Assembly (NCBI GenBank): GCA_020055645.1
Contig: CM034547.1
Location: 24,018,513-24,082,512, forward strand
Reading direction: 5' to 3'
DNA length: 64,000 nt
DNA from: Tomocerus qinae
Taxonomy: Eukaryota > Arthropoda > Collembola > Entomobryomorpha > Tomoceridae
The notes beneath the pieces were generated by a model. It was not told where the DNA came from, made no database searches, and was given only the letters and a program-made list of their open reading frames with translations. The position numbers and the translations under genes are program-made. Positions 1 to 64,000 of the stretch are shown here, piece by piece; position 1 is the stretch's first letter, and each line of letters begins with the position of its first letter.

Positions 1-2694
1 GAAAAGTAAGTAGAGAAGAGAATGCAATAAAATGGATCTGGATCTCTCCATTTCCGGATTCCATTTCATTGCCCTCTGTTAGTCTTTGGAGATAGGATAG
101 CTACGTTGAACATGAATACAAGTAAACCCTTTGGTAGTTCGTACTATTAGGTCTTAGTACTTAGCTGTGCAGTCATAACTAAAGCGGAGTATCATAATGG
201 TACATAAATGGCTGTATTGGAGCTACAGATGGCTATGATCTGCGTATAAGCATAGGGAATTAGGTACGGGATGTTTAAAAGCTAGCTGGGTATAGCTTAC
301 ATTGCTATCTTGGGTAAATCCGTACTGTGTTCCAAGTAGAGGGGAATTAAACTGTAATAGTACAATATAGAAATGTCAGGAGACCACGAGACTTATTCTC
401 TACTTTAGTGAATAAAGCGTATTATATTAGTATTATTACATGCCCTGTCTGGTCGAATGGAATAGAATACACAAGACAAGCACTAGCTAGAAGAGGAAAT
501 GGTTATACTCGTCTCTTATAGACACAGAGTTGAGTCGGAGAAGTAGAAAAACTTTTATCCTTTGGTAATGATTTTTCTGTCCATTTTTTACCAGTGGAGT
601 TCTTGAAAATCCTATCTAATGCGAATTAAAGGACTTTAGAAATATGTAGTTTGTAGGAGGGAGAGTGTAGCTGCACGTATGTAGGATGTATAGGGTGCAG
701 TGTAAAGATACAGAGTCTATAAAAAGGAAGAGTAGCGACAGGAGGCAAGGCAAGTCAAGACGAAAAAAGACCTTCTCCAAGTTGGCAAAGCATCGCTTGG
801 CTAAAAGTTGACTTGACTATCCACCAGCAAGTATTACAAAAGGAAAAGGTCCTCAAGAAGAATAGAAGTGTAAGTTGCCTATGTCTGCAGAGTCTACCTA
901 CGTGCACATTATATACATTTAATAGTAAGAAAGTATATATTCTGTCTGACTGTCTGTCTGCTGAGTTTAGATGGCTGAACTGACGGAGTGAGAGTCCAAC
1001 TTGAGAAGTGCTTTCCTCTCTTCCTCTCCTTTATCTCGTAATAATAATTTTCGTGTACGCTGCTTGAGCACACGCACTGAATAATCACCTCAACCCGCTT
1101 TCTCCCAGTTTGCTCTCTCATGTCCTGTCTATCTATCTACCTAACTTTACCTAACTTAACAGCTATAACTCACCTATAGTATATAGTTATACACAGAGTC
1201 CAAAATGAAATCCAAAACGAATGCAACGAAGCCAAGTCAAGCTCTGCCTACTTCAATTTTCCCTTTCTCCAATACTGTAACTTAACAGTGAGTTAAACTC
1301 TTACAAATGCTATGCATACATACTAAGTAGTATCTAGTAAATATTCTGTTACTCCAAACGGAGCGATGTATGAATTTACTAAAATGCTATCTCCTTCCAT
1401 CCAATGAAAGTACGAAAGTAGAAAATTCATCCTTTGCTCTCCACCTACTATCCTCAATCTGCCTCGTCTCAACTTCTTTACAATGCAACGTAATGAAACG
1501 AAATAAAATAAAATGTCTGGATGAGACGAGACGTGAAAACTCTTACCCTAAGCCAAGCCATATCTTCAGCGGTGCAGAAACATCCATAGGGCTCAGCACA
1601 GTAGGCACTATGTACACACATACACCAAACGTTCTTCCTTCTCCTTCTATGCCTGCTTGCATTAAACCCGAGTGGGAGAGCACCTCTTCCTTTTCACTCA
1701 CAATCAGACTTTTCTCATGTTTTCTCTCGCGCCTACTTTCACTTCCTTCTTGGCCTTTATGATTCATGAGCACCGCTCTTGTGGTCTCATTTCGTTTCCT
1801 TCACTTCCCTATATTTTTATTTAATCAGCAGAAATGCCATACACAACTACTTCCTAGCTGAGGTGAGGATTTACTGAAGTAGGTGCTAGACGGTGTAGAA
1901 AGTACCTAGTTCCTACAACAATACGGTCACTACATCTTGCTCTACATTAATTAGAGTTTGTGGGTATTAAGAATCCATTTATTTCCATTTTTGTACCACA
2001 TGCCCAGCATATATTTTAAATGCATCACCATTCTTCTTCGCCATAAATATTTCGTACACTATACAAGGAATTGTAATTAATATTCCTTATGTATAAACTG
2101 TGTACTAAAGTCTGTATAGTATATTCAGTATTGTGATTTGGATAGTATTTTTAATCCGCTGTAATTTTGTACAATGTGGCCAGTCATTGGTTAGTTTGTT
2201 GTTAATTAAACATTAGTGATAATTTTGAGTGCAGAAAGTAGTATACGGAAGTGTTATAAACGCAGATTTAATTAATTATTCAAATGGCTTATTTTTGACA
2301 TAATTTATTCAACTGTTTATTTATACCATTTTCAATCTACTCTAATTTATTACCAGCAATACTCGAAAAGGAATTTAATCCAGTAGCATTTAGTACAGGA
2401 ATTTTGCTCTGCCACAAACCACAAAATGCATAATTAGTTTAAGTTATGTAATGTCGTCGATACACATGAAAATACCTTGGAATACTGCTTTAAATGATAT
2501 ATAAGGTAAACGTTATTTGTTAAAAGTATCTAAAAAATGACATGGTACAATATGGTACATACTATACATAGACTTTGAACCATTGGTATTGAAACGTATA
2601 AGGTAAACTAGGGATATACGGATAGAATAGTAAACACTTATATAGAAATAAATAAATGAAGTTTTAAAACGGAATGACTTGTTTTTGAATTTAG
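1..2694. other. No gene recognised upstream of the CUB exon
   Basis: I see no exon with both good splice sites and a recognisable product here. The open frames present are short and in low-complexity sequence. The missing 5' exons of the CUB/LDLa gene (start codon, signal peptide) should lie here or before the window, but no ATG-plus-hydrophobic segment in the right phase could be supported. Confidence 0.5.
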
Positions 2695-5600
2695 TTGACT
2701 TGTCAACTTTGTGCAAGGGTCAATTCCCTACACAAATGCACCGCAAGATTGACGGAGCTGTCATCGTCTCCAGGAATGACAAAAACTTGGAGTGTACTGT
2801 CACGTTCAGTGCTGAATATGTCTCGCAGCGTTTTCTCATCCGTTTCGACGACTTCAACATGGAGTGCGGAGATCGACTTTACATCTACGACTCGGCAAAT
2901 GCCATTGGAAATCATAGGGTGAGTTGTTCCTCGACTATTCTCCCTTTCAAACTTACGTAACATTATGCATGTCGTGTGTATAAACGAAAGTGTCTGCTTT
3001 CTTCCTCCTTTCACTCTTGCTGTCTCTGTCTCTCGATCTTTCTGCGAAAGTGGAAGTCGAAAACCAGGCAGGGAGCAGATTACAGGCACACAGAAGCCAA
3101 GGGAAGACAACGGAGTCTAACCAAGGGAAACCTAGTGAAATCTGTAAAGCAGTAGGAAACGTGGCGAATCAAATCAATGCATAAATAGAAACTTTTCATA
3201 TCTAACGCTAACGTAGCTTCTACTTGAATTTCCTCTTTCACACCTCTCATCCCATACATCATTCATATGATGTATTTCTATTGTATTTGCATAAGAGTAT
3301 CTCGTTTTCTCATTTCTTATTCACACCGCTTTTTCCTAGACTCATACATATTTCCCAAATCCTGGCCCATAGATCATGTATAGGTATCTGCATCCCACTG
3401 ACACATTACACAGTGTTAAGGTTGCCATCCCAGACATCCCTTATCTATCTCCCTGTACTTCATATCTTAGCAATCAAAATGCCAGAACACTCATGGATAT
3501 ATCCATTCCATTCATATTTAAAAGGCAAGACTCTTGTCACTCTCAACTCTCAAATCCTCAGATTGTCTGATAAAAAATAAATTGTCATGTGAAGAATTCC
3601 GAAATGCTGTCAAAGAAAACTACATTTCTTATCTATGACGTAAACTGCTACACATTTTTCATTCAAGCACACAATACACATACACTACAATAATCTTTTT
3701 TTACTTGTACATCGTATACCTAATTTTAAATTCTTACTCATTGCCAATTATTTCAACAAAAAACATTTTCAAACTACTTTGGACGTGATCGTGAGTGGAA
3801 TATACATTTGATTGTCAACAGGAAGAATTACGTCACAATGGATTTATAAAGATATAAAATAAATGGTTTTCTTCCTATTTTTTGCTTCTTCCATGACACA
3901 AGATGTAATTGAAAGTATAGTAATGGTCTTCTGCAAATCTTTTCGAAATGAAAATAAATATGTGTTGCACGAGCGTGGGTTGCTCAACACAAGTCTATGT
4001 AATATTAAAGACATGCTTTCGTTTCGGGTATAGTATATAGTTTAGGTAGATAAGCGACACGTACATTTCCTAGCTACACTAACGATCAACTAGATTAGCT
4101 AAGCTACACGTAAATAGAAGTGGAAGAGAATTCATTGTGCTGTTGAAAACAGGATGATGTATTGTAAATGTTGATGCATGATATGTTTCAGGCGGAACTC
4201 ACATGTCGCTATCTCAGCGCGGAGAATATTGGATCGATCCGGACACGAGGCCATTACGTCACCCTTAAGTTTGTAGCCGACGGTTGGGGAACAGACGCTC
4301 ACCGGTTTACTATGGTCATCACGGCATTCAAAGATCCTTGTGAGTCCTAAGCTAAACAAATTCAATAGTCTCTATATAGATATAAGCTACCTGTAGTCTA
4401 GCAATAAGCTACCTGTCAATTATAGTCTGTGTGTACTTTGTTAAGCCTGCACACACAAATACAAGGATGACAAGGTAGAATGATAGAGTGTTGATATACA
4501 ATTGAGTAAGAATAATAAATACTTGTATGCTGTATTGAATTGCATTGAGTCGTACTATTCCCCATTGTCAAAGTAGCGACAATGAGTATATTCTACGTAT
4601 TTATTGAGTTGGATTTCATTATTGCTCCATGGAGGTATTTTACCATTGTACTACAGGATATGTCACTCCTAAGTCTTTTCAGTTTAGTCAGTTCAGTGGT
4701 AATTTCCTAACTTGTACAGCATTTTTATTATACGATGTGTGTAGTAGATAATGTGTAGGTTTGTACGGGAGGTGATTTGGCTCTACTCATTTCACATAAG
4801 TAGTCCCATAAGAAGATTCTTCTACGGAACAACAAACTAGTGAAATAGTCTCAGGCGGCTGACAAAATTGCAACTTTCACCTCCAACGCTGTCGTTAAGG
4901 GACATTGCCAGACACCTACTTTCCCCCATTTTCTCCTACTTACCTATTCGTTTAGACGGTCAAATATTCTTCTCATATCATAATGTAAATGCATAAGAGA
5001 CTGGTTTACCGACCATTAAATATTCCTACGCACCTTGCACAAACCACACAAAGCAGAAAGATTTGTGATAACAGTGTGTTCCTCAGAATATATAGCAAGG
5101 ATTACTTTACCTTACCAAGATATGTGCAAGAACATTAAAAACATAATAGCAAAATAGTAAATGTGTACAAGAACAGAGCAAACCGGGAGACCCGAGAAAG
5201 CCGCAGTAAAGTATTTGAAATATACGCACTACGCTCTTGTATTTTCCTTTCCCTTTCCGCTTCATACGTATTTCACTTTCTTTGCTTATTCAACTGAAGT
5301 TGAACCGACTTCCCCACACTATAACGAAACATGGATATATATTAGATATACTATACGGAACTGGTTTGTACCCGAAAGTGCCAACCAAAGCCCTTTTCCC
5401 TCCCTTCCCAACCTTTTCTCATCTTCACCGAATTCCATTAAACTAGCAGTCTGTGCGTAAATACATGATGGCATTAGACATAGTGTATCTGCTACAGGAA
5501 AGAAATGCATTCCTTCTCATACATAGAGAGTGTTATTCTTCCGAAAGTGCTTAGATTCACAAATAGATACACACCTATGTATGTGATGTGAACTACAATG

Positions 5601-8600
5601 TGTGCCCTCTACAGCCAGCTTTCTCTGGCCACTTTTCTACCAGGACTTATTGTTCGCAGAAAGAGGATGTGGAATTAAAATTTAAACATCTGGACTCCTT
5701 CCTTTCTCCCTAATTCATTTTCGTTTCACCTCACCTTAGAAATATTTAATGGTCTTCCTCACTCTGCATGCAGATAATAGAAACTACAATACATCAGAGC
5801 TTAACCTTTTTGAATTACAATGCACACAATACAAAGACAGTCAAGTGAAATAATCCCAAATGTAAGCCAAACGGAAATGTAAGTAGGTAGGCATTCAAAT
5901 AAAAGGTCGTTGCCTTTTCCTATACAAGTATGTTATCTTATAAATAAATACATATACAGTCTAGGATAAACATAAACCGTAAGTTACCCTAAGATCCATT
6001 ATGTAGTTCGTAATTGTTAACTCAACCCTCGACCCTAAGAAAATAATGCAAATTTTAGGCATGTACAAAGAAGAAGAGTGGTTATATTATTCTCTGTTTC
6101 ACTTTTACCTTCCCTTTGACAGTATTGAGCTTGTGAAGTGAAGTGGATAACGCTTTAAGTGCAAATACGTATTTTACTTAAGCAAATGGATTATCAAAGA
6201 AAGGAAAGTAGAAAGGATAAGGTGAAAATGAGAATGGATCCATGCTGAAAGAAGAAACTCATTAGTGTCACGTTGAGACTGTTAAATGAACAGAGTAACC
6301 TTCTAAGTTTTTGAGTCAAGTCCATCCGTTTCATCACATCGGTGAAGATAAGATCCCTCATCAAGTCATCAAGGGGCTGAAACTTCTACTTCCCTCCTTT
6401 CATTTATACAAATCCCCACCTCTTCAACTAGTTTAACTTACATAATGCATATGAAAAGATTTTTAGTAGTTCGTCAAAACTTATGCAGAGAATTTATTGA
6501 GCAAATATGGAAAACTTAGCATTATGAAAAAGCATCATTCGAAAGTCTAAAAATCTTGATAAAATTAAACTACTGAATTTATCAATTAATTAGCCTCTTA
6601 GCCAATCAACAAATATAATGAATAATTACATATTACTCAGTATTTCTAGAGCAGGTCAACCTTTTTTGAAAATTATCTTGATGTGTCTTATTTTTTGGGT
6701 TACTCCTTAAGAAGCATTAAGCACATCAAAAACGCATTGAATTGGATTTTTGAGGTTATGTGAAGTTAAATATTTCTGTAAAAATGAAATCCGTAGTGAA
6801 ACTTAAAGTTATAGCAAGGAGAAGGAATGGCTATAATGTAAATCTCGTTACATCCGTAGTGTATTTAGTAGAGCGAAAAAATTACAATAACCATCTATTT
6901 TGGTATGTATAGGTGGGTATTCATAATAATGAGAGAAATAAAAGTGAAGTGCACTTGTCAAAGGTGTCAAGTCAGATTCATAAGAAGTATGAATATGTAA
7001 GAATTTAAGGAGTATCTACATTTAGGTGGAATGCTAAAAGGAAATTCTAGTTAGCCATTAGCTGGTGAGTAGTGAGTACATATATTCACTGAGTATGTTC
7101 CATTTCTAGAAAGAAACGGATACATTGAGAACCAACGCTTAGCTGCAGCATGCATGCCAGATTTGACTTCTTTAGGGCTGTGTGTTCAGAGGACAGGAAA
7201 TGAATGTTATGAAGAGCATCAGTCTCCACTGTACGAGCCACATTATGTAGAGTAATATAATAAGAAAAGTGATGAAAATTTATATACTCACTTCCAGACT
7301 CCCTTATAAACTTCAATTCCAACGAAACGGTAAACTGAAAACTCACGAGATGCCATTAGGACACATACATACCGCACAGAGTCGAGAAGTGACGTGACCG
7401 TTGTGTACCTACAAAATATTAGTGCCCGCCTATAGTCCTTCTCAATGATCTTACACTTTGCAATTCAGTTGGGAATGGAATGAGCAAAGTAAAAGCTTCA
7501 CTTCTACGTTTCTCCATTCCTTTCACTTCCTTTGACTCCATTTTCAGTCATCTCTACAGAAGAGTTGAAATTCTTTATAAATACAAACACAACTGTAGTA
7601 AAATGTATTACAGTGTAGCATTGTGTATAGGGTTCGATAATTCACCATTCTGTAGACTAGCAATTTTGAGGACATATATTTGTAAAAAATATTTGTTTGC
7701 CATTTTAATGCTGTTCTTTTATCAAACCTGAACCTTATTTGTCTCTAGTTATTAAGCAGCGTACTAAGTAAAAGTAAAATAAATAATTTAATAAGTAAAA
7801 TAATTTGAACAAAAGAGTAGAAGAAAGTTTCTCCCCATTATGTATAGAGTAAAAGGAATATTAAAAAGCCTTTGTCCAGCATTAGGAAAAGTCTGATTCT
7901 TTATTTGAATTTGCAGCTCAAGGATGCCGAGATGCCTTTTTCTGTAGCCAGGATAATATGTGCATCTCCAATCGGCTTCTATGCGATAGCGTTCATAACT
8001 GCGAAGATAAGTCCGACGAACTCCGGGCTGCCAACTGTACCAGTAAGTTCTTTTCTGTCTGTCTTGTCTTCAGTCTTATTACCTGTCATGTCACTCATCT
8101 TTCCAAGATATATTTATATATGGATATATCCAAGTAGTATTTGCTCAAACATACTTTTCTTCTATTTTACATGGCTATGAATTCATTTTGTGTGGAATGG
8201 GAACCGCTCACTCTCTGTCTTTTTGGGTTCTAACGTCGGGGCAATTTCCATTGTGTCTCTTGGCTTGGATTTCTCTCTTTCTCAAATACCATATTTCCGT
8301 AAACGGTGAAACGATGTTTGAAGAAAGGAGTTGTATGCTCCTGCTTAGTATTCCTTCAATTTTGCACAAGGAAGTAGTACCTGCATTACTCTAACTGAAT
8401 ATTTGCATTTTACAATAGAATGGGCTCTACTTTAATATTCCGGTATGATGCATTCAATCATACCCTTAGCCACTACATACTTACATAATAATGCCTAAAA
8501 ATATTCTATCAAATTCCATCTGAACAAGTAAAGTTTTTCTCTGTTAAATATTTACAAGACATGAATAAGCAAACACATTAAATATTTATGTGCAGTGCAA

Positions 8601-11600
8601 ACAAAATAAAGGAAAGACACAACAGCACAAAAACACGTAATAGAAAATTGCGAAAATAAAGTGGCCCACATTTCGCACTTACTTGAAAGAAACTTGACTT
8701 CCCTAACTCTCGAAAACGATAAAGCGGAAGCCAAGTGTTCACAAAGGATGGAATAGATAATGAGATAGAGCACAAGCAAAGCACAACAATGTAGAACTAT
8801 ATAATAATATTACTATTATGCAGGCAGACATTTATAGATCGCTATAGTATGGTAATACGTATTACTAAAAGTACAATGACATTTAAACGGGAGTACCTAT
8901 GCTGTGCATTGCGGCAGTAATAAGGAGCTTCCTCTGAATATATATTACTTTTTGGAGGGAACAGAACGTATATGGGTATTTATAGTGCTGTAGATAAGTA
9001 GGTAGTTACAATGAGGAAGGCAATTTGATTCTATGATCAAGATCTGTCGGCTGTTTCCGTGTTTCTAACTGATCTAAACGAAGCTCTCTATCTCAATTGC
9101 CAATCGTGCAATTTCAGTTGAAAGTTAAAAAAATCGACCGCAATTGATCGATAGCGAGAGTCTTGGGAGAAACACATGAGATCCATGCATATGTCTATTG
9201 GCCTTTGCATCACATAATGCTGTTATTATGTTACGCGTTTTGTTAGCACAAGTTGAGTCAGCCCAAGACGAAGGAAGGCAGGGAAAGAGATAGAGTCTCT
9301 CCCACTGTCTGTCTGTGTGATAATTTGCCGTGCTGAGAAACGCTCTGTCCGAACATACCTATGTCAACATCATCACTAGGTACATGTAATATAATCTATA
9401 TAGTTGAAGTTATTAGTTCTGTGTATTATAAGAGTAGGTAGGTCGTTAACTAGTAATGAATCTAAAATCTAAAGGAAAGAGTTCATGTCATGAAGCCCTG
9501 CACGTGATCAGTAGTCTCCTCGAGAAAGTAAGAAGGGTAATATCGTGTAACACCCTTGTACCACTCTGTAAGTGTATTTTCTAGCCATTCCGGGTTTTTT
9601 GGTGTAAACTATTGGCCTGCAGTATTACTCACTTACTACAGTTACGCTAGTGAATGAATGTTTTAAAGAGAAGAAATTCAGAAGACGGAGAAAGCCAAGC
9701 CAAGCCAATGCAATCTAATCTAGTCCCATCACTCTGAACGCAAACTAAACTAAAATGAAGGGATAAAGAAAGAGCAAAGGCTCGAAAGCAAAGTCGACAA
9801 GTTTTCAACTTTGCAAAGTTTGAGAGTGCGGAGCCCATTTCACCCATGGGTCATTTATTCTGGACATGAAGGTAATTTCATCCTCGACCTATTCGCCTCG
9901 ACCGACTCAACCCTCCGCCTCGTCATTATCAATGGCCTCATAGTGATATCTATCGTGATAGTCATTCTCTGCATCTGTTTCTGTCAGCGTCGAAGACGCG
10001 CCGCGGCTCGCTCTTCTGATATTAATAATCATTCAAGTAAGCACAACTCATTATTACTACTTAACCCTTCCACACACATTCATTCTCATTCCGCAACAGC
10101 CCTCTATCTACCCCTCAAATGCTCTCTTTAATATCTATTAGTGTTTACCGTACATCCTTTGTCTTCCTCCCATGTACACAGACATAGACAGAACTAGACA
10201 TCTATGCACTACCTATACTACAGAGTGTCAAATAAGTTAGGTGGCATCTACTAGCTGTACTTTCTCTTTTCACGGACACATCTCAAAATTTGTCTGTGTT
10301 GCTTCAAGGTTCATTTCATTTTATATCTTTACTGAACAGAGTCAAAAGGACATTAAGTCTTTAACGATGTACTTAATGTCCACTCGGAAATTATTAAAAC
10401 TCTTACGTCTTCATATCTTCGCCTTTTATCTTACGTATTTTGCACAAAACAATGTAACTTAAAAATACAAACAGAAACAACACCGCTAAAATATGTGAGA
10501 TTAAATGGAGCTACGATATAGAATATCATCCATTCATAAGGTATATTAGTTGACTTTTGACAGTTGCTTTCTCTATTCCTATGCTAAATCCGTACAATAC
10601 TTTCACCGATTCTTTCTCCAGCATTGTAATCAACTCGACCGAAATTTTTGTGTGGCGAAAGTGTGGAAAATTTTCATTTGGAGTTAGCATAGAGAAAGGA
10701 CAAGTCACTGGATTTGAATTGCTCTCCATATCGAAGGCAGAGCTGAAATGAGAAAAAAATGTCTTAATTGTTGGTGGTACATACTTGTAATTAATTGTCA
10801 TTTCCTTAAGGAACTATTTTATGTATTAAGAGAAAAGAGAAAGTACTGGAAAATATACAACCATTTAGATTTAAACGTATTTTTGTCTTGTAGTAAAAGT
10901 TGGAAATTTTAATTCGAAAGCGAAAAGTAAAAGTATTTTAAGTTGTAAATAGGTTGTATTTAGTTACTAGTGCATAGTTGAAAATTTTGGGATAAAAAGA
11001 AGGTGAAGTTTTTTGTATTAGTAGTAATAGTAGCAGTAGCTAAGTTCCAATGTTCTCAGAATATACTTCCCTATATGTTGCAGATATTAAGGACAGGTAG
11101 TAACACGTTGTAGTGGAGGTCTTCGATAGATAAACAGGAACAACAGCCTATGTTTGCCACTATAAATGAACAGCATAAAAGATATTATATTAGTACTTTC
11201 TGGTAATGGGAATTTCTCCTTCAGCTCAATTTTCTTAGAAGCTCTCAAGGAAGGCGTTTGTAGTAAAGTAGTATATTTATAAGGAGTATTTATACATAAA
11301 CGAGAGCTGACATTGCTTATGCTTCTATTTTTCACATTTGACCGGCTTTCTACACTCTTTTAATACTCATCGTATTTAGGAAGATCATTCAACCAAAAAT
11401 CTGACATCTATTTTACTCACGCAAACGACTCCTTGAACATCAATAAAGATCACGAATGTGACCCCTTTTATAAATTACATTGTCAATTGTACACGACGTT
11501 TCTGTATAAAAGGAAGCTTGAGGGGAATGTAGATGAATAGACTTTCTAAAGAAAAATAGGATGAGTAGAGAGCGGAGACGACCGTCTGTTTTGATGCACT

Positions 11601-12067
11601 TACCTAACAATTTTACCGTTATTTTATAAGAACACTTTAGCTATAGGGAGATGGTACTTTATTTTACATGAAATAGCCTGGCTATTCGTAAGGTCTTGTC
11701 AGGCAGGGAGATCTAGAGTGCCATTTTGAAAAGAGAGATAGTCGTTGTGCAGGAAAAGTCTCTTCGCGATGTTCTGTCTATTAGATTTGTTAAAATGAGT
11801 TTAAGTTGATGCATGAGCATGACTCTACTATGTTTGTACACACAGAAAATCAAAACGAAGCGTCCGGCTCGAATGGGGCTGGCACGATGATAACGTTGAC
11901 TGACAAGTCGGGAATTCATAGTTTACACCCACAGTCTACCCTAGAAAGTATTCACAAGTCGGGAAACTTGCATCTCCCTGCGGAAAGCCAAGGGTACACC
12001 ACGACACAACTTCGCCTTCGCCGATGTTTCATGGGAAATTAAATCCACCACGACATGGAACTGCTAC
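2695..12067 (+). CDS. CUB and LDLa domain single-pass membrane protein (Culd-like), 5'-partial
   Basis: Type I membrane protein with an extracellular CUB domain, one LDL-receptor class A module, a transmembrane helix and a cytoplasmic tail. The exons read are 2695-2918, 4192-4339, 7917-8042, 9872-10036 and 11846-12042, or in part to 12067. Phases agree at every junction. Exons 1-2 encode the CUB domain (ECGDRLYIYDSA, then GHYVTLKFVADGWG). Exon 3 encodes the LDLa module, with six cysteines and the calcium-binding acidic end (CEDKSDE). Exon 4 encodes a roughly 22-residue hydrophobic helix followed by the basic stop-transfer QRRRR. The order CUB-LDLa-TM matches insect Culd, which is reported to act in photoreceptor endocytosis. 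Orthology is inferred from architecture only. The first exons are missing, and the last exon has two possible frames (see separate entries). Confidence 0.82.
4192..4339 (+). CDS. Second CUB exon of the Culd-like gene
   Basis: This exon follows a clean tttcag acceptor and ends at a gtgagt donor. It enters in phase 0 and leaves in phase 1. It carries the CUB C-terminal strands: a Cys at the fifth residue, then the V-T-L-K-F-V-A-D stretch typical of the last CUB core, and an aromatic/hydrophobic end. It joins exon 2695-2918 in frame, giving one CUB domain split in the middle. Confidence 0.85.
7917..8042 (+). CDS. LDLa exon of the Culd-like gene
   Basis: This 126-nt exon, phase 1 on both sides, encodes a full LDL-receptor class A repeat with six cysteines and the DxSDE-type calcium site (D-S-V-H-N-C-E-D-K-S-D-E). 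A symmetric phase-1 exon is the classic form of a shuffled extracellular module. The acceptor is ttgcag and the donor gtaagt. Confidence 0.9.
11935..12067 (+). CDS. Alternative (or frame-restored) cytoplasmic tail exon of the Culd-like gene
   Basis: The acceptor cccacag at 11934 enters in phase 1, exactly the phase left by the transmembrane exon. It opens a frame different from that of the longer exon 11846-12042. This frame stays open for 44 codons to a consensus gtaagt donor at 12068 (phase 2). It reads like a real tail: a Y-P-R-K-Y-S-Q stretch, a K-P-R-V-H-H-D stretch, then S-P-S-P-M-F-H-G-K-L-N-P-P-R. By contrast, the frame of the longer exon ends in a less convincing basic sequence and a stop at 12040-12042. 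Either both acceptors are used, or the locus carries an indel between about 11918 and 11935. Confidence 0.55.
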
Positions 12068-13351
12068 GTAAGTTATTTTAAACTCTGTTTATCACGCACT
12101 GTCAACATACAAAATGATCAACCTTACATAAACACACAATATAGCATCGCAGCCCATGTATCTACCCCAGCCGAGGCCAATTAGGATTCCTACCTACGCC
12201 ATACATAATTATAATTGAATTGGCATAAACATCCATAAAAATATAACCATTTTCTTAAAGATCTGTTATTAGCTGATTTAAATTGAACATAAATTCCGAA
12301 TTTTTGACTGAAGACGTTCTGAGTAGAACAATTTACAGTAGATTTAAACAAGTAAAGTAATTCCTTTTCTGACGATGGTAGTGTTGCCCAATTTCTTTAG
12401 AATATTTAGAATTTTTGGATAAACGTTTCAAACGTATTTTGTTTCGGTAAAAAGTGATTGTTCCCGAGTAAATCTGCTCGAGATTGTTTAATACTAGGTT
12501 AGTTGTAGATTGTACAAAGATTTTTTGTTCATTTGATAATAAGGTTAGTAGTTGTTCTTTAATGTATCGTTAGGTTTTATAGATGTGTATAAGGAGCGTT
12601 AGTAATTCTCGTTAGGAAGATATTATGTCCACTTACATGTATGCATTATGTACGTAGTTACCAATTTAATAGTAATGTTGATAAAATAAAGGAGACAGAG
12701 GGTTTTATTTATGGAGCAGTTTACATGCAGATGAGGAAGATAGCATCTGTAAATTGGGGATGCAGTTTTTGTCCCATTTCTCTTATTACATTTGCCACAG
12801 ACGCAGGAGAGGAGAGCGTGGCTGGGCATTGTAAATAGTAAACAAGGGCAAGATAAAAGAACATAATTATTGATTTTTGTTCCCATCTTTCACAAATTAT
12901 TTCGTGGCAACCTTTAAAAAGACGTAAATGCAGAACGTGTGTTGGGGAGAAGTTAGACTGAAGTACTAGAGGAGGATGTGTAGCATTAATACAGAAAAGA
13001 GATTACAATGCAATTGTTATTGTTATTTTTGTTTGTAAAGTAGGAAATTTAATATCAAGAGTGTGTGTAGCGATACACCGGGTGTCCTAAGGGTGATATT
13101 GAAACAAATTTATTAGGGACTGCATAAAATGTAGTGGTTAAGTAAAGAGTTATGGTGGAGACAGGACTGTGAAAAGTAGTTGAGAAAGTATTGGTAAAAT
13201 GTCGGGAGACTCAATAGACGTAATTTTTCTTTGTGCTAAATAACAGTGACGTATCGCCTAGTCAAAAAGAAGAATGGTTTGTGTGAAATTCTTATGGTCG
13301 CCATCGTCGTCGTTTTTCGTCTCGTGTTTCTCCACCAATGAACAACTCCAG

Positions 13352-13388
13352 AGCACCACCACCGTTGTCTTCGTCAATTCGACACTAA
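13352..13388 (+). CDS. Candidate last exon of the Culd-like gene
   Basis: A pyrimidine-rich tract ending in ctccag precedes a 37-nt stretch that accepts the phase-2 donor at 12068. It gives a short tail (T-A-P-P-P-L-S-S-S-I-R-H) ending in TAA. Phase fit and composition match a proline/serine-rich cytoplasmic end. The exon is short enough that chance agreement is possible, and another downstream exon could be the true one. Confidence 0.3.
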
Positions 13389-16300
13389 CATCGTCAATCG
13401 AACAGCATTTCAACCGAGAATCATACATATAACCCATCGCACTTATTGTTAGAATGTTCCACATTCAGAGCTGATGCTTCAACTTTGGAAGTAACTAAAA
13501 GAAAAGTAGGAAGATTACTAATACAAGTAGTAATACTTACCAACGATGGAGTAGTCAGAGGAAGCCTATACTTATAACTGCATACATGTACAGATATACT
13601 ACTACAAAAAGGAAAAAGCCACAGGAAGATCACGAGTAGGCATCAGTCCAACTTTGAACTTGTCGTATTATCGTGGAAGTAAAAAAAAAGAAGATTATCC
13701 ATTATCCATGTCATCAGAAAGAAAACGCTCATTTATTCCTGTACTTTGTGGTCCTATGTGTGTAATGGTATGCAGTGGGACGTAAACATAAACAACATGC
13801 TGTTAAGAATGAGAGAGAGAGACGGAGAGTTGTTGGTGAGTGTCACTGACGACATGGTGATGGTGATGTTGATGTTTCTTCATGTCACAGCTGGACTGGA
13901 CTGAACTGGACAAAACTGGAGAGGAATGGGAAAAATGTCATGGCAGAGTGAGCTGGACTCTTCTTGATGTCAATTGTAGGCTCAAGACGGAAGATAACTA
14001 AACTGCCTAGATGTTGATTTTCCTTTCTTCCCATCTCTTTGTCGGATGGAGTTGGGAGCATTAAATCACATTACCTAAGATCATAACGTCAACGAAACCA
14101 AAGCAAACGACTGAGTGACTGGAACTGGCTGAGCCATAAATGCAACGTATGTAGTAGTAAAAGAAAAAGACGAAGCCGATGTGAGTGAAAGTGGATCTCT
14201 CCTGTATGACTGAAAGTGGAAATATGGGACGGGCACCGCAGGGAGAGATTAGCAAAACTTTGTTGACCAGACTGCTTTCATGTACCCAAGCAGTCTGCCT
14301 TGTTAACTGTAACTTTAACTTTAGCTAACTTAATACATAAGTTTCCCCCCGACAACAAATCCTACTCTTTCACAAGTTAACTTAACGGAACTAGCTAAAA
14401 AAAACTTTTAATCGTTAAAACAAGTGAAATCAAATGAACTAATGAACTGAATTACAAATCATATACGTACTTACTACAGTCTATCAAACTTAAGCAATTA
14501 GTGTGAGTTACTACTTTCTTATTTTATGTATACATCTACATCAACCCTTGTCTACAACTTCTATGTATCTGGTTTAGTACAATTTCTTTTATCACATACC
14601 ACTGTGTGTACTTTTCGTTTAGTATTTACTTAGCTCCTTAAATGCAATACTTACTGTAGGAATTAGAACTACGAAGAAAGTTTCACCATTGTGTATACAG
14701 TGAGTTGTGTAACTCATCTTTTCACTAAGTATTTCATTTGAAACTCTTTCGTCATACTTACTTAGTTTGTTGCTCCCTTTCTTTAATGCTAAACAGAACT
14801 AACTTCATTTTGCAAATAGCATTACATGATTCTATGTATATGTTATGTAAATAGTTTATGACATGACAACTGTGCAATCAAATGACATCCCAAAGCATAT
14901 AGCTGAATAGCATACATTTTAGCTAACAATGTAGATATAGCTAACTTGAGACATGATTTCGGTTTGCAATAAAATTGCAGAGGAATCTATTGTGTTATTG
15001 TTATTCTGTTGCGAATCCTTCGTTAGAAGTAATATTAAATGTTCATTGTATATACGTACGTACTTGTCCTGATGTCAACTCGAATGGCATTTGCAAAGTT
15101 CTCGACAAAATAACGATAACATCAAAAGGAACGCAACTGTAAATAGTACATGACGAGAGAAAGGAAGGAAAAGTTGGAGAGAAAGAGACAGTTTCGATTT
15201 CATCGGTCTTCTTACAGTTAGCAACTAACTACCATAAAGAAATTGAAAACAACAAAAGTTCACGTAACAAGAATCGAAACTTAAGTTGAGAAGCCCGTTT
15301 TATGAAGTTTGCTCTCTTTTCTCTTCATACTAGACTTACTTATTGTTGTGTGTACTAAGTATTAGTATGTATATGTATGTACTACTTCTAGAATTGAATT
15401 TAGTTTTACTAAGTTTTCTTCTGAAATTCAACATGCGATGCAACAACTGTAAACTGACTGATTGTGAGTTTAGTTTCTGAAGTGCCTAGTGGTATTGTTA
15501 TTTACATTTCTGCTCTCATAAATAGTCTCTTTCTATAAGAAGTAGTCCACTATCTAAGATCAGTAGTTTTGGCTGGTTTAGTTAATCTGGAGAAAATATC
15601 TGTAACAGATGCAATGAGTATTCTGCAAAACTAGAGTCAGACACGAGCTTCATTTCCAGAGACAAACAAACTGGACTGTCTGCTGCATTCACATCTTCGA
15701 TTCGATTGTAGACAATACAAACCCAAACAAATACAAAATTGTGCAATACGATATTCTGAACAAACAATGAAAACTTTCTCCATTCATTTAGGAGAAAGCA
15801 AATAGAGAGAGGGAAACAAAAGACAAGTCTTTGGGCATTCGCTTTTACTATCAGTTACAGAAAACAACGGAAAATCAGATCGAGAAAAGATGGAGAGATG
15901 CAAACAGAAGGAGAAAGACTTTATAAATATTATATAGCAACAGACCAGCCAGATTGATATCTGATTCTATTCTGTATGCTAGAGATACAATCCACTCCCT
16001 CCACTTTCCACTCTTGACTTGACAGCACTACATTGTTTTCTATCCCTTCCCGGCCATCTCTAACTGCCAGCGATAGAAAACAGATATTGAATTCTTATAC
16101 CATGTAGCTACCTATTAATATTCTACAGATAGGCTAAAGGAAAACAGTTGACTTAGTACAGATTCCTACAATATATGTATCATATATCCAAGACTCACTT
16201 ATGTGATGAGATTCTGAGTGGCTCTAACCAGCCAAAACCACGCAGCACAAAAAAGAGAAAAAAATAACCTCAAGTATTTTCTATTCTTTCATTTTTCTCA

Positions 16301-19300
16301 ATATAAATGATAATGAAAGAACATCATGCATTGATTTCGGTTTCATTAGGCTTTCTCTTACAGTTAGCAATCAATTCTACTTCAACTGTTGACCATAGTT
16401 ATTGCTATTGTCTAATCACAATATAAATATCTATGCAACTAGATTTTGTAGATCCTTTTACCTTGAAGTTATATCTTCCTGGCCATTTAATAAACTGTTT
16501 GTATGGAAATTAATTAGCATTGGTAGACGATCTGAACATTTGATCCCTCATGTCTACATTAATGTCTGCCGAAATGTAAATTGAAATTATTAGGCTACGT
16601 ATGGTCTGGTCATTCGGTTTGTACACAAGTATCGGCAACAAGGATATTTGTTTGTCATTTATTTTCATCCGCATTCACAATTTACAACGTGTAGCTACAC
16701 AGAGACAATACATTAATCAAGACTAAGCCCGGCCGTTGATAATCATTTAATTCTACGAAATGGCTTTTTCACATGCACTTAGTTTTGCTCGCAGTCTAGC
16801 ATTGTTCCATAGTCGCTGCTAACGATAAGATAGAAAGGGTATATATTTAAAATTCGCATTAGTGGGAAATAATACCCGTTTGGTGATGCATAATTTAAAT
16901 GAATTTATTTTTAAGCTGAGCACCCTTGTGGAGGGCTGGAATGATATAGGCATAAAATATATGCCATATGTCAAGCTAACCATTTTTGGCTAGTTTAGAT
17001 AAGGGTATTTCCATAATAACCGTTTCTGATAAACGATGTGTGAGACAGGAAGGCCATTAGACAGAGAAGTTTCATTCTTTGCTCCTTGTTACTGCGTTGT
17101 TCGTAACTCACACGTAGCACATGTAAGGACGTCCACAGCACTAGTGCTACAATGTTAATGTACTTATCTGCTTCTGCCATGCCATAAAAATAGTCCGTAT
17201 CTTCGTTGTACCATTCGCACTATTGCCCTTGAAATGCACTTGGTTCAAATACAACATTTGACATTTAGTTTCCATTGCTAAGCATTTTAAGGTAAAAGTC
17301 TTACGTTGAGAAAGAGTCAAATGCTTTTCCATAGTCAACACACAGCATAAATTCTACATACAAAAGGGATGCATAGAACAATGTCGGAAGAAATATATTT
17401 TTGTGAACTTTTAATACTGGTGTATGAAGTTTGCATTTCACATTGTGGAATGTGGCAATATATTGATGTCGGTCATATGGCATGTTTGTAATATTTCTCG
17501 AATGGTCTCTTTGACCATTGAGGTTTTATATGGAGATTAAACAAAGCGTATCCGGCATCGTCGATCATTAATTCTACAGGAAATACACAGATACGAACAG
17601 TTTGAAATATGAAGTTAGTTCTGTTTGCCTCCTTTCTTCTGTTGTGGAAGAAAGCGATTAAGTTTCAATTAAGTACTTACTAAGGCAATAATTTTTATTG
17701 TCAGATTATAAAAACGGAGTAATGAAATGAAATACAGTTTTGTGCACATTTGTATTTTCTAGTTTGATTAATTGGTATAAAACGATAATGCTGAGTTACT
17801 AGTATGTAGTTAGTTTTGTAGACGTTAATTGCTGGGTGTTTGTGCAAGTTTGTAAAAGAAAAAGGAGCTGGTAATTTTGAGTAGGTATCTATGTAAGTGT
17901 TTGTGTGAATGTAGGGATAAATAATTTCTTAAGGCTATGAGCATTAAATTGTTCAAGAGAGTTGGTTGAGTATCCTGTACTGTAGGTTTGTAACGCATGA
18001 GACTCTCATGCACTATCACTAAGCTAAGTAAGCTGATTAATCTTTAAGTAGTCTCTTTTTCCTGTCTACATGAGTAACTCGCGTTTAACATTAGGTAAAA
18101 CCTAATGTATTGTAAAATGACTAATGAAATTGTTGTATAAAGGTAGTGTAGACTTCTGTTTACATGTAGGATTCATAATGCATGGTGATGGGGAGTGAAG
18201 TAAACCATGTATAGAGTACAGTAGAATAAATGAAAGTAATTTGATGCAAATTTAAGTACTGCAAACGCAAGCAAAAGTAGACTGAGTGTGTTACATATAC
18301 TATACGTGTGTAGGTTGTTTAAATATGTACACTGAACACTCTAATGTACATGAATAAGTAATGATAATTACAAAAGGTAATTGTAGGTATTTTCCTCCTC
18401 TCCCCTATAGACAGCTTACGTTACTTATGCTTATGCTATAGTGTATTTCTATTAAATGTATTCTGAATGTCTTTTAGCATTATGTGGACCGTTGTACTTA
18501 ATAAGTACCTGTAGGTCCTGATAAAATAAATAAATGCATACTAGGTTTGTATGTGACAAGGAGATGGTAGGGTGTAGTTGTAGTCTAGTGTGTGTCTATC
18601 AATAATTAGGTATAAGTCTTGTCTAGTGGAAAAATTACTTGATACACGAAAGGCTGTCATGTTGACTATGTCATAGTGTTGGAGCAGCTAATTCGTCTTC
18701 AAAGCCAGTGATCGTATATTTGCTACATTAATATCAATTACTATTACTTTAGGAACTACCAAAACGAAGTAATAAAATCTGTCTTTAATGTAATGTAACT
18801 CTGTAACATAGACAAAATGATAGTTCATACTAATCATTGAATGTAAAATGTGTTCTACTCTTGAAATGTCTAGCTGGTTACGAATCGTAGGTCATTCTTT
18901 GTAAACTATATGTTAATAAATGTATAAAAATAAAACTACTAAAACTAAGGATACACTAGCCCTTTATAATGAAATCTAGTTACTTGTTACTAAAAGATAT
19001 ACTCTCCTATGAATATGTTGACAGATATTGTTACCTGGAGTGAGATGTTTGTAGTAATTAAGATTAATTTTTTTTGAAATGGTCTGCATTCCTCAGTCAA
19101 CTGTTACATATATTTTGGCAAATTGTTGCAAACCTGTTATTGAAAGGAGTTAATTTATACCTTTTGCAGGGAGCTTTTGTTTTTGCAAGTTTTGATTTAG
19201 TGCAGGTCGTTCCGCAATAAATTTTAAATTCTGCGTGTTAGTAATGTTAGTTGTATAGTCAACATAAAAAAGGCATAGCTTGAGGAAATGGAAAGGCCTT

Positions 19301-22300
19301 GAAAACATAAGCTTTCTCCTTATTATTTTGTGGTTGTATTTTACGAAGAAAAATGAAAGGAAAGTCTTGATAATTCAGTTACTGTACTTTTCCTTGGTAC
19401 TATACCTACACAATTCATATCTCGAACAACGGTGAATTTTCTTCATCATCAATATCAATTTACTAGACATATTTATGTAACGTTCTATCTCGAATTTATA
19501 TTCATATACCTAAGTCATATCTATATATCATAGCCCGACAATACATACAACCTATCTACCATATAAATTATACATGCAGACCTATACATTTAGGCATGCA
19601 TTTACTAAATAAAAAGTCCTAATGTGAAATGAACCTCTCTGGGTAGAAAGACTTTTCCTAAGTTGTGCTCATGGCTAGTAACTTGACTGAAACTAATCAA
19701 CCGGCCGGTTTATATCACTATATAGCTCCCGGTAGTTGTTTCTCAAGTTTATTTCATTCACAGAATATACATATGTCTATAGAAAAGTAACATAATCAAA
19801 CTATATGATTTTTTGCTGATTTATTGATTTATTCCTTAACTCACTTATTGTGGCTACTTTTTTATTCCTAAATCTAATGTAGGTTTCCGTTTTTTGCCTA
19901 CAAATATCATTTTATTTTTTTACTGGATATAATCTAATTAAGTTACTATTTCTAAATCTAGGGAAATGTATATAGGATTTTCTTGCTTCGTTTCTGAAAG
20001 TTAATCAAGCAATAATTATGGGTACCTTATGGTGTATGACTGTACTACTATTGCTATTGTGGTATAGTTAACAAGAACGCAGTGAAATATGTAATACTAA
20101 TAATAATAGTGCATATCCATGATTTTACCTGTTAGTAGGTGTGTCAATTTCTTAACGAAGTATCTTTAACCTTTTGGGAGCATAAATATTAGTACACATA
20201 ATTGTTACATTTTACTAACTTATTTTACATACGTCTGTCTACCACTTAAATCTTAAATGTCATACGCTAAGTAGTGGAAGTAGTCAATATTCTATTTAAG
20301 TAGAACTACAACTTTATTATAGTGCAATTTACAACCTACCTATATGTGTATTTACATTAAATTGCGTTGCACTTCAGCTCTGTTTACTGAAACGATGAAA
20401 ATCTACATTCTTCCGAAATACCGGTAATAAATTAGTGGTAAACTGAAGATTTCATGAATCACTAACAATGAATTTGTATAATTAAAATCAATACAATAGG
20501 ATTAATAATCGTAATAATATATTAGTAAGTCGTAGCATTTCAATCGTGTATTTAAAGTTACACTACTACTATAGCAAATTGGCCTTTAGCCAGTTTTTAA
20601 CTTGAACCTAAGATTTGCAAACAAAAGGCCAACAGAAAGTTTTGTAATCTAAAATTTTGTAACACATATAACATGTAAAGTACTTATTCTGATCTTCATT
20701 TACTACAATATACTTTGCGTTGATATCATTGAAGAAAGAGTAGTTGTAAATTGAAATAAATATAAGTTATCAATCACTTTATTTGTATAACAATGGCATA
20801 AAATCAATTTATTTTAACTTTCTGATATACATAGATAGTAATTTTGATTGTATTAGTGGCAAATGAATATTAATTTCTTATTGTAACAAGGATGATGCTC
20901 TTAGGCAGTCAATAAATCAGTTTAAAATCATAAGTTCACTGTAAATGAGTATTAAATTGTAGTAAATGGAGAATGATTCAACTTAATGGACGCTAAATAC
21001 TTTGTGGTGACGCACTGAATAAATAATAAACTGTTAGACTTCTGTTTGTTTTCAGAGAAAAATTGTCTTTTTACATACATACACAAGCAGGAGCATAAAC
21101 AATTAACGATCAGACTAATATTAAAAATGTATCAACCCTTGAAATCATATACGTAAAATGAGTAATCATAATCTGTTATTCATTACCATTACCAAACATA
21201 ACCGGCAAAATCAGCAGCATTATTGAAAATTTATCATAAACATTTTGATTACTTTGTAGTCATCTCGCCAACTAATTTCAAATCATTACTGCATAGGACA
21301 CAATTTTCGAAAGTACAAGGCAATTAAGATTTTAACTAACTTCGGATTTTTGTATGCAATTGTTAAAAACGAAATTTAATTAGCCCCAGTACAGATAAAA
21401 TAACTAATGTGGTTTTCCCAAAAATAATAAGCCAAATAAGTATCGGCCATCCTCATTTCAAAACTTGTAACTTGTCGTGTATCAATGATCATGATTTTTA
21501 AAAGTACTGATGGACGAGACCCTTAAGTAAGGTCATAGACATTAAATAGTATATTTAACCTTGATTTAAATATATGCTGGAGTCATATTTCTCTAAAAGA
21601 TAGCAATATTTTCAAATGAAACTGTATTGTGTTCTCCAGAAAATTTGAAAACTGAATATAGAGCAAAGTCATTTGCATTTTAAAAGATCTAATGTAATGT
21701 AATGCATTATTCATCAGCTTCAATTTTAATCAGGTTATCGCTATCGTCGCAATTGATAAGGAATTTAATTATGTTAAATATACAATAGAGATTGGATATC
21801 ATTATTTGACTGCGTGCAACTATCATGATTATGATGCAGCATTTTTTTGTGCTCTTTAATGTTTGTTAATAATATTATGTACATTCTATGACTTGAAAAG
21901 TAGTATTCAAAAATTGAACTGATGATTTTACACCGTCACAATATTATACGGAGATTAGAAGGATGATTGGATCAGCAACTTATAGATCTAGTGTTTCATT
22001 TAGTACATATTTCATCGTTGTTGCAGGTTCATATGTTTCTTGCATTCTACACTCAACGCGGCAATGTTAATCTGTCCACCTGACAAGTATACATGAATAC
22101 ATGTGTTTAGAAAGAATTACTTAGTAAAACTCTGAAACTAGACTTTTTCCAATACAATTATGCCTAACAGTTTTAGAATTTAAATTGCATCTTAAGTCAA
22201 TATAGTCATAACGAATTATACAAACGCATTTTAAAGGATATTAGGTTATTCGCTAGAATGTCCAAAGATGAAAGCAGAAAGCTCATTTCTTCAGGATTTC

Positions 22301-22423
22301 CTGATTGTAAGCATTTGTGACACTTCATCAATATTTGTATACTACCATAAATATTCATTTTAATATCCTGTTTGAAATTAAGTATAAAAATATTCATAAT
22401 ACACATTTGCGATTCCTTTGAAG
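13389..22423. other. Long AT-rich intergenic region
   Basis: About 9 kb lie between the Culd-like gene and the first recognised exon of POT-A. I found no protein domain, tRNA or clear repeat. There is a short CTGGA-like degenerate run near 13890-13925 and a weak reverse-strand coding-like patch at 16995-17483, entered separately. The unidentified first exon and promoter of POT-A should be in here. Confidence 0.5.
16995..17483 (-). pseudogene. Weak reverse-strand coding-like patch, possibly a reverse-transcriptase remnant
   Basis: Three overlapping open frames run head to tail on the reverse strand (17483-17301, 17341-17147, 17180-16995), as in a decayed gene with frameshifts. The first ends in C-V-D-Y-G-K-A-F-D-S-F, which resembles the A-motif neighbourhood (V-D-Y-x-K-A-F-D-S) of non-LTR reverse transcriptases. 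No YADD box or other RT motif is visible, so the assignment is weak and may be chance. Confidence 0.2.
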
Positions 22424-25400
22424 ATGGAAGTCATCAATTCGAAGACAAAAGCAGTGAAGATTCACAAAACGTTACTACTGTCCAAGTATGTTATAGGACA
22501 TTAACATTGATACTTAATGATCAGTGTAATTTATGATTAATGTGACTATGTAGTAAAATTAGCAATTAATTATGGAATTGTTCTTTTCGAATCTTTTGAA
22601 TTTTCAGTCCATCCCTTATCCGAAATCGGTGTTCTTTATCATCGCCAATGAATTTTGCGAAAGGTTATTCACATTTTATTAGCATTATCATTCAATCGAA
22701 TGCCATTCCAAATGCTGAAATGATAATGTCAACAAACGTAATCTCAATTGAGAAATTGTATATACATTTTTTTTGCTTTTTATACCATAAGTTTGATGAA
22801 TATTTTTTGTATTGCAATTAGGTTTTCTTTCTATGGAATGAGAGGTGAGTTGCGGAAATTTGGAATTTAACTTTACAACTTACACAAAGTAAGGGCAATA
22901 TGATTTATTATGAAACATCATGTTTGCGTTTTCTTTGCCATGTGGAGAACTTTTTAGTTGATCAACGTTTAGCATTTTATAGTCTAAATACATTATTCCA
23001 ATTGATCAAGACTCACAATTCTAGAAAGCTAAGAATCAATATTGTACCATTGCGACCGAGGAGACGTCATTACATTTTTCAATAATATGTAGGTAGTAGC
23101 TTGCCACATGAAGTTACTTACCACCATTCTTACATGTATACAAACGCATGGGAGTAAAAGTAGAAACTTCCTGAATTCCATTTCTCCCTAGAAAATCATA
23201 ATTGAATAATGTCGGCTACTACAGCAGTACATCTGATTCTGACAATGTGATTGTAGCAATTTTGACGTTATATCTCATAAACGTTTTGAGATTCTCAGAA
23301 GATACGTCTACAGTGATTTACCATATTTTCGTCATGCTAGCCTATTTCATGCCTCTATTTGGAGGTCTTCTTGCGGATTCTCTACTTGGAAAATTCAGGT
23401 AAACAAAGTATTATGTAACATAACTATAAATATACTAATGCAACTTCAGGTACCTAATGTAACCTGAGTAAATATTGTTTTCGGAGTAGTTCCATAGTCT
23501 CATTGCGTTGTCGATAAAACTGGTAAATAACGTTTAGGGGTAAATTGAATGATGCAATACATACGTGACTGTAATCCTCTTTTATTCTGTTTACCTGTTT
23601 GAAGTAGCTTTGAGCTGTTTGAATTGAACTCAAGTGAAATGTTCTATTAATATAACTTCAATTTGAAAGTGTGTGTAGGCGTAGAATGAGATTACAGTGT
23701 CTGTTCTTTAAGTTTAGATTATTGCGTAGTAAAGTGTAGCTTTATTAGTGTAGGAGGGAGTTCACCGTGTACATGTGATTAGACTGACGAAAACAATTTC
23801 CTGATTGTGATGCTTAATTAATATAATTTGCAATTTCACACAGAACCATTTTCTACTTATCGATTGTGTACGCCTGTGGGAATTTGGTACTGTCAGCTGC
23901 AGCTACTCCTCCTCTCTCTCTTCCACCTATGTAAGTTCCATCCTACATTAGTTACTAGCAACTTTAATTGGAAAAGTTGAAATGTGTAAATCCATTGATA
24001 ACAAGTTAAGTGCACAAGAAATCCATATGATTATAATAGAACATGTCGAGAATATGTAAAACTTTCTATGTAAATCAAAGTGCTTAAAATATCTCTTGCA
24101 TGCTAGCAGATAGTAGTAGACAGGTACTCTCTTTTAGCATTGATTGTAGTGGAGATTCACAAATGTAGTGATGGGTAATATATGTATGTAGTAATTTGCA
24201 TGTTCTTGATACTCTACTATCTTTTGAATGGTTTGTCAGACCATTCAGTATGCTAGGATTGCTTTTGATAGCCATAGGGACTGGGGGAATCAAGTCATCT
24301 GTGGTGGCATTCGGAGGCGATCAATTTCAGATTCCTGGTCAAGAGAGCCAACTGCATACATTCTTTTCAGTCTTTTATTTAGCGATCAATTCTGGGAGTC
24401 TACTCTCTACTTTAATAGTAAGGGACATATCTTTCCTCCCAAGTTTTCCAAAATTCTTTTCAGCATAATATTCTTTAACATAGACTCCCATCTTTCGCCA
24501 AGATGTCGCATGCTTTGGAGAGGAGACTTGTTACTCTCTTGCATTTGGAGTACCTGCAGCTCTAATGCTAGTAGCCCTAAGTAAGTCAAAATATATAATA
24601 AATAATTTACTACTACACCGTGTTTTAATTGTTACTTTAGTATAGTAGCGGCTAGCACAATTTGTATTGTCATCGTCCTGCTTTCTATGTCTAGAAACAT
24701 TTTGTACGAACGGAAATGAAAATCTCTTGAAAATAAAAGACAGTATTCAGTAAAGCCGGCAATAATTTGCATATTTATGACACTTTTCTACTTCCGCAGC
24801 AATTTTCATAGGAGGGAAGTCTTTCTACAAGATAAGAGAACCTGAAGGCAATCTCATTGTGGAAATTGTAAAATGCATCTGGGTAAGTAAATCCAATGAA
24901 AAATTCTATTCATACAATACATACTATACATAGTACCTACTACTTATGATTAATGGTGCATAATTTAATGGAATTTTTCCGTACATTCCCCTTTTACGCA
25001 TACAATTATTATCTACATTATGATGTGTGTATACAGCATGCAATATCAAATCGTAAAAGAAATGGGAAGAGTACACCCCAAAACCACTGGCTTGACTATG
25101 CAGACGATGAATACGATGCAGACTTCATTGCAGATATTAAAACTCTCTTCAGGATCTGCATTCTCTACAGTCCTATAATTGTATTTTACTGTCTTCTCGA
25201 ACAACAGGCAATTTTCTTTGAGATTTCTGTATTTTATAATTTACAAGAAATCACCAGGTACTTTTGTTTGCCACTAAAAGATGCATTTTCTTCAAAAAAG
25301 ATCTCGGCATGTGTTTTTGTAGTTGTGGGTGTTTAAATGGCCATGTCCTCTTATGAAAATGTTAAGAGACAACTTTTTCGTTTTAGGGCTCACGGTGGAC

Positions 25401-28400
25401 TTTACAGGCTAATCGAATGGACGGTCGTGTCTTGGGCTGGACCATAAAACCCGATCAGATGCAGGTGCTTCAGATCCCATAGAATCTTTGTAAATTTAGT
25501 TATACATTAGCCACGGCATACAAGGAACTTGTTTTTGTCTGGCCATGCCAAACAAATCCTAATGGGGAAGAGACACAATAGTGATATAACGTGTCGTGTA
25601 GACATAGCACATCCTTAGCACTAGTTAGAAGGGGAAACTACCTACATACATGACCTCATATAGCAGGAGATAACACCACAAACAAGCATAATACAGACAA
25701 TAAATAGGAAAAGTAGGCGTAAAGAAAAGCTTATGGAGAATAGAAGTCATGACATTAGGGGAAGCCTATTAGATATAAGTCCAAGTCAAAGACAGCAAGA
25801 CTTTCCCTTGTAATCGCACCATGTATGTATTTAGTAGGGACACCAAGAGCAACTTTTTCACAAAGAAAGTCTTTTCACGAGCTACATCGTGGTTTTCCAT
25901 TGTTCAAATGAATCCATTTACCATTTTCAATGGGTTACTAAACTCCCAAATGTTTTTCTTGTTATTCCAGTTCCACGTCTTAAGTCTCACTTATTGTTAG
26001 CACACGTTTTACGTTACCATTTGATCCACTTACTAAAAATCTATCGTATGTATGTGGAGTATGCTTCTGTTTTCATTTCCTTACCTCATTGTACAAGGAC
26101 GTAAGCTAATCCGATTTATCAACAAATTATAGGTTGCTAACTCAATTCTCGTTTTGTTGTTCATACCTCTTTTCGATAAAATCCTCTATCCATTATTTGC
26201 CCGCTGCAATTTTCTCAAGGACCAACTTCAAAGGATTATTGCTGGAGGTTTTCTAGTCGCGTTCTCATTTGTTCTTTGTGCGGTGGTTGAACTACAGCTT
26301 GAGGTTAGCTTTCTTAAAAATCATTACTCATAATTGCTTCCAGCTATTTATTCTGACATCATAATTCCTCCTCTTGCTACCCTTAACTAAATACCTCCAT
26401 TTCAATCTTCTACTACTAACACAATGAGGATATATAAACCTCCGGTACAAATTGGTAATAATAACTTTCAATCTTACGTTTTCAGAATAAGAAAGATCCT
26501 AAATGATATCAAAATCATTGAGGAAAGGTAAAGCAATAGTAAGAAAATTGCTTTTTGTAGTTGATTGAATAGCTATTTCCCAATTGGTTTCTTATTATAG
26601 TATTCATACCTTAAAAATTCAGTAAATGAAGGAGAAAGCAATATAAACTACGAATTTGGGTAACAAGACATAATCAAGTATCATTTTCTAATACCGTGAA
26701 GTATTTTCATCTCGAAACTGCATTGGTATTTATCAAGTATTTTTGCGTTTCAGAACTATAAAAAGATCAATTGCAGAGAAACAAAAAGTCAATATTTATT
26801 TGAGGGTAACAAAGGTAGCATTGTGTGCTTACGAAAAAATGATCACTGCACATAAAGGAAATTGAGTCAAGAAGATTGATGTGAACAAATGTTATTTTAT
26901 GAGTAGCCGACGTATCCAAACCTGCCGGGAATCTCGGAAAACAGTCTCAACTTTGTCAACACACTTCCTTGCACTGTAAACATTACATTACGAACCACTA
27001 CCAATTCCACAATTGGCCATGGCATAATTCCTCCAAATGAAAATTTACTTTATCAAGCCATTTCAACTAACAATTATTCTGTCGTCGTTTTTCCGGAAAG
27101 GGGCGAATGTCAGATAAATGGCAAAGATGTAGAATTTCCATACTTTGAACTGGCTCCTCAATCTTCTCAGGTTTACGACTTGGATCTACTATTTCTAATT
27201 TGCTGTTCCATCTACAATAATTACTAATAAAAAGAGCAATCTCTCTACAGGGTATCGCGGTCAATATAGTACACCTTTACAGGAAATGATGAACAGTAAT
27301 GTGCATAAATCTATCTATATGAGATAATTATTAGAGATTTCGTGCACCAATGATACTAAAATGAAAAGCAATTACCTTTATTAATAGAAATTGCACTCAC
27401 TTATAGTAATAGTAATAACAGTATTTAGCGTTCAGAGACATGATTGCCAGTATCTTCACTAAATAATGGAATTAAGGTTCCCGTTTGAGTTCCCCTAATG
27501 AAGAATTGCAATAATGCCAATAAATGCTCTTAATTAAGTTTGCTGGCATATTGATTTAGTAGATGAAGAGATTGAAAGTTATGAAAATATTGAAGGTTTA
27601 TGTAATAATCTACTTTCATTGTGTGAAGCAGGCTTATAGCATTTTGCTTGGAGCAGAAACAACGGAAACGGAAATTGGAACGTCAGCATTTCGCTTGCAG
27701 CTCATTTATTCTGAAGTGAGTGACGAACTGACTAAATCTCTCGTAGGAAATGCTAAGCTCAGGTAAGTAAATGAGATTCACATCTAATTACATATTTGAT
27801 TATTACATGCCATTCCATTTCAACACGATTATTGAGACGTAATTTTTGTACTGTTAATATTAACGATCAGGCAAACTACAGACAACCATCAATTCTTAAA
27901 TGTTATGTACATTAATGCATTTTTTCTTTCTGTAGAATTGTCACATCGCTATTGAACGAAAATGTGACCTTCCGTTTGGAGTCAGCCAAAGAGCTTTTTG
28001 ACACTCGGGTTATTGAAATCAATAACGTTTCGTCTTCAACAAAAGAATTTACTCCTGAAATGTAAGCCATATTGAAATGAATTAGGTACATAGCAGTGAA
28101 ACAAAATCAAACATGGAATTGTAATAATAATCTGTTCACGAATGTGGCCTTTCCTTGTAACAGTTACTCCGTATGGATGTTCTTGAATAATAATGCGTCT
28201 GTTGAGCTGGGTACAATTTCATTGGAAGCTGGCGGAAGCTATTTGCTGTCTGTGTCGCCTAATTACACGTTGATTTCCAACACTTCGGAACTAACGGAGC
28301 CTTTGACGCTAAATGAGTTGGCCGACAATGCAAAAGACAGCATCGTAAGTTAGCGTTGCAAATTGGATCTAAAAGCTAATTAATAGCTTGCTCTCTACAA

Positions 28401-29204
28401 GCAAATTAGTTTAGGTAGTAGCACATGAGCTATGATCTTATAAAATCGACATTGTAATGTATTGATATTCATAGCTGATGTTACTATTACTTTTTAATAT
28501 CCTAAACTATCACCACATTTAACTCTATTACTGATTGATGTGCATTTACAATGTGTAATACAGTTTAGCATATTACTTAGCTGTGGCTTATTTACCATGT
28601 GTTGCAATTAGGTCATAGCCTAGCTTTGTAATTTTCAAGTAATATTTTGTTTTCTGTATCCTATTTCTGTATTATTTTCTAATTTAGGTTACAAACCTGT
28701 ATACGCTAACAAAGCCAAATTCCGTACATATGCTATGGTTGTTCCCTCAGTACATTGTAGTTACTGTAGGTGAAGTATTATTCGCTGTAACCGGGTATAA
28801 CTTTTCGTACACTAAGGTAAGTACAGATATTGTTTTCAAGGTACCCAATAGTTGGACATGGTTTGTAAAATAAGTATCATGAAATTGTTTGTAAAAAAGG
28901 CTCCAAAAAGTATGAAATCTATTGTGCAATCTTTATTGATGCTCACCAATGGTCTCGGGAGCTTGTGGGTCATCATCGTTACTTCCCTGCAGATCTTTCA
29001 ACACCAGGTTGGTTTCTACTTATTTAAACGTTTATTATTATAAATGTGTCTTCCTCTGGTTGAAAACATTTTATATTTAATTTGCAGTCATCTGAATTTT
29101 TCTTCTACTCTGGTCTGGCATTTATTGCAACTTTCATCTTCATTTGGCTATCAAAACGATTCAAAGAGAAAGAAGAAAAAGACGAAGATGAATTCTTGCA
29201 GTGA
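22424..29204 (+). CDS. POT-A: proton-coupled oligopeptide transporter, PEPT type (SLC15A family)
   Basis: POT/MFS symporter that would import di- and tripeptides with protons across the plasma membrane. The coding exons are 22424-22485, 22608-22663, 22822-22844, 23257-23398, 23844-23930, 24240-24417, 24484-24580, 24800-24882, 25037-25207, 25387-25464, 26133-26303, 26907-27170, 27632-27762, 27936-28061, 28164-28344, 28688-28816, 28900-29007 and 29088-29204. All phases agree, giving 734 residues plus an unfound first exon. Motifs are E-F-C-E-R in helix 1, A-D-S-L-L-G-K-F-R in the 2-3 loop, G-T-G-G-I-K in helix 4, F-Y-L-A-I-N in helix 5, G-S-R-W in helix 7, and a loop at about residues 384-617 with many N-x-S/T sites. 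The helix-10 segment reads V-T-G-Y-N-F-S-Y where active PEPTs have G-L-E-F-S-Y, so the key Glu is Asn. The exon at 22424 enters in phase 1, so an ATG exon lies upstream. Confidence 0.92.
25208..25386 (+). other. GC-AG intron in POT-A helix 7
   Basis: The reading frame requires splicing directly after the Gln-Gln codons ending at 25207, where the intron starts with GC (cag|gcaatt). It ends with ttttag before the G-S-R-W codons. No GT donor gives the conserved Q-Q-G-S-R-W junction. A GT at 25259 would add about 17 residues inside a helix. GC-AG introns are a known minor class. This intron sits at the same position as the last of three introns in POT-C. Confidence 0.7.
26907..28344 (+). CDS. Extracellular loop exons of POT-A
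   Basis: Four exons (264, 131, 126 and 181 nt) encode the roughly 234-residue domain between helices 9 and 10, the PEPT1/2-type extracellular domain that fungal and bacterial POTs lack. It begins with L-N-F-V-N-T-L-P-C, which is shared with POT-B (L-N-F-V-N-T-L-P-C) and POT-C (L-N-F-I-N-T-L-P-C). Several N-glycosylation sequons are visible (NIT, NST, NYS, NVT, NVS, NAS, NYT, NTS). Outside the opening and the G-G-S-Y-like motif near its end, it is poorly conserved among the three copies. Confidence 0.88.
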
Positions 29205-29926
29205 CAACTCTTTCAATTTATTGAGGATTTATGCAGTCTCCTAGTCCATTTTATGTGATATGTCAAAGGTTGCTATTATGTAACTAAAAATATACGTACT
29301 GTTTTAAATTGGTGATAACCACATATTTTAATATATCCACATAATATACTTTGTAACAGTGACTGTTGTTACTAACTTTATTGACTGTGATGACAAGACA
29401 CATAGCCATTAGTTGGATGTACATACATTAATACAATTGTTAATTTATTACTTATGCCATACTAATCAAATGTCTGTATTATCTAAGCCATTTTTTGGGC
29501 AGTAATGAGTAAAGTACAACTTTATAGTCAATACGGGCTCCTCGACACCACGGAAATTATCCTAATTTTAAATAATCTACTATATTATGTTCTCTTGCAT
29601 ACTCACGAACAAACTTTAATCTGATTTTGTATGTAAATCATTTACCATTACTGTCGAATATCGTCAAATGCTTTTTAGTTCATTCATACGCAAACTGGTA
29701 AACCTGGAAAATTGTCTCCAAACAATATTTGTTAGGGCTGTTCCCAATTTGGCGAGCAAAATGTAATAAAATAAAAATAATAGTACTATATAAAAATGAA
29801 AGTTTGTTAGCTCTACTATAGTGTTTTAGTATTAGCTTAATTTAACTTCAGTTTTGATATCTAATAATATTTGGAATTCTCAAAGAAGTGCATTAATATT
29901 AATTGAAAGTATCTCCTTCTGTGTAC

Positions 29927-30243
29927 ATGATCATTTGTGAAGATTCGGGAACTGTAGTTTTCTCAGGAGACATGTCAACTCAATTGGCTCAAGGAAAATT
30001 GTGTAAGTCTCCTTTTCTTGATTTACCGGTCGGAGAATTGCTTTCCTCAAAGATTTGTGCAAGGTCGCAATAGGTAATGAGAAAATGAAACACGTATCGT
30101 ATTGGTAAGGTTCTTCTTGTGATCCTTGCCAATGTAGGGAATCTTTGCAGAGTTGCCTTGAAAAATTTAATAAAGCCAAGACAAATTGTAAGCGTGGTAC
30201 AAAACGACTTAAGAAGCAAATTGGATCGATGCAACTCAATTAG
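29927..30243 (+). CDS. Candidate small two-exon gene, function unknown
   Basis: Exon 29927-30063 starts with ATG. A GT donor in phase 2 (gtcgca) and an acceptor ccaatgtag at 30137 join it in frame to 30138-30243, giving 80 residues and a TAG stop. The intron would be 74 nt. The product is Cys-containing and Lys-rich at its end (K-A-K-T-N-C-K-R-G-T-K-R-L-K-K). Codon choice looks coding-like on both sides of the intron. The frame also stays open upstream of the ATG, so it may be the 3' part of something larger or a piece of a decayed element. I do not recognise a domain. Confidence 0.3.
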
Positions 30244-31022
30244 CTTATGTTGTTGATATTCTGATGCTGCAAACGGTCAGGTACGCGCTCGCGCTACGCA
30301 CTTGACTCCTCCGGTAGTGAAAAGGTAAATTCACATTGCTCTGAGGTCCTGTGGAAATGGCATTTAGCGTATAAAATGTAATCTATGTTCTTTCTTGTGT
30401 CTTTCGTTGGAAAATTCATGATCTAACTTTTAGGTCGTAACCTTGGCGAATGGAAATAAGTTAATCAGTCACTTTAGAAATGAACTGTTGCGTGCTCGTT
30501 CTCATTCCCAGTTCCCTAATGCAAGATCGACAAGACATCTATTTGTATCTGTAGCAGAAGTTAAAATATTTGTAGTCTTCTCCGTTAATACTAGTGCTCA
30601 GTTACTGTACATAACAACTTTCCTAGCTAAATTAAAATTTCTAGTTAAAACTATATTGCTTCACTAACTTTGAGATCTTGACCCGCTTTCACTCGCTTCT
30701 AAGAATAAGGTAAGCCTGTATTCAACTTAGAGTAACAAGATGTCTCTTTAATAAGGTTTCATCACAGGTGGGGGAATTCGTATAAAGTTATGTAAAGTTT
30801 TGATGTAAATAAGGAGATGTTGGCTGTAATTTAAAGTTTTTGTTCATTAGAATTGTTGTTAATTGGAGACTTGGATTTTCTTTAAATTACTCTGCTCGCA
30901 GTTAGAAATAGATTGCTTGACATAAGTCATGGAAATATTCAAGGTGGGCTAAATTTCTATAGCGACGCTTGTTTTGCTTATACACAGGTGGGGAAAGGAC
31001 CATTATTTCGGGGGACAAACTC

Positions 31023-31050
31023 TGGGACAAAAATATGAATTTTTGTCCCA
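31023..31050. repeat. Perfect 12-bp hairpin at the inner end of the left terminal repeat
   Basis: TGGGACAAAAAT is followed by loop ATGA and the exact complement ATTTTTGTCCCA. The right arm has a different perfect hairpin, CTGGGACG-ATC-CGTCCCAG at 32065-32083, at the equivalent place. Only the GGGAC core is shared, so the stems differ in sequence and each remains fully paired. Confidence 0.85.
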
Positions 31051-31322
31051 GCAGTCCCGTCCCCATCTTAGATTCCTTATGCGTATTTCACATATTAACA
31101 GGCGTCTACTATTGTCCATTGCTAGAATTAGCGATGGTTAAACAGTGTGTCAAGTTTTGCACAAAAAGGTATCCCTTCTGCTCGTGTTTTATTTTGGAAT
31201 GCATGGTTGGATTTTGTGCTTTGTTGCGGAGTTTTTAAAGCGAACCTCGCTAATTGGTAATGGATTCGTTGACTACTTATTTAGGTGTAGCATTTATAAT
31301 TTAAAAGTGCCTATTTCGGAAT

Positions 31323-31341
31323 GAACTTCCTCAAGAAGTTC
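31323..31341. repeat. Hairpin inside the inverted-repeat element, first copy
   Basis: GAACTTC-CTCAA-GAAGTTC forms a 7-bp stem with a 5-nt loop. A second copy at 31553-31571, within a roughly 30-bp direct repeat, reads GAAATTC-CTCAG-GAATTTG and keeps 6 pairs, with a C-G to A-T paired change. Confidence 0.8.
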
Positions 31342-31579
31342 GCTGCGCTTAATCTCTGAGGTTCACATGGGGCCAGGTCAATGAGTTTGAAGGAACATGA
31401 TCATGAACATTAAGCAACTTCCCATTGCCCCGGAGGAGCTGAGGCTGGAGTATGGACTCCGGTTGAAAATCTTTGTTAACCAATGACTGAAATTGGGAAA
31501 TTGCCGGTTGAAATTCTGTAGATTAGTAGATTAATAGTGTCGATTTCAGAATGAAATTCCTCAGGAATTTGCTTGTGGG

Positions 31580-31607
31580 TTAGGTTAGGTTAGGTTAGGG
31601 TTAGGGG
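31580..31607 (+). repeat. Interstitial telomere-like run, TTAGG x3 then TTAGGG and TTAGGGG
   Basis: Five adjoining units of the arthropod-type telomere motif lie inside the inverted-repeat element, right after its second hairpin. The last two units gain extra G. The run is too short to be a former chromosome end on its own. Confidence 0.8.
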
Positions 31608-32548
31608 CCAATGAGTCAAGTTGTACTCTGGATTATAAAAATTTAGCACCTGCCCTAGTTGGAGTGAGTGGATGAATGGAGTATGGACGAGGATAAGTAG
31701 GGAACGAGAATTTTATTATTTATTTAATTATTTTCTAAACCCATTACAGTTAAGCTCTCAGAATTTCCACCTCTATCTATTTAGGGACTTGAAATTGTCA
31801 AAAAACGAGATTAAAGTCTCTTTTCATTGGTGGATGTATTTTGCCAACGGGATTGCATATTTCCATGATTGCAATTGTTGCGTGTTCCATTGCATAGATT
31901 GCATCGTTAGTTTAATAGTACTTTAATCTCGTTATATAGGTATTAAGTACTTCTTATTAATTTGGAAACTAAATGACTATCAATTTGTATGGTATCTCTA
32001 TGATCATTCTAATGAAAATGAGTTCCTAACATTTTCCTAACTGAATTTGGATTGGTACCACGAGCTGGGACGATCCGTCCCAGAGTTTGTCCGAATCATT
32101 TCAATGGTAATATAGAGTCCTTTCCTCACCTGTGTATCTACGATAAATGTATTGCTATAGAAATTAAGCCCACCTTGGAAATATTATAGACTCGAAACAA
32201 AATAGTACAGTTAATGAGCTAGTTACAAGCTCAGACTTTAGATGCACTGTGTAACGTAAATACGATATACACCGTAGATAGATGCATTGTGTCTTCATTC
32301 CGTAATTTGTGTTGGCTGACATACCATACTATGGTAAAACCAAGGTGAGTGAAATTGTTATGGGGACTGGGCTTCTATAAAGGTGATGTTAATTTTGAAT
32401 ACTCCCTAGTATAAGCTTAAAATAGGCTACGGGAACGAAGGCTTATCCAGTTCTACTAAGTGTGGTGCATCTAATTCTCAATTTAGGTTTAGTTTTCGCG
32501 GCTCGGAAATTATGAGAGATGACTAGAACAATACTGTATTACCTACAA

Positions 32549-32898
32549 TGATTTCCAACCTGCACCAAATAGACGAATTTATATTGTATGGGATTAATTG
32601 GGAATCATTGGCATCAGGGAGATCAACAATAAATGATGAAATGATGTTAGAAGTCCTGCAACAATCGATTCGTTGCCCTAAGCCAGCGGTCGCCGTTCTC
32701 CCTATTTAGATATCCTTTGGTCAGGGTTGACACTACAACAATGAATTACATTGAAGAGTATGATTGGAAAGGCAAATAGAAACCAAGTACCCACCGAAGA
32801 ATTTATTACTAGATATTTTTGACGAAAAAGTTGCATCGCGCGTGGAGGTCAGAGAATTTGATTCGAAAGATGTGGGTGATTGCTCTGAAGATATGTAA
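32549..32898 (+). pseudogene. Decayed coding fragment, unknown origin
   Basis: A 53-codon frame from ATG 32549 ends at a TAG (32708-32710) after a P-K-P-A-V-A-V-L-P-I stretch. A second coding-like frame (32764-32898, 44 codons) ends at TAA after D-C-S-E-D-M. A short ATG frame lies between them in a third register. The pieces look like one gene broken by frameshifts. I recognise no family. It runs toward a reverse-strand fragment set ending at 33030, leaving about 130 AT-rich bases between the two ends. Confidence 0.35.
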
Positions 32899-33029
32899 AT
32901 AAATAAATTTCAAAAAAAGTTTAAATTTAATGCAGGGTAAACTTTTAAATTTCGAAATTTATGTACAATATTTAAGCCAAGACTTTCCGACTTATTTGTT
33001 CAGAGCTGCCTTACAATCACATCCCCTTA

Positions 33030-33955
33030 TCATCTTATCATCTGTGAACTTAATACCAAGTGATGTATTTTCAGACGAATTCGTTTGTTAGTCCTCTGAA
33101 ATTTCCCTCGGACATCATCACTTAAGTCATGTTCTCTATCATAGTAAACATTAGAATTTGGATCGAACAAAACTTGCTTAGATTTTCTAGTCAGGACTCT
33201 TGGAACGAGAACCACCTCTTGGACATCCGTAATGATGGTGTTAGAAGCATATTTGCTCATTCTTCTAGAGCTATAGTATAGCGTCGATCAAGTTGAGAAA
33301 TAGATTTTCATATGATTTGAATGACGGAAAATCCAGATTTTCTCTATAATCCCGATAATCTCTTAGAAATTCTCCGTCATTGTTAGACCGTACAGATGCA
33401 GTCAGACATTTCCACCAGGCCGGTCAGGTTGGTCCAACACGGGGTCTGGCCGGCCTCGAAAATAGGCTAACACGAGTCTGAAATGCACCCAAAAAGGCCT
33501 TGTGTGATTTCTTGTGCGATCCGGAACTGGTCCCGAGATTGGCCGAGATCGGGAGCGACTTTGTTGCGAATTAGCGGATGGTACTTTAGTTCCATGGGCT
33601 TTACGGGCGCTTTGTTCGAAGAATTTAATAGTTTCAATTGATCGCGTTCTTCATTGTCGCAACGTTTCATTCGTGTCATAATTATGTTGTTATTGTGAAT
33701 ATTGCTAGAAATGTCAGATAAAACATGGAGGAGATCACCACAAAAACTGTTGATATGCTTGCCAAAATGCAACCGTATAACGACAGATGTTGCAACCTCG
33801 GGTGTCTACGCAATATCTCTTTATTGTAGGAACTACAAACTGGTGTAGCTTCTTTTTATTCCCGGTCTGTTTGTAATCAATGTCTGTGAAATGCAAACTA
33901 CATATGCCATAGTTAATTAAATTTCTGCTAGGTTGATCGTCAACTGAAATGAATT
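33030..33955 (-). pseudogene. Decayed reverse-strand coding fragments, unknown (possibly viral or transposon) origin
   Basis: Reading leftward, an open stretch of about 73 codons with no ATG (33955-33735) passes by frameshift into 33772-33467 (101 codons). This shifts again into a stretch interrupted by a stop near 33425 and ends near 33280. A separate 76-codon frame follows at 33260-33030. Composition shifts to GC-rich at 33400-33640, unlike the surroundings. Short recognisable features are limited to an R-G-C-N-I-C-R cluster and a W-W-K-C. The close convergent arrangement with 32549-32898 resembles a compact invading genome rather than a host gene. This is an inference, and no family is assigned. 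Confidence 0.3.
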
Positions 33956-34254
33956 CAATCTATGATTTTCGTGTTTCCATCTTTTTGTCCTCTTTCGGGA
34001 TCATGCAAGTGAATAGTATCTTGAGAGCTCCGGAATTACTACAACCCCGGCACTCATCCCCTCATTCCTCTCCTGTTCCCGTGCCCCATAAGACCCCGTT
34101 CCCGTGGCCTATTTCACAGGATTTCAAATTTTCCTCACCTTTATTCAGAAGCCTATTACCATGACAATTTCACTCACCTTGGGTAAAACTATATTTGTTA
34201 CATTTACATATTATAATGGCTGTGGAGACAAAAGTTGTCATTTGAGAATATCTT

Positions 34255-34311
34255 AATATCAGGTAGATAAGTCAATATCAGGTAGATAAATCAATATCAG
34301 GTAGATAAATC
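34255..34311. repeat. 19-bp tandem repeat, three copies
   Basis: The unit AATATCAGGTAGATAA(g/a)TC is repeated three times with one mismatch and followed by a partial AATAT. Confidence 0.95.
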
Positions 34312-36421
34312 AATATTTAATATCTATTTTTACAAAATTTTACCAATCTTAGGTGCTCAAATTTTTATTATGTTAACCCAATTCATGGGTAATTTACGGA
34401 ATAAGATATTTTGTCATTGGACATTACAGCCTTTACAATGCTCAAAACTTCATTACGCCAAAAAATATTAAGTTGGTAGTAGCTGTAAACTAAGCGAAGC
34501 AAAATATGCAACACATTTTTAGAAACATTAAGTAATGGGGCATTTCTCAGCATAAATAACTCAATATTAGTTTCCGCCGTACAAAAAAATATTGCAAAAG
34601 AGTTTGATTTTTCGTGGTAAATATCATAAAGCTTGTCTTTTATTTCCTCTCCCTAAACTATCGTTTAAATTCAAGTTATTTACCAACATTAATTGTGTAA
34701 ACAATGACGGCTTCCTTAAAAAGTTTCCACATATTGTACATGAATTTAAATAATTTTATGGTTTTTCAATTCATTGTAATGGCAAATGCATAAAGCGCTA
34801 TTAAATTATGAACGTCAGCAGAAATTAAACTAATATCATCGTATTGTTGTATTTACAGTTATAACAATATTATCTCTATCAATAAAATCCTTCTCTTCTT
34901 CGTCTTTATATTCATTGGGACCTTTAGACGTTGACGTAAATACATGTAAGCAATTAAAAACTAGAAAAGTCGATTGTATCATAAATGACACTACCCCATT
35001 AATACATTACAAGAGTATTACATTCCTGTCCCTTTCAAATTAACACACAACTACGGTCATTTTAAATACACAATTCATTGAGGAAAACTACAATAGAAAC
35101 CTCAAAGGAAATTGCGGTTGCACGTCAATGATACTGATAGGTATAGCATATAGCACGGATACATAGCCGTTCCAGTTACATGCAAACATAGAAAGTTATG
35201 TCAGTCGTTATTTGGAATTATTTGTTCTGTGTTCATTCTTTTTTGTAGCATGTGACATGTAAAACATTTTTTTTCACTGTATAACTACTTACCTATAAAT
35301 AACACCATAAAAGCAAGGAAATTTCGCAATAGCAAACAATTTTATATTCACTTAGGATGGGTATAGGGAAGTTGAATTTAATGACAGTTAAATGTCCACG
35401 AATCCAATAATTCAAGTCATTACTCATGACAGAGGATTCACAAATCATTATCTGCTCTCCAGCATCTCTACAAATTGCAACACGTCGAATTTGTACGCAC
35501 GTTGCATAGCTAAGCGTTGGCTTATCGTGGACAAACTAAACTTCAATTTCGGTCTCAACTAACATATACTCTATCAACCTACGCAGTATACCTACCTATG
35601 TACATACCACAGTTTTTTCCAATCTGGCAATTTTTGTTAGCTTTTGTGAAAACATCTGCGGACGCAGACACTTTAGCATTTCCCTTCGTAGTTTGACTTT
35701 GAACGAATATAAAGACAGTGGTCACATTGGGTTTATTTAGTAAGTCAGTTTCACTATTTCTCTTGTAAAGGTGAATGTAATTGATTTTATTTTTGGAAAT
35801 ATTATACTCCTGCAGTCAAATACATTTTGTCACCTTCTTTTGTTTGAAATACCAAGTTCTACTAATTAGTAAGTGATCACCTATTTATCATTAAGAGGAA
35901 TGTGTTAGTTAAAATTGCAATGGTTTAAAGGGAAAATAGAGTTTATACGTGACAACTTTAATGTAATGGCCTTAGATAAATTACATTTGTGATGAAAGAT
36001 TAATATTAGTGCATAGGGTGTTCAATTACTAACTCATTGTTATTTTAATTACAGCTCTCCTGTCCGTCCTCCAAGTTCTATGGCTATTTAATTAGTTTGT
36101 CTGACGGTACATTAGAAAGCTCTTGTCGTAGTCCCAAATTAATGAGTTCAGTTTCTTCATTTAATGTTCTACAGTAGTTGCATAGTGAACTGAAATTTAA
36201 GTGGATCCTAAAGTTACTAATACTGCTACTAAAATGCAATCAGACGAAAAGGAAAATTCAGAAGCCAAAAAAATCCGAAATTCTCTCGTCAGACAACTAT
36301 CTTATGGTAAATACGGAATTTTTAAGCTTTACAACACTTTCGTATACTTTGTGTATAGGAAAATGTAATTTGAGACTAGGTATTTATAATAAAAACCATC
36401 ATTTACATTTCTTTTTCATAG

Positions 36422-39400
36422 GGTCAGAGAAAAAAAGAGCCAATTCGACAATCAAATTAGTAGACGATGAAGACAAAGAAGAGGTAAGATATTTTTTGGA
36501 AATTATTTGTAAATTACTATAATTGCATGTATTAGAACCAATATTAGAGCAACCATTACCACATATAATTACTTACTTAGCTTTAGGTAACAACATTGTT
36601 CGTAATATACCTTCGTAGTAACACATAATACTAATGGCAAAATGATTAGGGTGGTAATAGTTCGTATAGGAGACAAAGTAATTTTATATCAGGCATTTAC
36701 TAGTTAAAACTGGATTGCGTATATCCTTGTTGGTTATACCTATATGTAAATGTTTTAAATCAGATATTAAGGACAAGGGCTCTCTGTCTTCTAAATGATA
36801 TTGTGTTTTTCAACACTTTTGTGTAAGTGCAGTTGGTTTCTCGTAGATTTATTTAATTGGCATGCATGATAATATGAAAAATTCCCACATTGTAAAAAAC
36901 GACTTTGGTCAAGCCCTAACCTTTGTAGCCATTGTGTGAGAAAAAAATACATATTTATGCAGACTGTTTTGTGAACAAATCAAGGGTTTAGTGATCTTAA
37001 TAGGTAACACATAGCGTAAACTGACATTGTTTGAAATCCATTGGTACGATTTGGCTGACAAAAAGCAACTTGATTGTCAACTGAGATAAAGAACATTTGT
37101 ACACCAGATGCAGTTTTTGTACTTGGATAACGTGCTGTAACTAAAAATGCAACAAAACTCAATAACCTTTCCCACATGATATTTAAGGCAATAACAATTT
37201 CGACACAGATGGGGGCTCGACTAATGCTGCTAGGAGCAAAAATAACAGTAGCAAACCTTTATTGCACAAACTATGTACTATTGTAGTTATGTCACGGCAT
37301 GATTGTTTCAGTGTACTGCTTCAACAGTATCTCATGGAAAATAGAAGTGAGTATCCAATATATGTCACTTCTCTTTCATATTACTTGCATAGGAACCCAT
37401 TTCTCTAAATAATTTTATAGTTGGGAACTCACTCTTGCTGTGTGACTAAGGAAGTAGAATTCATTTGTTCACTTCCTACCCTGTAACTCTAAATGCTCGT
37501 GGGTTGCAGTGAACTTGAGTTGCATCTAGACTACGGACATTTCCAAACCACAAAACCTACAGCCCTGACCTGTTAGTTAATATTTATATTTCCTATCAAA
37601 ATAAAATTGACTATTTATAAAATCTGGATTAACTGTCCATGTTTTGAATACTGTTTTAAAAAAGTATTCTGCTTAAGCCACGAGCGATATAAGTTGTTTA
37701 CCTTTCTGTTGAAATGGTTCGTTCACCCTGGTTGTACATCCAGCTAAGGACTATAAGTAGATTAGTTGGTATGCTTTTAAGGTTATATTTTTACTGTCTG
37801 CTAAGTAAATATAGATGGAAATGTAAATGCAACAATAAGTGTATAGCTATTAAATGGACCGTTATATTGATTGTAGTTTGCATTTTGAATTTTTGAAAAG
37901 GATACTTACTTTTGTGTCTTTTATTTACTAGCACTCTTGGTGAATGTAATTAAGCATATGCTTGTATCCGAAGCCGAAAAATTTAGTAATCGTAATAGCA
38001 AATACAGATGGTACAGTCAGTTTCAACGCAAACGAAAAGCTACTATCTAAACCTTCGTCAATGGGTTTGTACACTATTGTAGAGGTGTGATTTGGCCGGA
38101 AGTGATGAAATACTAGTACAAAAATTGTAGCTATTGACTTACTTATTGTTGACTGCAAAGTATAAACTATATTTGTAGAGTTGCAAGTCTAAGTGGTTTC
38201 TAGCCTGATATTTAATGCATTTTTTACAAAAAATATAATCTTGTTATTTTATTAGCTTACAAGGGTGATAATTGTATGTATGGATACTTAACAATTAGAT
38301 GTCCGAAAGACAAGAATAATTTCATGCAAGCTTGATTTGATTTTTATAGGTAGGAAAAGTTCTTGCCAATATATTTATGGCAGACAAAGCCCCAAGGCCA
38401 CACGTACTAGTACTTTGAATACAAAAGTTTGAATTTAAATGAATGAGGTGCATGCAATTTGTACATGCAATAGGCAGAAGTAATAATTATAGGCTTACAT
38501 ACAGCAGAAAGTTAAAAGCGACTGAAATTATTATTAAAATTACAATCTATCATGTATCATCGTTAGCGTAATTTCTTTCAATCCAAAGACTCGTTCCAAA
38601 TTACCAACAATTACTTAATGTGTAGGAACAACAACAATACCTGTAATAGAAGCGAAGTTTAAATTACAAGGATCGCACTAATTTTCCTGAGCATGTATTT
38701 AGTAAAATGTATGAAGGCAGGTTTAATACACCAAAGAACTAAGCTCTGTATTTTGTATTATTCTATAGATAGTAGATAATAGCTTACTCTGTATTCTGCA
38801 GAATCTTAATACATAGTAGGTATATAGTAAAATTACATCATATAAGTAGATATGGCTGAAGGAGAGATGAGATTTCAATCGATGCATATGTACTATGCTA
38901 TTGGTAGAGAAATTGTGATAAGATTTTTTATTGAAAAGTCTCAAACAACTTATCAAGTAATGTATGTGGCTAGTCTAATGATACCTACTAATGCTATGCG
39001 AATAAAATAAGTAAAAAATTTCTATTCAGATGTTATTTACATTTAGTATAGTAACTACATAGTCAGTTGAAATGCATAAAAAATGAGAAACTGCTCCTTT
39101 TAGTGTAAATAACTACATACGCAATGCATAAACGATTCCTGATGCACTAGTAGCAGTGCCAATGAAATCTGTGGATTGTGCAGTGCATGTATGCCCCAAG
39201 ATAATATGCGGACAGGTGAGTAAGTCCTTTCTATGCACAAGTATCTAGATGCTACTCAAGAAGCACCTAAATTTTTACGATTGTAACTTGCAGTGTCGAA
39301 CTATACATGATAAAGATAATGCTTTTCATGTACTACTTATTGGTAGTATATTTGAGTTGTACCTATAACGAAACAATGGTTAAGTTACTTAAGCTGAACA

Positions 39401-42400
39401 CGATATATATTCTCAGAATGGCATAATAAGCAGACCTTCTGATAGAAAATCTGCTCAACAGGTACTCAGACTCCTCCACTGTTTTCTATCATATAGTAGC
39501 ACATACTTCAGCATAGAGACATGAATTGCATGCCAGTTTATATGGTTTTCAATGTTTTAATAAGCCTTCGTAGCTTATTGAGTGATAGCCTTCAAGCAAC
39601 ATCTATCTTGTAACTGTTCTTGTTTGCACTAGGCATTTCTTCTCTCTATAAATCTGAATGTATGCATTTGGAATAAGCTTTTGTGCTGTTCACCTGTTTG
39701 AGCTATAGCACTGTAACCATTTGATATGTGTATTGTGTACATGAATATTTTGATGCTGAACTTGTTCTGGCAGTTCATTTTGTTCATGTCTCTGACTGGT
39801 TCGGCAGTCTAGTTGCATGCTAGCTGGCTAGCTGTAGAGAATGTGTCCAACTCTTCCGAATAACATACAGATACTACTTGAGATTAGTAAAGATCAATTT
39901 ATATACGTTTTCTAAATATTGTAGTGACTTTCCGTAAATCCCTAGCATCAATTACATCTTTTATCAGATACTAAGATAAAACAGTGTATCCCAAATTAAT
40001 ACTTCAATCCGAAATCCATTACCCCAAGTGACGAATTCTAATAGTAATCTCTGGTATATACAAATCCCTGTGAATTATATCTTCTAAAACAATTTGACAC
40101 TTTGAACTTAATGGAATGTAATTAACCTACCAAATACGCCTACCGATTTCCTTCTTATTCCATAAAACCACATCCAATACCTAATGGCATTTTACATACA
40201 AATATCATCTTAAGATCAGCGTACCTGTATATACAATACACACACTACTATTTACTATTGTTTATCTCTATGATATTATTTGAAACGTGACTTACATACC
40301 TACCTATACTCTCACACTACGCAGTTAGGTTAGGTTTGTTATACATCCCTGTGCAGTACAGATAATATTATAATCTTTTTACTACTTACATCTTAACCTA
40401 TGGTACACTAGTGTGCGTCGGAATGATCTTTTAATCTCATAAATATACAAAATCTGTTCTACTACTCCATAAGATTCAGTTTCGATTTTACTAACTGTAA
40501 GATTTGACGTGCAAAATGGAACCTAAAGTAAGGCTGAACCACAACCGTTTAATAACGTTTATTAGCTCCGATAACATTAATAATAGCCATTTAATTTTTG
40601 TATCAATATGAAACTATATTTTTATTTACAGAAGATTCCATACCCGAAGTCGGTGTTCTTCATTGTCGTCAATGAATTTTGCGAAAGGTAAAATATAGAC
40701 ACAAACTTTGATTATCAGTATATTTAGTAGCTGGATTTTTAGTTTTGTCAGACGAAAATTTAAAATTGAGATTGCCTATTTTTATTCTAATGTTATTGTG
40801 ATTTACCTTATAGGTTCTCCTACTATGGCATGAAAGGTGAGTGACACAAACGTTTCTTTTGTTTTGAGATTTAGATGTATGCTTCTTAGTCGACGTGTTA
40901 TTTTGTGCTACCTGTGAATTAATGTGTTTAGACAACGCGGAATAATATCTGGATAAGTGAGCTTAGTTCAAATCATTATGAATATATTTTAGTGTCAAAG
41001 TTTCTGTACTGTTACATCACTAGCATAATGACAATAAGGTCCTACAACAACGGCTTATTGCTTTTTATGTGATTTTAATGTATCCACTTTGTTGTGCATT
41101 AACATAATAGAAAATACCGTGCAGGTTTTAATGACAACATAAGAACCAGAAGTTGATGGAATAAATCTAAATCTAGTAGTAAAAATAGAATATTAATCTT
41201 GCAGTAGTATATCATAGGACGGCAAAATCAACATCCTACATGGATGTAAGTTATCCAACGGTTGAATATTTTATTAATACACTACAAGTTTAAAATGAGG
41301 ACATGAAAATGTAAAATGAACTTGTCAGCTTTATGAAGTTAGAAAGATCACTTTAAGCGAAAAGTAGAGTTGCTACAATTTACATGGGACCGAGATTGAT
41401 GACAATTCAATATATTTAATAGTATCTATAGTTTAGATAGATAAATGTGTTGATATTGATAATGTACGCTATTTATAAGAAAGATAACGGTGAGGATTAC
41501 TTTTGAAATAAATATCTTGCATACATAATGAATATCACTTACTTTTACATACGCGCTACTTCCACATAGAGACGTGTTCATTATGTAGCACATTACTTTT
41601 CCTCGTCTTGAGATAGCTCTTCACTCAAAATAACATACTTACGGCCTGTTTATCGTTACTTGGAAATAGTTATCTATGCACATTACTCTGTAAGTGTGCT
41701 TATTGGTGTTAATTGAAGCACTTCGGCTATAACTTCCTGCAAATGTGACCCTTTCCCTTACACTAAGTAATTATTCAACTGTCTCCCATCGCATTTTATG
41801 CATGCACGGTTAAAGATGGGATACGCATTATTAATTACGATATAATAGTTTTATAAAATGAAGCCGTAGCCAGAGTAAGGAAATATAGAAACCAAATTCC
41901 TATGCGTCTTAGTTATTCATGGGATTTTAGAAACAAGTCCCATTGTGCTTCTAGTCGGTAGAGCATTAGCATTGAAGATGAGACAAGTGTCACTCATTGC
42001 CCATAACAATGCATAGTCGTCTCAATCAAAAAGAGTATGTAGCCGTAATGAATTGCATAGTCTAGGAGAACATGTTAGTACTAGTAGTATGTAGATTTTA
42101 GTGGATTGGCTAAGTGTACATGACACTTGGCTCAATCATGCAACAATAAAATATAATGATGATAAACAACCTGCTTTGAGCAGGTCAAGCTTTCTTCATA
42201 ATGTCTCATTCTTTAGTAAGGTAAGGGAAATTCTTTAGTTCATAGTGTGCAGTAGAGATAGTGGAAGGCATGTGATAGCAGGATATACCAGTATGTAATC
42301 GATACTGTATCTTTAAAACAAACAAAATCAGTCATTGTGATCATTAATCTTGTATCTCCACGTAGTGCATATTTTTATTATGAGTAGCATCTCACATTAC

Positions 42401-45400
42401 TGCACGTAGGTTGCACTACCAAAATCACTTTTCAGAAGTCTTGTTCGAATTAGCAATCCAATACCATATACAAACACATAAATTAACACGTAATGTAATG
42501 TTAAGGGAGGTTGTGGGTTGCCTGTAGGTTTATTGGCCTTAACTAGGAGCCAAACAACTGCAATTGTATCAGTGCGGTATGAAAAAGAAGATTGTTTACA
42601 TTTTAATGGCTATTCAATGCTTCTCCTTCTAGTAGATCGTGATAGATTAAATCATCTTAAAAATGCTATGTTGAAGTAAACCATTTTTTCAAACAAAATT
42701 ATACATTGTCTTTTATAATGCCAATGCATAGCGAATTGGTGAGTAGAAAAGAATGCACGAGACAGATCACATTGGGAAAATATTTTATTTGATCTCTGTA
42801 CGTGATCTGTGTTATTACTATATAGGTATTTACTACAATAGAAGAGGATAGTAGTATAATGTGCAAGCTTCATCATCAATTGTGATCAGGTGGTATTAAT
42901 TAGATTGAGGTCATCTCTTATTCAGCATGGGGAAAATTTGACCCATTCACCGCATTTCTATTCTATTGAAAAACAAAAGTATATAACTCCTAATATGAAT
43001 ATATGTTAAATACAGTGTCTTTATATTCAGTGTCTGTATCTTAGCTATGATTGTAAACACTGGCTTAATTTTTATTCTGTATATGTAATCAGTGACAGTG
43101 AACTGAATCTGAATTGCGTCGCAAAATGTCACAAATGTGCATAATTTTGATGTGCAATTAGTACTTAGGTATTATTAGCAATTAAATTGCCATCCTAACG
43201 AGAAATAGACATGCATAAATTATATATGAAGCAATACAATTGTTTGATAACATCTTGTGCACGCATTATGATTTTAATTGGATGACATCTTTCATGTTTT
43301 ATTCAAAGCTGTTATTACTAAGTAAATTATACAGTAGAATAATAGAATGGTAGTAATTCGCATTTACCTAGAAGAGTAGATGCATATAGTTTATTAATAT
43401 ACATAGATTTATTTACAAAGTATATTTCATGCTAAGAACTAATAAACTTGGTTAATGAGTTGGAGGTGATTAATGACTAATGACTTTGTTTGAATTTATT
43501 AAACGCAGCTGTATTGACGCTCTACTTGAGAAATGTATTGCTAAAGAGTGAAGATACGGCTACAGTCATTTACCATGTGTTTAGCATGTTTTGCTATTTT
43601 ACATGCATTTTCGGGGCAATGATTGCAGATTCGTTTTTAGGAAAATTCAGGTAAATGACTAATTGCTTGTGCTATAATGTAAAGAGTGATTCATAAATGC
43701 CGAAATCGCAAATTTGATGATTTTATGATTGCAGAACAATTTTTTATCTGTCGGTTGTGTATGCTGCCGGCAACGTTCTCCTCTCTTTAGCGGCAACAAA
43801 AGATATCGGACTGCCACAAGAGTAGGTCACTAAAGATTGCATCTGATAAAAATGATATTTCAATTAACTTTTTGCATTTGAAAGTAGTTATGAGACACTT
43901 AGCTAATAATGAATCTTTCAACAGGCCATTTAGCATGACCGGATTAGCTTTGATCGCAATTGGAACTGGAGGCATTAAGCCTTGTGTTGCAGCATTTGGA
44001 GGAGATCAGTTTCAATTGCCACAGCAGGAGAGGCAGCTGACGACATTCTTTTCAGTGTTTTACTTCTCAATTAATGCTGGCTCATTAATCTCTACTTTCA
44101 TGTATGTTAACCAAATATGTTCATTATATCAGCAAATAGGACCGAAATATTTAATGTAAATATTGCATTTATCTTTTACAGAACACCAATCTTCAGAAAA
44201 GATGTTCATTGTTTCGGAGAACAAACATGCTACCCGTTGGCATTTTCCGTTCCGGCATTGCTTATGATCACTGCACTAGGTATATGATTTACAGCGAGAA
44301 TTACCTTAAGATTTGAATTTAAAAATTCTATTCAGTTTGTGAGACACAACTAATCAATTTGATTTGAATTTGAAACTATCTAATTGAGAATGATAGTAGC
44401 AATTATTATCTCGTAAGGAAAACGTCTGCACGAGTTTTAAATGAATATTTCTGCATGAAATTTTCAGTTATCTTCTTGTGTGGAAAACCATTTTACCGTA
44501 TAACTCCACCGGAAGGCAATATTGTAGTGAGGGTCACCAATTGTATAACTGTGAGTTTAAAGTACCTTCAAATAATGTTAGGCAAAATCATGCATGGCTA
44601 AAGCTCACTTTTAACAAAAACTAAATATTATGCACAGCAATTCCACGTACTAACTACTCAAAGACATAAATAGTAACTTTCTAACAATATTCTGCAAGTT
44701 CTTATTGCGCTGTAATCTTGCGTAGCATTTAATCTAATTTATTGAACTTAATGATTTTATTATTTTGCATGTGCATGTCCTTTCTCTGAATCCACCTTCG
44801 GATTTTTCCACTGAGTAATTTATTGCCTTACTGGCCTTTGCAACATTTTAGTGAGATTACAGTCTCGTTGTCTCCTAGAGTGTCAGATTGCCTAATATTC
44901 ACCTACTAAATCAAACAAATCAAATTACAATAATTATTTGTGGGAGGTACAGCAATGTTATACGCTTTAATTTAACTCTCTACACAACAAGTGTAACGCA
45001 ATTAGGTACCGAACGTGACGTTCGTCAACCTATGCCAACATTTATATTCTTAGCAAGAACTTCTTACTCAGAGATCTGTTTGTTTGTGTTTTGGCTTGTC
45101 AGGGCAAGTTTAACAAGGTACTTATTATTGTAAAGTGAATTGCAGATGTAGAATACGTAATGATTAGTCGATAGCCTTTGCTGTACGAAAGTACAAACTG
45201 CGTTTCTTGGAAATACATATAATTTAGTGCCAACAGTTACAATTAGACAGTAATGTAGTAGTAACTCACAAACACTTGCCTTTTTAGCGCAGTGGAAAAG
45301 AAATTGAAATTTGGACTAACTGTAACTGGTCTGGCAACTTATTGCCACCTACTGTTGCAGTGTCCTATCCCATTCTTTTGTTTTCCATTCCAAGTGATTG

Positions 45401-48400
45401 TGAATGGGTAGGGATGTTGGATTTTTAAGGACTAATCTGTATTTACCGTTAGAGATGCAGACTGCACCCATGATAAACCTACACATGCTGCTCTAGTGCA
45501 CCAGAAAAGTATACAGTGTCCATGTATGTATTTATGATGACATGTTCTGACAGATTTGTATCTATTTTAAAATTCATCTCAAGATAATACTATAATAACT
45601 ATGCAAGTAGATTTCAACCATTAGTAGTCATTTTATGCCTACAAAATATGTTTGTGTGGCACAATTTCAATGAGAAATTAATTGGATCATACACAGAATG
45701 TCTTAATATTAAGTCTGGCTTCATTGTTGATTGTACATAAGTATCAAATAGCACATTAACATTCGGTTTGGTGGCAACTTTGTTGATAGCTTTATTTCAA
45801 CTCATTTCTTACAGTCGTCTTCGTTGTGGGAAAGCCTTTGTATACCATTATTGAGCCTAGTGGGAATCTTGTACTTAAAGTCGTAAAGTGCATGACGGTA
45901 AGAGTTCGGCACTAACTTTCCGATTTGCTTTACTAACTACTAATCATTAAAATTTAAGCACGCTTACTGCATTGGTACATAAGCTTAGTGAACTATCACT
46001 CTTCTTTAAAGTTGACATATTTTTAGCTATCAAACTAGTACAGTACTGATTAAACCGAGTCGGTTGCTTGAAAAACGTATTTCTTCTTTGTCTTTAAAGT
46101 AAAAATTACAAATTGACAGATATTGACAGGTGTTGGCAGATTTTAAAATTTACATACAAATGTACTCTCCTATCTGCTTTGCAAATACTATATAATAGCT
46201 TCAATACAAAAAAGGTAAGGAGTTAAGGTTTTTCCACGCACTTTCATTATTTCAAAGTGGCAGGCGGCGAGTTCTATTGCGTATATTTTAACCTGAGATT
46301 ATTATGCTAATTATTATGCAGATCATTCTGATTAGGTTCACTTTAGAGTCATCCTATTCTCTGCAATGAACATGATGCGCATGTAAATGAAAAGCATTTA
46401 ATATGACTCATGACAGCTGGAAAGTTCTATTGTGATACTTGTTGTTGTCTAAAAATCAATTGGCATCAATTGAAATGTCTTATTTATTTCTAAATTTCCT
46501 CCTTTCTAATCACCTACTCTCCTCTTCACAAAATGTTATCCCATTACTTCATTACTCATTTACTAATAGCTACAATAACAATGATTATTTGAATGCATTT
46601 CAAATAAATCTTTGCTTTTGGTTTAATTGGACTGCTTGCAAGAAGTCGGCACATTAGAAATGGAGTGAGCACTGCGAAGTTGAGAAATAATGGCTTTCTC
46701 AATGATCTTAAGAATTTGCTAATATGTCACTAATATTATATCGATACGTTTTATGCTTTTTTTGCTGTGGAGTAGCCTTTGGGGAATGTTAAGTTAACTG
46801 CAACAAGAAATGATATTTAAAAGGGTAAAATTCTAATTAAATCTCGTTTTCCAAAAAATAGCACGCAATAAAGCATAGAGGATCTGGTGACGAAGAAAAA
46901 GAACATTGGCTAGATTACGCTGAAGATAGCTATCCAAGACAACTAATTGACGATATTAAAGTTGCTCTGAGAGTTTTGTTCCTCTACTTGCCGCTGCCAA
47001 TTTTTTGGTGAGAAAATTGATTTGACCATTATAGTAAACATCCTTCTTGGCTAAACACTAATTATTATGTACCCCCTAAATGCATACTACATCTGCTGAA
47101 ATTTTAAAATGAATAGGAGACTAATATAAGTACTGATTAATGTTTTCTGATAATTGTAACGAATTGCGAGCTATAGAGAAGTACTAGTAATTGTGCTGTA
47201 ATTTATAAAATGAGTTGATAAAATCGCTAAATTACTTTATTCTTTTTATGTGGGTGCTGCCTCAATGTTTTTGGACTAAAGGGCATTGGTAAGAACATTC
47301 ATGCTTACAACATAATTTAGTTTCTCTTTATCTAATTCAGAATGTCCAAATTAAACATTTATATCCGTAAATCTTAGTTTGACCAACAAGGATCAAGATG
47401 GACATTCCAAGCAACTCGAATGGATGGCGAGGTATTTGGTGTGACCATAAAGCCGGATCAAATGCAGGTGAATCAATAAAACCCAAACAATGAAATGCCT
47501 TACTTAAAACAATGTGATGCTCTTATACATTTATAACATGTTTTCTCATTTATACAATTACCAGGTTGTAAATCCCTTCTTAATTTTGGCCCTGATTCCA
47601 ATCTTCGATCAAGTGGTTTATCCATTGCTTGGCAAACTCAATCTTCTTAAGAAACCTTTGCAGCGTTTGACAATGGGAGGTTTATTGGCTGCCGTGGCAT
47701 TTATCGTTTCAGGAATTCTCGAACTCAAACTTGAGGTATAAGTTAAAGGACAATTATAATCTAGCAGTTGATAGCATCGCAAATTATGCTCTCAAATATC
47801 AATTTTCTTAACATTACGATTTGTTTAAATGTTTTTCAAATACACTTTTTTAATATACTGCTTTTAAGGACGATACATTGTACTGTTAGATATAATATTA
47901 TTATCTACTCCGTTTTGTAAATGTATGCTTAATTGTACATATCTTTTGATTGCAGCCAACGTACGCTATTAATCTCAAAGCTGGTGAATCGAACTTAAAT
48001 TTCGTCAATACTCTACCTTGCAACATCACAATAACTTTACCTGATGTTAAGGAAAATGAAATCATTAAACCATATGAGAACTTAATTTTCTCCCAAATTG
48101 AAGCCAAAACTTACAATGTTAAAATTGTACCTGATACCACAAATGCATATTGTTCAAAAATTAAAGAATTCTCGTATAAAATGGAAGCTGAATCTAAACA
48201 AGTGAGTAGTGCATTAGATCCTGCTTTGTATTTGACATCTAAAGATATTTATACAGTTAATTTATACAAGTAATAATAAATTTTATTTTCAGGCTTTTAC
48301 ATATTTGGTTGGTCTTGAGAATGAAGCAGGAAATAGCAAAACAATCAAAATATTTAAGCCAAAGGTGGCCGATGATCTCGAAAAATCAAGGAAAGAAGGA

Positions 48401-49469
48401 TCGCCCAAAATACGGTATATCTTTTTAACTTCAGTTAATTAAACCATTTTAAAGGATATAGTAACATTGTAAACCATATATACTAATATATACACTATAT
48501 ACCAATCAATTTGTTTTTAGTTTAATCCATTCAGGACTTGTCGGGACACCTCAGTGGGGCGAAGACAGTAATACAACTGTCCTCTTAAAGTCTGTAAACT
48601 TAAAAGAAGAGAAAAACTATACTATCTTTGTAAATTCGAATGACACAGAACCACTTGATATCGAAGTTGCAAGGTTATAATTTTACCAACTTATAATATA
48701 TATAAAATAATATGTATAGAAAGATGTAGGATCATTTGGTTATTGTTTGTAACTTGTTAACATTGATCTTTCAGCTATGACATAAAATTGATTTCTGAAG
48801 TGACTGGTCAAGAGGTAGATCTGGGACAATTTAAGTTCCGCCTTGGAGGGGTTTACGTATTGACAGTAACGAAGAATTTCACAGTCAACGGGAATGATAG
48901 TTTTGTAGCATCTTCCCAAATTATCACCGAACCAAATTCAATTCACATGCTTTGGTTGTTACCTCAATACATTATCATCACCATAGCCGAAGTTATGTTC
49001 TCCATTACAGGACTTGAGTTTTCTTACAATCAGGTACTAATTGATTCTAATACCATATTGTAAATGAATGGCAATTTTTATGCTTTAGTTCTTAACGATT
49101 GATGATTTACACAGGCTCCCGCCAGCATGAAATCTTTGATTCAGTCTGCTTGGTTGCTAACAGTGGCATTTGGAAATTTAATTGTCGTTATTATTGCTGA
49201 AGCCCATATATTTAAAGAACAGGTAACGTCCATAATATTATTTCAAATTAGTTTAACTTGTGTTATGTAATTTTATTTTATATTATCTGTTTCAATAGTC
49301 AAAAGAATTCTTCCTCTTTGCTGGACTGATGATCGTGGATATGATGATTTTTGCTGTGATGGCATATTTCTACAAGCCAGCTAACACGAACAACAATAAC
49401 AAAAACGAAAATGAAATGACAGAAAAAGCGGATAATGGTCACGGAAATAAAGGATACCATGATGAGTGA
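36422..49469 (+). CDS. POT-B: proton-coupled oligopeptide transporter, PEPT type, with alternative exons
   Basis: Second POT paralogue and probable peptide/proton symporter. The exons are 36422-36483, 40632-40687, 40814-40836, 43509-43650, 43735-43821, 43925-44101, 44182-44279, then either 44468-44550 or 45815-45897, then 46862-47007, 47282-47288, 47378-47467, 47565-47735, 47956-48201, 48293-48414, 48521-48673, 48775-49033, 49115-49222 and 49299-49469. All phases agree, giving about 733 residues plus an upstream ATG exon not found. The exon at 36422 has the same length (62 nt) and phase as that of POT-A and encodes an acidic N-terminus. Motifs are E-F-C-E-R, H in [38 protein letters not shown] and [11 protein letters not shown]. 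Oddities are Lys in Y-Y-G-M-K, where family members have Arg, and Cys for Pro in helix 2 (C-Y-F-T-C). Confidence 0.92.
44468..44550 (+). CDS. POT-B alternative exon 8a (mutually exclusive with 8b)
   Basis: This 83-nt exon enters in phase 1 and leaves in phase 0. It encodes the stretch around the end of helix 6 and the start of the large cytoplasmic loop ([18 protein letters not shown]). Acceptor tttcag, donor gtgagt. It aligns along its full length with exon 8b, with 24800-24882 of POT-A and with 53185-53267 of POT-C, all 83 nt. Using both 8a and 8b would break the frame. Confidence 0.85.
45815..45897 (+). CDS. POT-B alternative exon 8b (mutually exclusive with 8a)
   Basis: This is a second intact version of the same 83-nt segment ([18 protein letters not shown]), with acceptor cttacag and donor gtaaga, 1,264 nt downstream of 8a. 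It has no stop and keeps the conserved V-G-K-P and G-N positions, so it appears functional rather than decayed. Its loop end (K-V-V-K-C-M-T) is more basic than the R-V-T-N-C-I-T of 8a. Confidence 0.85.
47282..47288 (+). CDS. POT-B 7-nt microexon
   Basis: The upstream exon ends in phase 2 after C-C-A-A-T-T-T-T-T-T-G, and the next large exon starts in phase 0 with F-D-Q-Q. The conserved W-A-L between them is supplied by GGCATTG, which has an AG just before and gtaaga just after. It completes Trp and adds Ala-Leu. Without it the frame is lost. POT-C has the equivalent GGCTTTG at 54195-54201. Confidence 0.85.
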
Positions 49470-51560
49470 TATTTATAGAAATAGTACGGTATAAAATTAT
49501 TTTTATTTGAAATGGTACATTACATGTGTGAAAAGTGTATGTGCAAATGTACGTAATAGGGACAGTGGATGTTGAGACGGTTATTCATAAGTTCTGATTT
49601 AGCCGTTTATTTTACTTAATATCTGAAGTTTTAATATATTTACACTTACTCTATCGTACCACAATGACAAATTGTAGTAAGTAAATATACTGATGTGGTA
49701 TATCAATTACTACACATTTATCCAGTGTAATAAATGCTTATTGATTGTATTGAAACTTTGTATTTCATTAGGTTGTGAATTTTTGGCAAATAATTCTTCA
49801 ATTATTGTAGAATGGAATAAAGTGTCAAAGAGATCTGTGTAATTTCAGCAAATTAATAGTTCAACTTTATGATTTATGTATGAAATGTATGTGCCAGCTA
49901 AAGTATCTGTAATCTGTAGTACATAGAAACAATAGTCTTAGAATTAATTGTCATTTAGCATTTGTAGTTTTCAGAAGTAATGTTGCCGAGAAATTCCATT
50001 ACTATAAAACAATATTTAAGCCATTCCAAACAACAAGTGTTTATGGAGTACAATATTTTGTTATTTACTACATCAGTAATAGCATACAAAGTATTACAAC
50101 ACCAACGAACTGAATAAAACAAATTATCTCATGTACCAACGCGTGTATACAGAAGATTATTGTACTTTGGATGATTGTAACTGGATGCATGTATAGCACT
50201 AATGACAAAGAATTTCGAGAATTTGCATGTGGGTGCATATTGTCTACCTGGAGTTAACGAGCAAATTAAATAATTAGTAAATTCTTGGAAATACATTATA
50301 TTCATTAATGCAGCCATTTAAGGATGGCGAATTTACATATGCTTTTGTTTAATGATACGGCATTTCTGTCTACTCAGACTATAGTCAGTCGACTTTGATC
50401 AAAGTTTTGTTTTCGCCGTACGTGAAGGATCAGCATAATGTGTCAAATGACGTCAATAGACATGTTCATGCTAATAGGACCTCAAGGTTTCAATTTAAAT
50501 AAGAAAGGTGAAATATCCGTGATTGTACTAGATTTGAAATACAAAATCATGGAAAAATTCGGTGTTTGTTTATACCCATTCATGAAGAGTATGATAATGT
50601 CCCATGTGTACTATTTTTTGTTTCATGAATGTAATTTTGTAGGCCGCATAAAACAATAAGCAGACAGCAGACTCAAGAAAGACCTATTATCATCCAATAA
50701 TCTATAAAATTCAGAAGACAATAAAAATCATACTCACAATACACAATAATACATTCCATCACACGTAGCTTATAAATGCCAGAAATTTCTGGATTAGTCT
50801 AATAGCAGAAACTCGTAATTTTACATAATTAGCATTAATGATCTAATTAATATTTGTAAATGTTTTCTTAGACAAAGTTAACAAGAGATGGGGACAGCTC
50901 TACAATGAAGGATTGGGGATGCTAATTACTAATTATTATAAGTACTGTGAATACCCACGGACATAAAATGTATCTTGGATGCAGCAAATATAGTACTGAT
51001 TATAAATTTGTTCAGGGCACGTAGGCATTACGTAGGGTGTAACAAAATCAAAACAGATAATATGATAATGTAAATAAAGCTAATTTGCTTTTAGTGTACT
51101 TCTGTGCTATGCATATGCAGTCATTGGAGAACTAAGAATAGAGATAATTAGCATCATTACTACATGCTTCAATGCAAAGTACTAATACTACTAATCACCC
51201 ACTTATACCCACTTGCACAATTGTGTAGCGCAACAGCGTGTAGAAACGAACGCTAATTTGATAAGGACAAATTTTTGTAGATAGAATAATATTATAAGCT
51301 CTAAGTAGCTATACAAGTACAGTTTGATCATCTGACAGTAGAATGTAACTTCTAGTCATGGTAGCACTCCAGAGCTTCCAGGAGATCATGCATTTTGAAT
51401 TTACAGCACATTAACCTTAATTTCTTGACATTTGTGAGGCGCTGTGATACATTATTTTGATACTGTTTAAGTGGAATCTATAGTTAATACCGTGTAGAAA
51501 TCTCTTTTAATCAGTGTTTCTGGAAAGAGATTTCACTGCCTTCGAAAATCATCATTCATA
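49470..51560. other. POT-B to POT-C spacer with the POT-B polyadenylation signal
   Basis: An AATAAA at 49729-49734, followed by T/G-rich sequence, is a likely polyadenylation signal about 260 nt after the POT-B stop. No other gene is recognised in this 2-kb spacer. The POT-C promoter should lie at its right end, but I see no definite TATA or initiator. Confidence 0.5.
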
Positions 51561-54500
51561 ATGGGTGCTATTACAGACGATACTAAATCATCAGAGATTA
51601 AGGTAAAAGATTTGAAAAACAATAAACTGTGATAACACAATGTAGGCAATAAGAAAGTCAAGAAAGGGTAAATTGGAACAGTCTCTGTGAAGTAGTAGTA
51701 GTTTGAAGTCGAAAATAGTGTATTTTGAAAGGAGTTATTATACGACTTTCTACGATGTATAGAACGAAAGTTCCCCAGACAGAGGAATTTAGATACTTAT
51801 CATCGACTATAACAAAGGTGTCCTCTTTTGAAGCAGCTGTCACACGATAATTTACGGTGTATAAAACAAAATTTACCCACTTCCCCAGACGGGAGGGGGT
51901 TATTTCGTCCATTAATAAAATTGCCTTGTGCTATGATCCGAAGACACTATTCAATGCTTACTTTGGTCAAAGGTTATGGCACAATCTAGTATTATGCTAG
52001 AGAAATAGGTAACAGACAGACAGACGGCTGAAAGTAGTGCCATAAATAAGAAATGAAGTTTTTGTTAATCAATGTAGAATCAGAAAACTTTTTTATCTCC
52101 ATCAGTTTGTGAATGGTAATTCAAACTGAATGCAATCCATAAGCGTAAGTAATAGTAATAAATAAGACAAAATTAATACTTTCAGATGGAGAACTTAGGT
52201 AAAACGGAGAAGCTTCCGTACCCATCTGCTGTGTTCTTTATAGTTCTTACCGAGTTCTGCGAAAGGTAAACGAAAATGTCAAAACTTACTTATTATCTTG
52301 TACTCCAAGGTTTAATAACAGATTTGCGATACACGTGTATATTTCGACAGGTTCACATACTACGGGATGAGAGCAGTTTTGATCCTTTACATGCGGAATA
52401 TGTTAAAATTTTCGGACGATGAAGCAACAACATATTTTCATATCTACATGTTGCTCTGCTACGCTATGCCGGTAGTTGGGGCATTGTTGGCAGATTCCTC
52501 TTTTGGAAAATACCGAACAATTATGTACATATCAATGGTGTATGCTGTAGGCTGTGTAGTTATGTCTGTAGCGGCAATTCCACCTCTTCATCTACCTGCA
52601 GCGTGAGAAACAATTGAGATTGTCATTAGAGTTGAATTAATCAGGCTTAATGTTTAAATTATGCTGATTTTGTAGTATGTACTATTTACTTATAGGGAAC
52701 TGAGCGTGATTGGATTGATGTTAATGGCCATTGGAACAGGTGGCATTAAGCCTTGTGTAGTTGCACTGGGAGGAGAGCAATTCGTTTTGCCGCAACAAGA
52801 AAAGCAACTTCAGCAGTTTTTTTCTATTTTTTTCTTTGCGGTAACCATCGGTAGTATGATATCTACGATAATTACGCCCGTATTTAGGAAAGATGTTGGA
52901 TGTTTTGGCGATGATACCTGTTACGCGCTTGCTTTCGGTTTCCCTGCATCTCTGATGGTTGTCGCCACGGGTAAAATATCTTTTAGGACAGTTTCAATTA
53001 GCTCAGAATTAATTTTTGATATTTGCTGGAACTAAATTGACTTTTCTTGTTATCCTCCCCGGCTCTATTATTGTTTACTGATGGACTGTCGAATGACGTG
53101 TGCTGATGTATAATGAAACCGGGAAACTACTTTGCGACATGCACTTGTTGACAACGACTTTGTGAAACCAATTTTACTCTTCAGTAATATTCATGAGCGG
53201 AAAGAGAAAGTATAAAATCAATAACCCCGAGGGAAATATCATGGTTAAGGTCGTCAACTGTATCTCCGTAAGTCTCCCATCTTTTACTCTTTGCTTTTCC
53301 TTTCCCCATCGCTCTCTATAGCATCCCAGATTTCAAGCACAGCCAGAGGTTTCTCCTTCCGTTCTCTGTGCGTCATCAAACTTACAAGTTTTAAGTCATT
53401 TTAATCTCGCTACGTGGAAATGCTATATTCTCTCCACCTTTTCAATGCACTCAAAAGCTTACATCGTCATTACAACGTGAGATACTACATCATATATGGT
53501 CACAGATCATTTTCCTAGATCTAAATAAATATATCCCTTTGTGCTTCATATTATATAAAATGGGATATATGATCTTATGGTATCATATGCTCTCTATTTA
53601 CTGTATCTCTTCCATCTAATATAATCTTTATATAATCCTAAATGTTTCCGCATATACATAAGAATACACTCGACACATCAAATTAAAAGTGACATTTAAT
53701 ACACAGAATAGACATACTTGCTTTATCATTCAGCCGGACACTTGCAACTATATCTATATAGATATACCTAAGCCTTTTTCTCCGCATACTTTCATATCTC
53801 CGTTCGGTGCTTCCTTTCAATAGAATAGTATATAACGTTTTCTGAGAATTGGCTGAAACGATTTCCTTTTCTTTATTATAGTATGCCATTGTAAAGAGAT
53901 CCAAAAGCAAGGGGCAAAGTGTCACATCTGAGGGAAAGTTGCACTGGCTAGATTACGCAAGCGACAAGTTTGATATGAAATTAATTGAAGATACAAAAGC
54001 ATTGCTACATGTTATGGTCTACTACCTACCTGTGCCGATGTTCTGGTGAATTTATTACACAATTATCTCTTTTGTTATAATAAAATAAGAAATACTGATA
54101 GCATTTTTATATTATATTGACCAAGATATTAATGGATTTTGGTTCCTTTATTTTCTGGGTGATGTTGCTGATGATCTGTTTGGATGACGTAAAGGGCTTT
54201 GGTAAAATGATCTCAATACAATATTATCTAGCTAATAAATCTAGTTAACTTTAATAAACTTAATGTATTCATATTTTAAGCATGACTAGTGAATATAATT
54301 AGTGTTTTGTTTGTTTTTTGCTGCTTGTTAACATAATTGGGGGAATCTACCCATTTTCCTGTTGAATGTAAACTCTTCATGGATACAGTACGATCAAATA
54401 GTAAGAAATGTTTAATTTTACACAGCTCTGCCTTGTACACACATGAACTTCACCTTCAACTCTATAGAGCTTAACATTATCGATCATTTTTATGTTAGCT

Positions 54501-57500
54501 GCATAATATGATTAGGTCATGTTTGCTGCCCTAGTTAGTTGCTTTAGTAGACAGCCGAAGTATATAGAGCACTACATTTTGAAGCTGATGCTATATGCTG
54601 ATGATATAGATGTACATATCTATTCATCTATATTCTATTTTTGCCCAGGGATCCCGCTGGACTTTGCAGGCGACCAGAATGACGGGCGTCATAGGAAATT
54701 TCTCTATCAAACCTGATCAAATGCAGGTATATATATTTTTGGTGTCATCTTTAAAGAAATATTAAGTTACCCTAATGAAATTTAAAATGATGGTTCTGTC
54801 TGGTATGATACTTGAGACGTATGTACAAGTACCTATTTCCTACTAACAATAAAAGGTATGGCATGATTGGTATGTAAGGTATCACTGAATGAATTGGATA
54901 GTTTTATTTACTGGGGCTCAATTTCTATGGATGTAAAGAATCTTTGCCTATTTTACTTGCAAATTGAAAGTTTTGCTTTCTCTGCTTGATACGAGGCACG
55001 AGAGTCTAGTGCACCTTGCAAGTGATATCATATTACTTGTTGGAATCTATTTTCTCAAAGGTTGTAAACGCCATGCTGATGTTTGTGTTCATCCCGTTCT
55101 TCCAAGCTGTTGTCTATCCTATCTTTGGCAAGTGTAATCTACTCAAGAGACCACTTCAAAGAATGGGAGTTGGAGGTTGTCTCGCCGCACTGTCTTTCGC
55201 AATGGCTGGTCTGGTCGAGAGAAATATGGAAGTAAGTTTCGTACTGAGTGGCACATCATACTACAAATAGTATAGCTATAAAGATTCTCGAATATGGAAA
55301 AACTCATGAATTGGAGTGGGAAATGGTAGTGAATGAGATTTTATAGTAGATTATAAATACAAACAAATAGGTGACTGTTAGGAAGGCAAAGCGAGATTAT
55401 TTTAAGAGTTTATGACCAGTAAGAATGCGGTAGTATTTCCCAAATTAAACCAAAACATGGCAATAAAAAGTGTAAGGGGAGGGTTGTTGGTAGTTGGAGA
55501 TACATAATAGATAACTAAAAGTGTGCATGCAGACCAGGTCGATATTTGCACTGCAGTTGTCGAGAAGATTTAAGGTTGACAGAAAGCTATATAGCCTAGA
55601 GTTAGTCTCTATGTTTGTAATGTAATCCAATTTTATTACTCATTATTAGGTTAATAGTCTTACGGATGTATTTCTGTATTTTAATAGCAGGTAATAATAG
55701 TCGCAACAGTAAATTTAGCTTACACTCTGTATATTTACATACACGAGACGAGGTCAGACTGGGAAAAAGCCAGAAGCAACTAAAATAATAGATATATACA
55801 CTATTTTATCTGTAGTTTATATATGGTTTAAGCATGCTACAAATGGAAACTTGGGGATTGAAATTGCTAACGAGCCGAAACCATCTGTTGATTGTTTCTA
55901 TGTAAATGTCAAGGTTGATTGAGATTAAGACTGAATAGGAGGGCGAGCATGTAATTTTATGTAATGGAGGAAGGTTAATAAATTAATGAATAATTAGACT
56001 GCACTAGGAAATAAATAGCGTGTGCAATGAAAATAGAAGAGATGTGTTTGTTTATCCACAGAGCACGTATCATGTCGGCCCAGTTGAAGGAGAGACTCAT
56101 CTGAATTTCATTAACACATTACCTTGCCCTTTGAATATTTACGGAGGTCCCCAGTTGGGAAATCACATTGTTGGCACGGAAGACAATCTCCTAGTCCGTT
56201 CATTGACAGAGCGCAATTTGGACCTGGAAATTTCTCTCAACGACTCTTGTGTCTTTGGAAAAGGAGAAATAGTTTTATTCAAACGAAAATGGCAAGGTCA
56301 ATTGATCACGTTGCCGTCCGCAGTTCAAAGTGTTCTCCTCGTCGTCAAAAACGGTTCGCTTGTTCTGCAAAGTCTACACTACCCGGATGACGTCAAGAAA
56401 TCTAAGGAAGGGAATGCAAAACTCAGGTAAGTGCCTTGCTCATTGCCAAACCAGTACAAAATACACACACAGATACATATTACCATTCTTCATCCTGTGT
56501 CTATACAAACTCATGCGAACTTGAGTAGTACCCATGCATTTCCCACTATGATATCAGAAGATATCAGCCATTTCCCTTTCCAGGTTACAAAGAGCAAAAC
56601 TAAACAAGAGAATTTGCTACTCTTGTGTAGTACCTACTATAGCACTTGAGTTTTATCTCTCTATATATTCACATGTTTACTGTGTGAGCAGAATACTCCT
56701 TTCCTTTTCTACTTTTCTATTTACGTTTCTCCAGCCTTCTCTGGTTTGTGCTCTTCTGGTGAGGCTCGTTTCGACCTCGACCCGTCTCGACACACAAGGC
56801 CACGCAAACCAAGGAAATCTTCTATGCCCGTATTAGTATAATGTATTTTTCCGTCTTCTTATCTACCCTACTACGTTTCTTTCATAAGCTTTTGTACTGG
56901 AAAATCTTCCTTTCTCCACTGGAGATCTTCTTATTCCCACTGACGCACAGAGTTACTTTCTTCAACATACTCTCCTACATACTTATCTTATTAAATATAG
57001 TATCATGCGAATTAGGCAACTTGTATCTTATTTCCACAAAAAATCCAAATACTCAGAACCCGAACCTAGGCTTTTATCACGATATATACCTCCTACTCGA
57101 AATCAATTCAGCATCTTACTCGCAAGATACATCTCCCATGAACCTTCATGATTTCATACTTATATTAACGTAAAGATAAGCATGCCTTGCTAACTTGTCT
57201 CAACATATCAATAGATATCTACTAAAGATCCAAAAATAAACCAAGGTTTTCGATTTTTCATATAAAGTCTATCATACCATGTTTTGCTCTCTAATTTATT
57301 AAGTTCCCTGCATTTTCTTTAGTAACTACCTAATTGTATTTGTACTCGTCGTCCTTGTTCTCACGTTACCTTGAAGTAAACTTTCCGAGAAAGGAAAATC
57401 CTTTCTTGCTAAAGTTTTGCCTGTTAGTGCGTAGGTTGCGTAAGGACGTAGTTTATTATATACCAGATTAAACTATTGTTGTCGTCTTTGTGTAATTTTT

Positions 57501-58728
57501 TAATTTCTGTGCTTATTTGTCCATGAAGTACATTTTCTACACATATTGAACATGAGAAGCTTATTGTAGTTTTTATCATAATATATAAGCACCGTGGGTT
57601 TGGACGTCTCTTTGTACAATAAACTTTGCTTTATGACAGGATAATATACAATGAATTTGATCATCCGTTGAACGAGCCTATTCATAATACGAGCTTTGTG
57701 ACAACAACACTGACGAATTCTAGAGAAAAACGACAAGACTTTAATCTTAAGGTGGATGGAATTGTCAATGCTGAAAAACCAAGAGAGATTGAACCAGATC
57801 TGTGAGTTTCTTAGTATGAGAGCTTGGTTATTGCGTATAAAGGGTCGAATTACTTCTTTCTTTTCATAACTAGCTATGAGATATCTGTCATTTCAACATT
57901 TTATGGAACTAATTATACATATACAACAAAATTTGATGACAAAGAAAATTTCAAAACTGGAGGAAGTTATCAGTTGGTTTTGCATCAGAATTATCATCAT
58001 CCGAATGATTTGAAGGTACAAACGATTTATAGGACGAATCCCTCCTGTATATAAAATTCTTATTTTCTGATTTACCAATTCTTAGGATCAACTGATTGTC
58101 CTCGCTGCTCCAAACGAAGTTCATATGCTATGGCTCATTCCTCAGTACATATTGATGGCATGGGCGGAGGTTTTGTTCATAATTTCTGGAATTGAATTCT
58201 CTTTTACAGAGGTTCGTATTAAAGTTGATACCATTTGTATGATAATCTCAAGAGTATATGATATATTATATATTTTTATTTGTGAAAAGGCTCCAGAAAG
58301 CATGAAAAGTGTGATGCAGTCTTACTGGCATTTGACAAACGCTGCAGGAAATGTCATTGTGATTATTGCTGCTCAAATAAAATACTCCCATACTCAAGTA
58401 AGTCTTGTAATTTTGTTCTACTAGATTGTAGATTGTACAAAAATAGCATTCTTTAATTAGTCAATGTCAGATTTTATCAACTGTTTCCTTCAAGATATAT
58501 CCATAATTATTACCATGTTAAATGCATCAATTAACATGCATGTTACTTATGCTCCACTTGTGTATTGCTCATTAGGCAACAGAATTCTTTGTATTCTCGA
58601 TTCTTATGTTCATTGACGTGGTGTTCTTTGCTCTCCTGGCTATGGGCTACAAATACCGTACTCCCGAAAAGAAAAGTAATAAAAACGACTCCACAGAAAT
58701 AGAAAAGTTTGAAGAGAGCCAACTTTGA
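51561..58728 (+). CDS. POT-C: oligopeptide transporter paralogue, PEPT type, complete
   Basis: Third POT paralogue, complete from ATG to TGA, 739 residues. The exons are 51561-51602, 52186-52265, 52351-52602, 52696-52970, 53185-53267, 53882-54045, 54195-54201, 54389-54400, 54649-54726, 55061-55231, 56062-56426, 57640-57801, 57874-58015, 58086-58211, 58290-58397 and 58576-58728. All phases agree. The start ATG at 51561 opens an acidic tail, and a second in-frame ATG begins exon 2. Motifs are [34 protein letters not shown] and I-S-G-I-E-F-S-F. Helix 5 reads F-F-F-A-V-T where the family has F-Y-x-x-I-N. Helix 8 has P-F-F-Q where it has P-x-F-D. The helix-7 Q-Q is Q-I. The fold is kept, but substrate handling is probably changed. 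Confidence 0.94.
54195..54201 (+). CDS. POT-C 7-nt microexon
   Basis: GGCTTTG, flanked by gtaaag before and gtaaaa after, completes Trp and adds Ala-Leu in helix 7 exactly as in POT-B. The intron just upstream (about 54145-54194) resembles the equivalent POT-B stretch (47241-47281), with shared CTGGGTG/TGTGGGTG, TTTGGA and TAAAG elements. That is unusual for introns of diverged paralogues. Confidence 0.8.
54389..54400 (+). CDS. POT-C 12-nt microexon
   Basis: TACGATCAAATA follows ggatacag and precedes gtaaga. It encodes Y-D-Q-I, which fills the F-D-Q-Q position required between W-A-L and G-S-R-W. It is phase 0 on both sides, so skipping would delete four helix-7 residues without changing frame. 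The fourth residue is Ile where the family has Gln. I found no better candidate in the intron. Confidence 0.65.
56062..58015 (+). CDS. Extracellular loop exons of POT-C
   Basis: Three exons (365, 162 and 142 nt) encode a roughly 223-residue loop. The first is a fusion of the two exons seen in POT-A (264 + 131). It starts L-N-F-I-N-T-L-P-C-P and ends G-N-A-K-L-R, and POT-A has the same G-N-A-K-L-R at the same splice junction. The rest is strongly diverged. Confidence 0.88.
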
Positions 58729-58776
58729 TGTAGCCAACGAACTTAAACTTTCTCTCATTTGAGTTCTTCTCCGGAA

Positions 58777-58782
58777 AATAAA
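58777..58782 (+). promoter_or_regulatory. Likely polyadenylation signal of POT-C
   Basis: AATAAA lies 49 nt after the POT-C stop codon and is followed within 30 nt by a G/T-rich stretch (ggttcggagagttttattgtt). Confidence 0.6.
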
Positions 58783-61700
58783 TACGTTATTGGTTCGGAG
58801 AGTTTTATTGTTATATAATACCTTATACACTTGACGTGTATATACATCCTGTAGAGATCAGGACATGTACAGTGCTACAAGTGTACCATACATTGTACAA
58901 AATAATTTTATGAGTCAAAAAAGAAAACTTTTTTTCAACTGCGAGCAAATGATCATGTCATTTTATTGAACTTTAACTTTTCTCAGTCACATTATAAACC
59001 AACTTTAAACAAAATTTTCTTTACCATACATATAATGGATACGCATGTAGTTAAACTAATTTTAAGCACCTACCCTCTCAAGAAGACTTACACAAATTTT
59101 TTTCGTCAAGTTCATGTAGAAAATTTCACATTGGTATAATATACTTAATGACAAAAATTTACAAATAGTTAAACACAAAAGTTTTACCTTAACTAAAATT
59201 TCATTTTGTTTCCAATTAATTAGTTTTACGTTTTATTAGTGGTCTCTTTCTACCAAAACTGGCTAAGCCGACAAAGTTTCAAGTAAAGACCACAAAATAT
59301 GTTAACTTATACAAATGAGGTTTATACTATTCTATGTATATGGTTTAAAGGCTAATAATTCTAAGTAGTATCGTTTGCATTTGAATTAATAAATTGTACT
59401 TGGATCTCTCAAAATAAAGATTCCATGAGATTGAAAGAACGGGTTCTTTAAAATAAATTATCACTAAAAACGAGACCGCTATGTTCATACGTTTCATTAC
59501 TTTCTCTATCTTTCTATTTACATCGTAATCTGTACACAAACAATTTCATTTTTCTATACAACCCTACCATGTACGATCACATACAAATATCTCTTTTACA
59601 AAATCCATAAACAATAAATAGTATATAACTAATCACTCATAACTTGGACTAAATAAATCATAAATATACTTATGTACATAAACAATCGCCCTTTGAGAAA
59701 ACAAAACATTTATAATTACACCCACTTACAAATAATAGTTGCATATAATATCATAAATAAGTAGTATGGCTCGAAAAATTTTACTCGCAATGTACACATA
59801 CAACATCCAGTTAATAACATAAGCTGCTAAGCAGTTTGCTAAGTACCCGGATACCAATGCATTTTCCTATGCAATGGGTATTATAAATCTTATTGACATA
59901 CGAACAATAAATACTCTATTTAACAGATGAATAAATATTACAGATTTCATAATAGGTTCAATGTAAACAGTCAACTCAGTATTTAAAAATGTGTTTAGAA
60001 TTTCTAATTAACAAATCGAAAAAAATCAGCTCAATTTTTAATATGACTCAACAGGAATGAAAAAGTATAAAAATAATAGGCAAAATTCAGTTGAATGCTT
60101 ACAATTAGCATACGACATTAATTTACGAGGTTACCTTAGTTTACACATACACAGAGACAGGATATATGGAGAAACATCAAAGAGACAACACAAAATTCAC
60201 ATGAATTGCATATCAATATTTACGAACAACACAGCACACAATTAAACATTTAATACAATGATCTACATTGAATTAATCTAAACATACTTGCACACTAAAC
60301 CGGAAACGACCAGAGACCTTTCAGGAGTCGCAGACTATGGCACATCATCCGAATTCACTGAGATTCGAATAAAATATTTATAAACATTAAGAAATATACA
60401 TTGCCTATTCACATTACGTACAATTCTTCTCACTCGTACATTTTTGCTTGTGAGTTACATCTTTACACATACAAGATTAAATATTGTTGTAGTACTAATA
60501 TTAAACGGTCTAACTATACACAGTTAAAAATAATTTATTGTAGAGAACTCTTATGAATCATAAAAATTGAGAATATGTACCTTGCCTACACATTAACTTA
60601 ACAATGCTACAGTTAATATAGAATGGCTAACTGATGTGTACAAATACATCCTCTTACGCAATAACACTTATATTGTAATTATTACCAACTAGCTACGATG
60701 AATCATTGCATGATCATCCTTGACAAATATTGGGATGCAACTTGGAAGATTGGACACGAGAAGTACCATGCACATATTTTCGAAACGTGCGTACTGTGGA
60801 AGGTAAGGAATCTGCTTGTACCTTTTGGTACTTGCAACAGATCTTACAACTGCATGACAATTTTAATTCAATTATCGGTATGAATATATTAAACGCTTCG
60901 ATATAAAGTTAATGAGTTATAGTTAAGTGCGTTAGTTTGTAGTAATATCAGTATTTGTCTGTAAAATGGGGACTAGACCATGTCATGTAATTATGGCCAA
61001 ATGTTTTGGAATTGGAACACTCTAGTTTAATCGTATCGGTATAGTTAATTAACAAAACTGTGATGTACTCTGTAAACTCATTAACTCCTAGTAGTAGATA
61101 TAATATTGGAGATACCTTTAAATGTGTATTATATTACGCTTACCTATATTATCAGTAGGCAACAGCTAACACTAATTAAGTTAAAGTGAAATACATTAAT
61201 ATTGAAATTTTACCCCAAACTAGAAGTTCATCTGTTTATATACATAATATGTACTGTAGATATATCGATTTCGTTGAAAACAAAAGTATTCTTTTATACT
61301 CCTATTATTAGAACTTTTTACCACTTGTAAAATCTGCCTGCATTGCAATCGGTTAAAATTGGCATTCATTAAGTAAATCATGATGGCTTTGAATAACTTT
61401 CCTTACTCTAGGCCATCAGTGCCCCCAGAGAGTAATGCTGAATATTGCTTTTACTCGTCGGTAAATGGTTGTGTACCAAACTGTTCTTCTACCAAAGTTC
61501 CATTTACATAGATGTAACTTTTCCTAATTTTCTGCTGCCTTTTAATATTTCAAGATTGTGAGGGACCTCATTGTTTTCTTGTATTGAGTAGAACAATTAA
61601 TCACCAGCAAAGTATTACCGTTTATTTTTTCCTATACAAAGTTGTGGTTTTTATTATTTCTTGAATATTGAGAACAAAAACTATTCTTTACTTTTATTAT

Positions 61701-64000
61701 GTAATGTAATTCAAAAACTTGACTGACAAAACGAATTCCAAAATAAATGAATCAGGAAAACGTTAGCATTCCCCATTAGATAAAGTTTTGTTTTAAATTG
61801 CTTGCATAAAAGAGACTGAAACAAAATAGTTAATGATGCATTTAGGACTATAAAATGGTATCTAATGAATCAGGGGAACTAAAAGATGGATTCTCAGTTT
61901 TGTAATTATGAATCATCCAACAAGTTTGTGCGTGTCATTTGTCCTACCATGTTTTGCAATGATGTATAGCATTGAATAAGTAGTAAGAATGAATCATGTG
62001 GTTTTCCTATTTTCTAGTTTCTGTAATTGATCTATTAAGACTAATAAATGTGAGAAGTTTTTGAATATGTATTGGATTTGGCTTCTTGGTAGCCATTAAT
62101 TTAAGTGGCTATGGCTAGGTATGAATTCTTATTCAATATGTATAATATTAATTGTTTTTCTTTTGATATTTTGGAAAGGCAATAATAAAATATGTGGGTG
62201 AACACTAAAGAGACTTTACAGTAGTAAATGTGTAGTTTTAAGTATATGTAATAAAGTTGAGCATTCATTTAACTACTACTATTTATATTTTCTCTGTAGT
62301 TGCCCCATTTCTTGTCTCTGTGGGACTTTCTTGTTTTGGATTGAACATGCTATTACTTAATCTCCACACATCTACATTTTACATAGCCTATCATTTCAAG
62401 AGGTACTTACCATCACTAAAATAGAAGAACCTAGGTAGAACTGGGTAGGTATATAGGTACATAGGTAATTGTTTTTAAAAAACGTTACATTGACAGATTC
62501 TATTCAGTTGCTGTCCATATTTATATATTGAGTTTAGTACTACTGTTGCGCCAACATTAACTTCCGATGCTAAACCCTATGAGATAGTTACACAGGTATT
62601 TGTTACTGTATTCTGTGCACACCTTTTTCAAATCCAAATTTTGACTTGGCTAATCTACATATTATGTACATTTCTGCAGTTATAATTTAATGTTATTTAT
62701 TTGGTAAAAGTTTCGGTTCCCCCTTGCAGGTGCCTCGAGTAAGCGTAATGTGTACCTTTTGGTTCAGTTGTCATATTTGAGAAAATGAAAATTTTATACA
62801 GAAGCTCATAGAACATGCCCGACAAGAACAAGAAATTCTTTCTCACATCTCCTTTGATTAACAACTGCTTGGGCAGTTATTAACGATGTGGTAGAAAATA
62901 TAAACTAACAATTTCGGTTTAGTTTTCACTGCTACTACCTACAACTATTACTTACTAATTGTGATGTAAATAGTTTCTGATAACTTTCAAAATCAAAGTG
63001 TTGACACGTATGGGTGGAGTATTTACACTATCAAACTACAAATTATTCGTTTACAGCAGAAATAAAATTTACACTACTTAATTTTTCCATGGCAAGTCTG
63101 AATAAGCTCTTGAGCTCATTTCTCTAATATGTTTTAAGTTAGTGGGTACATAGTACATACGTATTACAACGTTTAAAGATTTCTAACATACTATGTTTGA
63201 TAGACTACGGAGATAGAGAGAGGCACACATTGAAAAGTACGTATATTTAGTAGACACACTATAGATTCATCTAAGTAGATCCTACATCTCCAGACTACAC
63301 TAAATGTAGAGCAGACTGATTTGATTTTCCAGGAGTGCATTTCCACATCCTACTTTACGAACAGGAAGTTAAGTACATTGGTACATTTTAATAAATAATA
63401 AAAACATTACTGTATCTTTCTCAAATCAACCAAGTTGGTTTACTCTTCTATTTGTCTGTAGGATGTGGAAGAAAGCGCTCCGGAATATCGGATATCTTAT
63501 ACAATACAAACTGAACCAAACTACACTCATGCGGGATTCCGGTTGTTAGCGTCTTTACATTTCATAGAATATTTGTATGAGGGTTAATTTAGTAACCATT
63601 CAAATGAACAATCTAAAAATATATTTACTAACCCTAATAGAATGCAGGTACGTTATTTACTATAGCATGTTTATAAACATCTCAATTAGTGATATTTCAC
63701 ATGAAGATATTACAGACAGGTAAGTTCTAAAATTGAGCCGCTTTGCAACCCAGTTGCATTGTTTCTGCTGCATAATACATAGTATAGTCATTTGCAATTC
63801 CTACTCGCACACTTACCTTGCACAATAATGTCGTTATTAACTATTTTCCGGATTTCTATAACTCAATTCAAGTGTTTACAATAACATTCCTTCAGATCAC
63901 GGATAAGAAGGTTAACTGTCATTGAGATACTGCCTGTTGGTTTAAATGGTAATTTGCATTTTGAAGTATATTTATTTAAATGCTTAGGCTGAATTGATTT
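58783..64000. other. AT-rich 3' flank without a recognised gene
   Basis: No domain, tRNA or clear repeat is visible. Two stretches are worth naming. An ATG at 60698 opens a 35-codon frame ending exactly at a consensus donor (gaag|gtaagg at 60803). At 63462-63588 a 41-codon coding-like frame follows a ctgtag acceptor (D-V-E-E-S-A-P-E-Y-R-I-S-Y). Neither could be linked to a product. Confidence 0.45.

Follow-up and report, generated by a model that had tools for sequence, protein, structure and literature searches.

The window analysed, a 64-kb stretch of the Tomocerus qinae genome, contains three SLC15-type genes arranged in tandem on the + strand, here named POT-A, POT-B and POT-C. POT-B encodes an SLC15/PEPT-type transporter and extends from 40516 to 49469; its model comprises 19 exons, including the alternatives 8a and 8b, and all its introns have GT-AG boundaries. 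The product matches PF00854 with 366 bits and, combining a PTR2 domain with a PEPT1/2-like sequence, belongs to the SLC15/PEPT group of the POT family; its top protein match is from Folsomia candida (57% identity), and the closest solved structures are those of SLC15A2 and SLC15A1. POT-B is a putative PEPT-type proton/peptide symporter, for which proton-coupled uptake of di- and tripeptides is predicted. The model also includes an exon of 7 nt (47282-47288), which completes a conserved W-A-L ahead of the FDQQGSRW stretch; a microexon of the same size is placed at the same point in POT-C (54195-54201) by an automatic model whose adjoining exon calls are less sure.

In a quick tree computed without the exon columns discussed below, POT-B and POT-A fall among six springtail rows in a group of 8 rows (support 94, not starred), while POT-C lies outside the springtail group on a long branch. 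POT-A (22605-29192) has GGIKSSV in place of GGIKPCV, the Pro and the Cys being invariant in the 65-row alignment A1, and the model of its FDQQGSRW region is poor; its transport function may be changed or lost. The 5' portion of the window holds a separate gene with an LDL-receptor class A domain at 7886-8134 (PF00057, 30.1 bits).

In POT-B, the constitutive exon 7 (44182-44279) is followed by an intron of 188 nt (44280-44467), exon 8a (44468-44550), an intron of 1264 nt (44551-45814), exon 8b (45815-45897), an intron of 964 nt (45898-46861) and a further constitutive exon (46862-47007), all on the + strand. Exons 8a and 8b encode versions a and b of the same segment, namely the end of TM6, the loop after it and the start of a bundle-bridge helix. 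Both measure 83 nt, are entered in phase 1 and left in phase 0, are bordered by AG and GT sites and have open frames, which bears out the preliminary description of two exons of equal length and phase with intact splice sites and no stops. Inclusion of either exon alone gives an ORF of 716 aa. Joining the two shifts the frame, as had also been claimed, so that codon 250 becomes a stop with 10 junctions still to follow; when both are skipped, the stop comes at codon 204, ahead of 9 junctions. An automatic spliced alignment of the 8a isoform reproduced the 18-exon model of POT-B, a result that tests the splice sites but is not independent, the query being taken from the model itself. Leave-one-out donor scores were 4.9 for 8a and 9.0 for 8b, the 18 donors of POT-B ranging from 0.1 to 10.1, and the acceptor scores were 6.5 and 8.2, respectively, within a range of 0.8 to 10.3 for 18 acceptors. 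Judged from their sequences, 8a and 8b are both intact and interchangeable in frame, and they show the features of tandem-duplicated exclusive exons, i.e. equal length, homology, shared phases, splice sites and a non-productive double inclusion.

A profile of 28 columns, derived from 106 distinct external segments, was used to scan both strands of the 64 kb, and only four positive matches were found: 8a (67.3 bits), 8b (59.5 bits) and the single counterparts in POT-C (56.4 bits) and POT-A (54.9 bits); positive matches occurred in none of 20 random Markov windows used as control. These counterparts, placed by profile match, comparison and spliced model at 24800-24882 in POT-A and at 53185-53267 in POT-C, are likewise 83 nt long, on the + strand and in the same phases. 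The preliminary description had assigned one copy to each of these genes, as is found here, and had regarded the duplication as specific to POT-B; this holds inside the window, but not beyond it, since decapod PEPTs also have alternatives for this segment. The presence of three related genes in tandem could suggest that the second exon is an assembly or haplotype artefact, or an intronic fragment of a fourth gene of the array. This is extremely improbable: 8a and 8b share only 14 of 28 residues, and tblastn of the complete protein, at E up to 10, revealed no second exon 7 or next exon in either intron. On the tblastn result, the profile scan and the divergence, both the artefact and the gene fragment were rejected.

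The divergence between 8a and 8b is about the same as that of either from the other two genes in exon 8, where 8a shares 14 residues with POT-A and 17 with POT-C, and 8b shares 13 with each. The 36 mismatches between 8a and 8b are distributed 9/7/20 over codon positions 1/2/3 (P 0.0002); since they fall mainly on third positions, both exons appear to be under selection. Under a neutral simulation, an open frame with at least 14 identical residues was obtained in a fraction of 0.0002 of the runs. Synonymous sites are near saturation (dS 2.55), which makes the ratio based on them only approximate. The upstream flanks of 150 nt are alike at chance level (479 of 500 shuffles were as good), the downstream flanks are marginal (28 of 500) and the exons themselves are clearly alike (2 of 500). 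An old duplication of which both copies are still coding argues that both are used. The alternative, that a single exon is in use and the other is a relic left open by chance, could draw on the weaker donor of 8a and on the Folsomia protein P0001, which shows the 8b-like version only; nevertheless, it is unlikely, because both exons exceed the single copies of POT-A and POT-C in profile score, the mismatches are biased to third positions in a way that neutral simulations rarely yield, and two versions are found at the same site in decapods.

Mechanisms of mutual exclusion have been reviewed (PMC6071210). Steric exclusion by a short intron was ruled out, the 8a-8b intron being 1264 nt long, and so was U2/U12 incompatibility, a simple motif check revealing GT-AG introns without a U12-type 5' site. 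The only mechanism of exclusion visible in the sequence is the reading-frame rule: the length of each exon leaves a remainder of 2 when divided by three, which fits a scheme of frame disruption and presumed decay. Docking/selector pairings, whose search had been suggested in the preliminary description, did not rise above chance in the introns around the two exons; the best gapless stems between introns were matched by at least 45 of 100 random controls in every comparison, and for whole-intron duplex energies, computed with a program poorly suited to long introns, 29, 3 and 13 of 40 shuffles did as well in the three comparisons. The case of 3 in 40 concerns intron 7 with the 8b-9 intron, and the gapless-stem test gave it no support; the whole analysis covered the Tomocerus qinae introns. 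Fifteen of the 18 introns of POT-B measure 76-274 nt; those flanking 8b, together with intron 3 (2672 nt), are the longer ones, as would be expected for the introns around 8b if they carry control elements.

The two early stops, at codons 250 and 204 and followed by 10 and 9 junctions, would also suit a role of the second exon mainly as a poison-exon switch, in which regulated inclusion or omission of both exons reduces the amount of transporter by way of decay, with isoform diversity as a secondary effect. We regard this as improbable, since a poison exon does not need a selected, transporter-like coding sequence, and since decapod relatives have two full-length versions.

These relatives emerged from two protein searches, from which the best 120 of 4608 and the best 120 of 6984 matches gave a union of 151 proteins. 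With the two POT-B isoforms added (153 rows, 11,628 pairs), identity was compared inside and outside the segment of 28 residues corresponding to POT-B residues 199-226. The 25 pairs with the largest drop inside the segment are all crustacean, except the POT-B pair itself; no insect pair is among them, in a database clustered at 90% identity, which hides isoforms. The clearest decapod pairs are P0007/P0015, probably penaeid as judged by their closeness to Penaeus entries, and P0020/P0125 from Homarus americanus. P0007 and P0015 are 97% identical outside the segment and 36% inside; beyond residue 61 they differ only at 260-286, within their segment at 259-286. Their contigs of 2545 and 3225 bases, encoding 769 and 756 residues, are too short for an intron-rich gene and can therefore be read as transcripts (the label 'lgn' presumably denotes Logan read assemblies). 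The two proteins differ over residues 1-61 as well, as though a choice of first exon accompanied that at exon 8; the Homarus pair has its N-terminus in common, so such a linkage is not general. P0020 and P0125 are 99% identical outside the segment and 39% inside, and for both the longest contig on record measures 1,028,799 bases; P0125, however, lacks three blocks and has a different C-terminus, like a poor gene model, which counts against the exclusive-exon reading. The pairs P0011/P0019 and P0026/P0032 show the same drop and, being only 93% and 90% identical outside the segment, probably come from different species. When a 28-residue window was moved from residue 12 along five chosen pairs, 199-226 was the lowest position, or tied for it, in four; in the fifth, P0034 with P0122 from Cherax, a missing stretch upstream dominates the scan. 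The decapod b versions have two extra residues. Databases also carry 'isoform X' models for these PEPT genes. At the level of protein sequence, decapod PEPT proteins carry two versions of exactly the exon-8 segment in otherwise matching proteins. The nearest springtail protein, P0001, shows one version, in a database whose 90% clustering would hide another; its entry is a six-member cluster, the content of the other members being concealed in this way. A protein search with the 8b segment gave 6 candidates and no matches.

Whether the springtail and decapod pairs go back to one origin or to several was addressed with a tree of the exon, based on 28 columns and leaving out P0122, whose segment is incomplete. 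Here 8b groups with Folsomia (support 92/87) and nine malacostracan a-type exons are grouped together (94/92), while seven b-type exons are joined weakly (66/38) beside a sheep sequence; should this b-type grouping be real, the decapod switch would predate the split between lobsters and shrimps. The palaemonid non-b exons P0014 and P0032, partners of the b-type P0026, lie outside the a-type group, a point against the exclusive-exon reading. The best tree does not unite 8a and 8b as sisters, and forcing them into one clade costs 11.4 log-likelihood units (AU p 0.31), so that a single clade is not rejected, 28 columns being too few to decide ancestry. In score 8a is nearer to crustacean exons and 8b to insect and Folsomia exons, a pattern that is only suggestive as a clue to ancestry. 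It is conceivable, though rather doubtful, that the switch between TM6 and the bundle bridge is an ancient pancrustacean feature that predates the springtail-decapod split, with one copy lost in POT-A, in POT-C and in many other lineages, and that it serves invertebrate peptide uptake in general as a change of gear. PMC9741552 describes considerable evidence that exclusive-exon events have evolved convergently, and for this reason repeated origin is the safer default.

Predicted models of the two penaeid proteins, with mean pLDDT of 84.0 and 83.9, let the segment start 9 (a) or 8 (b) residues before the end of TM6, run through a loop of 9 (a) or 12 (b) residues and end 10 residues into the next helix; the preliminary description had placed the exons at the junction between helix 6 and a cytoplasmic loop. 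A fold search with the b model gave HsPepT2 and mammalian PepT1 as top matches, and the helix after the loop would lie, judging by its position, in the bundle-bridge linker. The bundle bridge is amphipathic and lies on the inner leaflet, and its role is described as 'currently unclear', perhaps in lipid sensing or as a platform for partners, in the study of the PepT1 and PepT2 structures (PMC8565842). The net charge of the two springtail versions is equal (+2).

Taken together, 8a and 8b are probably tandem-duplicated mutually exclusive exons, of which one would enter each productive mRNA and which would tune the transporter in two versions. The frame logic, the third-position bias with the neutral simulations, splice sites within the range of the gene, the long introns around 8b, the position of the segment and the decapod pairs favour this reading, which the preliminary description had put forward, exclusive use in this animal being presumed; against it count the competing RNA pairing that did not exceed chance and the single version in P0001. 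The choice would be made by regulated competition between splice sites across the long introns around 8b, and mRNAs with both exons or with neither would be removed by nonsense-mediated decay. The switch would then exchange the terminal turns of TM6, the loop that follows and the initial half of the first bundle-bridge helix; a change at this joint, with the rest of the protein unchanged, could alter rocking, regulation or trafficking, the swap possibly tuning the rocking of the two bundles or the contacts of the membrane-facing bridge. This would yield two versions, differing in kinetics or regulation, to suit different tissues or conditions.

As a rule, each peptide transporter gene is taken to encode a single fixed protein. 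The either-or exon of POT-B is probably a real, little-noticed way to obtain two transporters from one gene. Since the same joint varies in a springtail and in decapods, it may be a site where transporter behaviour is tunable; with the switch confined to the end of TM6 and the bundle bridge, the two proteins, identical elsewhere, would represent a natural swap experiment, and studies of peptide transport in shrimp and lobster may have examined one of two versions. The preliminary description knew of no such exon in an animal PEPT; among the open-licence PMC papers listed by literature searches (up to 20 per listing), no title or abstract dealt with exclusive exons in SLC15; the main text of PMC9741552 mentions neither SLC15 nor 'peptide transport', and the word 'transporter' is absent from the main text of PMC3923563.

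This kind of event is well known; what appears to be new is to find it in a peptide transporter, at this particular joint, and in two arthropod groups that are only distantly related. The arthropod clusters of Dscam, Mhc, 14-3-3zeta and MRP1 resemble POT-B in having tandem-duplicated homologous exons used one at a time; they are controlled by docking/selector RNA (PMC6071210), whereas POT-B has two exons, for which competing pairing was not found. In the carrier SLC12A1 (NKCC2), as in POT-B, a transmembrane segment is altered by alternative versions of one exon, in this case exon 4; the versions are said, in a secondary statement, to differ in ion affinity (PMC6873903), and PMC9741552 mentions a third exon that is exclusive. 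It is a different carrier, the segment concerned is TM2, and kinetics are reported for SLC12A1, while POT-B is described from its sequence. Finally, the decapod SLC15 variants (P0007/P0015 and P0020/P0125), although their b versions are longer by those two residues and they are known from proteins rather than from genomic exons, belong to the same family as POT-B and have exactly the same 28-residue segment replaced.
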